DNA of 57,648 nt, taken from assembly GCA_903907925.1 (NCBI GenBank), contig CAIVQB010000121.1, positions 1 to 57,648 of the forward strand, written 5' to 3'. Numbering within the stretch: position 1 is the stretch's first letter; the number at the start of each line of letters is the position of its first letter. The translations under genes were made by a program, and so were the position numbers. Shown piece by piece: positions 1-57,648 of the stretch. The notes under the pieces are model-generated. The model saw nothing but the letters and a program-made list of their open reading frames with translations. It made no database searches and had not been told where the DNA came from. Source of the stretch: an uncultured Verrucomicrobiota bacterium. Its GTDB lineage: Bacteria; Verrucomicrobiota; Verrucomicrobiia; Limisphaerales; UBA9464.

Positions 1-125
1 CATTGTTTTGTCCCGAACTTTGCACCGAGCGTGATCTCACCGTTGATACTTGCCGTTGCACTCCTATTGCACATCTTTTCGGGCGCTTGGGTCGCTGTCA
101 AAGGGCTCCCTTGGCATACGACATT

Positions 126-302
126 TCAATTGAGTTCGTTGTATGGTGTTCCAGCAAGGAAGATGAATGAGTCCATGAAATCCTTGTCGGTGATTGTTTG
201 GCTTCCCAAGCACGGCGGGAAATAGTTGCAGATGCATATGTCTGCCGTTGCGGAGGCCAGCGGCATGGACAAAATCATCAGAATGGGCGAGATAAATTTC
301 AT
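126..302 (-). CDS. Small exported protein ORF, possibly truncated
   Basis: 58-residue ORF whose ATG overlaps the stop of the upstream gtrA-like gene as ATGA, which suggests translational coupling. The N-terminus (MKFISPILMILSMPLASATA) reads as a signal peptide. The rest is short and carries three cysteines. I do not recognise a family. After the TGA stop the same frame stays open to the left edge of the window (about 41 codons), so this may be the front of a longer gene broken by a point stop, or a genuine mini-protein. G+C here is visibly lower than in most of the window. Confidence 0.4.
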   Translation of the reverse strand: MKFISPILMILSMPLASATADICICNYFPPCLGSQTITDKDFMDSFIFLAGTPYNELN

Positions 303-778
303 ACGGTGGTAGTGTCTGGTTGATGGTTGTTGGAGGTGTGTTGCGAAGAGTTGCGTTCCCATACCCAAAACTTTGAAAATCTGAAGTTCCAGAGGCTGAC
401 GAGCACTACCGCAGCCCCGTTTGCAGGCAGAATGGGAAATCCGAAGCGGTTTCGGAATGCGAGGACGAGAACGGTACTCAACAAGATGCCGGTTAAACTC
501 ACGACGTTGAATCGCAGGAATCTGTACTCCAGCTTGGATGCCGACCTCGGGTCCGATTCGGGGGTGAAGGTCCAGAGGTTGTTCCAGAAGAAGTTGTTGG
601 CGACCGCGACCTCTGCGGCGAGAAGTTTGCTCGGTACTACCGGCCAATCGGCTTGGGTGGTGAGCATCAATAACAGGATTGAGTCGACGACAAGTCCGGA
701 CAGACCCACGAGGCAGAACCGTAGGTACCGAGAGGTGAAAAACCTGACGCAGCTCCTGGCCGTGAACCCCTGTTTCAT
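299..778 (-). CDS. GtrA-family membrane protein
   Basis: 159 residues with about four hydrophobic segments (YLRFCLVGLSGLVVDSILLL near residue 20, then three more) and the GtrA pattern of a conserved N/W-rich loop (NNFFWNNLWTF) and a C-terminal FRFSKFWVW. GtrA proteins are small polytopic membrane proteins linked to flipping of polyprenyl-phosphate sugars or to cell-surface polysaccharide synthesis. The ATG at 778 overlaps the stop of the upstream prepilin gene as ATGA, and its own stop overlaps the next ORF in the same way. All three are therefore probably read from one mRNA. The substrate cannot be told. The in-frame extension upstream to 1318 is a shadow of the prepilin. Confidence 0.8.
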   Translation of the reverse strand: MKQGFTARSCVRFFTSRYLRFCLVGLSGLVVDSILLLMLTTQADWPVVPSKLLAAEVAVANNFFWNNLWTFTPESDPRSASKLEYRFLRFNVVSLTGILLSTVLVLAFRNRFGFPILPANGAAVVLVSLWNFRFSKFWVWERNSSQHTSNNHQPDTTTV

Positions 779-1584
779 GGCTCGGCCTTTCTGGAGGTGG
801 CATGCCGTTCTAGCCACAGAATGTCCCGATTGCCTGGTGCGGGTTGATCGTTTCGGTTGGGGTTCGATCGAAGGAAATCTAGCCAATGATGGATTTCGAC
901 GTGTCCATCCGCGAATGAACAAGTACCCCCTCGTTGATGTAGGGTTGCCGTCTGATCCCTGAGCATCCACGACGACGGATCGTCCTCCCGGAAATCCCAC
1001 TGCTGAGAGAAGGCACCGTCGTTGATGGTTTCCGCCCGTTCTTCGACGACCGACAGCAACTCCGACGGAGACAAGCTCACAAAATCGCTTCGCTTCCGGT
1101 ACGATTTCGCGACCGGGGAATCCACAGGCGAGCCGATGAAGCCGTTGATCGAGAATGTCCGCACCCTGAGCTGTGTCGCCCCACCCACTTTCGTTGGCCG
1201 GGTTGCAGGACATCTCCAGATTCCCGGAGTGCCGATGTAGCTCCCCAGGAGCGACCGTTGGAGAAAAAGAAGGTTCGTGCAGTCGGGTCCGGGCAGACCC
1301 AGCCAGCCTTCGACCCATGTCTCGCCGAGCAGTAGTCCCTGGCCGTCCTTGTTCGGAGGCACCGAATCCGAATGGTCGTCGCAGTAGAGGACGAACGCCA
1401 AACTGAGCTGCCGTGACTGTGACATGCAGCTTGCGCCCAGAGATTTTGCCTGCGCGCCGACGGTCGCAGGAAGGAGGATTCCAGCCAATACTGCAATGAC
1501 AACGATCGCCGCCAGCAGTTCCAACACAGTAAACCCGGTGAGCCTATTCCCCGGGCGTGTTGTATGCAAATCAGTGCGCTTCAT
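775..1584 (-). CDS. Type II/IV prepilin-like protein, H-X9-DG type
   Basis: 269 residues. A class III prepilin signal GFTVLELL starts at residue 17, giving cleavage before F18 with Glu at mature position 5, followed by a hydrophobic helix (AAIVVIAVLAGILLP). The C-terminal part has His, nine residues, then Asp-Gly (HQRGGTCSFADG), the H-X9-DG signature typical of the large pseudopilin-like families of planctomycetes and verrucomicrobia. Such proteins are processed by a prepilin peptidase and displayed on, or assembled at, the envelope; the exact role is unknown. A purine-rich GAAGGAGTGG lies about 25 bases before the ATG, rather far for a ribosome site. First gene of a coupled trio with the GtrA-like gene. 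Confidence 0.85.
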   Translation of the reverse strand: MKRTDLHTTRPGNRLTGFTVLELLAAIVVIAVLAGILLPATVGAQAKSLGASCMSQSRQLSLAFVLYCDDHSDSVPPNKDGQGLLLGETWVEGWLGLPGPDCTNLLFLQRSLLGSYIGTPGIWRCPATRPTKVGGATQLRVRTFSINGFIGSPVDSPVAKSYRKRSDFVSLSPSELLSVVEERAETINDGAFSQQWDFREDDPSSWMLRDQTATLHQRGGTCSFADGHVEIHHWLDFLRSNPNRNDQPAPGNRDILWLERHATSRKAEP

Positions 1585-1771
1585 CTGCCAAAATGGGAAG
1601 AACCACTCCTTCTAAACAATCGTATCGAAAACCTCGCTGAGAGCCTTCGTTGGTGAATGACGAAGAGGCACATGTTCGAATGTGTATTGACGGTATCGAC
1701 ACCGATGGACTATGCCAATTGTGCGCTGCATACTCAGGTGCCAATGTCGCTCAGGGACCGTAATCTCGGTA

Positions 1772-1799
1772 TTGACACTATAACGTTACGCGATATACA
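1772..1799 (+). promoter_or_regulatory. Sigma-70-like promoter for the PadR gene
   Basis: TTGACA at 1772-1777, a 16-base spacer, then TATACA at 1794-1799. Transcription would start near 1806, only two or three bases before the GTG at 1809, so the padR mRNA may be leaderless. No Shine-Dalgarno sequence is visible before that GTG. The surrounding ATATACATGT is also a reasonable place for a PadR autoregulatory operator. Confidence 0.5.
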
Positions 1800-1808
1800 T
1801 GTGGCCGT

Positions 1809-2177
1809 GTGAGAAGAAGGAAATTCAATCCGGAGAGTGAACTCCCCCTGTCGCCGGCGGTGTTCCACATCCTGCTTTCGCTGGCTGACGGCGAAAGGCA
1901 CGGCTACGCCATCATGCAGGATGTCGCGGAAGCCACCGGGGAGCAGATGGGTCCCGGAACTCTTTATGGTGCGATCAAGCGCCTTCTGGTCGCCCGCTGG
2001 ATTGAGGAGGCCGAGGAACGTCCCGATCCGAAACTGGATGACCAGCGCCGCCGCTACTATCGCCTGACGTCTGATGGACATCGGGTGATGGAATCGGAGG
2101 CGCAACGCATGGCCAGACTGGTGGCACTGGCGCGAGCTCGCGGCGTGGGGCGTCCTTTTGTGCTAAAGCCGGCGTGA
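1809..2177 (+). CDS. PadR-family transcriptional regulator
   Basis: 122 residues with a PadR winged-helix domain over nearly the whole length: LSPAVFHILLSLADGERHGYAIMQDV, then GTLYGAIKRLL (recognition helix region) and the wing RRRYYRLTSDGHRVME. PadR proteins are usually repressors that respond to small molecules and often control the adjacent membrane-protein gene. The start is a GTG, chosen because the conserved domain begins about 15 residues later and no in-frame ATG precedes it. The next gene follows within 54 bases, or overlaps if its GTG at 2174 is used. Confidence 0.88.
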   Translation: MRRRKFNPESELPLSPAVFHILLSLADGERHGYAIMQDVAEATGEQMGPGTLYGAIKRLLVARWIEEAEERPDPKLDDQRRRYYRLTSDGHRVMESEAQRMARLVALARARGVGRPFVLKPA

Positions 2178-2230
2178 TCCTCCGACAATTCCCTTGCCAG
2201 TCATCCCTGATCCGAAGCTTCCAATTCTCA

Positions 2231-3145
2231 ATGAACACTCCCGCAAATCCCCCACCGAAGCGTGCAGAACGGCTGTATCGGCTCCTTTTGAAGGCTTATC
2301 CCGCGGAGTTCCGCCGCGAATTCGAAGAGAAACTGGTCCAGTTGTTTCTCGATCAACACCGCGATGCCACCGGGGGCGGATCACGATCCGCGCCGTTGGG
2401 ATTCTGGGTGCGCACGCTGAAGGACACCACTCGCTCGGCCAGCCGGGAGCATCTGGATCAATTGAGAACGACGCTGACCGGGGCGAGCCCGGGAACGTTG
2501 CTGCTCCACTCGTTCCGCACTCCGTGGAGGGGATTTTCCGTCACCTTTGCTGCCGGAGTCGTGATCACTTTGGTGCAGTTGGGAACTGTCCAGCCGGCGT
2601 ATATGAGTACTGCGCGAGCGGTGATCAACGGTCGAAACGATTCATTGGCGGCGTTCGATCCGCATCAACGCCAAGTCGTCGTCGATGCGCTGGCCTCTGA
2701 CGGAAATATGGGTGAAGTCGCTCGCGCTTTAAATCTTTCCGTGCGGTGGGGAAATTCCGCCGGCGAACGTCCGCTGGTGGATTCGATTCACCGGCTCCAC
2801 CGGGGCCTTGAGATTCGAGGCTATCGGAATACAGCGCTCGTGGAGGTCTCTTACTTTGGTGGAAATGCGGTGGAGAATGCCGAAATCGCCAACCAAATTC
2901 TGACAAGCTACATCGTGACCCGCGGGGAAGCGCTTGCTCAGGGAAGAACCGATTCCGCTGAAATCAGCATCATTGATCAGGCGCTTCCGGGGAGACTTTT
3001 AGTTCGAGGCCATCGCGGTGTTATGACTGTCCGGGGGCTGGTTTTGAGCGGTTTGACGGGTCTTCTGGCGGCCGCCGGCATTGCAGTCCTGCGACTATTC
3101 TTTCCATCGACCTGGGTTGAGCATGGAACCCCGAGACTAAGTTGA
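2231..3145 (+). CDS. Membrane protein: permease-prefix plus Wzz-like domain
   Basis: 304 residues in this form. Residues 12-85 (RAERLYRLLLKAYPAEFRREFEE and onward) resemble the cytoplasmic prefix found on MacB-type permeases next to PadR genes. Then come a membrane helix at about 101-122 and a region of about 135 residues that reads like a Wzz/chain-length-determinant periplasmic domain (YMSTARAVI, ALNLSV, ALVEVSYFGGNAVENAEIAN, then IIDQALPGR). A second helix lies at about 266-290. No FtsX-type permease domain is present. Partnership with PadR suggests regulated envelope function. A GTG at 2174, overlapping the padR stop as GTGA, is an alternative start. The domain calls are by eye. Confidence 0.6.
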   Translation: MNTPANPPPKRAERLYRLLLKAYPAEFRREFEEKLVQLFLDQHRDATGGGSRSAPLGFWVRTLKDTTRSASREHLDQLRTTLTGASPGTLLLHSFRTPWRGFSVTFAAGVVITLVQLGTVQPAYMSTARAVINGRNDSLAAFDPHQRQVVVDALASDGNMGEVARALNLSVRWGNSAGERPLVDSIHRLHRGLEIRGYRNTALVEVSYFGGNAVENAEIANQILTSYIVTRGEALAQGRTDSAEISIIDQALPGRLLVRGHRGVMTVRGLVLSGLTGLLAAAGIAVLRLFFPSTWVEHGTPRLS

Positions 3146-3442
3146 CCCACTGAAGCACCGGAGACCTCCCGTTGGCGATCCAGACCTGTGATCGTCGCAT
3201 CGCGCCTCAAAGCGGGAGGGCAGGTTTGGGCCTCCGCCAGGTCTTGGACTGCGGTGGCAGAGCGAAGCGTCGACACCGCTATCGAGTCCGAGTGTGGCGA
3301 AACACCGCTGATGCACCGCACGCCCTGAATCAGGCGGACCACCCACGCCATCTCTGCGTGCCATGCCGAGACCAAAGCGGCATGGCGCTGCGCTCCAAAG
3401 GATGCGCGATGGCCTTCTGTGGAGTGCCGCGGCTTTGCCTTC
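3146..3442. other. Intergenic region built of dispersed repeats
   Basis: No gene is supported here. The stretch consists of repeat-family units described separately (3241-3330 and 3372-3445). Short ORFs in it, such as the antisense one at 3137-3364, are reading frames of the repeat itself: a similar peptide appears antisense in the matching repeat near 57420. Confidence 0.6.
3241..3330 (+). repeat. Long copy of dispersed repeat family A
   Basis: The core GCGGTGGCAGAGCGAAGCG at 3251-3269 runs on into TCGACACCGCT and is flanked by sequence matching 57386-57482 over roughly 90 bases. The matches include GTCGACACCGCT, AACACCGC and TGCACCGC at the same spacing. GCGGTG and CACCGC can pair around the core, so the unit can fold as a hairpin. 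Confidence 0.75.
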
Positions 3443-3445
3443 TCA
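3372..3445 (-). repeat. Degenerate, partly inverted copies of repeat family A
   Basis: AAAGCGGCATGGCGCTGCGCTCC at about 3374-3395 is the inverse-strand form of the family, and TGTGGAGTGCCGCGGC at about 3418 begins a further diverged direct copy. The second copy runs into the 3' end of the SAM-hydroxide adenosyltransferase homologue gene. Confidence 0.45.
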
Positions 3446-4363
3446 ACGCGCCGCAGGTCCCGTCGGCCGGCTGACTTCGAAGGTCCAGTCGGGTCCGCTG
3501 CCGATGTGATGGGCGGCGGCGAAGTTGCCCTGATTGAGCGCGACCGCGACCTCCAGCAGGCTGTTGACGAACAGCACCGGCTGGCCGATCGGTACGGCGC
3601 CGAATGTTTCACCGAACGGGACCCGGCCCTGCCACACCGTCTTTCCGCCATGACCGATGCGGACTTGAAACGACTCGCCCACGACAGGGTTCAATTCCTT
3701 GAACAATCGCTTGGGCAGGTTCGACCAGACGTTGCCGTATTGGACATCCAACACCGGAATGGAACCGATCAACCGGTCGCCGACCCGGTGCGCGTGCTCG
3801 TACAGCAGGCGGATCACATCGTTCGTCATCCGGACGCCGCAGTCTTGGAATTCCAGCCGCCCGGTCGCCAGTCGTGCGCCCACGTAGGCGAACAAATCGC
3901 GCCCATGAAACGTGTAACTCTCCTCGCTCCCCTTCAATCGCTGCCGTGCGATGTCAATCACTCGAACTTCGGACAAGCCCGGTGATTCGGCGAGAAAGGT
4001 CAGGCTCCCGTTGTCTGGCGTGACGATGAACTGTCCGCTCGTCGTGCGCGCGACAACGGCCCGGCGCTCGGTGCCAACGCCGGGATCCACCACATTCACG
4101 AAGACCGTGCCGGCCGGCCAGTAGGCCACCGTCTGCTTCAGGCGGAAGGCCGCTTCCCAGATATTGTAGGCCGGAATCTCATGAGTGAGATCGAACTGCC
4201 GCAGATCCGGGTCCACGCCGTACGCGACACCCTTCATCGCCGAGACCGCGCCGTCCTTCAGACCGAAATCAGTCTGAAACACCAGCGCCGCCGCAGAGGC
4301 AACGCCGCATTCCACGAACACGGCCACCATCACAACGACCCACCCTCGTAACCCACGCATCAT
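3443..4363 (-). CDS. Exported SAM hydroxide adenosyltransferase homologue (DUF62)
   Basis: 306 residues. The body matches the S-adenosyl-L-methionine hydroxide adenosyltransferase/fluorinase family: VFQTDFGLKDG with the conserved Asp, DLTHEIP with a conserved His, VNVVDPGVGTERRAV, and FIVTPDNGSLTF, then a C-terminal barrel-like domain. Family enzymes cleave SAM to adenosine and methionine. The N-terminus (MRGLRGWVVVMVAVFVECGVASAA) reads as a cleavable signal peptide, which is odd for an enzyme using a cytoplasmic substrate. The ATG at 4363 is preferred because the signal peptide starts there; an adjacent ATG at 4360 is equally possible. The 3' end runs into a repeat copy. Confidence 0.82.
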   Translation of the reverse strand: MMRGLRGWVVVMVAVFVECGVASAAALVFQTDFGLKDGAVSAMKGVAYGVDPDLRQFDLTHEIPAYNIWEAAFRLKQTVAYWPAGTVFVNVVDPGVGTERRAVVARTTSGQFIVTPDNGSLTFLAESPGLSEVRVIDIARQRLKGSEESYTFHGRDLFAYVGARLATGRLEFQDCGVRMTNDVIRLLYEHAHRVGDRLIGSIPVLDVQYGNVWSNLPKRLFKELNPVVGESFQVRIGHGGKTVWQGRVPFGETFGAVPIGQPVLFVNSLLEVAVALNQGNFAAAHHIGSGPDWTFEVSRPTGPAAR

Positions 4364-4481
4364 TGATGAAGAATGACGGAGGATGTCCGAGCCGTCGAGT
4401 GCGTGTGAGGAGCGCGATCCTTTTGCGCATTGGAATCCCCGCTGCGCGTTTCATTCCACCGAAGGCTTCAGCTGAAAATAG

Positions 4482-4539
4482 CCCAGCGTTTCAACGCTGG
4501 GATGGGCGATCCCTCGGGATTCCAAGTCCCGTCAGGGAC
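4482..4539. repeat. Palindromic intergenic repeat (two hairpins)
   Basis: A perfect inverted repeat CCCAGCGTT-TC-AACGCTGGG at 4482-4501 is followed by GTCCC-GTCA-GGGAC at 4526-4539. Paired units of this kind, with TCCCGTCAGGGACG, are frequent REP-like elements in verrucomicrobial genomes. It sits between two minus-strand genes and might also act as a transcription or mRNA-stability barrier between them. Confidence 0.65.
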
Positions 4540-4559
4540 GGCAGTACTCCATCGTGAAC

Positions 4560-5363
4560 CTACCGCTCAATCGTCACGGTTAGGAGATACGTGTGGAGCG
4601 GGCCACCTTTTTCCGTCACCCCCGATACAGCCAGGAAATGGCGGCCGCCCTGTTTGAACTTCCACGTCAAAATGGAATCACGTCCGGCCCCTGCGCCGTC
4701 GTCGTTGACGGCCACGATCTGGCCTAGTTCGGAATACAGCGTCAGGGATGAATCGAGCGACGAACCCAATCGGTCCGCCTGAATCTCCGCGCGCAACGTC
4801 GCGCCCGCCTCCGCTCGGAAGGTGAAGACATCGACGTCGGTGGGACTGTCGATGGTTCCCAGCACGGTCTGGCCCGAGCGAATTTCCTGGGACTGACGGA
4901 ATCCATTGTTGGGTTCGATTTCCGCAATCAATTGACCCTTGGGAAAAACCACCAATGGATGCGGAGAGCTGATGCCATCGGGTGTCACCACGGTGAACAG
5001 AATTCGTGAAACGTCTGCGGACTCCCGCGCCCGCGTGGAAACGACGAGGCGATGATCGCCGACCTTGTTGGTATCCATTCCCTCCGGTACCGCCACCCCA
5101 CCTCGTTCCTTGATTTCGGACGACACCGCTCCGTCTGCACCGCCGATTTCAACCCGCGTTGCGTTGGTCAGGTTCAATCCGCGCATGGTGATGGAGCCCG
5201 TGCCGCCCGCCTCGAGGGCGAGCGGTTGGAGCAGCACGATGCGCGGCGGAATGGGTTTTGCCGGGGCGGGTTTGGTCTCATCGGCCCCAGTTGCCGAAAC
5301 CGCGGTGAACATCAGGCCGAGGAAAACGGGGCAGGTGGCGCCGGATCGAGTGCGGTTCAACAT
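4560..5363 (-). CDS. Exported protein with PPC domain
   Basis: 267 residues. A signal peptide (CPVFLGLMFTAVSATGADE) is followed by a Pro/Lys linker, then an IPT/TIG-like immunoglobulin-type domain (VLLQPLALEAGGTGSITMRG, residues about 43-150). The C-terminal part is a bacterial pre-peptidase C-terminal (PPC) domain: IAEIEPNNGFRQSQEI, GTIDSPTDVDVFTFRAEAG, LDSSLTLYSELGQIVAVND, HTYLLTVTI. PPC domains are beta-sandwich modules in secreted proteins and are common in planctomycetes and verrucomicrobia. No catalytic domain is present. The ATG at 5363 is chosen for the signal peptide; longer in-frame ORF sequence to 5687 would overlap the ligA 5' region. Confidence 0.75.
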   Translation of the reverse strand: MLNRTRSGATCPVFLGLMFTAVSATGADETKPAPAKPIPPRIVLLQPLALEAGGTGSITMRGLNLTNATRVEIGGADGAVSSEIKERGGVAVPEGMDTNKVGDHRLVVSTRARESADVSRILFTVVTPDGISSPHPLVVFPKGQLIAEIEPNNGFRQSQEIRSGQTVLGTIDSPTDVDVFTFRAEAGATLRAEIQADRLGSSLDSSLTLYSELGQIVAVNDDGAGAGRDSILTWKFKQGGRHFLAVSGVTEKGGPLHTYLLTVTIER

Positions 5364-5369
5364 GAATGA

Positions 5370-7586
<2,217 letters not shown>

Positions 7587-7674
7587 TCTCTTCGGCGGGG
7601 TCGCATCTTCCGGAAATCCAACTCCCCGCTTTCCATCCGGCGCGGGACTCGTAGTCTTCTCCCCGCTTACCCCA

Positions 7675-9021
7675 ATGAAGTCCCTTCTCACTCTGGTGAC
7701 CGCGCTGGCCGCGGCATCGTCCATCGCCGTCCCCGCCGCTGAACCCACCCGGGTTTCGCTCAAGCTCGTGGCTAGCGGGTTAGTGGAACCGTTGAGCTAC
7801 AATCCGCTGCCCGATGGCCGGGTGCTGGTGGCCGACCAGATTGGTTCCATCCGATTGATTGATCGTGACGGCAAACTCGACGAGGCTGCGGTGGTGGACC
7901 TCGCGTCCAAGCTTTCGGCGATCAACCACAACGCCTTCGACGAGCGGGGATTGTTGTGTCTCGCGCTGCATCCCGACTTCGCCCGCAACCGCCGCGTGTT
8001 TGCCAGTTACACGGCGCCGCGTCGGGCCAGTGCCCCCGCCGACTACGATTGCACGCTTCGGATCAGTGAATTCACCCTGCCGGCGGCTGAACCGCTGCGC
8101 ATCGATCCGGCCTCGGAACGCATCGTCATCGAGGTCGACAAACCCTATTTCAATCACAACGGCGGACGGATCGCCTTTGGACCGGACGGTTATCTCTACG
8201 TCTCGGTGGGTGACGGTGGAGGGCCGAAGGGTTGTGACATCGGCAACGGCCACGTTCCCGAGGGCAACGGGCAGAACACCACCGTGCTGCTGGCGAAGAT
8301 TCTCCGCATCGATGTGGCGGGGACCGATGCCGCGCGTGGAACGGCCTATCGCATTCCCAAGGACAATCCTTTCGCCGACGGACGCGCCGGGCGGCCGGAG
8401 ATTTTCGCCTATGGCATTCGCAATCCCTGGGCCATTTCGTTCGATCGCGGTGGCAAGCACGAGCTGTACGAGGGCGAGGTCGGCCAGACGCGGTGGGAGG
8501 AGGTCAACATCATCCGCAAGGGCGGCAATTACGGCTGGCCTCTCCGTGAAGGCTTCGACGGATTCAATCGGGAACATCCCGAGCTGGCACCCGAATCGAA
8601 GGCGGAGCGCGGATTGCGCGGCGAAGAGTTGATTGACCCGATCGCCGTGTACAAGAATTCGAACGGATTCAAGGGTGATCCCGAGGCGCTCGGAATCTGC
8701 ATCACCGGCGGCTACGTGTATCGCGGCAAGGCGCTTCCCGAACTCGTCGGGCACTACGTGTTTGGCGATTGGGCGGGAACCCAGGGAACCCCGCAGGGCC
8801 GGTTGCTGATCGCACGGCGTCCGGCATCGGGCACGGGTCGCTGGGCCGTGGAACCACTCCGGGTGACCGGTTCCGGCAAGGCCTTCGGATGTGTGGCGGC
8901 GTTCGGCGAAGGGGCCGATGGCGAGATCTACGTCCTGACCAACGGTTCCACCACGCTGACTCCCGGCCGGGGCAAGATCTGGAAACTGATGCCGCCCGAA
9001 CCGGTCGCCGCGAATCCCTGA
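7675..9021 (+). CDS. PQQ-type sugar dehydrogenase family (glucose/sorbosone dehydrogenase fold)
   Basis: 448 residues. Signal peptide (LLTLVTALAAASSIAVPAA), then a six-bladed beta-propeller of the GSDH family: LADQ-like VLVADQIGSIRLID, YFNHNGGRIAFGPDGYLYVS followed by VGDGG, FAYGIRNPWAISFDRGG, EVGQTRWEEVNIIRKGGNYG followed by WP, and GGYVYRG followed by LPELVGHYVFGDW. Family members bind PQQ and calcium and oxidise aldose sugars in the periplasm, although many homologues in this phylum have unknown substrates. It ends in a KIWKL motif typical of the family. It starts 88 bases after ligA and is followed by repeat-filled intergenic DNA, so it is probably monocistronic. Confidence 0.88.
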   Translation: MKSLLTLVTALAAASSIAVPAAEPTRVSLKLVASGLVEPLSYNPLPDGRVLVADQIGSIRLIDRDGKLDEAAVVDLASKLSAINHNAFDERGLLCLALHPDFARNRRVFASYTAPRRASAPADYDCTLRISEFTLPAAEPLRIDPASERIVIEVDKPYFNHNGGRIAFGPDGYLYVSVGDGGGPKGCDIGNGHVPEGNGQNTTVLLAKILRIDVAGTDAARGTAYRIPKDNPFADGRAGRPEIFAYGIRNPWAISFDRGGKHELYEGEVGQTRWEEVNIIRKGGNYGWPLREGFDGFNREHPELAPESKAERGLRGEELIDPIAVYKNSNGFKGDPEALGICITGGYVYRGKALPELVGHYVFGDWAGTQGTPQGRLLIARRPASGTGRWAVEPLRVTGSGKAFGCVAAFGEGADGEIYVLTNGSTTLTPGRGKIWKLMPPEPVAANP

Positions 9022-9066
9022 GCGGGGAAAAGTTCGCCGCACTCCACCGAAGATCGGCGCGCAGCC

Positions 9067-9107
9067 TTTGGTGCGGCGGGAAGCGAAGCGAAGCGCCACG
9101 CCGCTGT
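9067..9107 (+). repeat. Repeat family A copy (direct)
   Basis: TTTGGTGCGGCGGGAAGCGA and the following AGCGAAGCGCCACGCCGCTGT share the family pattern GTGCGGYG-n-AGCGAAGCG-YCACGCCGCT. A partial CCGCACTCCA at about 9043 lies just upstream. Confidence 0.6.
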
Positions 9108-9193
9108 GTAACCGTCGACCTGCAGTACGGCCGCTTGAAAGATTTCGCGCGCCCGGCCGCACTGCCCAGACGGTTTTCCGCTGCATCCGGGTT

Positions 9194-9235
9194 CGAAAGC
9201 GCCGTCGCCGCTCTGCTCTACCGGCGCACTCCATA
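9194..9235 (-). repeat. Repeat family A copy (inverted)
   Basis: On the minus strand this reads TATGGAGTGCGCCGGTAGAG followed by CAGAGCGGCGACGGCGCTTTCG, the family consensus with a few changes. With the direct copy at 9067-9107 it forms a head-to-head pair in the 232-base gap between the sugar dehydrogenase and the convergent FHA gene. Confidence 0.6.
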
Positions 9236-9253
9236 GGGAGCGTCGATCCTGCC

Positions 9254-9892
9254 CTACTTCTTTTTCTTCCAGCCGAGATGGACGGTCTGGGTGAAGCGGG
9301 ACAGGAGGCCTTTCTTCTTGGCCTTCTCGCCGACGCCGGGAATGGGGCGGCAACGGGTGTTGCAGTCCGGGCAGAAGAGGAGAACACCGGCGTTGCCGCC
9401 GGACAACTTCACCACGCGGAGTGAGGCGGCATTGAATACCCCGGGACATTTGACCACCGCCATGCAGCCCAATTCGGCCTCGTGGGTTGCCGGAAGCGCC
9501 GGATTCCGGGAGCAGGCGGCACTGCCGTCGGACAGCACCTCGGCGATCCCAGAGGGCTGCGCCGGGACCGGGGCGGCCGCTGCGGGAATGCGGATTTCGT
9601 AGGTTTCCGAATCCAGCCGCAGCTCCACCGCACCCAGTTGGAGTGTCTGTCCCGGGCGGAGAACGGAGGCTTCGATCGGACTGCTGTCGATGAAGGTGCC
9701 GTTGGTGGATTGAAGATCACGGACGCTGACGGTCGGGCCCTCGGGATCGACGGTGATCTCGGCGTGAACGCTGGAAACGCTCGAATCAGCGATGATCATC
9801 TCGTTGGCCGGGTTCCGGCCAACGGTAATCACTCCGCTGTGGAGTTCGTGTTCCAGCGGGTGGGTCATTCCCCTGAGAATAAAGCGAACCAT
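9254..9892 (-). CDS. FHA-domain protein with C-terminal Cys region
   Basis: 212 residues. The N-terminal FHA domain, a phosphothreonine-binding module, spans about residues 15-95 and shows the expected GRNP..., SSVHAEI and DLQSTNGTF elements. A linker rich in Ala/Pro leads to a C-terminal region with five cysteines, including CPDCNTRC near residue 178, which resembles a small zinc-ribbon half, then a very basic tail (LGWKKKK). FHA proteins usually scaffold Ser/Thr-kinase signalling or secretion systems; no kinase gene is in view. It lies 92 bases downstream of mlaD on the same strand and may be co-transcribed with the lipid transporter genes. Confidence 0.82.
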   Translation of the reverse strand: MVRFILRGMTHPLEHELHSGVITVGRNPANEMIIADSSVSSVHAEITVDPEGPTVSVRDLQSTNGTFIDSSPIEASVLRPGQTLQLGAVELRLDSETYEIRIPAAAAPVPAQPSGIAEVLSDGSAACSRNPALPATHEAELGCMAVVKCPGVFNAASLRVVKLSGGNAGVLLFCPDCNTRCRPIPGVGEKAKKKGLLSRFTQTVHLGWKKKK

Positions 9893-9984
9893 GGTTCAGT
9901 CAGATGGCGTCCTTGCGGCGGTACTATTCCCACGGAAACCCCGATGTCGAGTTCCGGTTCGGTGGCAAAAGGAACCCAGTCCGG

Positions 9985-10980
9985 TTAGAACAGGTTGCCA
10001 ATCACCGAACTGAGCACCGTCAGCGGGCCGGTGTCTTCGAGGCCCTCCGTCGCCTTGTCCACCTTTTGCAGGGTGAGCTTCACGTTTTTCAGGAATCCGG
10101 CGTCGTTGACCAACTGGCCGATCGTGCCCTGGCCGCCGTTGATCTTCTGGAAGATCTCCCGGAGGTTGGTCATGGCGGTGGTGGTTTCCGAATAGAGCTT
10201 CTCGTCCTTCAGCAGTTTGCCGACCGTTCCTTCGCCCTTGTTCATGGCGGTCACCATACTGCGGGCTTCCGCGACTGCCGCGCGGGCATCGGTGGCCAGC
10301 GGTCGAATGTCGTCCACGGTCTGGTTGAGGTTGGTGACCGTCGCCAGTGCCGACTGATAGAGGGTGTCCTCCTTGATCAGCTTTCCAACGGTTCCCTGTC
10401 CCTCGGCGATCGTCGTGGAGATGTTCTGGAGATTGCCGAGTATGGCGACCAAACGCGGTTGGTTTTGCTTGAGGAAATCAGTGAAGGGTCCGAGCAGTTT
10501 GTTGAATTCCTCGCCGGTGAAACTGCGGGTCATGTTCTGGACGCCGTCCGCGGCCCCGTCGAGCTTCGTCATGATCGCCGCCAGGTCGGGCTGATCCTTG
10601 GACGTCAACAGGGTCGTGGAATCCGCCAGTGGCGCCTTGTCCGAGCCGAAGGTGAGGGAGATGAAGTTCTGTCCCATCAATCCGGTGAACAGGATGGAGG
10701 CGACACTGTCGGTGCGCACTTCGGCCTCGGGGTCGATGGCCAGTTCCACTTCCACCCTGCCGGCCTTGGGGGCGTGGATGGTGCGGACGCGTCCGATCGA
10801 AACGCCGGCCAGTTTCACCGGGTCGCCGGCCTTCAGGTCGCGGACAGTGGCGAATTGGGCGCGCAAATGTTTGCCGCGGGAAAACAGGGCACCGCTGCCG
10901 ATGAGTTCAAACAGCAGGAACGCGGCGATGACCACGAGGGCGAAGAAGAGGCCGAGGCGGGTTTCGAGGGTGTTTTTCAT
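9985..10980 (-). CDS. mlaD: MlaD-type MCE domain protein
   Basis: 331 residues. An N-terminal membrane anchor (LGLFFALVVIAAFLLFELIG) is followed by one MCE domain (residues about 38-115: LRAQFATVRDLKAGDPVKLA, GVSIGRVRTI, ASILFTGLMGQNFISL), then a long helical tail. The tail repeats a G-(E/Q)-GT(V/I)GKL-(I/L/V)KD-(E/T)LY motif three times, at about residues 193, 248 and 282. MlaD hexamers form the periplasmic lipid-binding ring of Mla-type ABC transporters, which move phospholipids between the membranes. The gene follows the ATPase by 66 bases on the same strand. Longer than E. coli MlaD because of the tail. Confidence 0.9.
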   Translation of the reverse strand: MKNTLETRLGLFFALVVIAAFLLFELIGSGALFSRGKHLRAQFATVRDLKAGDPVKLAGVSIGRVRTIHAPKAGRVEVELAIDPEAEVRTDSVASILFTGLMGQNFISLTFGSDKAPLADSTTLLTSKDQPDLAAIMTKLDGAADGVQNMTRSFTGEEFNKLLGPFTDFLKQNQPRLVAILGNLQNISTTIAEGQGTVGKLIKEDTLYQSALATVTNLNQTVDDIRPLATDARAAVAEARSMVTAMNKGEGTVGKLLKDEKLYSETTTAMTNLREIFQKINGGQGTIGQLVNDAGFLKNVKLTLQKVDKATEGLEDTGPLTVLSSVIGNLF

Positions 10981-11046
10981 GGCGGGCGGAGGGGCGATCG
11001 GGTTGTCGGCGAAAAAAGAGGGTTCGGCGGATGGGTGCGGGTGGAC

Positions 11047-11817
11047 TTAGCCCATGGCGGCGGACTCCGGCGTTTGGAAATCGGCGGCGAGGAACTCCTG
11101 GATCAATGGGTGTTGCGCCGCCCGGATTTCGGCGGGCGAACCGAGGGCGATGATGTTTCCCTCGAGTAGGAAGGCGATTCGATCAGCAATGCCAAACGCG
11201 AGGTCGCGATCGTGGGTCACCACCACTGTCGTCGCGCCCGTGCGGCGGTTGAGGTTGAGGATTTCCCGGCCGATGGTGAGGGCGACCAGCGGATCGAGTT
11301 CGCTGGTGGGTTCATCGAACAGAATCAACTGCGGGTCGGCGACCAACGCGCGGGCGATGGCCACGCGCTTGCGCATGCCGCCGGACAGTTCGTTGGGGTA
11401 TTTGTCGGCCACTTCGGGTCCCAGCTTCACCAGCGCCAGGCGGTCGGCGACGATCCGGTCGATTTCCGCGGGCGGTTTCAGACGGAGTTCGGACAGCATC
11501 AGGCCGACATTCTCCGCCACCGAAAGCGAGTTCAGCAATCCGCCGCTCTGGAAGACCATCGCCAGACGGAAGCGGTCGCCGACGCCTTCGCTGGTGGCCA
11601 GTTCGCCGCCGATCCGGATCTCGCCCGAATCCGGTGATTCGAGTCCGATCAGGTGGCGAAGGAACACCGACTTGCCCGAGCCGCTGGGTCCCATCAGCAC
11701 GAAGATCTCACCGCTGCGGATCTCGAACTCCAGGCCCTTCAACACTGGTTGTTGGCCGAAGGATTTTCGAAGCGAGCGGATCGAAACAGGGATTCCGTTG
11801 GGAGGGCGTGAGGTCAT
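11047..11817 (-). CDS. mlaF: MlaF-type ABC transporter ATPase
   Basis: 256 residues. Complete ABC ATPase: Walker A GPSGSGKS near residue 40, Q-loop VFQSGGLLNSL, signature LSGGMRKRVAIARAL, Walker B LILFDEPTSELDP, and H-loop VVVTHD. The IRSLRKSFG...LKGLEFEI start and the M-R-K-R after the signature are typical of MlaF (YrbF). It supplies ATP hydrolysis to the lipid transporter with the permease encoded immediately upstream (3-base gap) and MlaD downstream. No MlaB or MlaC gene lies in the window. Confidence 0.93.
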   Translation of the reverse strand: MTSRPPNGIPVSIRSLRKSFGQQPVLKGLEFEIRSGEIFVLMGPSGSGKSVFLRHLIGLESPDSGEIRIGGELATSEGVGDRFRLAMVFQSGGLLNSLSVAENVGLMLSELRLKPPAEIDRIVADRLALVKLGPEVADKYPNELSGGMRKRVAIARALVADPQLILFDEPTSELDPLVALTIGREILNLNRRTGATTVVVTHDRDLAFGIADRIAFLLEGNIIALGSPAEIRAAQHPLIQEFLAADFQTPESAAMG

Positions 11818-11820
11818 CGG

Positions 11821-12579
11821 TCAGAAACGCCAACCCTTGTCCAGCGGCAGCAGGAGGCGGGTGAGGACATAATCGAGGACAAGGATGAGCACGATGGAAT
11901 TGACCACCGCCTTCGTGACGCTGCGTCCGATCCCGCGCGGACCGCCGATCGTCGTGAGACCCTGATGACAGGACACGACGCCGATGACGATGGCGAAGAC
12001 GAACGACTTGATCAGCCCGTTGGCGATGTCGCTCACTTCCACCACTTGGCGGAGATTTCCGAAGTACGAGGACCACGACACGCCGATCCGGTCGTTGAGG
12101 CCGGCGACCAGCGCACCGCCGAGCCATCCGACGAGGTTGGCGAAGATCACCAGACAGGGCAGGGCGATGCTGATGGCGATGACCCGCGGAACCACCAGGT
12201 AACGGATCGGATTGATGTTCAGGGTCCGGAGCGCGTCGATTTCCTGGTAGACCCGCATGGAGCCGAGTTCAGCCGCCATGGCGGATCCGATGCGTCCGGC
12301 GATCAGCACCGCCATCATCACCGGGGCGAGTTCCTTGCACAAACCTAGGGCGACCAACCCGCCGAGGGAGGATCCGAGTCCGCGTTCGGCTAACAGCGGC
12401 CCGGTCTGGAGCGCGAGAACCCCGCCGATGAACAGCGACAGCGTGCAGGCCATGAAAAGGCTGGCGTTGCCGATGTCGAACAGTTGTTCAGCGATCTTCC
12501 GCCGGTCCTGCCAGGCACGGGGCAGCGATCCGAGCGTGGCGCCCAGCAGCATCAGAATTTCGCCGAGGTTTTGAAACAT
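11821..12579 (-). CDS. mlaE: MlaE-type ABC transporter permease
   Basis: 252 residues with an N-terminal amphipathic segment and five or so membrane helices. Family motifs: ALQTGPLLAERG, GLCKELAPVMMAVLIAGRIG, SAMAAELGSMRVYQEIDALR (the EQxxAL-like coupling segment contacting the ATPase), and VVIGVVSCHQGL-like IVIGVVSCHQG near the C-terminus. It is the inner-membrane permease of an Mla/Tgt-like phospholipid transporter. ATG 12579 matches the usual family start; the frame extends to 12633 without conserved sequence. First gene of the mlaE-mlaF-mlaD run. Verrucomicrobial homologues often lack the other Mla partners nearby, as here. Confidence 0.93.
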   Translation of the reverse strand: MFQNLGEILMLLGATLGSLPRAWQDRRKIAEQLFDIGNASLFMACTLSLFIGGVLALQTGPLLAERGLGSSLGGLVALGLCKELAPVMMAVLIAGRIGSAMAAELGSMRVYQEIDALRTLNINPIRYLVVPRVIAISIALPCLVIFANLVGWLGGALVAGLNDRIGVSWSSYFGNLRQVVEVSDIANGLIKSFVFAIVIGVVSCHQGLTTIGGPRGIGRSVTKAVVNSIVLILVLDYVLTRLLLPLDKGWRF

Positions 12580-12703
12580 GGTCAGTGGGAGCCCGGCCGG
12601 CTTGGACCAGGGATCAGACCCGGGGACGGCCAAGGATCCGAACAGACACCGGTGAGAGTGCCGCGAAGGTGTCGCATGTCAAAGCGGGTGTTGGTCCACA
12701 GGA

Positions 12704-14200
12704 TTAGGGAGTCGCGGTCGGCTTCGGACCAGTGCCGGCGGGCGCAGGTACCGCCGGCGCGGGAGAAGCCGGCGGGGCGAAACGGGTCCAGAAAAACCGC
12801 CAATGGAGATGTTCAGCCTCGCGACGGGTGCGGATTAGTCCGAAGAGGAACGATTGGTGCGCTTCGGTCTTCGCTGCGTCCCGGCGCCAAAGATTCCACA
12901 GCAACGACTGGCTCGAATGGCCGGTCTTGGGATTGAATTCCGCGCGATACAGCGACCAGAGGGGTGCCCAACTGCGGTCGATCGATTTGTTGCCGGCGAT
13001 CACCGGTTCGGACACCGCGAGGATTTGGAGCCGTTCGCGTCCGTCGAGATCGTGGGTGAAGGAGAACAGTGGCCAGAGATCGCGTCGCAGCCGGTAGTCG
13101 CCGGTCGCCGGATTGACCAGGCGGGTGTCGGAATAGGGGAACCACAGGATGCGGGTGCGTTCGCGGACGATCTCCGGAGCCCGGACCAGACGGTGGGTGT
13201 AGAGCGGCCAGAGGAAGAAATCGGTCTGGAGCGTGGCATTGGTCGCGCGTCCCCACAGCGGCCAGATCCGGTTGGCGTGTTTTCCTTCGCCCCGCGCCCA
13301 TCCGATGAAGGGAAACGGCATGCCCCATTCCTCGAACTTCGCCTCGCGATCCACCGTATGGCTGATGAACGGCCACGGGATGGAGGTGTTATCGCGCGCC
13401 GGCGACCGCTGGATGCTGTAAAGCGGGATCAGGATGCGCCGGCGTTCCTCGTTGGTGGTGCCGAGATTGAGACTCTCGTGATGAAAAAAGGGAAACAGCG
13501 CGAACCATTTGTCATAGCCCGGAACGACCTCGGGCTCGTCGGTGAGCCGATTGGTCCGCGTCACGGGCTGTTTCGTCTCGTGGCCGGCGAGCGGAAGAAT
13601 CTGCCAGCCCTGAACACCGCCGCCGTGCCGGAAATGAATGAACGGAAACAGGTAGTTGTCGGTTTCCATCGCGCCCTTGCGCGACCAGACGTAGAGCGGT
13701 GCGGCCACGAAGCGGACCTCGTCGCGGAAGAGATGATTCTGGAAATGTCCGTAGAACGGCAGCAGCGACCAGTAATCATTGGTGTGCTGGGTCGAGGTCT
13801 GGGAGAAGAAGAACGGGAACAGGTTTCGGCGGTGTTTCACCTCGCCGTCCTGGCTGGTGCCGCCGTGGAAGTTCAGGAATTGGGCGACGTGCAGCCGCCA
13901 TTCGGTGCCAAACCGGTCATAGCTCAGGGCCGGATAGAGGAAGTCGAACTCCACCCGTTCGATCTCGGGCTCCTGATAAAGCGAGGCAAACGGGGCGATG
14001 GTCCACAGCGAATAGGCGCCCTTTTCGCCTTCCTGCGTGCTGAACAGCGGGCCGATAAATTCTTCGCGTTCCCCGGCTTCGAGGGTGAGGCCGAATTGAT
14101 GGAACAAAGGGCCAGCCTCGACCAGATTCGCGGGCGCAGCTTGCAACAGCCCGCCCAGGAGGCCGGTGGCGATCAGAAGTGCGGCAAGGCGTCGGCCCAT
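12704..14200 (-). CDS. Exported aromatic-rich repeat protein, unknown function
   Basis: 498 residues. A signal peptide (RRLAALLIATGLLGGLLQAA) is followed by a body full of short motifs such as LFPFF, WSLLPFYG, YLFPFIHF, WPLWGR, FFLWPLYTH, RILWFPYS and DLWPLFSF, separated by about 25-45 charged residues. This spacing of W/F-P-hydrophobic motifs suggests a repeated beta-hairpin or propeller-like surface protein, possibly outer-membrane. The C-terminus ends in an Ala/Pro-rich tail. I do not recognise a characterised family. It is upstream of mlaE on the same strand with a 124-base gap. The ATG at 14200 is chosen for the signal peptide. Confidence 0.7.
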   Translation of the reverse strand: MGRRLAALLIATGLLGGLLQAAPANLVEAGPLFHQFGLTLEAGEREEFIGPLFSTQEGEKGAYSLWTIAPFASLYQEPEIERVEFDFLYPALSYDRFGTEWRLHVAQFLNFHGGTSQDGEVKHRRNLFPFFFSQTSTQHTNDYWSLLPFYGHFQNHLFRDEVRFVAAPLYVWSRKGAMETDNYLFPFIHFRHGGGVQGWQILPLAGHETKQPVTRTNRLTDEPEVVPGYDKWFALFPFFHHESLNLGTTNEERRRILIPLYSIQRSPARDNTSIPWPFISHTVDREAKFEEWGMPFPFIGWARGEGKHANRIWPLWGRATNATLQTDFFLWPLYTHRLVRAPEIVRERTRILWFPYSDTRLVNPATGDYRLRRDLWPLFSFTHDLDGRERLQILAVSEPVIAGNKSIDRSWAPLWSLYRAEFNPKTGHSSQSLLWNLWRRDAAKTEAHQSFLFGLIRTRREAEHLHWRFFWTRFAPPASPAPAVPAPAGTGPKPTATP

Positions 14201-14306
14201 TGTCGAGGGCGCGAACCCTCGGCGATGGACGGCTCCGATGCAAGAAACACGGTGAACCCCGGAGATCCCTTTCCGTTCCGAGAATGCGGTGATTCCAGCC
14301 CCGGCG

Positions 14307-14336
14307 TTGACATTCAGGGCGCTGGCGTGGCATTCT
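14307..14336 (+). promoter_or_regulatory. Possible promoter for a small RNA
   Basis: TTGACA at 14307-14312 matches the -35 consensus exactly. The best -10 candidate, CATTCT at 14331-14336 with an 18-base spacer, is weak. It points at the terminator at 14507-14542. Confidence 0.25.
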
Positions 14337-14506
14337 AGCGGCCTGTTGGAATGAATTTCATTCGCAAATCCGTGGTGATCGTAGCCGTCCAGCGCCTCCA
14401 GAAAGGCGCCGCGATGGCTTGCTCCCGGCATGCGTCCTGGATGCAGACACCGGGGCGGGGCGGAGTGGGGATGATTTCAAGGTAAAGCGACCAATACCGA
14501 TTTCAC

Positions 14507-14542
14507 AAAAACCCACGACTGCCCAGGCGGTCGTGGGTTTTT
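14507..14542. terminator. Strong bidirectional intrinsic terminator
   Basis: A 13-bp perfect stem AAAAACCCACGAC / GTCGTGGGTTTTT with a 10-base loop, giving a U-run in both directions. It lies between two diverging genes, so it ends neither of them. That implies an unannotated transcript or a leader attenuator for the gene at 14620. Confidence 0.8.
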
Positions 14543-14619
14543 GCATTTTGGCACCCCACCGACACCCAACAGAGGCCCTGCACCACCAGTTTCAACCGCA
14601 CTTTGACTCAACTCATTTT

Positions 14620-14964
14620 ATGAAAAACACAGTTCTGGATCCACCGGTCGAAAGACCGCCGGTGAACCGGTTCGCCGAGGCGACCGAGCCACCGGCCCCA
14701 TTCACCCTGACCACGGAAACCCAATTGGAACGCCTCAAGAACCGGCTTCTGCGGGAAGCGGTTGCCGCTGCCGCCAGCCCGGCCATGCTCGCCCCATTGC
14801 GGCGGGCTGCCAACGAGGCCGCCGCGCTGGCGTGGTTGGAGCCGCATCCGCTCCTGGTGTTTCCGGTGTTGCTGGGCGAGAAAATCCTCGAAGCCCGCCT
14901 CCGGGAACAACGGCAACAACGGATCCACGCCCGACGCGGGAACCTGATCGAGGAGGCCGCATGA
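14620..14964 (+). CDS. Small hypothetical protein
   Basis: 114 residues, unrecognised. Pro-rich N-terminus, then an Ala/Leu/Arg-rich predicted helical segment (ETQLERLKNRLLREAVAAAA and onward to about residue 112). No signal peptide or membrane helix. The ATG at 14620 is preceded by A/T-rich sequence after the terminator at 14542. Its stop overlaps the ATG of a 43-codon ORF as ATGA, and the antiporter gene follows. Codon use looks like that of neighbouring genes, with G/C-rich third positions, which supports it being real. Confidence 0.6.
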   Translation: MKNTVLDPPVERPPVNRFAEATEPPAPFTLTTETQLERLKNRLLREAVAAAASPAMLAPLRRAANEAAALAWLEPHPLLVFPVLLGEKILEARLREQRQQRIHARRGNLIEEAA

Positions 14965-15092
14965 TACATCGCATTCTCTCGCAGATTCCATCGAAGGTTC
15001 CCGCGGTATCCCGTATCGCGCTGGCCGGAATGAAGGGGCTCCGGGGTCGAGTTCAGCGGCTTCACCTGCACCGAATGCAGGCTGGCTGCTGA
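14961..15092 (+). CDS. Tiny basic ORF, coupled to upstream gene
   Basis: 43 residues, start overlapping the upstream stop as ATGA. The peptide is strongly basic (MIHRILSQIPSKVPAVSRIA, then RGRVQRLHLHRMQ) with a C-terminal Cys and could form an amphipathic helix. There is no family match I know. The coupling and position support translation, but a chance ORF of this length cannot be excluded. Confidence 0.35.
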   Translation: MIHRILSQIPSKVPAVSRIALAGMKGLRGRVQRLHLHRMQAGC

Positions 15093-15157
15093 ACCCGACC
15101 CCGGAGTTCAGTCTTCCCTTGCCGCATCGTCGGCTGTCGGCGCAGGCTGATCCCGGC

Positions 15158-16597
15158 ATGTTTCTCGTCGCCCTGACCCAGGCGCCGAACCCGTGGATGA
15201 TCATCCCGTTCGCCGCTCTCCTCGCCATCATTGCGCTCGCGCCCCTCTTTTTTGGGGATTGGTGGGGACGCCACTACCCCAAGGTGGCCTTCGGCCTGGC
15301 CGCAATTGTAGTCGCCTACTACTGCATTGGTCTGCAGGCCTATGCTGACGTTGGGCATACCGCCCACGAGTATCTCAGCTTCATTTGCCTGATTGGCTCG
15401 CTCTTCGTGGTGAGCGGCGGCATTCACATCAGTGTCCGCGGTGAAACCACGCCTTCGTTCAACACCGTGTTCCTCTTCATCGGCGCGCTTCTCGCCAACC
15501 TGCTGGGCACGACCGGAGCCTCGATGCTGCTCATCCGGCCCTGGATCCGGATGAACAAATACCGGCTCACCGGCCATCACATCGTTTTCTTCATTTTCAT
15601 CATTTCCAACGTCGGTGGCTGCCTCACGCCCATCGGCGATCCGCCGCTGTTCCTGGGCTATCTCAAGGGGGTTCCGTTCTGGTGGGTCGCGGAACACTGC
15701 TGGCCGGTGTGGGCCACCGGGCTGGGGCTTCTGCTGGCGATGTTTTTTGTGGTCGATGCGCGCAATTACCGGAAGGCCCCGCGCGCAATTCGCGCGGAAC
15801 ACGCGGAGCATCCGGATTGGTTCCGCTTCGACGGACTCGGCAATGTCTTCTTTCTGGCGATCATCATCGGTGCGGTTTTATTTGCGGGCCAGCCACCGTT
15901 CTTGCGCGAAGGTCTCATGCTGGCCGCGGCCGCCGGTTCCTATTTCACCACCCGCCGCCAGGTGCATGAATCGAACCACTTCAATTTCCATCCGGTAAAG
16001 GAGGTGGCGATCCTGTTTGTCGGTATCTTTGCCACCATGATGCCGGCATTGGATTGGTTGTCCGTCCGGGCCGGTGCGATGGGTTCTCCCTCGCCCGCCT
16101 TCTTCTACTGGGGCAGCGGTGTTCTGAGCAGCGTCCTGGACAATGCGCCGACCTACCTGAGCTTCCTGAGCGCGATCTTCGGCGCCTACATCGATCCCGA
16201 CACCGTCCAGCAGGTTCAACACCTCATCCAATCGGGCGGCGCCGACATCGGGACCTACGTCCACGGCGATCACGCGGAGCAGGTACGGCAGACCTTTGCG
16301 GCCCTGCAGAAATATCACTCCGACGGTCTCGCGGCCCACACCATCGGGACCGAGGAGATTGAAATGGCCTTCCTGGTCGGGAACGCCGCCTTCAACCAAT
16401 TCATCGTGGCCATCTCGGCGGGCGCGGTCTTCTTCGGAGCCAACACCTACATCGGGAACGGTCCCAACTTCATGGTGAAGGCCATTGCCGATCATCAGGG
16501 AGCCCACACCCCGTCGTTCGTGCGCTACGTCACCCACTACACCCTGCCGATCATGCTGCCCATGCTGATCATCGTCTGGCTGATTTTCTTCCGCTAG
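15158..16597 (+). CDS. nhaD: NhaD-type sodium/proton antiporter
   Basis: 479 residues with about 12 hydrophobic helices in the ArsB/NhaD ion-transporter fold. Recognisable parts: IHISVRGETTPSFNTVFLF, then LLGTTGASMLLIRP (helix-break region of the first half), FFIFIISNVGGCLTPIGDPP followed by LFLGYLKGVPF (hallmark of NhaD), and LDNAPTYLSFLSAIFG plus FFGANTYIGNGPNFMVKAIA in the second half. It should exchange Na+ or Li+ for H+ across the inner membrane. The ATG at 15158 starts just before the first hydrophobic segment; an in-frame start at 15119 would add 13 residues. It is 65 bases downstream of the small ORF pair. Confidence 0.9.
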   Translation: MFLVALTQAPNPWMIIPFAALLAIIALAPLFFGDWWGRHYPKVAFGLAAIVVAYYCIGLQAYADVGHTAHEYLSFICLIGSLFVVSGGIHISVRGETTPSFNTVFLFIGALLANLLGTTGASMLLIRPWIRMNKYRLTGHHIVFFIFIISNVGGCLTPIGDPPLFLGYLKGVPFWWVAEHCWPVWATGLGLLLAMFFVVDARNYRKAPRAIRAEHAEHPDWFRFDGLGNVFFLAIIIGAVLFAGQPPFLREGLMLAAAAGSYFTTRRQVHESNHFNFHPVKEVAILFVGIFATMMPALDWLSVRAGAMGSPSPAFFYWGSGVLSSVLDNAPTYLSFLSAIFGAYIDPDTVQQVQHLIQSGGADIGTYVHGDHAEQVRQTFAALQKYHSDGLAAHTIGTEEIEMAFLVGNAAFNQFIVAISAGAVFFGANTYIGNGPNFMVKAIADHQGAHTPSFVRYVTHYTLPIMLPMLIIVWLIFFR

Positions 16598-16789
16598 GAC
16601 AGGAACGCGCTCTGAGGAGGCGCAGAGTAGGGCAAGGCTCCCTCCCGCCGAGCCGCGGCTCACGGACGTATTTGATCACGATCCGATGCGTACCAATGCG
16701 CCCGTGATCTGCGGCTCCGCGTCAGCCCGTTATCGGCCTTTCCCCTTTCAACTCTTCAGCTCATAAACTCTTCAACCCGCCCCTCTCGC

Positions 16790-17359
16790 TCACAGAAAGT
16801 CGTGTTCTTCCGGCCGAACCACGAGGACCGGACAGGGGGCGTGCCGGACGATTTTCTCCGCGACGCTGCCGAGGAGCGCGTGCTGGAGCCCGGTGTAGCC
16901 GTGGGTGGCGACGACGATCAGGTCGGTGGACTGGGCCTTGGCGGCGTCGACGACTTCCTTCCACGCGCGTCCGATGCGGACCTGGGTCTGCACCGGAATG
17001 GTGGCACCGAGTTCGGCACCGAGCTGTTTGAGACGGCGTTGGAATTCCGCGAGGCGTTGTTCCTCGGCCTCCTGGGGTTCGACCGGCATGTAGCCGAACT
17101 CGACCGGGTACACGATGGGTTCGATCACGTGCAGCAGCATCAGGCTGGCTCCGAATTGTTCGGCGAAGGGACGTGCGTAGCGGATCGCCTTCTGGCTGGG
17201 AGTGGAGAAATCGACCGGCACCATGATCTTCCGCAGCTTGAAGCGGATCGGGGCGAGGTCGATGACGGGAGCGCTGGCGACGCGGTGGCCGGTCCGGTCG
17301 GTGACGACCAGCCGGGCACCGGCCTTGGGAGTGGAACGACCGGGTTTGACAGGTTTCAT
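16790..17359 (-). CDS. Universal stress protein (UspA family)
   Basis: 189 residues with a basic N-terminal extension of about 45 residues before a single Usp domain: KIMVPVDFSTPSQKAIRYA, LMLLHVIEP, then DLIVVATHGYTGLQHALLGS (the G-x2-G-x9-G(S/T)-like ATP-binding motif reads HGYTGLQHALLGSVAEKIVR), and CPVLVVRP at the end. Usp proteins bind ATP or are redox/stress modulators. The start ATG overlaps the stop of the upstream CBM48 gene as ATGA, so the two are translationally coupled. The pairing suggests a stress-linked role tied to glycogen or carbohydrate state, an inference only. Confidence 0.88.
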   Translation of the reverse strand: MKPVKPGRSTPKAGARLVVTDRTGHRVASAPVIDLAPIRFKLRKIMVPVDFSTPSQKAIRYARPFAEQFGASLMLLHVIEPIVYPVEFGYMPVEPQEAEEQRLAEFQRRLKQLGAELGATIPVQTQVRIGRAWKEVVDAAKAQSTDLIVVATHGYTGLQHALLGSVAEKIVRHAPCPVLVVRPEEHDFL

Positions 17360-17706
17360 TTGGATTTCTTGGGAGTGCGTGCGGCGACGATTTCGAGCAC
17401 CGAGTTTACGCCACCGAACGGATTCGGGATATTTCGCGGATTGCCGGGATCGGAGATCCATCGGCCGTCCGCGACGAAAAGGTATTCGTAGACCCCGGGT
17501 GGCAGGAGCAGGTCCTTGAACCAGGCACCGGTCTTCGACTCGATCATGGGGAACATGGCCGGATGCCATTCGTTAAACGTGCCGGCCAGGAAAACCTCGT
17601 GCGCTTCGATGAACGGGAGTTTGAAACGAACCTTCCGCGCGGGCTGGGCTGCGGTTCCAGTCGCACCGGCATCCGGTTCGGAGGTGGAGGCGGGTTGGCG
17701 TTTCAT
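17356..17706 (-). CDS. CBM48/isoamylase-N-like glycogen-binding protein
   Basis: 116 residues. After a polar N-terminus (residues 1-25), a single early-set domain of the CBM48/AMPK-beta type spans about 26-110: VRFKLPFIEAHEVFLAGTFN, EWHPAMFPM, then GVYEYLFVADGRWISDPGNP. The W and K/N positions expected to contact glycogen are present by eye. Stand-alone proteins of this kind occur widely and are thought to target partners to alpha-glucans. Coupled by ATGA to the downstream universal stress protein gene. The ATG at 17706 is chosen because longer versions run into unconserved sequence. Confidence 0.8.
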   Translation of the reverse strand: MKRQPASTSEPDAGATGTAAQPARKVRFKLPFIEAHEVFLAGTFNEWHPAMFPMIESKTGAWFKDLLLPPGVYEYLFVADGRWISDPGNPRNIPNPFGGVNSVLEIVAARTPKKSK

Positions 17707-17860
17707 GGGTTTTCGGGCTTCTCGAGTGACACGCTGGTCCTTCCCTGTCGGTCTGGCAAACCGTGAATTGGCGAACCGGAACCCGATTTTGTGGAATGGC
17801 TCCGGTCTCCGAACTCGGGCTGGGCAACCGGCGACATTCCGGTGCATTCTTGCCGCAATC

Positions 17861-18379
17861 ATGAAGGCCCCCCTGCGTCCGACCGCCGCCAACCTGGCCC
17901 ACCAGCCCTTTTTCCATGGCATGGCTTGGAATCATCTGGAGGTGCTCGCCAGCGTCTCGGGACGCACGGCGGCGGCGGAGGGCGCGCTGATTTTCAAGGA
18001 GGGGGATGGCGCCGATTTCTTCTACTGCCTGTTGTCGGGCAAGGTGGCGATCGAGGCCAACACCAGCGGTCATGCGCTGCAACTCCAGGTGCTCGAAGGC
18101 GGTGATGTTCTCGGCTGGTCCTGGTTGTTTGCGCCCAACAAATGGCATTTTTCGGCGCGGGCGCTCGAACCGGTCACGATGTTCTTTTTCGACGGGAAAC
18201 ATCTTCGGGAACGCTGCGAGGAGGAGCCGGCGTTGGGCTTTGCCCTGATGAAGCGGATGACCGCGGTGGTCCTGGACCGGCTCCAGGTGACGCGCCACCG
18301 GTTGGCGGTCGTCCAGCAGGCCGCGTCGGGGATTCCCATCCGCATCGCCCCGCTTGATCCCCCGATCGAAGGGAACTAG
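17861..18379 (+). CDS. Cyclic nucleotide-binding domain protein without HTH
   Basis: 172 residues. One cNMP-binding domain (FFHGMAWNHLEVLASVS, IFKEGDGADFFYCLLSGKVA, VLEGGDVLGWSWLF) as in Crp/Fnr proteins, then a helix (ALGFALMKRMTAVVLDRLQV, close to the Crp dimerisation helix). The protein ends about 40 residues later without the winged-helix DNA-binding domain, so it is a stand-alone sensor or a truncated regulator. It lies 9 bases before the PocR-AraC gene and the P-type ATPase follows, suggesting a three-gene operon. Confidence 0.8.
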   Translation: MKAPLRPTAANLAHQPFFHGMAWNHLEVLASVSGRTAAAEGALIFKEGDGADFFYCLLSGKVAIEANTSGHALQLQVLEGGDVLGWSWLFAPNKWHFSARALEPVTMFFFDGKHLRERCEEEPALGFALMKRMTAVVLDRLQVTRHRLAVVQQAASGIPIRIAPLDPPIEGN

Positions 18380-18388
18380 CCTGCTGTC

Positions 18389-19276
18389 GTGGCCACCAGC
18401 CGCTCCAATCCCCTCCTCGATCAGCTTTCACAGTCCCAGATTTTCGCGGACTACCAGAAGGCGTTTGGGGAGGCCACCGGTTTGCCCCTGTCGTTGCGAC
18501 CGCTCGAGGCCTGGCAGCCGGTGCATCATGGGAATCCCCACGAGAATCCTTTTTGTGCGCTGATGGCGAAGTCGAGCCGGACCTGCGCCGCCTGTCTGGA
18601 TGTTCAGGAAAAAATCGCGGAGAATCCCGGCGCGGGCCCGAGGACCGTCCAGTGTTTCGCCGGGTTGAGTGATACCGCGATTCCCCTGCGGTCCGGGCAT
18701 GAGCTGGTGGGATTTCTCCAGACGGGCCAGGTGTTCCTCACTCCACCGAACCGGGACCGTTTTGCGCGGACCGCCCGGCAGTTGATGGAATGGGGTTCCA
18801 AGACCGACCTCAGCAAGCTGGAGGACGCATGGTTCCACACCCGCGTGCTGAAGCCTGACCAGTACCAGGCGATGGTGCGGTTGCTCACGATTTTTGCACA
18901 GCACCTGTCGATCGTCGGCAATCAGATTCTGGTCGCCGGTCAGAACGCGGAACCACCGGTCATCACCCGCGCCAAGGCCTACATCGCCGCGCATCAGGAT
19001 GAACCCCTCTCGCTCGGAGCCGTTTCAAAGGCGGTCAACACCAGCAGCTTTTATTTCTGCAAATTGTTCAAGAAGGCGACCGGCCTGAATTTCACCGATT
19101 ACGTCTCGAGGGTCCGGGTGGAGAAGGCCAAGAACCTCCTGCTCAATCCGAACGCACGGGTGAGCGAGGTGGCGTACGAGGCGGGCTTTCAATCGCTGAC
19201 CCATTTCAACCGGATCTTCCGCAAGGTGGTCGGTGAATCGCCCACCGAATTTCGCCGACAATTGCCGTCCCATTGA
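18389..19276 (+). CDS. PocR-sensor AraC-family regulator
   Basis: 295 residues. Residues about 10-160 are a PocR ligand-binding domain (conserved NPFCALMA ... CAACLDVQ ... VQCFAGLSDTAIPLRSG), a PAS-like sensor with a Cys cluster that may bind a small molecule or metal. Residues about 195-290 are an AraC double helix-turn-helix: LGAVSKAVNTSSFYFCKLFK, then VSEVAYEAGFQSLTHFNRIF and GESPTEFR. GTG start at 18389. The metal-ATPase GTG begins only 2 bases after this stop, so this protein probably controls that pump, though a sugar or aldehyde-type ligand is equally usual for PocR. Confidence 0.88.
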   Translation: MATSRSNPLLDQLSQSQIFADYQKAFGEATGLPLSLRPLEAWQPVHHGNPHENPFCALMAKSSRTCAACLDVQEKIAENPGAGPRTVQCFAGLSDTAIPLRSGHELVGFLQTGQVFLTPPNRDRFARTARQLMEWGSKTDLSKLEDAWFHTRVLKPDQYQAMVRLLTIFAQHLSIVGNQILVAGQNAEPPVITRAKAYIAAHQDEPLSLGAVSKAVNTSSFYFCKLFKKATGLNFTDYVSRVRVEKAKNLLLNPNARVSEVAYEAGFQSLTHFNRIFRKVVGESPTEFRRQLPSH

Positions 19277-19277
19277 T

Positions 19278-21188
19278 GTGAGTCACGATCACGACCACGC
19301 CGACGATTCCGGGGTGACTTGGAAGCCGATGGCGACGCGGGCGGCGGTGTGTGTCGGCGGCGCGGTGGTGGGATGGTTGTTGCGCGGTGTCTCGCCCGCC
19401 ACCACCACTGCCGCCTACGCCGTGGCGTATCTCGCGGGCTCCTGGGATCTTGCGCGAGTGGTCCTCCTGGACCTGCGGCAGCTTCGCTTCAACACCGAGT
19501 TCCTCATGCTACTGGTGGCGGTCGGTGCCGGTGCGATCGGGGCCTGGGGTGAAGGTGTGCTGCTCCTGGTGTTGTTCTCCTCGTCGAAGGCGATGGAGAC
19601 CTACGCCGCCGGTCGCACCCGCCGGGCCATCGATGCCCTCCTCAAGGGTGCCCCCAAGACGGCGAGGAAGCTCGACGGCGAGATTGAAACTGAGGTGGAG
19701 GTCGATTCGCTCGCACCCGGTCAGACGATTCGCGTCACCGCCGGCGAACAGGTGCCGGTCGATTTCGAAATTGTTCGCGGCACCAGCGGCTGTGATGAAT
19801 CCACATTGACCGGCGAATCCGAACCGGTGTCGAAAGCTGCCGGCGACACCGCACTCGCCGGCACGATCAATCTGTGGGGTGTTCTCGAAGGCCGCGTGCT
19901 GCGCGTCGCGGGCGACAGTGCGTTGCAGCGCATCATCCGGCTGATTCATGACGCCCAGCAACAGAAGGCGCCGACGCAGCGGTTCACCGATCGTTTTGGA
20001 ACACGCTACACGGCGGGCGTGATCGCAGCGTGTGTCGCCGTTTTCTTTTTCAACTGGATCGTCCGGGAGGCACCACCCTTCGTTTCGGTGGTGGGTCGGG
20101 TCAGTTCGATTTATCGGGCGATGACCCTGCTGGTCGTGCTGTCCCCGTGCGCCCTCGTTCTCTCGGTTCCATCGGCGATCCTGTCGGCCATCGCCTGCGG
20201 TGCCCGGCGTGGCGTTTTGTTTCGCGGCGGAGCGGCCGTGGAACGCCTGTCGGACGTCAATACGGTGGCCATGGATAAGACGGGAACGCTGACCGAAGGG
20301 GCGCTCCGCGTGACGGGCGTTGAAGTGCTGGCCGGCGATGAGGCGCAGGTGCTGGCCGCCGCCGGTAGCCTGGCGCGGCTTTCCAATCATCCCATTTCAA
20401 AGGCCATTGCCCGCGAGGCCGTCCGGCGCGGTGTCACGTTCTTCGATCCGGGTGCCACCGAAACGGTGCCAGGCCAGGGCATTCGTGCGCGATCGCCGTC
20501 GGGCATCGTGGTGTTGGGAAATCGGGATCTGCTGATCGGAGTGGTTTCATCGGATCAACTCACAGCACTTCCACCATCCCCGGAAGCCGTCAATGAAACC
20601 TGGATCGCCGGTCCTGGAATGCTGGGACGCCTGTTGCTGCAGGACCGGCTTCGACCCGAGGCGCGTGCGCTGGTCGAGCAACTTCGGACGGCGGGATTGC
20701 AGACCGTGATGCTGACTGGGGACCGTTCAGGCCCGGCAGAGCGAATGGCCCGCGAAGCCGGAATCGATGAAGTGCGCAGCGGATTGAAACCCGCCGACAA
20801 GGTGGCCGCGGTGCAACAGCTCAAGGCCGCCGGTCGCTGCGTGGCCATGATCGGTGATGGCGTGAACGATGCGCCGGTGCTGGCGATGGCTGACGTGGGA
20901 TTGGCGATGGGTGCGCGCGGGTCCGACGCGGCGCTCGAACAGGCGGATGTGGTGTTGATGAACGACCGTCTCGAACTGTTCGTGCTCGCACGGAATCTCA
21001 GCCTGCGCGCCCGGACGATCATTCGACAAAACCTGGTGTTGTCGCTCGGCACGATGATGGTGATGGCCGTGACCACACTGATCGTGCCGGGAATGCCGTT
21101 GTGGGTGGGCGTGGCCGCGCACGAAGGCAGCACGGTGGTCGTGGTGATGAACAGCCTGCGCCTTCTCTTTCCACCGCCGGCAGAATAG
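19278..21188 (+). CDS. Heavy-metal P1B-type ATPase (P1B-4-like)
   Basis: 636 residues. Transport ATPase with TGE at 178-180 (actuator), SPC at 289-291 (metal site in the membrane), DKTGT at 333-337 (phosphorylation), SNHPI (nucleotide domain) and GDGVNDAP. A C-terminal HEGST motif in place of HEGGT, the SPC motif and the lack of an N-terminal heavy-metal-associated domain point to the P1B-4 group, exporters of Co, Zn, Fe or Cd. The GTG start at 19278 gives a His-rich N-terminus (MSHDHDHADD) that may bind metal. The ATG at 19233 would overlap the previous gene by 44 bases and is less likely. Confidence 0.92.
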   Translation: MSHDHDHADDSGVTWKPMATRAAVCVGGAVVGWLLRGVSPATTTAAYAVAYLAGSWDLARVVLLDLRQLRFNTEFLMLLVAVGAGAIGAWGEGVLLLVLFSSSKAMETYAAGRTRRAIDALLKGAPKTARKLDGEIETEVEVDSLAPGQTIRVTAGEQVPVDFEIVRGTSGCDESTLTGESEPVSKAAGDTALAGTINLWGVLEGRVLRVAGDSALQRIIRLIHDAQQQKAPTQRFTDRFGTRYTAGVIAACVAVFFFNWIVREAPPFVSVVGRVSSIYRAMTLLVVLSPCALVLSVPSAILSAIACGARRGVLFRGGAAVERLSDVNTVAMDKTGTLTEGALRVTGVEVLAGDEAQVLAAAGSLARLSNHPISKAIAREAVRRGVTFFDPGATETVPGQGIRARSPSGIVVLGNRDLLIGVVSSDQLTALPPSPEAVNETWIAGPGMLGRLLLQDRLRPEARALVEQLRTAGLQTVMLTGDRSGPAERMAREAGIDEVRSGLKPADKVAAVQQLKAAGRCVAMIGDGVNDAPVLAMADVGLAMGARGSDAALEQADVVLMNDRLELFVLARNLSLRARTIIRQNLVLSLGTMMVMAVTTLIVPGMPLWVGVAAHEGSTVVVVMNSLRLLFPPPAE

Positions 21189-21328
21189 GCGAGCACCCGG
21201 CGCAAAATCGGGCGTGTGTCGGACAAGCCCGGTTGGGCCGGGGATGGAAGTTTGCTGAACAGTGGCCGCGCTTGAAATCATCCACTGCCTTCCCCAGCGC
21301 CATCGAATCGAGCCGCGATTCGAAATCG

Positions 21329-21442
21329 ATGACGAGTCCCGAGACGCCGCGAAATCCGCTCTGGCTGGGCCTGTGGTTGCTCACTGTGGGCATCGGTGTA
21401 TTCGGATTCCTGCAATTGGGTCTCAGCGCCGCCTCCCATTGA
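21329..21442 (+). CDS. Small single-helix membrane peptide
   Basis: 37 residues: a short polar N-terminus (MTSPETPRNP) followed by one membrane helix (LWLGLWLLTVGIGVFGFLQL). It lies 140 bases after the ATPase gene on the same strand. Such mini-proteins are often subunits or modulators of transporters or respiratory complexes. Supported only by the clean start, hydrophobic profile and position. Confidence 0.4.
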   Translation: MTSPETPRNPLWLGLWLLTVGIGVFGFLQLGLSAASH

Positions 21443-21465
21443 ACTCCAACCCTCCCCCATTCCGC

Positions 21466-21705
21466 GTGTCCGATTCCACATTGTCCACCGGGGTCCCGAT
21501 TCCTGCGTCCGATCGCCACGCTGTGGCATCTGCCGGCCGGGGGTTGCCGTCGTCGATCCCGATTTCGGTCCACGCGACGCCTGCACCGGGCGGCGACCCC
21601 GATTCTCCGTCAGATTCTCACTCTCATTCCGCTGAGGGAGGTTGCGGCAACGAATGCCGGTCCTGTCCGAACTGCCGCTCCAGTGGAAGTCGTGCAATAA
21701 GCTGA
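21466..21705 (+). CDS. Candidate Cys/His-rich small protein
   Basis: 79 residues from a GTG, 23 bases after the preceding mini-gene. Mostly Pro/Ser-rich, then SDSHSHS and CGNECRSCPNC, a C-x3-C-x2-C-x2-C cluster able to bind metal. The metal pump upstream makes a metal-binding peptide plausible, but start choice and coding status are uncertain. Confidence 0.3.
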   Translation: MSDSTLSTGVPIPASDRHAVASAGRGLPSSIPISVHATPAPGGDPDSPSDSHSHSAEGGCGNECRSCPNCRSSGSRAIS

Positions 21706-22100
21706 TGGTAAATTAGATACGAATACAAAAGATTCGCAATTGTCCCGCGTGGAGCCCCGCCAGGTCTCCATCCGACGGATGAGTCCTTCGCTCTTCGCGG
21801 TGAATGAACACTTGCGCCCGACCCATCGCTTGTGATTTTTTTCACGAGTGCTTGCGGGTTGGGATGTCGGCCGGGTATTGAGTGGGCGTCAAGCGGTCAT
21901 CTAATCCTGCCGATTACCGGACTGAAAACCGTCGTTGGTGGACGGATTTCGAGTTGTAACCCTTCCTCCTGCACCCCAGAAAACGACTGGGCGAAGCAGT
22001 TGGTCTAATTTTAGTGAGTCTTTTGGATTAGAAGAACGAACAAGCCGGATGGGTTTCGACGTGGCCACGTCGGGGTCATCGGGCGCTGGAAAACTGAGCG
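21706..22100. other. Leader region of the alternative complex III operon
   Basis: 395 bases without a supported gene. An A/T-richer stretch (about 21700-21740) may hold a promoter, but I see no convincing -35/-10 pair. A T-run at about 21834-21842 and TTTGGATTAGAAG near 22022 are the other low-GC spots. The operon mRNA may have a long 5' leader. Confidence 0.4.
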
Positions 22101-22732
22101 ATGTCCTTCATTTTCCCCAAATGGGCGAACACGCTGCCGCTGAAGGTGGCAGTGGGTGCCTTCCTGGTTGCGAACGCCGCCGGTGCGGGCGTCTGGTATT
22201 ACCTGACGCCAAAGTACACCCGCGTCGGTTACACGCCGAAACAGCCCATCGCCTTTTCGCACGCCATCCATTCCGACCAGTTGGGCATCGATTGCCGCTA
22301 CTGCCATTCCGCGGTGGAGAAGTCCTGGTTCTCGAACATTCCGGCGTCGAGCACCTGCATGAACTGCCACAGCCTGGTGCTGAAGGATGATCCCAAGCTG
22401 GCTCTGGTCCGCGAATCCTTCCAGACCGGTCGGTCCATTCCGTGGGTCCAGGTGCACAAGGTTCCGGACTACGTCTATTTCAATCACTCCGTACACGTGA
22501 ACCGCGGCATCAGTTGCGTTCATTGCCACGGCCAGATCAACCACATGGAGGAGGTTCAGCATGCCAAGCCCCTCTCAATGGGCTTCTGCCTCGATTGCCA
22601 TCGTGCCCCTGAGGAAAAAATCCGGCCCGTTGAACTGGTCACCCAGCTCGACTGGAAGGGTGCCGTCAACGGCAAGCAACTGGTGCACGATTGGAATGTG
22701 AAGCCTGGCCAGAGCTGCTCCACCTGCCACCG

Positions 22733-22736
<4 letters not shown>
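22101..22736 (+). CDS. actA: Alternative complex III pentahaem cytochrome c, ActA
   Basis: 211 residues. An N-terminal membrane anchor (LKVAVGAFLVANAAGAGVWY) is followed by five CxxCH haem-binding motifs (CRYCH, CMNCH, CVHCH, CLDCH, CSTCH) and many extra His ligands. This is the ActA subunit of alternative complex III, which passes electrons from quinol oxidation to periplasmic acceptors. First gene of the act operon; its stop overlaps the actB ATG as ATGA. Length and haem count agree with ActA proteins. Confidence 0.95.
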
Positions 22737-26091
<3,355 letters not shown>

Positions 26092-26092
<1 letters not shown>

Positions 26093-27576
26093 TGGCTAAC
26101 GCCGCCTCCATGCCTCATGCCGGCATTCCGGCTCAACACGCGCCGGAGCCCAATGCCGTGCCTCCGCAGATCGTGGTGGCTGATCCGCCGAAGGGTCTGG
26201 AACGCCAGCCACTGGTGCTGAACGGTCGTTCGCTCGGTTCGCTCACCGATTCCATTGCCGGCATTTGCGAAGGCCGCATGCCAATCTGGTGGTGGCCCGC
26301 CTTTATCATCTCGGCGGGGGTGATGACCATGATGGCGACCCTGATCGCCTACCTGATTTCGACCGGCGTCGGTGTCTGGGGTTTGAACAACCCGGCCGAC
26401 TGGGCCTGGGATATCACCAACTTCGTGTTCTGGATCGGCATCGGTCACGCCGGAACGCTGATCTCGGCCGTGCTCTTCCTGCTCCGGCAGAAATGGCGGA
26501 CCTCGATCAATCGCGCCGCCGAGGCGATGACCCTGTTCGCGGTGGCGTGCGCGGGCATCTTCCCGGTCGTCCACACCGGCCGTGTCTGGTTCGCGCTCAC
26601 TCCCGGCTATCTGATCCCGGCGCCCAACGCCAATTACATCTGGCCGCAGTTTCGTTCGCCGCTGCTCTGGGACGTGTTCGCGGTGTCCACGTACGGAACG
26701 GTCTCATTGTTATTCTGGTACATCGGCCTGATTCCCGACCTCGCCACGCTGCGGGACCGCGCCAAGAACAAGGTCCGCGGTTTCTTCTACGGATTGTTCG
26801 CCCTCGGCTGGACCGGCTCCAACCGGCATTGGAGCAATTACGAGAAGGCGTACATGATCTTCGCCGGCCTCAGCACCCCGCTGGTGCTCTCCGTGCACTC
26901 GATCGTGTCCTTCGACTTCGCGGTGTCGAACGTCCCGGGATGGCATACGACCATCTTCCCGCCCTACTTCGTCGCCGGCGCGATCTTCTCCGGGTTCGGC
27001 ATGGTGCTGACCCTGATGGTGCCGATGCGGACGCTGTTCAAGCTTGAGGACATCATCACCACCCGGCACGTCGAACTGATGTGCAAGGTGATCCTGGCGA
27101 CCGGCTCGATGGTCGGATACGCCTACGGCATGGAGTTCTTCATCGCTTGGTACGGTGGCAGCCCCTACGAGCTGTACGCCTTCAAGAACCGGGCCTTCGG
27201 ACCCTACTGGTGGGCGTACTGGAGCATGATCACCTGCAACGTGATCAGCCCGCACTTTTTCTGGTTCAAGTGGTGCCGCACCAACATGGTGTTCGTCTTC
27301 TTCGCCTCGATCGTTGTGAACATCGGCATGTGGTTCGAGCGCTTCGTCATCATCGTGACCTCGCTGCACCGCGATTATCTTCCGGCGAGCTGGGGTTACT
27401 TTACACCGACCTGGGTCGATGTGTTCACCTTCGTGGGCAGCTTCGGGTTGTTCATGACCTTGTTCCTGTTGTTCATCCGTTTCCTGCCGGCGATCGCGAT
27501 CTCTGAAGTGAAGGGCGTGACTCCGCAGGCCGATCCGCATCACCCGCTGGGTGGTGCCAAGGGAGGACATCATTGA
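26092..27576 (+). CDS. actC: Alternative complex III NrfD-like subunit, ActC
   Basis: 494 residues with about ten membrane helices in the NrfD/PsrC fold, beginning [20 protein letters not shown]. It holds the quinol-binding site in related complexes. The start codon shares its first base with the actB stop (TAATG) and the stop shares a base with the actD start (TGATG), so the subunits are made in step. Soluble N-terminus of about 60 residues and a His-rich C-terminus. The TTG at 27573, slightly upstream of actD, lies inside this gene. Confidence 0.94.
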
Positions 27577-28109
27577 TGAGCGCGACCGCCAAACCCTACG
27601 GAATCCTGGCCCGTTTCGACACCGCGGCCGACATCTTCGAGGCGGCTCTCCGCGTGCGGGATGCCGGCTATCGCAAATGGGATGTCTACACCCCGTTTCC
27701 CATCCACGGCATGGATGAAGCCATGGGGCTGCGCACGTCGAAGGTCGGCTATTTCACCTTCTGTGGCGGCCTCACCGGATTCTCCTTCGGCATGTGGATG
27801 ATCTGGTTCATGAACAAGTTCGACTACGGTCTGGTGGTCGGTGGCAAGCCGCTGTTCACCCCGTTGTTCGCCTTCCCGGTTTCGTATGAGCTCACGATTT
27901 TGCTCAGCGCCTTCGCGACGCTGGGCGGGATGCTGTTCGTGAACCGCCTGCCGAAGCTCTACAATCCGCTGTTCCGGAGCGAGACGTTCAAGCGGGCGTC
28001 CAACGACCGTTTCTTCATCTGTATCGAGGCGGCTGATCCGAAGTTTGCCGAAGCCCGCACCCTGCTGGAGGCGGCCGGGGCCTCGGCGATTGAACTTGTG
28101 GAGGACTGA
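27576..28109 (+). CDS. actD: Alternative complex III subunit ActD (DUF3341)
   Basis: 177 residues. A soluble N-terminus (YGILARFDTAADIFEAALRV, then GYRKWDVYTPFPIHGMDEAM) and two membrane helices (GLTGFSFGMWMIWF near 65-80; YELTILLSAFATLGGMLF near 110-130) match the ActD family. It is a membrane-associated accessory subunit of complex III. The ATG at 27576 is chosen over a TTG one codon upstream. It overlaps actE by one base (TGATG). Confidence 0.92.
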   Translation: MSATAKPYGILARFDTAADIFEAALRVRDAGYRKWDVYTPFPIHGMDEAMGLRTSKVGYFTFCGGLTGFSFGMWMIWFMNKFDYGLVVGGKPLFTPLFAFPVSYELTILLSAFATLGGMLFVNRLPKLYNPLFRSETFKRASNDRFFICIEAADPKFAEARTLLEAAGASAIELVED

Positions 28110-28747
28110 TGCGCTACTTTCTCACCCTCTTTGTCCTTGCCGTCATCGGCGTGGTGTCCGCCCTCGGATTCCGCGGCGACAAATCGCGCAAGCCGCCCCG
28201 CATGGCGGAGATCTTTCCCGACCTCAACATCCAGCCGAAGCTGCGTCCGCAGACGGTCACCAAGTTCGACGGATTCGCCGACGGCGCCTCGTCCCGCGTG
28301 TATCCAGTAGGGACCGTGGCCCAAAAGGTGGGCTTCCTGGACAACACCACCTGGGAAGACACCGCGATCAACACCGGTCGCGATGCCAAGGGTTTCGTGG
28401 ACAGCAACCCGGTTCCGGTGACCTCCGAGCTGCTCAAGCGCGGACAGGAACGCTTCAACATTTATTGTCAGCCGTGCCACGGCGCCCAGGGCGATTCCGC
28501 CGGCGGCATCGTGAAGAAACTCGGGGCCACCTCGGTCGCGAATCTTCAGGACCAGCGGATCGTCCGGATGAACGACGGCGAAATTTTCAACACCATCAGC
28601 TACGGGAAGAACACCATGATGGGCTATGCCGGTCAGGTGCCGGTGTCGGATCGTTGGGCGATCATCGTCTACGTCCGGGCCCTCCAACTGAGCCGGTTGG
28701 GCGCCAAGGATGACGTGCCCGCTCCGGTGCTCGAAAAGCTGAAATAA
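28109..28747 (+). CDS. actE: Alternative complex III monohaem cytochrome c, ActE
   Basis: 212 residues. N-terminal anchor (YFLTLFVLAVIGVVSALGF), no Cys at a lipobox, then one class I cytochrome c domain with CQPCH at residues 120-124 and a downstream Met (NTMMGY) as likely sixth ligand. Carries electrons from ActA/B to terminal oxidases. In the act operon, overlapping actD by one base and 7 bases from actF. Confidence 0.93.
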   Translation: MRYFLTLFVLAVIGVVSALGFRGDKSRKPPRMAEIFPDLNIQPKLRPQTVTKFDGFADGASSRVYPVGTVAQKVGFLDNTTWEDTAINTGRDAKGFVDSNPVPVTSELLKRGQERFNIYCQPCHGAQGDSAGGIVKKLGATSVANLQDQRIVRMNDGEIFNTISYGKNTMMGYAGQVPVSDRWAIIVYVRALQLSRLGAKDDVPAPVLEKLK

Positions 28748-28754
28748 GGCGCCC

Positions 28755-30053
28755 ATGAACCTCTCCCTGTTTTTCAAACGAATGTTCGCCCTGCTGGCCT
28801 GCGCCGGCGTGGTGAGCTTCGGAACGCTGCGACTCGCCGCCGCGGAACACGCCGAGCCGGCCGCCGCCGCGCACGCGGGCGAAACGACCGCGGTCGAGCA
28901 TATGGAAGCTGCCGGCGGTCACGCCGGAGGGCACGCCGAAGCTCCGGAACCCACCTTCGTTCAGCAGTTCCTCTACAGCTATCTCACGGCCTACATGTTC
29001 TGCCTGAGCATCGTGATGGGGGCGTTATTCCTGGTGATCCTGCATCACTTGTTTGATGCCTCCTGGAGCGTGCCCATCCGCCGGGTCAACGAGCAGCTCG
29101 CCTGTCTGGCTCCGGTTATGGGTGTCCTCGCCCTTCCGATGCTGATTCTGGGCCCGGACATTTATCCCTGGATGAGCATTGATCCGGCGACCGATCACGC
29201 GCTGAACGTGAAAAAGATCCTCTTCAATCGCCCGGCTTTCACGGTGTTGTTGGTTGGAATCTTTGCCCTGTGGAGCTTCATGGCCCTGCGGTTCCGCAAG
29301 TGGTCGGTGGCCCAGGACAAGGACGGCGCGGCGATTTGGACCCGCAAGGCCCGCGTTCAGGCGGCTTGGGGCATCTACGTCTTCGCCTTCTCGCTGACCC
29401 TCGCGGTCTTCCTACTGATGAAGTCGTTGATGCATCAGTTCTTCAGCACCATGTACGGCGTCTATTATTTCGCCGGCAGCGTGTGGACGACCCTGGCGAC
29501 GGTGTACGGCATCATCCGCTGGCTTTCGACGCGTGAACTGAAGCGGGTGATTTTCCCGAACACCATCCACTACATTGGCACGTTGTTCTTCGCGTTCACC
29601 GTGTTCTACGCCTACATCCATTTCTCCCAGTATTTCCTGATTTGGAACGCAGCTCTGCCCGAGGAAACCTTCTGGTACGTGAAGCGCGAAGCCGGAACGT
29701 GGTGGGACGTCGGTCTTCTCATTCTCTTCGGCCACTTCTTTGTGCCCTTCGTCATCCTGCTGCGGATCGACACCAAGATGAACATCCTGGTGATGGGACC
29801 GATGATCGCCTGGGCCTGGCTCATGCATTACACGGACATGACCTTCAACGTCATGCCGGTCCTGTATCCGAAAGGACTGCACGTCACCCTGCTGGATCCG
29901 ATCTGCTGGGGCGGTCTCTCCGCGATCCTGGCGTATGTGTTCTGGAAGAATTTCAAGTCGGCCGCGCCCTTCCCGTTGAAGGATCCCCGGCTGAAGGAGG
30001 CGCTCACTCACCACGAGGTGCCTGCGCCTGGCACCGCCGCCGCCCACCACTGA
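28755..30053 (+). CDS. actF: Alternative complex III NrfD-like subunit, ActF
   Basis: 432 residues. After a signal-like helix and an Ala/His-rich segment (residues about 28-70), about ten membrane helices follow in an ActF pattern: FLYSYLTAYMFCLSIVMGAL, LAPVMGVLALPMLILGPDIY, MHQFFSTMYGVYYFAGSVW, DIYPW and TDMTF. It pairs with ActC in the membrane domain. The Ala/His-rich insert after the leader is a noticeable lineage feature. Starts 7 bases after actE; the next gene is 10 bases downstream. Confidence 0.93.
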   Translation: MNLSLFFKRMFALLACAGVVSFGTLRLAAAEHAEPAAAAHAGETTAVEHMEAAGGHAGGHAEAPEPTFVQQFLYSYLTAYMFCLSIVMGALFLVILHHLFDASWSVPIRRVNEQLACLAPVMGVLALPMLILGPDIYPWMSIDPATDHALNVKKILFNRPAFTVLLVGIFALWSFMALRFRKWSVAQDKDGAAIWTRKARVQAAWGIYVFAFSLTLAVFLLMKSLMHQFFSTMYGVYYFAGSVWTTLATVYGIIRWLSTRELKRVIFPNTIHYIGTLFFAFTVFYAYIHFSQYFLIWNAALPEETFWYVKREAGTWWDVGLLILFGHFFVPFVILLRIDTKMNILVMGPMIAWAWLMHYTDMTFNVMPVLYPKGLHVTLLDPICWGGLSAILAYVFWKNFKSAAPFPLKDPRLKEALTHHEVPAPGTAAAHH

Positions 30054-30063
30054 TCCTGCTGCC

Positions 30064-30426
30064 ATGAGCGATTCCGATTGTTGTTCGCCTGCCTGGAAAC
30101 GGGCCGCGGCCGCCGTTCTCGGTGTGGCCGGGACCTTTGCCGTCCTCGGTGCCCTGGCGGTCTACGTGTTCCGTTCCAACCTGCCCGCGCCGGTCGGTGC
30201 CGCGCGGGCCGCCGAGCGCACCCGCCTGCAGAAGGAACTCCAGGGCGCCAATGCCGAGACCTTGGGCAATTATGCCGTGATCAAGGCCGATACCGGTGTT
30301 TATCGCCTTCCGGTGGCCAAAGCCATGGAGGTGATGGCCGGTGAATGGAAGGACGGCAATGCCGGCGGTCGCGCCAAGTTGATCCAGCGCCTGGAAGCCT
30401 CCCTCAAGGTGGCCACCTTCGAATAA
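30064..30426 (+). CDS. Small membrane protein of the respiratory operon
   Basis: 120 residues. A Cys-Cys N-terminus (MSDSDCCSPAW), one membrane helix (VLGVAGTFAVLGALAVYVF), then a charged periplasmic segment (VKADTGVYRLPVAKAMEVM-like) with no Cys or haem motif. It lies between actF and the cbb3-like genes with gaps of 10 and 24 bases. The position suggests an assembly factor or an added subunit; the family is not one I can name. Confidence 0.7.
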   Translation: MSDSDCCSPAWKRAAAAVLGVAGTFAVLGALAVYVFRSNLPAPVGAARAAERTRLQKELQGANAETLGNYAVIKADTGVYRLPVAKAMEVMAGEWKDGNAGGRAKLIQRLEASLKVATFE

Positions 30427-30450
30427 CATCCGCTGTTGAAGCTGTCCCGC

Positions 30451-31878
30451 ATGAGCGGTTCCCAATCCAACCTTTCCGATCGGCCCGACGCCGTGGATGC
30501 CTCGTGCCGGCTTCCGGTGCTCTATCTGCTCGCCGGCGGCCTGGCGTGGCTGTTCGCCGGCCTCGGCCTCGCGCTGGTCGCCGCGGTCAAACTGAAGTGG
30601 CCGGGATTTCTGTCGCAGTGCGAAGTGCTGACCTATGGCCGGCTTGAGGCGGCTTCACGAACCGCGCTGGTGTTCGGCTTCGCATCCCAAATGGGGCTCG
30701 GGCTCGCGTTTTGGATTCTCGCCCGCACCGGCAACACCCGGCTGCCGGTTTCAGGAATCGCGTTTGTCATCGCCACGGTCTGGAACGCCGGACTGACGGT
30801 GGGCATCGGATACCTGTTGTTGCAGGGTTCCAGCGGTGTGACCTGGCTGGAAATTCCCCGCCAGATCTCCCCGGTGATCCTGGCGGCGACTGGACTTCTG
30901 TCATTGGTCGGAATCGCCGCGTTCGCCGCCCGCGACGGTTCACGAAGCGAGCCGGCGCAATGGCATCTTCTTGGGGCATTGATCGCCTTCCCGCTGCTGT
31001 ATCTCACCGCCCAACTCGCACTGTTGTTCTTCCCGGTCAGAGGAATTGCCCAATCGGTGACGCACGGATGGTTCAGTCAGGGCTTGTTCCTGCTGTGGCT
31101 CGCTCCGCTGGCGCTGGCGGTTCTGTATCATTTCATTCCGGTAGTCTCCGAGCGCCCGACCGCATCGGCCCGGTTTGCTCCGCTGGCTTTTTGGACGTGG
31201 TGGATTCTTGCCGGATGGACGGGTGCTGCGGAATGGATTGGCGGTCCGGTGCCGGCGTGGTGGGTGACCGTGAGCATTGCCGCCGGCGTTCTCCTGTTGA
31301 TCCCCATCGTGCTGACCCTGCTGAATCTTCAGGGTGCCTGCCTGTTCAGCCGGTCGGTGGTGCTGCGGTTCGCGGCAGTCTCGATCATCAGCTTCGCGCT
31401 GTGGGGAGTGTTGACGGCCGTGACGTCGTTGCGCTGCGCCCAGTCGGTGCTGCACTTCACCCAGTTCGGTGTGGGGTTGAAGGAATTGTTCCTGTTCGGA
31501 TTTGTCGCTCCTGCTCTGTTCGCCGGCGTGTATTCGGTGGTGCCCCGACTTGCCGGGCGTGAGTTTCCCTGCCGCATTTCTCCGCAGGCGCATTGGATCT
31601 TTACCACCGGTGGCATCGCCGTGATGACCCTGGCCTTTCTCGTGGGTGGCTGGATTCAGGGATGGCAGCTTGCCTCGCCCGAGATTCCGTTTGGCGTGGT
31701 CTCGGCGCGGTTGCATCCGTGGTTGCTGGTGCATGCGTTCGGGTTGGCCCTTTTTGGATTCGGACAGATGGCCCTGGCCGCCAACGCCGCGTGGCTGTTG
31801 TTCGAGTGCGTGAAGCCGCTTAAAGACCCGGTGATTGCATTGTTCTCCACCACCGCCTCGCCGGTGGTCGGGAAATAA
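30451..31878 (+). CDS. Divergent cbb3-oxidase subunit I (CcoN) homologue lacking metal ligands
   Basis: 475 residues with about 12 membrane helices. It aligns by eye to CcoN: YGRLEAASRTALVFGF against the YGRLRPLHT region, VLYHFIPVVSERPTASARF against YYFIPKQAERPVYSYR, AGWTGAAEW against AGPHHLHY, and HFTQFGVGLKELFLFGF against HYTDWTIGHVHSGALGW. In CcoN these segments carry the six His that bind haem b, haem b3 and CuB; here the positions are Ser69, Gln210, Thr257, Gly258, Leu343 and Glu345. The protein therefore should not bind the catalytic centre. Gene order actF, small gene, ccoN-like, ccoO-like, cytochrome c suggests a structural or quinol-linked role. ATG 30451 is chosen; a TTG lies upstream at 30436. 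Confidence 0.8.
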   Translation: MSGSQSNLSDRPDAVDASCRLPVLYLLAGGLAWLFAGLGLALVAAVKLKWPGFLSQCEVLTYGRLEAASRTALVFGFASQMGLGLAFWILARTGNTRLPVSGIAFVIATVWNAGLTVGIGYLLLQGSSGVTWLEIPRQISPVILAATGLLSLVGIAAFAARDGSRSEPAQWHLLGALIAFPLLYLTAQLALLFFPVRGIAQSVTHGWFSQGLFLLWLAPLALAVLYHFIPVVSERPTASARFAPLAFWTWWILAGWTGAAEWIGGPVPAWWVTVSIAAGVLLLIPIVLTLLNLQGACLFSRSVVLRFAAVSIISFALWGVLTAVTSLRCAQSVLHFTQFGVGLKELFLFGFVAPALFAGVYSVVPRLAGREFPCRISPQAHWIFTTGGIAVMTLAFLVGGWIQGWQLASPEIPFGVVSARLHPWLLVHAFGLALFGFGQMALAANAAWLLFECVKPLKDPVIALFSTTASPVVGK

Positions 31879-31882
31879 TCCG

Positions 31883-32536
31883 ATGAAGTACGGACCGATC
31901 ATTTATCTCGGAGTGTTGACCGCGCTGGTGGCGACGTGGTTCGGATTTGTCGCCGTTCCGCGCCGGCAGCTCGCCGCGCTGGGACCCGATGTCAGCACCA
32001 ACGCCGCCGGCGTCGTGGTGAGCTATCCGGCAGCCCGCAGCGGCGAAGCAGCCCAGGGACGGGACATCTATCTGTCGCTCGGTTGTTCGGCCTGCCACAC
32101 CCTGCAGGTCCGGCCAGAATCCGGTGGCAGCGACATCGCCCGCGGCTGGGGCAAGCGCCGCACCGTGGCTCGCGATTATCTCCAGGACGCGGCTCCGTTG
32201 CTCGGATCGAGCCGGCTGGGTCCGGACCTCGCCAATTTCGGTGAACGCTTGGGGACGAATGCCTTCCCGTTGGTTCGCCTGTTCGCACCGCGTCAGGTCA
32301 GTCCGGGTTCGATCTGCACTCCGGTTCCGTTCCTCTTCGAAACCCGCCCGATCCGTCGTGGGGTTCCTTCCGCGGACGCGCTCGTGCTCAAGGGTGCCGC
32401 GGCGCCGGAATCGGGAAATGAAGTGATCCCGGGTCGGCGCGCCCGGCAACTCGCGGCCTTTCTCGCCAGTCTCAGCACCTCGGTGGATCTGCCGGAAGCA
32501 CCGCTGCCGGTCGCCGCGGAAACGGCCCTGAAATGA
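31883..32536 (+). CDS. CcoO-like membrane-anchored monohaem cytochrome c
   Basis: 217 residues. N-terminal anchor (IIYLGVLTALVATWFGFVAV), then a single haem site CSACH at residues 68-72 in the context GRDIYLSLGCSACHTLQVRP, closely like CcoO (GxxIYxxxGCxxCHxxxxRP). RLGPDLANFGERL also follows the CcoO pattern. It ends with a Met-containing region needed for the sixth ligand. Starts 4 bases after the ccoN-like stop and overlaps the next gene as ATGA. Probably the electron-entry partner of the CcoN homologue. Confidence 0.88.
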   Translation: MKYGPIIYLGVLTALVATWFGFVAVPRRQLAALGPDVSTNAAGVVVSYPAARSGEAAQGRDIYLSLGCSACHTLQVRPESGGSDIARGWGKRRTVARDYLQDAAPLLGSSRLGPDLANFGERLGTNAFPLVRLFAPRQVSPGSICTPVPFLFETRPIRRGVPSADALVLKGAAAPESGNEVIPGRRARQLAAFLASLSTSVDLPEAPLPVAAETALK

Positions 32537-33270
32537 GCCCCATTCCGAACAATTCCTCTTCGAAAGCCCGACGCTCCCGGCGCGGGTTCGGCACGGTTGA
32601 CACCGTCCTGATGGTCGGCAGCGCCACGTTGATTCTTTGGGGCGGACTGTATGTCGGCCGTTACAGCGGTCGCTTTGACGCCGACGAATTTGACGAACAA
32701 CCTCATGCTCGCGCGCCAAAGGTTGTGGCTGGTTCGGCCGATCCCAATGCCGCGGTGCTCAAGCTGGGACAGATGGCCTACGGCAAAAGCTGCATCGCCT
32801 GCCATCAGGCCGATGGCAACGGCAATCCTGGACTCAACATTCCGCCGCTCGCCGGATCCGACTGGATCGCGGAGAGCTCGCCCAACCGGATCATCCGGAT
32901 CGTGCTTCACGGTCTCGGCGGACCGGTGAAGGTGAAGGACACCGTGTTCACCGGCGGAGCGATGAATCCTTGGTTGAAGACCCCGGACAACACCGCCGGC
33001 CTGACTCCCGAAGAAATCGCGGCCGCCCTCAGTTTTGCCCGCAACTCCTGGGGCAACAAAGCGGCCATCGTCACTCCCGATCAGGTCACCGCGGTTCTCA
33101 AAGAGACCGAGAAGCGTTCCGAACCCTGGACGGCCGATGAGTTGGTGAAGGTGCCACTGACCGGTGGTGCTTCGGCTTCCGCAGCGATCACGCCCGAACA
33201 ATTGAAGGCCGCCCTGAAGGCTCTTCCACCGGCTGCGCTGGAGGAAGTCCTTAAAGACGTGAAGAAATAA
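32533..33270 (+). CDS. Membrane-anchored cytochrome c (CcoP-like)
   Basis: 245 residues. Basic N-terminus, one helix (VDTVLMVGSATLILWGGLYVG), a linker, and one cytochrome c domain with CIACH around residue 93. FTGGAMNPW may supply the Met ligand. The C-terminal 80 residues form an acidic/Ala-rich helical tail. It has only one haem, unlike a two-haem CcoP. Last gene of the act/cbb3-like run, after which intergenic repeats begin. Confidence 0.83.
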   Translation: MSPIPNNSSSKARRSRRGFGTVDTVLMVGSATLILWGGLYVGRYSGRFDADEFDEQPHARAPKVVAGSADPNAAVLKLGQMAYGKSCIACHQADGNGNPGLNIPPLAGSDWIAESSPNRIIRIVLHGLGGPVKVKDTVFTGGAMNPWLKTPDNTAGLTPEEIAAALSFARNSWGNKAAIVTPDQVTAVLKETEKRSEPWTADELVKVPLTGGASASAAITPEQLKAALKALPPAALEEVLKDVKK

Positions 33271-33530
33271 GGTGCCGCAACCAGCGGGCAGGTGCGACTC
33301 CACGAAGCACACCCGCTGATTATTCCGGCGGTTTTCCGCGGCTCAATACGTTGGTTTGGATCCAACTGGCCGGCAAGATGCCGGCGCTCCGCTGGGACGC
33401 CGCCGCGAATCTTCCGATGGGCTTGGCATGAGCCTCACCCGCAGCATCTGCGCCACCATCGTGGCCTCGTTTTGAGTCCGCCACCCACCTGTTTCAGATC
33501 GGTGGATTCCTTCCGATTGCGCGAATCCGG
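33271..33530. other. Intergenic region with hairpins and a GCCGGC repeat
   Basis: 260 bases without a gene. CAGCGGG (33282-33288) and CCCGCTG (33312-33318) can pair, and could terminate the operon, although there is no clean U-run. GCCGGC-AAGAT-GCCGGC at 33369-33385 forms a second hairpin of a dispersed-repeat type. Confidence 0.45.
33369..33385. repeat. GCCGGC hairpin repeat
   Basis: GCCGGC, AAGAT, GCCGGC, followed by GCTCCGCTGGGACGCCG. Units reading GCCGGC-A-GATGCCGGCGCTCC recur between genes in verrucomicrobial genomes. Only one copy is in this window, so the repeat status rests on general knowledge. Confidence 0.4.
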
Positions 33531-34661
33531 CTAGGCGCGCTTGGAACGGCGCCATTGAGCCACACCGGCGAGGGAAAGTGCTGCGATCGCAGCCCAAGTG
33601 GAGGCTTCAGGGACCTCTTGCGGCGTGAGCAGGAAGGCGTGGAGTGAGCCGCTTTCGGTGTCGGTTCCCCAGACGGCAATCTGGCCGCTTTCGTTGACGC
33701 CTCTCGCCTGCACCAGGGTGAACGATCCGAGATTCACCACGTCGCTGTTCAGGTCTTCCATCCCGCCGCCGTTCAAGTTCACAAAGGCGTGCTGGGTGCC
33801 GTTGGCCAGATCGGCCTGCCCGACGACGGTGCCGGAATCGTTGATGTCGTAGGCCGCGCTCCGGGTTCCACCCAAGGTGCCCAGATCGGTCATTGTTCCG
33901 TTATTGGAAATGAAGGCGCGGAGCGGGCCGGAAGCCACCGCCTCAGCAAAACCCACGATCACTCCGCCGGAGTTGATGCCCAATCCGTAGGACGCGTTTC
34001 CGCCGAGCGTGCCCAAATCGGTCATGACCCCGCCGGAATAGCTGAAGGCATGCGGGAACGTGTTCCCGGTCAGGAAGGCGTTGCCCACGATGGTTCCGCT
34101 GTCATTGATCCCGTTCGCGGCGCTGGAGGTGCCACCCAAGGCTCCGAGAAATGTTGTGGTCCCTCCGCTATAGCTGAATGCGAGATTCTGGTTACTGGCG
34201 TTGGAAGCCTGTCCGACAATCACTCCGCTCGAATTGATGCCATTCGCGATCGAGGTGTTGAATGAGCCTGCACCGATGCCGAGATCGGTCATGACGCCAC
34301 CGCTGTAGGAGAACGCGTGTGAAAACCCGTTTTGCTGAAATGACCCGCCCACAGCGGTGCCGCTGTCGTTGATGGCCTGACCGAGGGAGAAGGCCGTATA
34401 AGGAGTGGTGAGGGTTCCAAGGTCCGCAACAGATCCACCACCGAACGTGACGGCATGGTTGGGTTGGGAACCTCCAGAGCTGGCGGAGTAGCCGACGACC
34501 GTCGCCGAATTGTTGAGCCCGGTGGCCACGGCATCGCCGGAAGTCAACGATCCGAGATCGGTCAGCGTGTAGCTCAGGGCGGAGGCGGTCAACGGCAGCA
34601 GACCGGCGGCAACCAGGGCCACGGTCAAAGGACAGGCGAGCCGTCGGAGGGGGGTGTTCAT
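33531..34661 (-). CDS. PEP-CTERM protein with HAF repeats
   Basis: 376 residues. Signal peptide, then repeated units of about 40 residues with the pattern GVMTDLGTLGGxxSxAxGINxSGxIVG (HAF extracellular repeat), for example around residues 30-330, and a C-terminal sorting signal: VPEAST, a hydrophobic helix (WAAIAALSLAGVAQW) and basic RRSKRA. The tail directs the protein to exosortase/archaeosortase processing; no exosortase gene is in view. Probably a surface or extracellular-matrix protein. ATG 34661 is chosen for the signal peptide. Confidence 0.87.
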   Translation of the reverse strand: MNTPLRRLACPLTVALVAAGLLPLTASALSYTLTDLGSLTSGDAVATGLNNSATVVGYSASSGGSQPNHAVTFGGGSVADLGTLTTPYTAFSLGQAINDSGTAVGGSFQQNGFSHAFSYSGGVMTDLGIGAGSFNTSIANGINSSGVIVGQASNASNQNLAFSYSGGTTTFLGALGGTSSAANGINDSGTIVGNAFLTGNTFPHAFSYSGGVMTDLGTLGGNASYGLGINSGGVIVGFAEAVASGPLRAFISNNGTMTDLGTLGGTRSAAYDINDSGTVVGQADLANGTQHAFVNLNGGGMEDLNSDVVNLGSFTLVQARGVNESGQIAVWGTDTESGSLHAFLLTPQEVPEASTWAAIAALSLAGVAQWRRSKRA

Positions 34662-34972
34662 ATGGGACAAGGAGGGTCGAGTGGATGGGACCAAGCCGCC
34701 GGTAGAGCATCAGCCACCAGTGACAGTATTTTCATAAGGCTGGCATTCAGAGGAACATCCGACGAGGGCCTGGCGTCCTGATGGGTTCTAGGTAAAAGTC
34801 CTATTTCCTCGCCGGGAATCGTGAGTTCTCACGGCATGATTTGATCGTTCGCGAGGTGGTCACGGGGTTCGGGCATTCAAGTTCCCAATTGGGCCGCCGA
34901 TACCGAGGGAAGGCTTTGCGACGGGTAGGATCGATTGAATGGCGACCTGACGCGGGGTTGTTATCTCGTGTT
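34662..34972. other. Divergent intergenic region between two PEP-CTERM genes
   Basis: 311 bases without a gene, between the HAF-repeat and the NHL-like PEP-CTERM genes. No convincing -35/-10 pair or sigma-54 -24/-12 site was found. The divergent arrangement suggests shared regulation. Confidence 0.4.
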
Positions 34973-35941
34973 ATGGACCATCGATTCTCCCCGCGTCCGG
35001 CCCCGTTCCGGCTCTTCACCGCGTCGCTGGCTTGTTTTGGATGGGGGATCGTTGTTCCAACCGTCATCCTCCGGGCGGACACGATTTACGTGACCGACAG
35101 TTCCGACAATACCGTGCTCCGGTACGATCTTCTGGGCAACGGCTCGGTCTTCGCGTCCAGCGGATTGGACACCCCGAATGGCATCGCGGTGGATGGATCG
35201 GGAAATATCTACGTTTCCAACGCGCCGATTTTTGGTTCACAGACGGTCACCCGCTTCACTCCTTCCGCCGTGGGTTCTCAATTTGCAACCGGTCCGGTGA
35301 GCGGGTCGGGGAACAACGGACTGGCCTTCGACGCCTCCGGAAACCTGTTTGTGGCGACGGACGGTGGCGTCGACAAGATCACTCCGGACGGCACCCGTAC
35401 CTCGTTTGCCACATTGTCGGGCGGTGGAGCCCAGGACTTGGAGTTCGACTCGGGCGGCAACCTGATCGTCGTGCAGTACGGTGCGAGCAAGGTGGTCTCG
35501 ATCACCCCGGGCGGTTCGGTGACAGACCTGATCACCACCGGATTAAACGGCCCGCGATCCATCGCCATCAGCAACAGCGGCCTGATCTACATCGGCAACA
35601 TGAACGACAACACCGTCGTGAGATTCTCCGCTGTGGGCGTGAATCTGGGGGTGTTTGCCAATTCGGGGCTGCTGGCCCCGACGGGTCTGGCCTTTGATTC
35701 TCAAAGCAATCTCTACGCGGTGAACAACGGGAACGGGACTTCCAGCGGGATCGAAAAGTTTGATCCGGAGGGGAATGCGACGTTGTTCGCGGATACGGAG
35801 GGTGCCCGCCTGGTCAACCTTTTCATCGTCGCCGCCGTTCCCGAAGCCTCGACCTGGACCGCCATGGTCTTTCTAGGAGCCGCCGCCGGGTGGGGATTCT
35901 GGCGGAACCGTCGTGTGATTGGGACATCGGCGAATGGCTGA
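34973..35941 (+). CDS. PEP-CTERM beta-propeller (NHL/SMP-30-like) protein
   Basis: 322 residues. Signal peptide (FRLFTASLACFGWGIVVPTV), then about six short blades of the form GIAVDGSGNIYVSN, GLAFDASGNLFVATDGG, DLEFDSGGNLIVVQYG and SIAISNSGLIYIGN, and a C-terminal VPEAST, helix and RNRR tail, that is, a PEP-CTERM sorting signal. It is exported and anchored or released by an exosortase. Function unknown; propellers of this type are often binding modules. Divergent from the HAF protein gene, suggesting a shared regulator. Confidence 0.85.
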   Translation: MDHRFSPRPAPFRLFTASLACFGWGIVVPTVILRADTIYVTDSSDNTVLRYDLLGNGSVFASSGLDTPNGIAVDGSGNIYVSNAPIFGSQTVTRFTPSAVGSQFATGPVSGSGNNGLAFDASGNLFVATDGGVDKITPDGTRTSFATLSGGGAQDLEFDSGGNLIVVQYGASKVVSITPGGSVTDLITTGLNGPRSIAISNSGLIYIGNMNDNTVVRFSAVGVNLGVFANSGLLAPTGLAFDSQSNLYAVNNGNGTSSGIEKFDPEGNATLFADTEGARLVNLFIVAAVPEASTWTAMVFLGAAAGWGFWRNRRVIGTSANG

Positions 35942-36208
35942 ACGCACGACGGTCCACGCGGTCTTCCCGCCGTCCCGAATTCTTAGACCGGCGCCAAGTC
36001 GATTCCGTCCTATGGAATCGAGTCGACGTGACGGAGAAACACCCTTGAACGGGGTTGGCCGGACCGCCTAGCTTCCCGGGGTTCGTTCCGACTGGCACGT
36101 CGATTGCAGTCTTCTCCTGAGTCGATGCCGACGGGCCTTTTGGGGCTTTTTGCAGTCAACACCACCGAACACCACCGGCCAAACTGTAGTGTTTTCGCCA
36201 ACCTGCCT

Positions 36209-38587
36209 ATGAAGTTCCACACCCTGACTGTTGCCGGCGCGTGCGCGCTGGCGGTTTCTGCCCGTTTTGCGGCGCAGGCCCAGACCCCCGCCGCTCCGAA
36301 GGTGATGGACAAATCCATCATTGAAGGCATTCCGCTCGAAGAGACGGTGGTGCCGACGGCGCGCCCGTTTAATTCGGTGTATGGCACCGACCGCAGCATC
36401 ATCGACACCCCCCGGAATGTGACCATCATTTCCCGGGAGCAGATGGATGCCATCAGCATCCACGATGTCCGCGAGTTCTCCAAGCTGACATCGAGTTCCT
36501 ACACCCGTTCCAACTTCGGCGCTCCGACAACCCCGGACATCCGCACGCAATACGCCGATACTTTCGTCAATGGCTCGCGGCTCGGGCTGACCTCCAACGG
36601 CAACGGTCTCCCGGTCAATTTCAACTCCGTTGAGTCCGTCAACATTGTCAAGGGACCGGCGGGTGTCGTGTATGGCGCGAGTCAGTACGTCGGCGGCTAT
36701 GTCGATTTGATCACCAAGAAGCCGTTTTTCGACGGGTTCCACGGTGAGGCGACGGCCGAGGTTGGCATGTTCGACCAGTACCGCTGGGGACTGGATTTCG
36801 GCGGGCCGATTTCCAAGACGCTGGCCTACCGGGTGAGTTATGCCGGTGAGGAATCGGGCAGCTACTACACCGATGGTTACAAGCATACCCAGGCTGGCTA
36901 TGCGGCGATCAGTTGGCAGCCGAACGATAAATACGACCTGTTCGTCGACGGCGAATTCTTCCGTGCCGATTACACTGAGAACTTCGGCATCAACCGCCCG
37001 ACTCAGGCGTTGATCGACAAGGGCCTTTACCAGACCGGCATCAACAACAATCCGGCTCCTGATTACGGCGCCTATCCGTTCGGATACAAGGATGCCAGTG
37101 GCAATCCGATCACCTTTGGCAACGTCGGCGTGGTCAGCGGAACGCCCGCTCCGATCTCGGATCCTCAGAATTCGAAATGGGTGGTTTCCGGGTTCCCGCT
37201 GGTCAACAGCATCGGCTTGGGACCGGTGGTACCGATCGACCGCCGGCTGCGGCTCCCGACCTCGGGTTCCGATGGGTTCAGTGTGAACCTGCAGGCCATT
37301 CAGACCTTGCACATCAGCGATGACATCACGCTGGTCAACTCCACCTTCGGCCGCTATGTCCGTCGTGACACGCTCAGCCCCTATTACTATTCGGAGATTA
37401 TTGATCCGAGCTGGGAGATTGAGAACCGCACCGAGTTGCGGATCACCAAGGACAAGCACTCGATCAACACCGGCATCGACCTCAAGTACGTGGACGTGCG
37501 GGCCTTCAACGATTTCTACTCGGAGCCGGCCAATGTCTGGGACCTGACCCAGTCGTTAAAGTCGATCAACATCTACAACGCGGCCTATTTCCCGAGCCCG
37601 TTCACCTCGAAGCCGGTACCCGGATGGCCGGGCCGGTATTACACGCCTGACAACGGCGATTCGGGTGAGTCGCACACGATCGACGCGGCGCTGTTCTATC
37701 AGCACGACTGGAAGTTCACCGACCAGTTCTCCGCGTTGTTCGGTGGCCGCGGTGACATGCTGAGCCTGAACTACAAGGATCCGTCGGGCACGCTGCCGGG
37801 TGATTCGACCACGGTCATCCTGCCGAACGTCAACGCCAGTCTCGTTTACAAGTGGCAGCCGGATCTCGCGAGTTACTTCACCTACAACTGGTCGGAAAAC
37901 CCGGTCGGCTCGGTGGGCAACGGCGGTGGCTACACCACGGCGGGCAACGCCAACTTCTCCAACGCCAACCTCCGCAACGAGGCGACGCTGTATGAGCTCG
38001 GCTCCAAGTGGAGTCTGATGGGGAACAAGCTGTTTCTGAACGCCGCGATCTTCAAACAAACCCGCGATGATTTGCAGCAGGACCGCTCGGTGGTCACGTT
38101 TGACACCCAGGGCGTCGAGTTCGAGGTGAACTACCAACCGAACCGGAACTTCTACGCCACGATGGGCTACAGCTACACGGATGCCACCGTCAACAAGCCG
38201 CAGTTCGACGTGGGCAACACGTCGCTCACCGCCCCCAGCAGCCGTTATTTCTCCCTGGCCGGAGACAGTTTCCGCCGCCAGGGCGTTCCGACTCACCTGC
38301 TGAACCTGCTTGCCAGCTACAAGCTCGACAACGGGCTCGGTGCCAGCGCGAACCTCGTCTTCACCAGCGATATCAACAACAACGTCGCCGGCACGCTCGT
38401 GATTCCGGCCCAGTACACCCTCGATCTGTCGGTGTTCTACCAGCACAAGCGCTTCGAGGCCCGCATCTCGGCGTTGAACGTCACTGATCAGAAGAATTGG
38501 AGCGCGCCGAATGCCGTGTATGGCAATGAATCCATCGTGGCCGACCTCCCGTTCCGTCTCGAAGGCCGGGTGACGTTGAAGTTCTGA
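36209..38587 (+). CDS. TonB-dependent outer-membrane receptor
   Basis: 792 residues. Signal peptide to about residue 25 (AGACALAVSARFAAQAQ), a TonB-box-like LEETVVPTARPF near residue 44, a plug domain to about 185 (DTPRNVTIISREQM, VNIVKGPAGVVYGASQYVGG) and a 22-strand-type barrel ending in the aromatic-terminated FRLEGRVTLKF. It imports a ligand with TonB-ExbBD energy. Related sequences are often called siderophore receptors, but the downstream purine-handling genes suggest nucleoside or nucleotide material as another possibility. A terminator at 38614-38645 follows immediately. Confidence 0.9.
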   Translation: MKFHTLTVAGACALAVSARFAAQAQTPAAPKVMDKSIIEGIPLEETVVPTARPFNSVYGTDRSIIDTPRNVTIISREQMDAISIHDVREFSKLTSSSYTRSNFGAPTTPDIRTQYADTFVNGSRLGLTSNGNGLPVNFNSVESVNIVKGPAGVVYGASQYVGGYVDLITKKPFFDGFHGEATAEVGMFDQYRWGLDFGGPISKTLAYRVSYAGEESGSYYTDGYKHTQAGYAAISWQPNDKYDLFVDGEFFRADYTENFGINRPTQALIDKGLYQTGINNNPAPDYGAYPFGYKDASGNPITFGNVGVVSGTPAPISDPQNSKWVVSGFPLVNSIGLGPVVPIDRRLRLPTSGSDGFSVNLQAIQTLHISDDITLVNSTFGRYVRRDTLSPYYYSEIIDPSWEIENRTELRITKDKHSINTGIDLKYVDVRAFNDFYSEPANVWDLTQSLKSINIYNAAYFPSPFTSKPVPGWPGRYYTPDNGDSGESHTIDAALFYQHDWKFTDQFSALFGGRGDMLSLNYKDPSGTLPGDSTTVILPNVNASLVYKWQPDLASYFTYNWSENPVGSVGNGGGYTTAGNANFSNANLRNEATLYELGSKWSLMGNKLFLNAAIFKQTRDDLQQDRSVVTFDTQGVEFEVNYQPNRNFYATMGYSYTDATVNKPQFDVGNTSLTAPSSRYFSLAGDSFRRQGVPTHLLNLLASYKLDNGLGASANLVFTSDINNNVAGTLVIPAQYTLDLSVFYQHKRFEARISALNVTDQKNWSAPNAVYGNESIVADLPFRLEGRVTLKF

Positions 38588-38613
38588 TGGCCCGTTTCTC
38601 CCCTCCTTGCACA

Positions 38614-38645
38614 ACGGCCGCCGGCTTCTCCGGCGGCCGTTTTTT
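38614..38645 (+). terminator. Intrinsic terminator after the TonB receptor gene
   Basis: Stem ACGGCCGCCGG / CCGGCGGCCGT (11 bp), 5-base loop CTTCT, then a run of six T. It separates the receptor transcript from the NUP gene that starts at 38786. Confidence 0.9.
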
Positions 38646-38785
38646 GTTGGTGTCCGGAGTCCTGACCACCTGAACCTCCCATTCCGTCCATGGAACATTC
38701 ATCCCCGCCGGGACTCTTCCGATTGGTCACCGATTTCCGTCTCGTGGATTGGCTTTTCCGGTGCACGCCGCAGGATCTACCGAAC

Positions 38786-39883
38786 ATGATTGGCTTCCGA
38801 TCGCAGTGCTGGAGTGGGGGCGGCCGTCGGACGATTTGGCTGATTCCGTTGCTGGCGATGTTGCTAAAGATTCCGTTGCTGGCGGAATCCACCAACACGG
38901 CACCGCTCAAAGTAAAGGTGGTGATCGTCACCCTGTTCGAGGTTGGCGCTGATACCGGCGATCGACCCGGTGAATATCAGTTCTGGGTGGAGCGGGAACA
39001 CCTGACCAATCGCGTGGCAGTGCCGGGGGCGTGGCGACCCGTGCGTTATCGCGACGATGGCGTCGTGGGAATCTGCACCGGAGGCGGAATCGCCCGCAGC
39101 GCCGCCAGCATCACCGCGCTGGGCCTCGATCCGCGGTTCGACTGTTCGAAGGCGTATTGGATCACGGCCGGCATTGCCGGAATTGATCCCGCCGATGGAA
39201 CGCTCGGATGCGCGGCTTGGGCGGAGTATGTGATCGACGGTGATCTCGCGCATGAAATTGATGCGCGGGAAATGCCGGCGGACTGGACCACCGGCTATGT
39301 TCCCCTCAGTCAACCGCGGCCCTATGCGCTGCCGCGCAAGAACCGCGGGGTGGGAAACGTGGTGTTCCCCCTGAACAAATCGCTGGTGGACTGGGCCTAC
39401 CGATTGACCCGCGACACACCGTTGCCCGAAACTGACGTCATGCGTTTGAATCGCGCCCGCTACACCAATCATCCGATGGCGCTGCGGTCCCCCTTCGTGC
39501 TCAAGGGGGACAACCTCGCGGGATCCACCTTCTGGCACGGCCGACTGTTGAACCAATGGGCCAACGACTGGGTGAAATACTGGACCGATGGAGCCGGTAA
39601 CTACGTGACCACCGCGATGGAAGACAGCGGGACCCTGCAGGCGCTCACCTTTTTGGCGGAGGCTGGTCGCGCCGACACCAACCGGGTTTTGGTGCTGCGA
39701 ACCGCCAGTAATTTCGATCAACAACCGCCTGGAAAAACCGCCGCCGAAAGTCTCGCCGAGGAGAACGACGGCAAGTTCTCCGCCTACCTGCCGAGTCTTG
39801 AATCCGCCTACCGCGTCGGTAGCAAGGTGCTCCATGAGCTCGTCGGTGGTTGGAGTCGTTACGAGAAGGAGCTGCCGCAATGA
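38786..39883 (+). CDS. NUP-family (purine nucleoside permease-like) exported protein
   Basis: 365 residues. Signal-peptide-like N-terminus (IWLIPLLAMLLKIPLLAEST) followed by a NUP domain (KVKVVIVTLFEVGADTGDRP, then GGGIARSAASITALGLDPRF and AYWITAGIAGIDPADGT). The fold is that of nucleoside phosphorylases, and family members are thought to act on or carry purine nucleosides. Its stop overlaps the next ATG as ATGA. The ATG at 38786, with AGGA about 10 bases before it, gives the signal peptide; the ORF runs upstream to 38690. Exported location and pairing with adenosine deaminase suggest periplasmic handling of nucleosides. Confidence 0.82.
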   Translation: MIGFRSQCWSGGGRRTIWLIPLLAMLLKIPLLAESTNTAPLKVKVVIVTLFEVGADTGDRPGEYQFWVEREHLTNRVAVPGAWRPVRYRDDGVVGICTGGGIARSAASITALGLDPRFDCSKAYWITAGIAGIDPADGTLGCAAWAEYVIDGDLAHEIDAREMPADWTTGYVPLSQPRPYALPRKNRGVGNVVFPLNKSLVDWAYRLTRDTPLPETDVMRLNRARYTNHPMALRSPFVLKGDNLAGSTFWHGRLLNQWANDWVKYWTDGAGNYVTTAMEDSGTLQALTFLAEAGRADTNRVLVLRTASNFDQQPPGKTAAESLAEENDGKFSAYLPSLESAYRVGSKVLHELVGGWSRYEKELPQ

Positions 39884-41295
39884 AACCGATCCGTGTCCTT
39901 CAACTTCTGTGGGCGCTCTGCATGGTTGCGGGTCTGCACCTTCGGGCCTCCGATTTCTCCGACCGGTTTGAACAGATCAAGACCCACACCACCAAGGCCG
40001 AGCTGTTCACCTTCCTATACGCCGTGCCCAAGGGAGGCGATCTGCATCATCACAGCGGCGGCTCATGGCAGATGGACACCCTCTACGCCGTTGCGATTGA
40101 TCCCGCGCGGAACGGCGGGAACCGATTCTACACCCGGCTGCGTGCCGGCAACTGTGACGGTGAAACGAATGGGTGGCGTCAGTTTCAGACGATCGCCGGA
40201 TTCACCTGGAAGGCCCTGTCGGAGTGTGAACGGCAGGAATTCACCGCGCTTGATGAACTCACGCCCATGCAGCGCGATGCGTTTGTCAGTTCATTGCGAT
40301 TGGACAAGCCGGGGGAGGGACGGAATGAGTTCTTCGAGGAGATCTGGCCGCGTTTTGGAGCCATGGGCCGCAGTATCGAGGTGTTTCTCGAAATGACGGT
40401 CGAGACCATGAAGCGCTATGGCGCGGAAAGGGTGCGGTATCTCGAACCCCAGACGATTCCGGTCGGAATGGTTCACGCCGATGGTTCCGCCGTGGATCCC
40501 GAGGAACTGCACCGGCGTTTGAAAGCGCGGCTGGATCAGGCGGATGCGCGGGCGACCGGCGTGGCGGTCCGTTGGCAGGTGGTCGTGCTCCGCTTCACGC
40601 CGGTGGCTGAGAAAAAAATCGAGGAAGCCTACGCCTTCGTCGATGGGCATCGCGATCTTTGGGTGGGCATCAACATGGCCGGCCGCGAGGACAACGACAA
40701 AGGCCATCCCCGCCGTTTCATCGAGACCTACCGCCGCATGCGTCATCGGTATTCCGGCATCGGTCTCGCAATTCATGCCGGTGAGGTCGACGAGCCCAAT
40801 TCCCATATGCGCGACACGCTGCTGCTGGGGGCGACCCGGTTGGGTCATGGCAACAACGTTCTCACCGACGACGATTTGGTCCTCCATCTCCGCAGCGGGA
40901 TCGCCTTCGTGGAAATCAATCTGGTGAGCAATCTGCTCCTGGAATACGTCACCGACTATTCTCAGCATCATTTCGCCGAAATGCTGCGGCTCGGGATTCC
41001 CTGCGGTCTGTCAACGGATGATTCGGGAATGTGGGATTCCGGCATGACCGATGAGTACATGACCGCGGTCACGGAATTCAACCTGACCTGGGATGAACTG
41101 ATCACCTGCGGTCGCAACAGTTTGAAGTGGTCCTTCGCCGAGCCGGCGCTCAAGCAACGGTTGCTCGAAACCTATGACCGGGACGTGGCCGCCTTTGAGA
41201 AGGAGTGGTCCACGGGCGAGGTGGCGGAGAAGTTGAAAACCGTCCGACCGGTCGCGCGAGGATTCGCCGCACGGCGCTGGGGTATTCGATTCTGA
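39880..41295 (+). CDS. Exported adenosine deaminase-like protein
   Basis: 471 residues. Signal peptide (VLQLLWALCMVAGLHLRA), then an adenosine-deaminase (ADGF-like) TIM barrel. Metal ligands are visible: H55 and H57 in GGDLHHHSGG, HAGEVDEPNSHMRD, GHGNNVLTDD and LSTDDSGMWDSGMTDEY. It should convert adenosine to inosine outside the cytoplasm. The ATG overlaps the stop of the NUP gene (ATGA). The residues around the His and Asp ligands look intact, so activity is expected. Confidence 0.87.
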   Translation: MKPIRVLQLLWALCMVAGLHLRASDFSDRFEQIKTHTTKAELFTFLYAVPKGGDLHHHSGGSWQMDTLYAVAIDPARNGGNRFYTRLRAGNCDGETNGWRQFQTIAGFTWKALSECERQEFTALDELTPMQRDAFVSSLRLDKPGEGRNEFFEEIWPRFGAMGRSIEVFLEMTVETMKRYGAERVRYLEPQTIPVGMVHADGSAVDPEELHRRLKARLDQADARATGVAVRWQVVVLRFTPVAEKKIEEAYAFVDGHRDLWVGINMAGREDNDKGHPRRFIETYRRMRHRYSGIGLAIHAGEVDEPNSHMRDTLLLGATRLGHGNNVLTDDDLVLHLRSGIAFVEINLVSNLLLEYVTDYSQHHFAEMLRLGIPCGLSTDDSGMWDSGMTDEYMTAVTEFNLTWDELITCGRNSLKWSFAEPALKQRLLETYDRDVAAFEKEWSTGEVAEKLKTVRPVARGFAARRWGIRF

Positions 41296-41554
41296 GCCTT
41301 GAAGCCCGGAGTTGGGAATCGGGAAAGCATGAAGGCGGATACGGAGTGGGTGGGGCGGCCGGTCCTTGAGGCAATGACGCTCGGGTGCCGGGTCGACTGA
41401 CGGGCGTGATTGCGCCGGAGGGCGCACGACACCCTGCCAGGTGCTTGGCTCGTTCCCCGAACCGCGTTAACGCGGGACTCCGGCCTAACTCGTCGACCAC
41501 ATTCCCTCTTCAACACTTCATCTTTTCAACTCCGTAACCACCCCCCCCGGCGGC
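41296..41554. other. Intergenic region with GTTAAC palindrome
   Basis: 259 bases between the convergent deaminase and PVC-cytochrome genes. CCGCGTTAACGCGG at 41462-41475 is a perfect palindrome, and a CTTCAAC/CTTTTCAAC pyrimidine-rich stretch follows at about 41513-41540. No gene is supported. Confidence 0.4.
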
Positions 41555-44500
41555 CTACTTCGTTGCGCGTTGAGACAGCAGAAAGGCGAGCAGGTGATGG
41601 AATTGTGCCGGGGGCAGTGTCTCGCCGAAGTTGTCGGGCATCAGCGAGAGTTCGCTTTCCCGACGTTCGGTGACGTTGCCTTTCTTCACCGAGAATTCCT
41701 TCCCGGTGCCGTCGGCGAACACCAGCAGATCGCCGTCTTCGCGCCGGAACAATCCGCTTTGCACGTCGCCGTCCTTCAAGGTCAGCACCGTCTGGCGAAA
41801 AGCGCGGTCAACATTCCGATTCGGATCGAGAATATCCTCACACAGACGTTCGGCGCCGCGACTGCCGACGCCGGTGAGCTGGGGTCCGACCAGGCCGCCC
41901 TGGCCTTCGATCTGATGACAGGCGGCGCAGTTCTGCTGAAAGAGTTTCCGGCCTTCCTCCACGCTGGCGGTGGCGGATGCGAAGGATGCACGGCGCTCGG
42001 TGATCAAGCGGTCACGAGCGGCATCGGCAGGGGGCAAATCCTTGGTCAGTGCCGCGACGCGGGCTTCCCAATTCACCGGCTTCACGGCCTGCAGCCGGTT
42101 CTTCAACCCGGTGCCTTGGAGTAATCGCGCTGAGACGACGCCCTGGCTGACGGCATTGAGCAGGGCTTCAGCACCATCGCGCGAACCGGTCAACGCCGTG
42201 GCCCAACGGGCCTGCAATCGCAGCGGAGCGGCCTTCATCGCACCCACCAATGCGGTGCGGGCCGGATCGGAATTCATTTCCGCCAGGCTGGCTCCGAAGC
42301 GTTCACGGACGGTTTCCGGCTGGCGATCATCGACGACGGTGGCAGCCAGGAGCGGAAATGCGGCCAACGGATCCAGCGTCGCAAAGGCACGTGCGGCGGC
42401 CGCGCGGGCACCGGGATCGCCGGGTTGCTGAAGCACCAGTGCGAGGCGTGGTGCGAGATCCTTCAATCCCAATCGGGCTGCGAGATCGGCCGCGCCGGCC
42501 ATGCGGTCCGCGCCCGCGCGCGGAGCGACCCGGGGAAGTTCAGGTCCGCCCGTGATATCGCCGATGGCCAGCCAGGCGTAGGCATCACCGGTGTCTTCAT
42601 CCACCACCTCCAGCACCACCGGCGTTCCCTCGGCGGAATGGGTGTCCCAGGTGATCTTGCGGGCCACGTCGGTCCGGGGCGGTGCCGCTTCGAAGAGGAT
42701 CGCACCGGTCTGGGCGTTTCGGAGGCGGACACCGTTGCGATGTTTGGCCGGTTTGTCGGGATAGCCGTCGTGCCCGGCGAGCCAGAAGCTGAGCTGGATG
42801 CCGGCCTTGAATTCGGGAGAACGGAGGACGCCGGTGAGTTGTTCGCCGCGGCCCAGGCTGGAAATGACGCGGATCTTGGCGCCGTCGGTCCGGGTGCGTT
42901 CCTGGAAATCCCAGGGGTTATCGGTGGGTGCGGCATCCAGTGGGATATTGGACCAATCCGAGCCCGCTCCAGGTCCGTTTTCGAGCACTTCACGGGCGAG
43001 GACGGCACCCCAGTCCTTTAGCGCTTGCGGTGGCAGGACACCGCGTTGTTGCAGTCCTTGGTCCACTGATTTGAAGAGGGCCAGTTGGAAATCCGGTTGC
43101 TTGGGGAAGCGTGCCTGGACGAAGCGAGCCAGCTCGGGAAGTTCGCTCTCCGGTGCCTGGCGCGCCGCTTGGAGCAGAGCCTCGTTCAAGCGTTCCGGCC
43201 CCTGATTGGCGATGAGATCCATCTGCCGGATCAAGAACGTGGCGGCTTCCGGTGAATTAACCGCGACGGCCACTTCGAGGAGTGCGAGGCGATCGGCGTT
43301 GGAGAATTGGGTCGCCGCCACCACCTGGCGGAAGACGGCGGCATCGCGGAGATGATCGCGCAGCGCTTTCTTCACCACGTAGAGCAGGTGGGTGTCGGCG
43401 GCGGGAATCTTCGCGCGAAGATCCAACAACGGTCGAAGATGCTCGAAGGCAGGGTGCGCCCCAAGCGCCTCGGCGGCGCAACGCTGGACCAATGCATCCC
43501 CATCGTTCAGGCACGAGACGGCCAGGCGATCAAGCGCCGGGCTTAGCGAGGGTCGGGCTGCCAAAATACGTTGAGTGTGAACGCGGAGGAGCGCGTTCGC
43601 CCGTCTGCCAGAATAGGAGAGTTCGGAATCGCTCAAAACTCCGAGACGTTCCAGAAGCCAGAGCGTGTGGACATGTTGCCAGGCCTCGGTGGTGGCATCC
43701 GCAGCCGACGAATGTCCGCGCAAGCCGGACAGGGTTTTTCTGAGGGCGGGTATGGAGCCGGCTCCGAACCGATCCTGAATGTCGTTCATCGCCAGCAGCC
43801 GGCGCGTCAGGTTCGGGGAACCCATTTCAGCGATCAATCCATCGAGCGTGCCCGGCAACGCGACGGGGTGGAGTTTTGTTTTTCCGTCGGTGCCCTTGTA
43901 CACAATCCGCCAGATGCGGCCGCGTTCGCGGTCACGTCCGGGATGGGACAGCGGGACTTCGTAATGTCCGATGATGCGGTTGTAAAAGTCGGCGATGTAG
44001 AGGGCACCGTCGGGTCCGAGCTGGTTGTCCACCGGGCGGAACCAGGGATCGGTGGTGGTGAGGAAGTCGGGCTGTTCGATCGCCTGCGGGGACGAGCCGT
44101 GGAAGATGAGGTGATCGCGGTTGAGCCGGCTGGTCATCACGTTGCCGATGAAGAAATTGTCCTGATATTCCGCCGGCCAGAGGTTGTCGTTGTAATAGAA
44201 GGCGCCGTCGATGGCGGTGCTGCCGTGGGCGTGTTCCATCAACACGGGGGCGAAGCCGAGTCCATCGTGGGGTTTGCCGAAGCTTGGATAATAACCACCG
44301 TCCAACAACTGGTAGATGGGGGCGCTGTGGCAATCGCTGGAGTACAGGTTGCCGCGGGCATCCCAGGCGAGGCCGAACGGATTCACCTGGCCGTGGGTGT
44401 GTTGCTCAATGTGCGAGCCATCGAGACGAATGCGGTAGGTGTTGCCGGAGTTCAGATCGACATGGCTTCCGTCGCGGGCGGTGACGTGGGAATCGTTGTT

Positions 44501-45088
44501 GAAGCCGTGCGTCGCATACATCCAGCCGTCAAACCCGCGGCGGAACGAGGACTGGTTTCCATGCGTGTCACGCGTGTGATCGAACGGACCGTAAAGCTGC
44601 GTGCGCTTGTCGGCGACGCCATCGCCATCGGTGTCTTCGAGCAGCCAAATGTTCGGGATGCTCCACACGATGGCCTTCCAGTGGCGGTCATCGGTGCGGA
44701 ACGGGTAGATGCCGATGGGAATGTTCAGACCCTCGGCGAACTTGGTGACTTTTCGTGCGCGACCGTCGGGTCCGAAATCCTCGAAGATCATCACCCGATC
44801 GCGTCCGATCCGGTTGGTCGGTGCCGGGAACGGATACTCGATGCTGGTGGTGACCCACAGACGACCAGTGACGTCGAACTGCAGGTTCATCGGCTTGTTG
44901 ATGTCCGGCTCGGTGGCGACGAGCTGGATTTCGAATCCCGGCGGCAGCTTGAACTTGGCTGCCTGTTCCACGGGAGTGAGCGGTGGCGTGGTGCGCACGC
45001 CGAGATCGAATTCGTCCTCGGCGGTCAGTGAAAAGACCGTGGCGACGGAAGCGAGGCCGACGAAGGAGGCTAGGATGCGGGAATGCAT
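41555..45088 (-). CDS. PVC-type beta-propeller/cytochrome c fusion protein
   Basis: 1177 residues. Signal peptide (ILASFVGLASVATVFSLTA), an N-terminal propeller resembling PVC-type membrane-bound dehydrogenases (FKLPPGFEIQLVATEPDINK, LQFDVTGRLWVTTSIEYPFP, NIPIGIYPF), then a helical HEAT-like middle and a C-terminal cytochrome c with CAACH and GPQLTGVGSRG. The long VTRLNRDHLIFHGS-like region is standard for the family. Such proteins are frequent in planctomycetes and verrucomicrobia and are thought to couple oxidation of sugars or polysaccharide fragments to the respiratory chain; the substrate is not known. ATG 45088 is chosen for the signal peptide. Confidence 0.88.
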   Translation of the reverse strand: MHSRILASFVGLASVATVFSLTAEDEFDLGVRTTPPLTPVEQAAKFKLPPGFEIQLVATEPDINKPMNLQFDVTGRLWVTTSIEYPFPAPTNRIGRDRVMIFEDFGPDGRARKVTKFAEGLNIPIGIYPFRTDDRHWKAIVWSIPNIWLLEDTDGDGVADKRTQLYGPFDHTRDTHGNQSSFRRGFDGWMYATHGFNNDSHVTARDGSHVDLNSGNTYRIRLDGSHIEQHTHGQVNPFGLAWDARGNLYSSDCHSAPIYQLLDGGYYPSFGKPHDGLGFAPVLMEHAHGSTAIDGAFYYNDNLWPAEYQDNFFIGNVMTSRLNRDHLIFHGSSPQAIEQPDFLTTTDPWFRPVDNQLGPDGALYIADFYNRIIGHYEVPLSHPGRDRERGRIWRIVYKGTDGKTKLHPVALPGTLDGLIAEMGSPNLTRRLLAMNDIQDRFGAGSIPALRKTLSGLRGHSSAADATTEAWQHVHTLWLLERLGVLSDSELSYSGRRANALLRVHTQRILAARPSLSPALDRLAVSCLNDGDALVQRCAAEALGAHPAFEHLRPLLDLRAKIPAADTHLLYVVKKALRDHLRDAAVFRQVVAATQFSNADRLALLEVAVAVNSPEAATFLIRQMDLIANQGPERLNEALLQAARQAPESELPELARFVQARFPKQPDFQLALFKSVDQGLQQRGVLPPQALKDWGAVLAREVLENGPGAGSDWSNIPLDAAPTDNPWDFQERTRTDGAKIRVISSLGRGEQLTGVLRSPEFKAGIQLSFWLAGHDGYPDKPAKHRNGVRLRNAQTGAILFEAAPPRTDVARKITWDTHSAEGTPVVLEVVDEDTGDAYAWLAIGDITGGPELPRVAPRAGADRMAGAADLAARLGLKDLAPRLALVLQQPGDPGARAAAARAFATLDPLAAFPLLAATVVDDRQPETVRERFGASLAEMNSDPARTALVGAMKAAPLRLQARWATALTGSRDGAEALLNAVSQGVVSARLLQGTGLKNRLQAVKPVNWEARVAALTKDLPPADAARDRLITERRASFASATASVEEGRKLFQQNCAACHQIEGQGGLVGPQLTGVGSRGAERLCEDILDPNRNVDRAFRQTVLTLKDGDVQSGLFRREDGDLLVFADGTGKEFSVKKGNVTERRESELSLMPDNFGETLPPAQFHHLLAFLLSQRATK

Positions 45089-45203
45089 GGGCTGATGGAC
45101 GGGGAGGGTACCGGTGAATTCGATCGGAGAAAGCGGGAAGATGATTCCAAATAAACCCGTTCCTTGGCCAAAACAGTCGCTTCGGCTAGCGTCGGCGGCC
45201 GTC

Positions 45204-46067
45204 ATGCCCCGGAACCCGTTGCCTTCAACCCGCACCCTGCTGGTGCTGGGGCGTGCTTCGAACCTTCCAACCGTGTGGTCGAATTGTGTCGCCGGATGGT
45301 GGATGGGCGGCGGTGGGGGTTTGTTCACCCTGCTCCAACTCTGCCTGGGCGGGACGCTGCTGTACCTCGGTGGGATGTATTTGAACGACGCCATGGATGC
45401 AGCGTTTGACCGGCAACACCGGCGCGAACGGCCGATCCCGTCCGGGGCCATCGACGAAGCCCTGGTGTGGCAGTTGGGATCCGGTTTGATCGCCGCGGGG
45501 TGGCTGCTGCTGGCGGTGTTGGGATGGGACACTGCCCTGCTCGCGACCTTGCTCGTGGTGGCGGTTCTGGTTTACGACGCCGTTCACAAGGCAGTCACCT
45601 TTTCGCCGGTGCTGATGGCGGCCTGCCGATTCTTTCTGCTGCTGGCGGCGGCTTCGGCCGGTGCTGATGGCGTGACCGGGCTGTCGATCTGGAATGCCTT
45701 TGGCCTGGCGGGGTGGATTGTGGGATTGAGCTATGTCGCGCGCCGCGAGAGCACCACCGGCCGCCTGCGCCGCTGGCCGCTGGCGGCTCTGCTGCTGCCG
45801 CTGTTCTTCGCTGCATTGTTCAACAACGGTGAATGGTTTTGGCGCGCCGCGGGCGTGGCCGCACTCGTCCTGGCATGGACCGGTTGGTGCCTGCGCCACA
45901 CGTTGGTGCCGGCGGGTCGGAACCTCGGATTGACGGTGTCCGGCCTGCTGGCGGGGATCTGCCTGGTCGACTGGCTGTCGGTCATACCGTCGACATCGGG
46001 TGGCCTGCTGTTCCTTGCCTTCTTCGGGCTGGCGTTGCTGGGACAACGATTCATTCCGGCAACCTGA
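45204..46067 (+). CDS. UbiA-family prenyltransferase
   Basis: 287 residues with seven to nine membrane helices. First Asp-rich motif NDAMDAAFD at residues 61-69, second motif YDAVHK in the VLVYDAVHKAVTFSP segment, which lacks the usual second Asp pair. It transfers prenyl groups to an aromatic or other acceptor in quinone, haem or lipid synthesis; which one is unclear. The start ATG 45204 is preferred since the family begins soon before the first helix; the ORF extends to 45114. It diverges from the PVC-cytochrome gene by 115 bases. Confidence 0.83.
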   Translation: MPRNPLPSTRTLLVLGRASNLPTVWSNCVAGWWMGGGGGLFTLLQLCLGGTLLYLGGMYLNDAMDAAFDRQHRRERPIPSGAIDEALVWQLGSGLIAAGWLLLAVLGWDTALLATLLVVAVLVYDAVHKAVTFSPVLMAACRFFLLLAAASAGADGVTGLSIWNAFGLAGWIVGLSYVARRESTTGRLRRWPLAALLLPLFFAALFNNGEWFWRAAGVAALVLAWTGWCLRHTLVPAGRNLGLTVSGLLAGICLVDWLSVIPSTSGGLLFLAFFGLALLGQRFIPAT

Positions 46068-46109
46068 ACAACGGGCGCCAAACCGGAATCATTCAGAAGA
46101 AGCAGGGAA

Positions 46110-46138
46110 GACACTGATTTCACGGATTCACACGGATT
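46110..46138 (+). repeat. Solitary CACGGATT-type repeat
   Basis: 29-base copy of the repeat flanking the GxxExxY gene, starting GACACTGATTTCACGGATTC. It matches the 53149-53177 arm (reverse complement) at 27 of 29 bases and the 52734-52762 arm at 25 of 29. It lies between the UbiA-like and shikimate kinase genes, with no gene of its own, so it resembles a non-autonomous or remnant copy. Confidence 0.85.
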
Positions 46139-46255
46139 CATGAAGAACTGATCGGATCCGGTTCATCCGGTCCATCCTGCCTGAATTTCTTCATCGCGAC
46201 CATCCCTGGCAAGTTCGGCATTCATTCCGCGTGCCCGCGAGGCTAGTCTGTCCCC

Positions 46256-46792
46256 GTGCCTTCCGGTCGCCAGATCCGCAACATCGCCCTGATTGGGTTC
46301 ATGGGTGCCGGGAAGACCACGGTCGGGCATCTGCTGGCGGAGGTCATGGGATTTGAACTGATCGACACCGACCGGGTGATTGAGAAGCGGACCCATCGCC
46401 GGATCCAGGACATCTTCGCGATGGATGGCGAGGCCGCTTTTCGCGCATTGGAAAACGAGCTGGTGCTCGAGCTGGAATCGGCCAATCGGGTGGTGATTTC
46501 CACCGGAGGAGGCCTGGTGATCAATCCGGCAAACATGGAGAGCCTCCGCCAACATTCCCTCGTGACGTGTTTGTGGGCCTCCCCGGAAACGATCTTTGAG
46601 CGGGTCAAATCCCAGACCCATCGGCCCTTGCTCAATGCACCCGATCCGTTGGGAAAAATCCGCGACCTTCTGCTCCAGCGTGCGCCGTTTTACAAGGAGG
46701 CGGACCTTTTGGTTGGTGTGGATTTTCGGGCGCCGCAGGAAACGGTGCGGCACATCGCGGCGGCGTTCGCGCGGGCCTCGGCGCTTTTTTGA
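46256..46792 (+). CDS. aroK: Shikimate kinase
   Basis: 178 residues. ATP-binding GFMGAGKTT near residue 14, then LIDTDRVIEKR (shikimate-binding Asp), FRALENELV and STGGGLV, and a RPLLNAPDPLGKIRDLLLQR lid segment. It phosphorylates shikimate in aromatic amino-acid synthesis. GTG start at 46256, supported by the short N-terminus before the beta-strand. The next gene queG starts 7 bases later on the same strand. Confidence 0.95.
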   Translation: MPSGRQIRNIALIGFMGAGKTTVGHLLAEVMGFELIDTDRVIEKRTHRRIQDIFAMDGEAAFRALENELVLELESANRVVISTGGGLVINPANMESLRQHSLVTCLWASPETIFERVKSQTHRPLLNAPDPLGKIRDLLLQRAPFYKEADLLVGVDFRAPQETVRHIAAAFARASALF

Positions 46793-46799
46793 AACAGCC

Positions 46800-47876
46800 A
46801 TGCAGACCGAGACGCTGCGTCGGCGGGCCCTGGAACTGGGATTCGATCTGTGCCGATTCACCTCCGCCGCGCCGCCTACGACGGGTTCACGGTTCGCGGA
46901 ATCGCTGGAGCGCGGAGATCACGCCGGCATGGAATGGCTGGCGCGGAATGCCGCGAAACGGATGGATCCAGAACTCGTCCTGCCCGGGGCGCGAACGGTG
47001 GTGGTTCTAGCGGCGAGCTACTGGCATCCGGAAAAGGATGGGGCCGGCGCTTCCGTCGGAAGGATCGGTGCGAACGGAGTAGTGGCACGTTACGCGCGGC
47101 ATGCGGATTACCATGATGCGCTGGCCGGACCGTTGCGGACCCTGACAGGCGAGATCGATTCCGCCGGAGGGGCAGGGACGCGGTCGCTATGGTATGTCGA
47201 CACTGGACCGGTTCTGGAGCGGGATCTGGCGCAGCGGGCGGGGATTGGGTTCGCAGGGAAGCACACCAACCTGATTTCGCGACAGCTTGGGAACTGGTTC
47301 CTGTTGTCGGAAATTCTGACCACCGTTGAATTCGACCCCGATGCACCGGAGGTCAACCGCTGTGGATCGTGCAGCCGCTGTCTGACGGCCTGTCCGACCG
47401 GTGCGTTGCCCGCGCCATTCCGCCTCGATTCGCGGCGGTGCATTTCCTACCTGACCATCGAATTGAAAGGGGAGATTCCCGAGGAACTCCGGCCGCTGAT
47501 TGGAAATCGAATTTACGGGTGTGACGATTGCTTGGCGGCCTGCCCGTGGAATCGGTTCGCGCGCGAGGGACGATTGATGCGGGCCGCGGTTCGGGAGGAT
47601 CTGGCGGAACCCGATTTGCTCGAATTGCTGGCCCTGGACGAGGCTGGATTCAAGCGGATGTTTGCCGGAACCCCGATCCTTCGAACCCGGCGCCGCGGCC
47701 TGCTGCGGAATGTCTGCGTGGCGCTCGGGAACACCGGGACGATCAACTGCTTGTCGGCGTTGGAGCGCGCGTCACGGGATTCCGAACCGTTGATCGCCTC
47801 GCATGCGGTCTGGGCGATTGGGGAAGTCGAGCGGCGGCTGAAACCGCGCGGAACGAGTAGGCAAGTGGGCGAATGA
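46800..47876 (+). CDS. queG: Epoxyqueuosine reductase QueG
   Basis: 358 residues. N-terminal cobalamin-binding domain and a C-terminal ferredoxin-like domain with two [4Fe-4S] motifs: CGSCSRCLTACPTGAL and CDDCLAACPWN, plus a C-terminal HEAT-like tail (NCLSALERASRDSEPLIASH). It reduces epoxyqueuosine to queuosine in tRNA. Its last codons (SRQVGE) and the stop codon lie in the repetitive GTGGGCGAATGAGCGAGTGG sequence, so the C-terminus is partly supplied by that element. Confidence 0.93.
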   Translation: MQTETLRRRALELGFDLCRFTSAAPPTTGSRFAESLERGDHAGMEWLARNAAKRMDPELVLPGARTVVVLAASYWHPEKDGAGASVGRIGANGVVARYARHADYHDALAGPLRTLTGEIDSAGGAGTRSLWYVDTGPVLERDLAQRAGIGFAGKHTNLISRQLGNWFLLSEILTTVEFDPDAPEVNRCGSCSRCLTACPTGALPAPFRLDSRRCISYLTIELKGEIPEELRPLIGNRIYGCDDCLAACPWNRFAREGRLMRAAVREDLAEPDLLELLALDEAGFKRMFAGTPILRTRRRGLLRNVCVALGNTGTINCLSALERASRDSEPLIASHAVWAIGEVERRLKPRGTSRQVGE

Positions 47877-47978
47877 GCGAGTGGGCGTCCAGTCCTTCTC
47901 GCGGCTCAAGGACTCGGTTTTGGCGTCTTTTCTACTCACTCACTCGCATACTGGCTCACTTGCCCACTCTTCTTTCAT
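47857..47978. repeat. Inverted AGTGGGC-type repeat pair with hairpin
   Basis: Left arm GCAAGTGGGCGAATGAGCGA at about 47861-47880 and right arm TGGCTCACTTGCCCACTC at about 47952-47969 are imperfect inverted copies. Between them is AGTCCTT-CTCGCGGCTC-AAGGACT at 47891-47914, then CGGTTTTGG. The block separates convergent queG and the cysteine desulfurase gene and may end transcription from both sides. Confidence 0.5.
47891..47920. terminator. Putative hairpin terminator between convergent genes
   Basis: 7-bp stem AGTCCTT/AAGGACT with a 10-base loop, followed by CGGTTT. The U-run is poor, so it is only a candidate. Confidence 0.3.
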
Positions 47979-49243
47979 GCCGTCAAAGCCTCGGCCTGCT
48001 GCGCGGCGGCGAGGTCGACCTCGTGCTTGTCGCGCGCCGACTGGATGTCGTAACGGTCGTTGTCCGGATGTTCCGGATTGAGCGGTGAAATGTCCCGGAG
48101 CCGTTGAATCAGTTTCGGCAAGTGTTCGAGGACATAATCGACCTCGTCCTCGGTGTTGTAGATCCCGAGGCTGAATCGGACCGAACCCCTTGCGCGCATC
48201 GGAGGCAGTCCCATCGCCATGAGAACGTGCGAGGGATCAAGTGAGCCGGTGGTGCAGGCCGAACCGCTGCTGGCGCAGATCCCGAGACCGTCGAGCAGGA
48301 GTAGGATGGCCTCGGCCTCCACGAAATCGAAGGCGATGTTCGCGGTGTTGGGCAGTCGATGATGCCGGTTGCCGTTGCGGACCGTGTTGGGAATCCGGCT
48401 GAGAATGGTGTCTTCGAGACGGTCCCGCAGGGCGCGGACACGGGTGTTTTCGTCGGTGAGCGAATCCATCGCCAGTTCGGCAGCACGGCCAAAGGCGACG
48501 ATATTGGCGACGTTTTCCGTTCCACCGCGCCGGCCGCGTTCCTGGTGGCCGCCGATGAGATAGGGTTGAAACTTGGTCCGGCGCTTGACGTAGAGCATGC
48601 CAATGCCTTTCGGGGCATGCAGCTTGTGAGCACTGAGGGACAAGAAATCGACGCCGAGTTCGCGGACATCGAGCTTCAATTTGCCGGGGACCTGAACGGC
48701 GTCGGTGTGGAACAGGACCCCTTTACTGCGGCAGATGGCGGCGATTTCGGCGATCGGAAACAGGACGCCCGTTTCGTTGTTGGCGTACATGCACGAAACG
48801 ATCGCCGTATCCGGGCGGATCGATTTTTCGAGCAGATGGACGTCAACCGATCCATCGCTATCGACCGGCAGATAAGTCACGTCGTAACCGCGGCGCTGGA
48901 GAAAATCGCCGTAGTTCATGTTGGCGGAATGTTCCACCGCCGTGGTGATGACGTGCTTCTTGCCGGGGTTCATCACCAGCGCGCTGTGGATCGCGGTGTT
49001 GTTGGACTCGGTGCCGCAACTGGTGAAGACGACCTCCTTCGGGTCCGAATTGACCAGGGCGGCGACTTTCTCCCGGGCCTTTTCGACGTGGCCATGGACT
49101 TGGGCTCCGAAGGCATAGGCGCTGGACGGATTTCCCCAAAACTCGGTGAGGAACGGCAACATGGCCTCCACGACTTCCGGAGCGATCCGGGTGGTGGCGT
49201 TGTTATCGAAGTAGACGACTTTCTTGGGGGCAGCCTGGCTCAT
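47975..49243 (-). CDS. Cysteine desulfurase (NifS/IscS type)
   Basis: 422 residues. PLP enzyme with N-terminal YFDNNATTRIAPEVVEAMLP, the PLP lysine K207 in SLSAHKLHAPKG, and the reactive Cys C330 in ASSGSACTTGS on a mobile loop, as in IscS/NifS. It removes sulfur from cysteine for Fe-S clusters and thio-modified tRNA. The C-terminus has about 30 extra residues (DNDRYDIQSARDKHEVDLAA). No IscU or scaffold gene is adjacent, but the sulfite reductase gene diverges from it across 257 bases, and Fe-S proteins are plentiful in the window. Confidence 0.94.
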   Translation of the reverse strand: MSQAAPKKVVYFDNNATTRIAPEVVEAMLPFLTEFWGNPSSAYAFGAQVHGHVEKAREKVAALVNSDPKEVVFTSCGTESNNTAIHSALVMNPGKKHVITTAVEHSANMNYGDFLQRRGYDVTYLPVDSDGSVDVHLLEKSIRPDTAIVSCMYANNETGVLFPIAEIAAICRSKGVLFHTDAVQVPGKLKLDVRELGVDFLSLSAHKLHAPKGIGMLYVKRRTKFQPYLIGGHQERGRRGGTENVANIVAFGRAAELAMDSLTDENTRVRALRDRLEDTILSRIPNTVRNGNRHHRLPNTANIAFDFVEAEAILLLLDGLGICASSGSACTTGSLDPSHVLMAMGLPPMRARGSVRFSLGIYNTEDEVDYVLEHLPKLIQRLRDISPLNPEHPDNDRYDIQSARDKHEVDLAAAQQAEALTA

Positions 49244-49444
49244 GGGATCGGCGGAGAATCAAACCGGATTAAAAGACTCCGCTATGTTAGATTGCGGTGA
49301 AGACGGCGCAAGACGTGAATTCCGGGCCGCGCGAAGGGATGCGAGGCAGGCGATTGGAAATTTCCAGATTCCAACCGGACGCGGGAACCGATTGAATCGG
49401 CCGATGCGGTTGCTACGGGCGGAACGACGCCAGTAAATTGTCGG

Positions 49445-49472
49445 TTGACCCCGATTCACTGCGAGCTATCAT
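49445..49472 (+). promoter_or_regulatory. Sigma-70-like promoter upstream of cysI
   Basis: TTGACC at 49445-49450, 16-base spacer, TATCAT at 49467-49472, giving a start near 49479 and a leader of roughly 20 bases before the ATG at 49501. Confidence 0.5.
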
Positions 49473-49500
49473 CTGTATCTTTAGTAACTAACTTATCATT

Positions 49501-51219
49501 ATGTCTGCTGTTGAAGCTGGGCCTGTGGTTCCGACGAAGAAGCTGACTCGGAATGAGGAGCTGAAAATAGCCGTGCCGACCCTGGCCGGGAACATTGCCG
49601 CGACCCTCGCGGATGCCGCCGTCGCCTGTTTTTCGGCCGACGACGAGCAATTCCTCAAGTTCCACGGCATTTACCAGCAGGACGACCGCGACAAGCGCAA
49701 AGCCGGCAAGCAGTACATTTGGATGATCCGCGGCCGCATTCCCGGCGGTGTTCTGTCGGCGCCCCAGTACCTGGTGTACGACCGTCTCGCTACCGAGTTC
49801 GGCAACCAAACGCTGCGCATCACCTCGCGCCAGAGCTTCCAGTTCCACGGCGTGGTGAAGAACGGCCTTGGCCCGCTGATGAAGCAGTTGAACGAGGCGA
49901 TGATGGACACCGTCGCCGCTTGCGGTGACGTGAACCGCAACGTGATGGCACCGCCCGCGCCCGCGCGAACCGCCCTGCATCAACAGGTCCTGGAGGACGC
50001 CAAGGCGGTGTCGCTGGCCCTGATGCCGCGGACCAGCGCCTATCACTCCATCTGGGTCGATGGGGTGCAGCTCAATCTCGATGCGCAGGAGAACAAGGAC
50101 TTCGTCGATCCGCTCTACGGTCGCCAATACCTGCCGCGCAAGTTCAAGACCGCCTTCGCTTTTCCGCCGCTGAATGACGTCGATGTCCTGACCAATTGCC
50201 TCGGCTACATCGCCATCGAAGAAGGGGGACGCCTGATCGGATACAATCTCGCCGCCGGCGGTGGGCTGGGTCGCAGCCATGGCAACGAGGAAACCTATCC
50301 GCGCATCGCCGACGTCATCGGCTTCATTACGCCGGAACAGTTGATCGACGCCTCGCGGGCGGTGCTGACGGTCCATCGCGATTTTGGCGATCGCACCAAC
50401 CGCAAACACGCGCGGCTCAAGTACGTCCTCGAGGAAAAGGGCCCGGTCTGGTTCCGGGCGGAACTTGAAGCCCGACTTGGCTGGAAACTCGCCGACCCGA
50501 AGCCGTTCTCCTTCGAAAAACAGGGCGATCATTTCGGCTGGGATACCGCCGCCGATGGCTCCGCCTTCCTGGGATTGTACGTCGAAACGGGACGGATCAA
50601 GGACAACGGAGCCCTTCGACTGAAAGCCGCGTTGAAGGTCATTGCCGAGCGGTTCGCGCCGGAATTCCGCCTGACACCGTCGCAAAACATCATCCTCGCC
50701 AACATTCGCCCCGGGGATCGCGCGGCCATCACCCAGGTTCTGGCGGACCACGGGATTCCCGTCGACAACCAGGCCAGCGCCATCCGGCGCGCTTCGATGG
50801 CCTGCCCGTCGATGCCCACCTGCGGACTCGGTCTGGCCGAGAGTGAACGCTACATGCCGGCGCTGCTCACTGGCATCGAGGGCGTCCTTGTCGAAACCGG
50901 CCTGGCCGGACAGGAAATCATCATCCGCATGACCGGTTGCCCCAACGGTTGCGCCCGGCCGTATATGGCGGAAATCGGTTTCGTCGGCAAAGGCCCGGGA
51001 CGTTACCAGCTCTACCTTGGTGGCAACGAGTCCTGCACCCGCCTCAACCGGCTCCACAAGGATGTGGTTCGCGATGGCGAAATCTTGGGCGAATTGCGGT
51101 CATTGCTGACGCGGTATGCCGCCGAACGCATCGGTGCGGAACGCTTCGGCGACTGGGTCGAACGCGTAGTGTGGAAGGAGACGGTCCCGACCGCTCCCGC
51201 TGCGGCCGCCGTCGCATGA
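49501..51219 (+). CDS. cysI: Sulfite reductase hemoprotein (CysI-type)
   Basis: 572 residues. Ferredoxin/NADPH-type sulfite or nitrite reductase with repeated siroheme domains (QTLRITSRQSFQFHGVVKNG, then NRNVMAPPAP) and the Cys set C435, C441 and C480, C484 (MACPSMPTC ... MTGCPNGC) that holds the [4Fe-4S]-siroheme centre. It reduces sulfite to sulfide. First gene in this sulfur assimilation stretch, with its own promoter and a strong terminator after it at 51222-51256. No CysJ flavoprotein is present, so ferredoxin may be the donor. Confidence 0.93.
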   Translation: MSAVEAGPVVPTKKLTRNEELKIAVPTLAGNIAATLADAAVACFSADDEQFLKFHGIYQQDDRDKRKAGKQYIWMIRGRIPGGVLSAPQYLVYDRLATEFGNQTLRITSRQSFQFHGVVKNGLGPLMKQLNEAMMDTVAACGDVNRNVMAPPAPARTALHQQVLEDAKAVSLALMPRTSAYHSIWVDGVQLNLDAQENKDFVDPLYGRQYLPRKFKTAFAFPPLNDVDVLTNCLGYIAIEEGGRLIGYNLAAGGGLGRSHGNEETYPRIADVIGFITPEQLIDASRAVLTVHRDFGDRTNRKHARLKYVLEEKGPVWFRAELEARLGWKLADPKPFSFEKQGDHFGWDTAADGSAFLGLYVETGRIKDNGALRLKAALKVIAERFAPEFRLTPSQNIILANIRPGDRAAITQVLADHGIPVDNQASAIRRASMACPSMPTCGLGLAESERYMPALLTGIEGVLVETGLAGQEIIIRMTGCPNGCARPYMAEIGFVGKGPGRYQLYLGGNESCTRLNRLHKDVVRDGEILGELRSLLTRYAAERIGAERFGDWVERVVWKETVPTAPAAAAVA

Positions 51220-51221
51220 AA

Positions 51222-51256
51222 AAGGGGCGGAACCTCGCGGGTCCCGCCCCTTCTCA
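51222..51256. terminator. Bidirectional terminator between cysI and peroxiredoxin
   Basis: Stem AAGGGGCGG-A-ACC with TCGCG loop and GG-T-CCCGCCCCTT, one mismatch, and A/T-run ends (AAAA before, TTCTC after). It serves the converging cysI and peroxiredoxin genes. Confidence 0.8.
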
Positions 51257-51282
51257 ATCTCAATTCTCCGTCGATGACGGGA

Positions 51283-51891
51283 TCAACCGTTCAACGCTTC
51301 GTAGACCTTGCCGACCATCTTTTCGTTCGGCGCGAGGGTCTTTGCGCCCGGCTTCCAGCGGGCAGGGCAGGCTTCGGCGGGATGGTTGATGAGATAGGCG
51401 TTGGCCTCCATCTTTCGCAGCAGTTCACCGGCGTCGCGGCCGACGTTGTAGAAGTTGATCTCGGAGGACACCAAAACTCCGGAAGGATTGATCATGAACG
51501 TCCCGCGCAGCGCCAGGCCACTCGCGTCGTCGTACACGCCGAGCGCCTTGGCCACTTTGCCGGTCGGGTCGGCCGCCAGGGTGTACTGAACATCCGCCAG
51601 CAGCCGCTCGGAATTGCGCCAGGCCAGGTGGGAGAATTTGGTATCGGTCGAAACGCCGGCCACCGTGGCGCCGAGCGCCTTCAGGGCAGCGTGTTTTTCG
51701 GCGAGATCGGCCAGTTCGGTGGGGCAGACGAACGTAAAATCCGCCGGGTAAAAGACCAGAATGGTCCAGCGGCCTGCGGCTTTTTCGGAGGCCAGGGAAA
51801 GCTTTCCAAACTGACCCGTCGCCGGGTCGTAGGTCTCCATTTCGAAATCGGGAACGGATTGTCCCACTCGGATCGGATTGATATCGCTCAT
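51283..51891 (-). CDS. 2-Cys peroxiredoxin (AhpC/Prx family)
   Basis: 202 residues. Peroxidatic Cys C56 in FYPADFTFVCPTE and resolving Cys C175 in EACPARW, as in typical 2-Cys AhpC/Prx1-like enzymes. WRNSERLL and TFMINPSGVL agree. Reduces peroxides in the cytosol; no dedicated AhpF is adjacent. ATG 51891 gives the usual N-terminus (MSDINPIRVGQSVPDFEM). It diverges from cysH by 176 bases, consistent with a sulfur/oxidative-stress gene neighbourhood. Confidence 0.94.
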   Translation of the reverse strand: MSDINPIRVGQSVPDFEMETYDPATGQFGKLSLASEKAAGRWTILVFYPADFTFVCPTELADLAEKHAALKALGATVAGVSTDTKFSHLAWRNSERLLADVQYTLAADPTGKVAKALGVYDDASGLALRGTFMINPSGVLVSSEINFYNVGRDAGELLRKMEANAYLINHPAEACPARWKPGAKTLAPNEKMVGKVYEALNG

Positions 51892-52067
51892 GTTCGTCAA
51901 AAAGGACTGCGGTTTCCAAGTGCTGCGGACTGTCGGGCATCCAGAGGATTCCAGACCGTCTTCAATCCCGGGAAATAAACCCACACCCGCACCAGCGCAA
52001 GCCGGCACCCCATTTTTTCGCCACGATTTTACCACCCGCCCGTCCCACGTCGTCATTTTCCCCTCCC

Positions 52068-52733
52068 ATGACTCCCGAATCCATCGCCGCCGCCAACGCA
52101 CAGCTCCGGTCCCTGCCGGCCCTCGAAGTCGTCCGCTGGGCCATCGGACAAGCCGGCGGACGCGCCATCGTTTCCACGAACTTCCGGCCCTACGAAGCGG
52201 TCATTCTCCATCTCGTCACCCAGGTGCAGAAGGACATCCCAGTCCTGTGGGTCGACCACGGATACAACCGGCCCGCGACCTATCTCCACGCTGAGGATCT
52301 CACCCGACGGCTGGGTCTGAACCGGAAGGCGTATCTGCCCCGGCTCACGGCCGCGCACTACGACGCGGTTCACGGTGGGATGCCTGAACCCACGCCCGAA
52401 AACGAGGAGCGGATCAAGGCCTTCAGCACGGTGATGAAGCTGGAGCCGTTCCAGCGCGGCATGAAAGAACTGGCACCCACTGTCTGGCTCACCGCCCTGC
52501 GCCAGGTCCAGAATCCGAACCGCGCCGGCCTCGACATCGTCAGTCCCGACGGCAACTTCGGCGCCCTCAAGGTCAGCCCCGTTTTCTATTGGTCCGACGC
52601 CGAGATGGAAGCCTATCTCCAGCAACATCAACTCCCGAACGAATGGGATTACTTCGATCCGGCCAAGGCGGATGAGAAGCGGGAGTGCGGCCTCCACGCG
52701 GCTTGGGGAGGGAAGGCTGTTGCGAAAACATGA
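52068..52733 (+). CDS. cysH: Phosphoadenylyl-sulfate reductase-like CysH
   Basis: 221 residues. P-loop-like IVSTNFRPYEAVILHL near the N-terminus and the catalytic Cys in KRECGLHAAWGG at the C-terminus. It is the only Cys in the protein, which is the PAPS-reductase pattern; APS reductases have two further Cys pairs for an Fe-S cluster. It reduces PAPS to sulfite with thioredoxin. The stop codon is immediately followed by the left repeat of the GxxExxY cassette. See findings for the absence of an APS kinase. Confidence 0.88.
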   Translation: MTPESIAAANAQLRSLPALEVVRWAIGQAGGRAIVSTNFRPYEAVILHLVTQVQKDIPVLWVDHGYNRPATYLHAEDLTRRLGLNRKAYLPRLTAAHYDAVHGGMPEPTPENEERIKAFSTVMKLEPFQRGMKELAPTVWLTALRQVQNPNRAGLDIVSPDGNFGALKVSPVFYWSDAEMEAYLQQHQLPNEWDYFDPAKADEKRECGLHAAWGGKAVAKT

Positions 52734-52762
52734 GACACGGATTTCACAGATTTTCACGGATT
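52734..52762 (+). repeat. Left inverted repeat arm of the cassette
   Basis: Begins GACACGGATTTCAC at the base after the cysH stop codon and ends TTTCACGGATT. It contains CACGGATT at both ends and a changed middle unit (CACAGATT). It matches the reverse complement of 53149-53177 at 25 of 29 bases. Confidence 0.9.
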
Positions 52763-52769
52763 CCGGAGC

Positions 52770-53144
52770 ATGGCTGAAATCCTCTATCGCGAAGAGACTC
52801 ATCGGTTGATCGGGTTGTGCATGGAGATTCATCGTGAACTGGGACGAGGCCACAGTGAGGTCGTTTACAAGGACGCGCTCGTGGTGGAATTGGCTCGTGC
52901 CGGGATTCCATTTGTCCGGGAGCGGAAATACGAGATCACATACAAAGGTGTCCTTTTGGCCCATCCGTACTTCGCTGATTTCGTTATCGAAGATAAGATC
53001 ATCGTTGAAGCCAAAGCCGTTGAAAGTTTGGTCGATTCCCACGTGAAGCAGGTGTTGAACTATCTGGCTGCTTCGAAGGTGAGACTCGGTCTATTGATTA
53101 ACTTCGGAGGAGAGTCCTTGGATTGGAAAAGGGTGATTCGATAA
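52770..53144 (+). CDS. GxxExxY protein (PD-(D/E)xK nuclease-like)
   Basis: 124 residues. Carries the family hallmark G27-H-S-E30-V-V-Y33 and a nuclease-like core: D70 in HPYFADFVIEDKIIVEAKA, with E80 and K82 as likely metal-binding and catalytic residues (the PD-(D/E)xK pattern). The HRLIGLCMEIHRELG start is typical. The family is common and multicopy in verrucomicrobia, and its function is not established. The gene is framed by inverted CACGGATT repeats and inserted between cysH and cysD. GGAG sits only one base before the ATG, too close for an efficient ribosome site; no better start exists. Confidence 0.9.
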   Translation: MAEILYREETHRLIGLCMEIHRELGRGHSEVVYKDALVVELARAGIPFVRERKYEITYKGVLLAHPYFADFVIEDKIIVEAKAVESLVDSHVKQVLNYLAASKVRLGLLINFGGESLDWKRVIR

Positions 53145-53148
53145 AATC

Positions 53149-53177
53149 AATCCGTGTGAATTCGTGAAATCCGTGTC
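53149..53177 (-). repeat. Right inverted repeat arm of the cassette
   Basis: AATCCGTGTGAATTCGTGAA followed by ATCCGTGTC, beginning 5 bases after the GxxExxY stop. The reverse complement reads GACACGGATTTCACGAATTC then ACACGGATT. Two of the three CACGGATT units are intact. Confidence 0.9.
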
Positions 53178-53206
53178 GTCAGATTCTCTTTAACTACGGT
53201 GTCTCA

Positions 53207-54145
53207 ATGAGCAGTTACCATCTAGACCATCTCCAATACTTGGAGACCGAGGCCATCCACATCATGCGGGAGGTGGCGGCGGAGTTTGAGCGGCCGGCGC
53301 TGCTGTTTTCGGGCGGAAAGGATTCCATCTGCCTCCTGCGCCTCGCCGAGAAGGCCTTCCGTCCGTCGGACATCCCCATGCCGTTTCTCAACGTGGAGAC
53401 GGGTCACGAGTTTCCGGAGTTGATCGAGTTTCGCGATCGCCGCGCGCAGCAGCTCGGGGCCAAGCTGATCGTCCGCACGGTCGACCAGGCCATCGCCAAC
53501 GGCACCGCCATGCCAGCGCCCGGCGAGATCAGCCGCAACAAACTCCAGATCCCCGTGCTGCTCGGCGCCATCGAGGAGTTTCGATTCGATTGCGCCATCG
53601 GCGGCGCCCGGCGTGACGAGGAAAAAGCGCGGGCCAAGGAACGGTTCTTCAGTTTCCGCGACGCCTTCGGCCAGTGGGATCCCAAGAACCAGCGTCCGGA
53701 GATCTGGAACCTCTACAACGCGCGCCTCAACCCGGGCGAAAACATGCGCGTCTTTCCGCTGTCCAACTGGACCGAAATGGACGTGTGGGAATACATCAAG
53801 AAGGAGAAGTTGGAGGTTCCCAACATCTACTTCAGTCACCGACGGGATTGTTTTCGACGAGGCGGCCAGTGGTTGCCGGTGCCTCCGTCCCACACGGACG
53901 CCACCAAACCGGATCCTTATGAAGGCGCCCGGCCCAAATCGAATGAGCCGATCAAGTCCATGGTCGTCCGCGTCCGCACCATTGCCGACATGATCAGCAC
54001 CGGCATGATCGAATCGCCCGCCGACAGCGTGGACGACATCATCGCCGAGGTTTCCGCCGCGCGCGTGACCGAGCGCGGCACGCGCGCCGACGACAAGGCC
54101 AGCGAGGCGGCCATGGAAGACCGCAAAAAGGCGGGGTATTTTTGA
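53207..54145 (+). CDS. cysD: Sulfate adenylyltransferase subunit CysD
   Basis: 312 residues. PP-loop ATPase: FSGGKDSICLLRL near residue 34, FLNVETGHEFPELIEFRD, GGARRDEEKARAKERFFSFR and NWTEMDVWEYI. With CysN it converts sulfate and ATP to APS. The C-terminus (KSMVVRVRTIADMISTGMIE) is normal. It starts 29 bases after the cassette's right repeat and is followed at 105 bases by cysN on the same strand. Confidence 0.95.
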   Translation: MSSYHLDHLQYLETEAIHIMREVAAEFERPALLFSGGKDSICLLRLAEKAFRPSDIPMPFLNVETGHEFPELIEFRDRRAQQLGAKLIVRTVDQAIANGTAMPAPGEISRNKLQIPVLLGAIEEFRFDCAIGGARRDEEKARAKERFFSFRDAFGQWDPKNQRPEIWNLYNARLNPGENMRVFPLSNWTEMDVWEYIKKEKLEVPNIYFSHRRDCFRRGGQWLPVPPSHTDATKPDPYEGARPKSNEPIKSMVVRVRTIADMISTGMIESPADSVDDIIAEVSAARVTERGTRADDKASEAAMEDRKKAGYF

Positions 54146-54250
54146 CGATCCCTCCGGAATACTGCGCGCAAACATGACACCTCCAGTTCACGCCCGTCGC
54201 GCTTCCACCGATTCGAGTGGACCTCGATAAATCAGTAGCCCTCCATTTTC

Positions 54251-55564
54251 ATGCCCGCCTCACACCCCGTCGAATTGCTCCGCTTCAACACCTGCGGATC
54301 CGTCGACGACGGCAAATCCACCCTGATCGGCCGTCTGCTCTACGACTCGAAATCGCTGATGGAAGACCAGATCGAGGCGCTGGAGCGTTCCGCCGACCTC
54401 ACCGGCGGCGGCCAGATCAATCTCGCCAACCTCACCGACGGACTGCGCGCCGAACGCGAACAGGGCATCACCATCGATGTCGCCTATCGCTACTTCGCCA
54501 CGCCTCGGCGCAAGTTCATCGTCGCCGACACCCCGGGGCACGTGCAGTACACCCGCAACATGGTCACCGGCGCCTCCACGGCGAACCTGTCCATTGTCCT
54601 GGTGGACGCCCGCCAGGGTGTGATCGAGCAAAGCCGCCGCCACACCTACATCGCCTCGCTGCTGCGCATCCCGCATCTGGTGATCGCGATCAACAAGATG
54701 GATTTGGTGGACTGGTCAGAGTCGCGCTTCATCGAGATCCGCGACGAGTTCGAGACCTTCCTGCCGCGTCTCGACATGAAGGACGTGAAGTTCATCCCCA
54801 TCAGCGCGCTGAATGGCGACAATGTGGTGGAACCGTCAAAAAAGACGCCGTGGTATGTCGGGCCGACGTTACTGGGCCACTTGGAAAGCCTGCACATCGG
54901 CAGCGACTGGAATCTCAACGGATTCCGATTGCCGGTGCAGTGGGTGAACCGGCCCAATAATCCGACCGATCGTGAACTGCACGATTTTCGCGGACTCAGC
55001 GGCCAGATTGCCGGCGGCATCGTGAAGGTCGGCCAGAAGATCATGGTCCTGCCGAGCGGGTTCAAGAGCACCGTGAAGCAGATCTGGACCTATGACGGAC
55101 CGGTGGAGGAGGCGTTTTGTCCGCAGTCAGTCACGCTTGTTTTGGAACATGATCTCGATATCAGCCGCGGCGACATGATCGTCGGACTGGACGGGTTGCC
55201 CGGTGCGGGAACCGAACTGCGCGCCACCGTCTGCTGGATGAATCCGCGTCCGTTGCAGCGGGGGCGCAAATACTTCCTCAAACACACCAGCCAGACCGTG
55301 CAGGTGATGGTTTCGGCCCTGGAAAGCCGGATCGACATCCGCAGTTACGATGCCCAGCCCGAGCCGCCCGAACTGGCGATGAACGACATCGGCGAGGTTC
55401 GCCTCAAGACCGCGCGCCCGCTCATCTATGACGGCTACAACATCAACCGCCTCACCGGTTCCTTCATCCTGATCGAACAGGGCACCAACGCCACCGTGGC
55501 CGCCGGAATGCTCCATCCCGCCCTCGAAGCGGTGAAACCCGAGTACAACGACTTCGCGATTTAA
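54251..55564 (+). CDS. cysN: Sulfate adenylyltransferase GTPase subunit CysN
   Basis: 437 residues. Translation-factor-like GTPase with G1 GSVDDGKST, G2 region around EQGITIDVAYRY, G3 DTPGH, and G4 NKMD, followed by domains II and III (PVQWVNRPNN, SGQIAGGIVKVGQKIMVLPS). It drives APS formation with CysD. There is no fused APS kinase domain (a CysNC fusion would be about 600 residues). ATG at 54251 fits the family. A 4Fe-4S ferredoxin gene converges on it from 55591. Confidence 0.95.
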   Translation: MPASHPVELLRFNTCGSVDDGKSTLIGRLLYDSKSLMEDQIEALERSADLTGGGQINLANLTDGLRAEREQGITIDVAYRYFATPRRKFIVADTPGHVQYTRNMVTGASTANLSIVLVDARQGVIEQSRRHTYIASLLRIPHLVIAINKMDLVDWSESRFIEIRDEFETFLPRLDMKDVKFIPISALNGDNVVEPSKKTPWYVGPTLLGHLESLHIGSDWNLNGFRLPVQWVNRPNNPTDRELHDFRGLSGQIAGGIVKVGQKIMVLPSGFKSTVKQIWTYDGPVEEAFCPQSVTLVLEHDLDISRGDMIVGLDGLPGAGTELRATVCWMNPRPLQRGRKYFLKHTSQTVQVMVSALESRIDIRSYDAQPEPPELAMNDIGEVRLKTARPLIYDGYNINRLTGSFILIEQGTNATVAAGMLHPALEAVKPEYNDFAI

Positions 55565-55590
55565 GGTCGGTGGAATGCTGGAGAGCCGGA

Positions 55591-55866
55591 CTAGTGGATC
55601 GACTCCGGCGATTGCGTATCGCGTTGAATTGCCTCGATGGGGCAGCCCGCCAGTGCCTCGATTGCGCTGGCCCGTTCATCGGGTGTCATGGGTTGCCGGT
55701 GGACGATGGTGAAGCCGATGTCGTTGTGACGCCGGAAAGTGTCGGGCGCAACCTCGCGGCAGAGGTCGCAATCAATACAGTCGGCAGTAACGTAGAATTC
55801 GCCGGGAGCGTTTTGGGGAAGTCGCGACGAGGAGGGTGAACTGGATTGGGTGGTGGATGAATTCAT
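55591..55866 (-). CDS. Ferredoxin, single [4Fe-4S]
   Basis: 91 residues. A Ser/Gln-rich N-terminus, then C-x2-C-x2-C in CIDCDLCREVAPDTF and a fourth Cys in GCPIEAI, the pattern of small one-cluster ferredoxins. It may donate electrons to the CysI-type sulfite reductase, an inference from proximity. Divergent from the LysR gene, with candidate operators between them. The stop is 26 bases from the cysN stop. Confidence 0.85.
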   Translation of the reverse strand: MNSSTTQSSSPSSSRLPQNAPGEFYVTADCIDCDLCREVAPDTFRRHNDIGFTIVHRQPMTPDERASAIEALAGCPIEAIQRDTQSPESIH

Positions 55867-55939
55867 GATTGGAGGCTTCGATTCCCGATCCCATTGGACC
55901 GGACTCCTCCAGTGAATCGCATCCTTTGAATTGCTTTAA

Positions 55940-55977
55940 ATTCATTAATAGAATAGAACTCATTCCATTCGTGAATG
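55940..55977. promoter_or_regulatory. Candidate LysR operators in the ferredoxin/LysR gap
   Basis: ATTC-N7-GAAT at 55940-55954 fits the LysR-type T-N11-A rule. A second palindrome CATTC-GT-GAATG at 55966-55977 overlaps the LysR start codon and could give autorepression. Both share the ATTC/GAAT half-site. Confidence 0.5.
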
Positions 55978-56892
55978 ACTGAACTTCCGGCCGTCAACGC
56001 CTTCGACCTGTACGAACTGCGGCTCTTTCATCTGGTGGCCGAATCGGGAAGCTTCACCAAGGCGGCCCGTCACGCGGGGCTGACCCAGAGCGCGGTCACC
56101 CGGCAGATTCGGGGTGTTGAGATCCGACTGGGAATCACGCTGTTTGAGCGGACCACCCGGCAGGTCCGTTTGACGGCCGCGGGACATCTACTTCAACAGC
56201 GTTCCAGGTCGTTGATCGCGGCCGCTGATGCAACGTTGCGGGATCTCCAACGGGAGTTTCAGCTCGCGCCCCAGAGTCTGCGGGTGGGCATCGCCCGGGA
56301 CATTGGTCTCGCCTATTATCCCGGCTACTTCTTTTCCTTCCGACGTACCCATCCCACCGTCCAATTGAGAGTGGTGCAGCGGGCGGCGCGTGAGATTCTG
56401 GAGGGAATCGCTACGGGTGATCTCGATGTCGGGCTGCTGTCGCCGCCGCGGCGGCTTCCGCTGGGGTTGGCCTGCACACACCAATTCCGCGACGAATTCA
56501 CACTGATCACACCGCCGGGCATTGCCCTGCCTGCGAGTCTCGGACGCGCCTCCATTGGAACACTCAAAAAACTGCTGCGGAATGAGAACTGGCTGCTGAT
56601 CGATGGGGAATGCGAGACCGGCGCCGGCCTTCGCCGATGGTTCGGGGAACACGACTGGCATGTGGTGCCGGCCATGGAGGCGGACAGCTTTGACGTCATC
56701 ACAAATCTGGTCTCCCTCGGCCTCGGGGTCAGCCTGGTTCCTCACCGGGTCCTGGCGCTTTACGGAGACCGTCGTCGCGTCCGCCGCATCGCGATTCGTC
56801 CCGGATTCTCCCGGGAACTCGCGGTGGTGGTCCGAAAGAATCGGAAACAGCCGGAGTCGATCGCGCAATTCATCAAAGCCGTCCTTTTCTGA
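55975..56892 (+). CDS. LysR-family transcriptional regulator
   Basis: 305 residues. N-terminal winged helix (LRLFHLVAESGSFTKAARHA, then GLTQSAVTRQIRGVEIRLGI), followed by a periplasmic-binding-protein-like effector domain (SLRVGIARDIGLAYYPGYFF, GDLDVGLLSP, LVSLGLGVSLVPHRVL). The sulfur-gene neighbourhood suggests a Cbl/CysB-like role, but the sequence alone does not show the effector. Divergent from the ferredoxin gene with operator-like palindromes between. An ArsC/Spx-like gene follows 57 bases downstream. Confidence 0.92.
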   Translation: MTELPAVNAFDLYELRLFHLVAESGSFTKAARHAGLTQSAVTRQIRGVEIRLGITLFERTTRQVRLTAAGHLLQQRSRSLIAAADATLRDLQREFQLAPQSLRVGIARDIGLAYYPGYFFSFRRTHPTVQLRVVQRAAREILEGIATGDLDVGLLSPPRRLPLGLACTHQFRDEFTLITPPGIALPASLGRASIGTLKKLLRNENWLLIDGECETGAGLRRWFGEHDWHVVPAMEADSFDVITNLVSLGLGVSLVPHRVLALYGDRRRVRRIAIRPGFSRELAVVVRKNRKQPESIAQFIKAVLF

Positions 56893-56949
56893 CGTTGACG
56901 CAACAACCGACTCATTCCGGCGGATTCCCAATCTCCCTTAAAACGCGTA

Positions 56950-57336
56950 ATGAAAACAAATCCCCCATCCCTCCGCGTCTACGCCTACGCCGGCTGCGAC
57001 ACCTGCCGCAAGGCACTGCGATTTCTGCAGGATTCCGGCGTCCGACATGAGGTGATTTCGATCCGCGAACAGCCTCCGACGCTTGTCGAATTGAAGAGGG
57101 TACTGAAGGCGACCGGCGGCGATATTCGGCGGTTGTTCAACACCTCCGGACAAGATTATCGGGCGATGGGGCTCGGGATTCGGCTACCAGAATTGACCGT
57201 GGATCAGGCGCTCGCCCTGCTGGCGGCGAACGGCAATCTGGTGAAACGTCCATTCGTGGTGACCGCCGACGGTGGCTGGGTCGGATTCAAGGCTGATGAG
57301 TGGAAGGCCCGGTTGGTGCACCCGGTCTCCCGATAG
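56950..57336 (+). CDS. ArsC/Spx-family thioredoxin-fold protein
   Basis: 128 residues. Thioredoxin-like fold with C16-D-T-C19 (YAYAGCDTCRKAL) and the C-terminal LVKRPFVVTADG segment of the ArsC/Spx/YffB family. Whether it is an arsenate reductase, a regulator or a YffB-type reductase cannot be told; the arsenate-reductase Arg triad is not evident by eye. It follows the LysR gene on the same strand, in a sulfur/redox neighbourhood. Confidence 0.83.
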   Translation: MKTNPPSLRVYAYAGCDTCRKALRFLQDSGVRHEVISIREQPPTLVELKRVLKATGGDIRRLFNTSGQDYRAMGLGIRLPELTVDQALALLAANGNLVKRPFVVTADGGWVGFKADEWKARLVHPVSR

Positions 57337-57385
57337 GGCGCGGCACCGTCTCCGACCTCGCCGCCCAACCCCAGCGAACGCCTTT

Positions 57386-57482
57386 TTGTGGAGTGCGGTG
57401 GCAGAGCGAAGCGTCGACACCGCTGTGGAGCCCGGGTGTCACGGAACACCGCCGGTGCACCGCTTGCCCGGAATTCAAGCAG
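57386..57482 (+). repeat. Long copy of repeat family A
   Basis: TTGTGGAGTGCGGTGGCAGA then GCGAAGCGTCGACACCGCT, with downstream sequence matching 3241-3330, including AACACCGC, GTGCACCGC and GCCCGGAAT. Stem GCGGTG/CACCGC as in the 3251 copy. Confidence 0.8.
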
Positions 57483-57560
57483 AACTCCCAACGTCGTTCT
57501 TCAGCGTCACGGGCAACGCGCCTGGATTCTTCTGACCCCCGGGTTCGCGCCACCTGTTCC

Positions 57561-57597
57561 AAAGCGGCGTGGCGCTCCGCTTCTCGCCGCACTCCAT
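57561..57597 (-). repeat. Repeat family A copy (inverted)
   Basis: On the minus strand ATGGAGTGCGGCGAGAAGCG then GAGCGCCACGCCGCTTT, a variant of the family. It faces the direct copies on either side. Confidence 0.7.
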
Positions 57598-57613
57598 GGG
57601 CGGCGTGCCAGTC

Positions 57614-57648
57614 TTTTGTGGAGTGCAGTGGCAGAGCGAAGCGTCGAC
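57614..57648 (+). repeat. Partial repeat family A copy at the window edge
   Basis: TTTTGTGGAGTGCAGTGGCA then GAGCGAAGCGTCGAC; the window ends inside the unit. Confidence 0.75.

Follow-up and report, generated by a model that had tools for sequence, protein, structure and literature searches.

A GxxExxY Nuclease-Like Gene between Inverted Three-Unit Arms in a Verrucomicrobial cysH–cysD Gap: a Candidate REPIN-Like Mobile Element

The cysH–cysD Locus and Its GxxExxY Protein

The window, i.e., the whole 57,648-nt stretch of verrucomicrobial DNA analyzed here, contains a cysH-like gene (52068..52733, plus strand) and a cysD-like gene (53207..54145, plus strand), which encode proteins with a PAPS reductase domain (by Pfam for the latter, whose match to TIGR02039 scores under the cut-off of that model) and constitute the upstream and downstream borders of an insertion site, respectively. 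The site is occupied by a 444-bp element that comprises a left arm (52734..52762, plus strand), a single GxxExxY open reading frame encoding 124 aa (52770..53144, plus strand), and an inverted right arm (53149..53177, minus strand). The left arm begins directly 3' of the cysH stop codon, and 29 bases lie between the end of the right arm and the cysD ATG at 53207, which confirms the coordinates of the original prediction, namely 29-base inverted repeats with 25 of 29 bases identical and one gene inside. The arm pair (29 nt, 86% complementary, 25/29) is the longer of two inverted pairs found in positions 52500-53500, the other being 13 nt long. The gene also has the predicted lower G+C content (49.7%) compared with cysH (63.5%) and cysD (62.3%).

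Each arm is composed of three CACRRATT-like units spaced 9-10 nt apart, a structure that the original prediction had not noticed. The left arm has the layout GA-CACGGATT-T-CACAGATT-TT-CACGGATT, with the units at 52736-52743 (CACGGATT), 52745-52752 (CACAGATT), and 52755-52762 (CACGGATT), and the right arm, which reads GACACGGATTTCACGAATTCACACGGATT on the minus strand, has the inward layout GA-CACGGATT-T-CACGAATT-CA-CACGGATT. Only three places in the 57.6-kb window reach an arm detector score of at least 32, the two arms and one place at 46112, and the window arms are therefore not a chance occurrence. Inspection by eye revealed no target-site duplication at the element, and neither a GTAG nor a CGTC tag was found at the arm ends, which read GACACGGATT...CACGGATT.

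The encoded protein is a member of the GxxExxY family, with matches to TIGR04256 (E 8.5e-41; 139 bits, cut-off 35) and to PF13366 PDDEXK_3 (E 2.3e-37; 128.4 bits, cut-off 22). PDDEXK_3 is its sole Pfam match, and the profile search returned neither a known transposase family nor the S23p four-helix-bundle family. In a Foldseek search with the AlphaFold2 model (pLDDT 92.6, pTM 0.84), the top match is Cas4 SSO0001 (E 0.005), followed, among others, by an R2 retrotransposon endonuclease, XPB-Bax1, LHK-Exo, and the catalytic domain of I-Bth0305I (3r3p, E 0.033); no match has an E-value of 0.001 or lower. VIA-align likewise places Cas4 SSO0001 on top, as the sole chain with a Z-score of at least 8 (Z 8.8), followed by BamHI (7.5) and others; the best chains include many restriction-endonuclease-like ones, and an fdxN-element excision controlling factor (Z 6.0) and an XisH-family protein (Z 5.7) are also listed. 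The predicted fold is thus PD-(D/E)XK, nearest to Cas4, in agreement with the PD-(D/E)xK-like core stated in the original prediction, and the protein is a predicted nuclease. Cas4/RecB-like nucleases share with it the fold and the order of conserved residues (E, D, ExK, QxxxY), and the QxxxY motif marks the Cas4/RecB type; unlike these nucleases, the GxxExxY protein has 124 aa and one domain.

In 42 aligned sequences, mostly from one subfamily, residues G25, G27, E30, Y33, D70, E80, K82, and Q94 are invariant and Y98 is nearly so; a wider set of 19 sequences shows at least 90% conservation of E80, Q94, and Y98. Among five close homologs, pN/pS ranges from 0.14 to 0.25 with synonymous differences near saturation (0.71-0.86), and the protein is under purifying selection. 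The arms of four of these species, leaving out the fifth (L167), which has a CACGAAT unit, are identical at 25-27 of 29 bases. Judging from these comparisons, both the gene and its arms are either maintained by selection or homogenized.

Inverted Arms at Other GxxExxY Genes and Their Unit Code

PF13366 matches are present in 42 of the 58 relatives, with up to seven in one genome, and GxxExxY matches in 163 of the 288 genomes sampled from the phylum. Inspection by eye of the flanks of 32 loci revealed that most complete genes possess inverted arms built of two or three short units and that the unit differs from locus to locus. In a unit-blind test of 69 complete genes from the relatives with enough flanking sequence, the best inverted matches range from 10 to 61 (median 24) and exceed 25 at 30 genes, compared with a median of 13 and a 99th percentile of 25 for cross-locus pairs (n=1380) and a median of 14 for shifted placements (n=120).

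The association was further analyzed in a set of loci from named genomes, consisting of the best 80 among the matches listed, which covers Verrucomicrobia, Planctomycetes, Desulfobacteraceae, Geobacter, Chloroflexi, Acidobacteria, Bacteroidetes, Alphaproteobacteria, and others, and includes 75 genes flanked by 100 bp or more. A generic triad detector, tried first, proved too strict: it found 74 triads in the named loci (8 after shuffling) and triads on both sides of only 6 genes. A unit detector limited to periods 9-11 with a threshold of 30 recovered both arms at only 8 of the 80 genes, because many CRCNRAG-class arms have a period of 8. After inspection of these loci the detector, which has the CRCNRA part of the unit built in, was widened to periods 8-11. 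With it, inward arms were detected on both sides of 56 of the 75 genes versus 0 of 360 control placements, and an arm on at least one side of 69 versus 10 of 360; arms of the named loci number 2.71 per kb at distances of up to 300 bp from a gene, compared with 0.13 per kb in the remaining sequence. The best-inverted-match test without knowledge of the unit is weaker, with scores of at least 20 at 50 of 76 genes versus 32 of 360 control placements. Since the detector had been widened after the named loci were seen, it was then fixed and applied to 30 previously unseen loci from a separate phylum-level search, where both arms were found at 17 loci (0 of 57 shifted controls) and at least one arm at 22 (4 of 57). 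Among 181 distinct complete proteins, 123 genes have both arms and 155 at least one; this detector found no arm at 26 of the 181 genes, nor at 8 of the 30 hold-out loci. The expectation that most GxxExxY genes are flanked by inverted repeats is thus borne out in all three sets, and the association of these genes with cognate arms is secure.

Several further observations concern the genes themselves. Three loci (L127, L129, and L134) contain open frames of about 266-287 aa with two successive GxxExxY domain matches that score below those of single-domain genes. C-terminal stubs of GxxExxY genes without detectable arms occur at L003 (G000:C147), L121, L122, and L123, and are perhaps old remains. 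A Lentisphaerae contig (L208) carries at 1566-7040 many CACGGAC triple arrays, several of them as inverted pairs, which differ from the unit at its GxxExxY gene (CGCAAAG/CGCCAAG). A search for phage cargo with a one-subfamily alignment retrieved just three relatives among viral contigs, one of which has both arms, and phage cargo was rejected on the basis of this search.

The consensus unit is CRCNRA, which is preset in the detector, plus a seventh base, and its variants include CGCAAAG, CACGAAT, CACAGAT, CGCGGAG, and others. The mean period is near 8 for units ending with G, near 10 for those ending with T, and 9-10 for those ending with A. The two arms of one element differ on average at 0.31 of 7 positions (n=123), compared with 2.33 for randomly paired arms (smallest of 500 pairings 2.06). 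Mapping onto the protein tree of 155 genes requires 11 changes of the seventh base (at least 49 in 300 shuffles, mean 57.6) and 71 changes of the whole unit (at least 115 in 150 shuffles). The whole unit requires 37 changes in the G class (shuffles at least 52) and 20 in the T class, where the lowest value among 150 shuffles is 22; the whole unit therefore tracks the tree clearly in the G class and weakly in the T class. The mismatch between units stays at 2.70-2.75 of 7 for protein identities up to 40% and drops stepwise to 0.33 at 80-90% identity. Gene pairs from the same genome have a mean mismatch of 2.61 of 7 (33 pairs), compared with 2.33 for pairs across genomes (787 pairs) and 1.33 for the cross-genome pairs with a protein identity of at least 50% (69 pairs). 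Since genes of the same genome do not share units, the unit tracks the protein subfamily and not the host. The build of the arm is general; the original prediction needs correction in one respect, namely that the unit is not generally CACGGATT and varies with the protein subfamily. As a minimum, this co-segregation shows that gene and arms are inherited together as one element. Plain co-inheritance could produce such a pattern, and recognition of the unit by the protein is its likely cause.

Two other gene families served as controls. Y1_Tnp genes are present in 52 of the 58 relatives, and the genome of the window has two. For 28 Y1_Tnp genes taken from a much longer list and including both of this genome, GxxExxY-type arms were detected on both sides of none and on one side of two, and a role of RAYT as the mover of these arms is thus unsupported. 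The PF05635 (23S IVS protein) genes at L135-L164 are mostly located between inverted tandem arms of their own with a period of about 7, for example three copies of GGTCAGC. Their best inverted match is at least 18 in 25 of 29 cases, compared with 9.7% of 435 cross pairs and 13 of 55 shifted placements, the best period is 7 in 19 of the 27 tested, and GxxExxY-type arms were found on both sides of none of the 29. Two protein families with no relation to each other are thus each associated with arms of a private class, which speaks for a definition of the arm by the protein.

Occupied and Empty Sites, Gene-Less Copies and Arm Copy Number

The cysH–cysD gap was readable at 45 loci, including L166 and L171, which were added because they bear the gene. 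A GxxExxY gene is present in five of these gaps (3 of 43 without the two additions), with the first unit 0-2 nt 3' of the cysH stop. As had been predicted from the notion of an insertion, empty sites exist: 29 gaps of 0-130 bp have neither the gene nor an arm recognized by this detector, and by eye some of them hold other short repeats of the heptamer kind (e.g., L059, L069, and L070). Four gaps (L051, L056, L071, and L073) contain a PF05635 four-helix-bundle gene, so that the PF05635 genes with their heptamer-type arms constitute a parallel element class using the same gap. Five gaps hold arms only, among which L041 and L061 are complete palindromes, L052 and L054 have one arm each, and L039 has a TTTAACC-type array that is not a GxxExxY-type arm. 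The remaining two are longer gaps at distant paralogs.

Close relatives of the window protein (64-83% identity) are encoded at cysH–cysD in five genomes and at cysD–cysN in L169, and others within the same identity range at another gene pair in L173, L174, and L175, which, from labels read by eye, we take to be LeuA-like and ValS, and elsewhere. One genome (G226) has two such relatives on different contigs. At L120, an internally deleted gene copy has kept both arms, and its pieces are 92.7-100% identical to the complete gene L024 of the same genome; L124 has a C-terminal stub between arms. From their sequences, these two loci may represent routes to gene-less forms.

The genome of the window contains 43 CACRGAT-type arms, 20 in forward and 23 in reverse orientation, of which two belong to the window gene; the reversed control has none. 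This gene is the only complete PF13366 gene of the genome with CACRGAT-type arms; the arms of a second complete gene are of another type, and the third match represents a fragment. From the 43 arm places, 30 loci were taken, 27 of them readable, which correspond to 22 distinct places, as five palindromes were read from both ends. Gene-less palindromes of 74-124 bp with a recognizable right end were found at 16 of the 22 places (17 if a right arm found by the detector is also counted). Their loops resemble each other, with a mean local score of 10.4, compared with 7.0 for the outside flanks and 6.5 for shuffled loops. Two arms with a short loop, dispersed over the genome, is the REPIN layout. 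As side observations, the second GxxExxY gene of this genome (L002, G000:C115:33055-36384) has GAATG/GAATT-type arms, and by eye the loops of the CACGGATT palindromes (L275-L304) hold GAATG/GAATT-like units, such as GAATGAACCGGAT in L275, as if elements were nested.

One gene-less miniature copy, which the original prediction did not mention, is located in the window itself (46110..46184, end approximate, plus strand); it is partly decayed and belongs to the same family as the window arms. It lies between two co-directional genes, one ending at 46067 and the other starting at 46256 (by eye UbiA-like and shikimate-kinase-like), that are 188 bp apart in the window. The same gene pair occurs without an arm in four genomes of the same genus, with gaps of 78 (G007), 81 (G001), 53 (G004), and 52 bp (G003); gaps in G002 and G005 are 926 and 244, longer or misread, and have no arm, and the pair has no match in G006.

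Arm copy number is higher where a complete gene of the respective unit is present, with p-values calculated ignoring relatedness and counting the gene's own arms. For instance, genomes with a complete gene of the CACAGAT unit have 71, 46, 38, 24, and 0 CACAGAT arms, compared with non-zero counts in 5 of 53 other genomes, the highest being 21 (p 3e-6); the CACAGAT label of G010 in this test may be a wrong consensus. Genomes with a fitting gene have 0, 7, 14, 10, 1, and 1 CGCGAAG arms (p 0.001) and 41, 5, 8, 1, 0, and 2 CACGGAT arms (p 0.006), in each case compared with 52 genomes. The presence of a fitting gene does not fully explain the copy number: G024 lacks a PF13366 match yet has 17 CGCGAAG arms, the only gene of G025, with 22 CGCGAAG arms, is CACGGAG-type, and the sole PF13366 match of G007, with its 23 CACGGAT arms, is CACAGAT-type. 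G006 has a window-type gene, yet only 8 strict CACGGAT arms.

Proposed Mechanism and Alternative Explanations

A RAYT gene is itself flanked by the repeats of its own REP family. According to the consulted text of PMC8049555, REPINs are inverted REP doublets duplicated by RAYTs, their singlets are remains, and copy numbers have been compared with and without RAYT; the consulted text of PMC3733652 gives a GTAG or CGTC end tag for most REPs. The GxxExxY system resembles REPIN-RAYT in its gene-less inverted doublets, single repeats as remains, the cognate gene located inside the same repeats, and larger numbers of copies where the gene is present. It differs in having a PD-(D/E)XK nuclease instead of a Y1 HUH tyrosine transposase (PF01797), in arms of three phased units of 7-8 nt with no GTAG or CGTC at the window arm ends, and in that one genome can hold several genes of different unit types. 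Because the HUH enzyme is absent, we do not class the element as REPIN-RAYT despite the same layout; by analogy, it may work like one. With insertion sequences and MITEs it has in common inverted ends, a single gene, internally deleted and gene-less derivatives, and insert-free sites; unlike them, its gene belongs to no known transposase family, and each of its ends is an array of short units, which vary from one relative to another.

The original prediction proposed a minimal element whose protein acts on its own repeats, analogous to RAYT/REP pairs with a nuclease fold, and such action is strongly suggested by the present analysis. We infer arm recognition by the GxxExxY protein, a cutting step, and a copying step, and mobilization by the nuclease is the best-supported mechanism. 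The PD-(D/E)XK nuclease would recognize the three phased units that make up each of its own arms and would probably nick or cut at the paired or folded arms, which would let the element and its gene-less derivatives be copied into new intergenic sites. Gene-less copies with two arms and a short loop would be non-autonomous passengers, and single arms their remains. As the enzyme would have to read the arm, protein and unit would change together, giving many unit types. Altogether, the locus is probably a small selfish REPIN-like mobile element, the nuclease of which acts on its own arms and thereby enables copying.

The same observations can be read as homing-like spread, in which dispersed gene-less palindromes came first, the nuclease cuts an empty one, and the gene is copied in by homologous recombination through the arms; the nuclease would then spread the gene and not the palindromes. 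This reading accommodates the presence in different species of gene-less palindromes (L041 and L061), gene with arms (five gaps), and neither (29 of 45) at cysH–cysD, the far larger number of dispersed arms than of genes, and the homing endonuclease domain of I-Bth0305I (3r3p, E 0.033) in the fold search. We nevertheless consider it unlikely, since the invasion of pre-existing palindromes would mix units and proteins that are found to co-vary, the related loops of the gene-less copies indicate that these spread as units of their own, and the deleted gene copy with both arms kept points from gene to gene-less form. The gene may instead ride between arms and palindromes moved by another enzyme, either RAYT or a host pathway. 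Y1_Tnp genes are indeed common in the relatives (52/58), the PF05635 genes demonstrate that inverted arms can hold other proteins, and some genomes have arms and no fitting gene; we regard this as rather improbable, however, given that none of the 28 Y1_Tnp genes has both arms, that the arms change with GxxExxY while the four-helix-bundle genes use a different arm class, and that the active site of GxxExxY is conserved.

A further alternative is an element that acts at the RNA level, comparable to the 23S rRNA intervening sequences: its arms would pair in the transcript, the insert would be tolerated where the genes on either side are co-transcribed, and RNA would be the substrate of the protein. 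As described in the consulted text of PMC4990558, the Coxiella 23S IVS is a 428-nt insert bounded by inverted repeats, with a small S23p ORF, and is cut by RNase III; its protein family has the parallel arm system described above. The window element has a similar size, inverted-repeat borders, and one small ORF, and PF05635 genes likewise lie between inverted arms, also in the cysH–cysD gap; in contrast, the protein is unrelated, the window element lies outside rRNA, and PF05635 arms are tandem units with a period of about 7, compared with 8-11 for GxxExxY arms, a range that is also that of the detector. Of 129 upstream open frames, 81 lie on the same strand, and in 42 of these 81 cases the arm starts at most 16 nt after the stop codon (an uncontrolled count), as an RNA-level element would have it. 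The opposite strand in the other 48 cases, the DNA or cDNA step needed for gene-less copies to spread, and the nearest folds, which are mostly DNA nucleases, make this explanation very improbable. Finally, the phased repeated units on both sides resemble protein-binding sites, and together with purifying selection on the protein this would suit operator or terminator sites of an immobile gene, such as a self-regulating defense or repair nuclease. With 43 arms in one genome and only two at this gene, presence or absence of the insert at one site, and the same subfamily at several sites, this possibility is barely credible.

To our knowledge, no REP-like or insertion-sequence-like element driven solely by this type of nuclease is known. 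The system belongs to a known kind, in which repeat doublets come with a cognate gene, but its enzyme has no relation to RAYT. GxxExxY appears in the open-access literature searched in passing mentions only, and no description of the arm–gene pairing was found in its titles and the starts of abstracts. A study of heptamer repeats in Beggiatoaceae weighed a repeat-binding protein as a mobile element, and the terms S23 and four-helix are absent from its consulted text (PMC4679880).

More tentatively, and with somewhat less confidence than would balance the doubts, the GxxExxY elements might represent their own class of mobile DNA across many bacterial phyla, in which a single PD-(D/E)XK nuclease reads three helically phased units and the nuclease has diversified along with the unit alphabet to give dozens of private recognition codes; a sizeable share of the short dispersed repeats that lack an explanation in these genomes might stem from these and the four-helix-bundle/heptamer elements combined. 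The many natural pairs in which the unit varies together with the protein could allow the recognition code to be deduced from sequence. The TIGR04256 model names the family simply "GxxExxY protein," and repeats of their own give these widespread genes a testable function. The pairing of GxxExxY genes with repeats explains a set of short dispersed repeats and, if the proposed mechanism is true, adds a nuclease type as the runner of a REP-like or insertion-sequence-like element.
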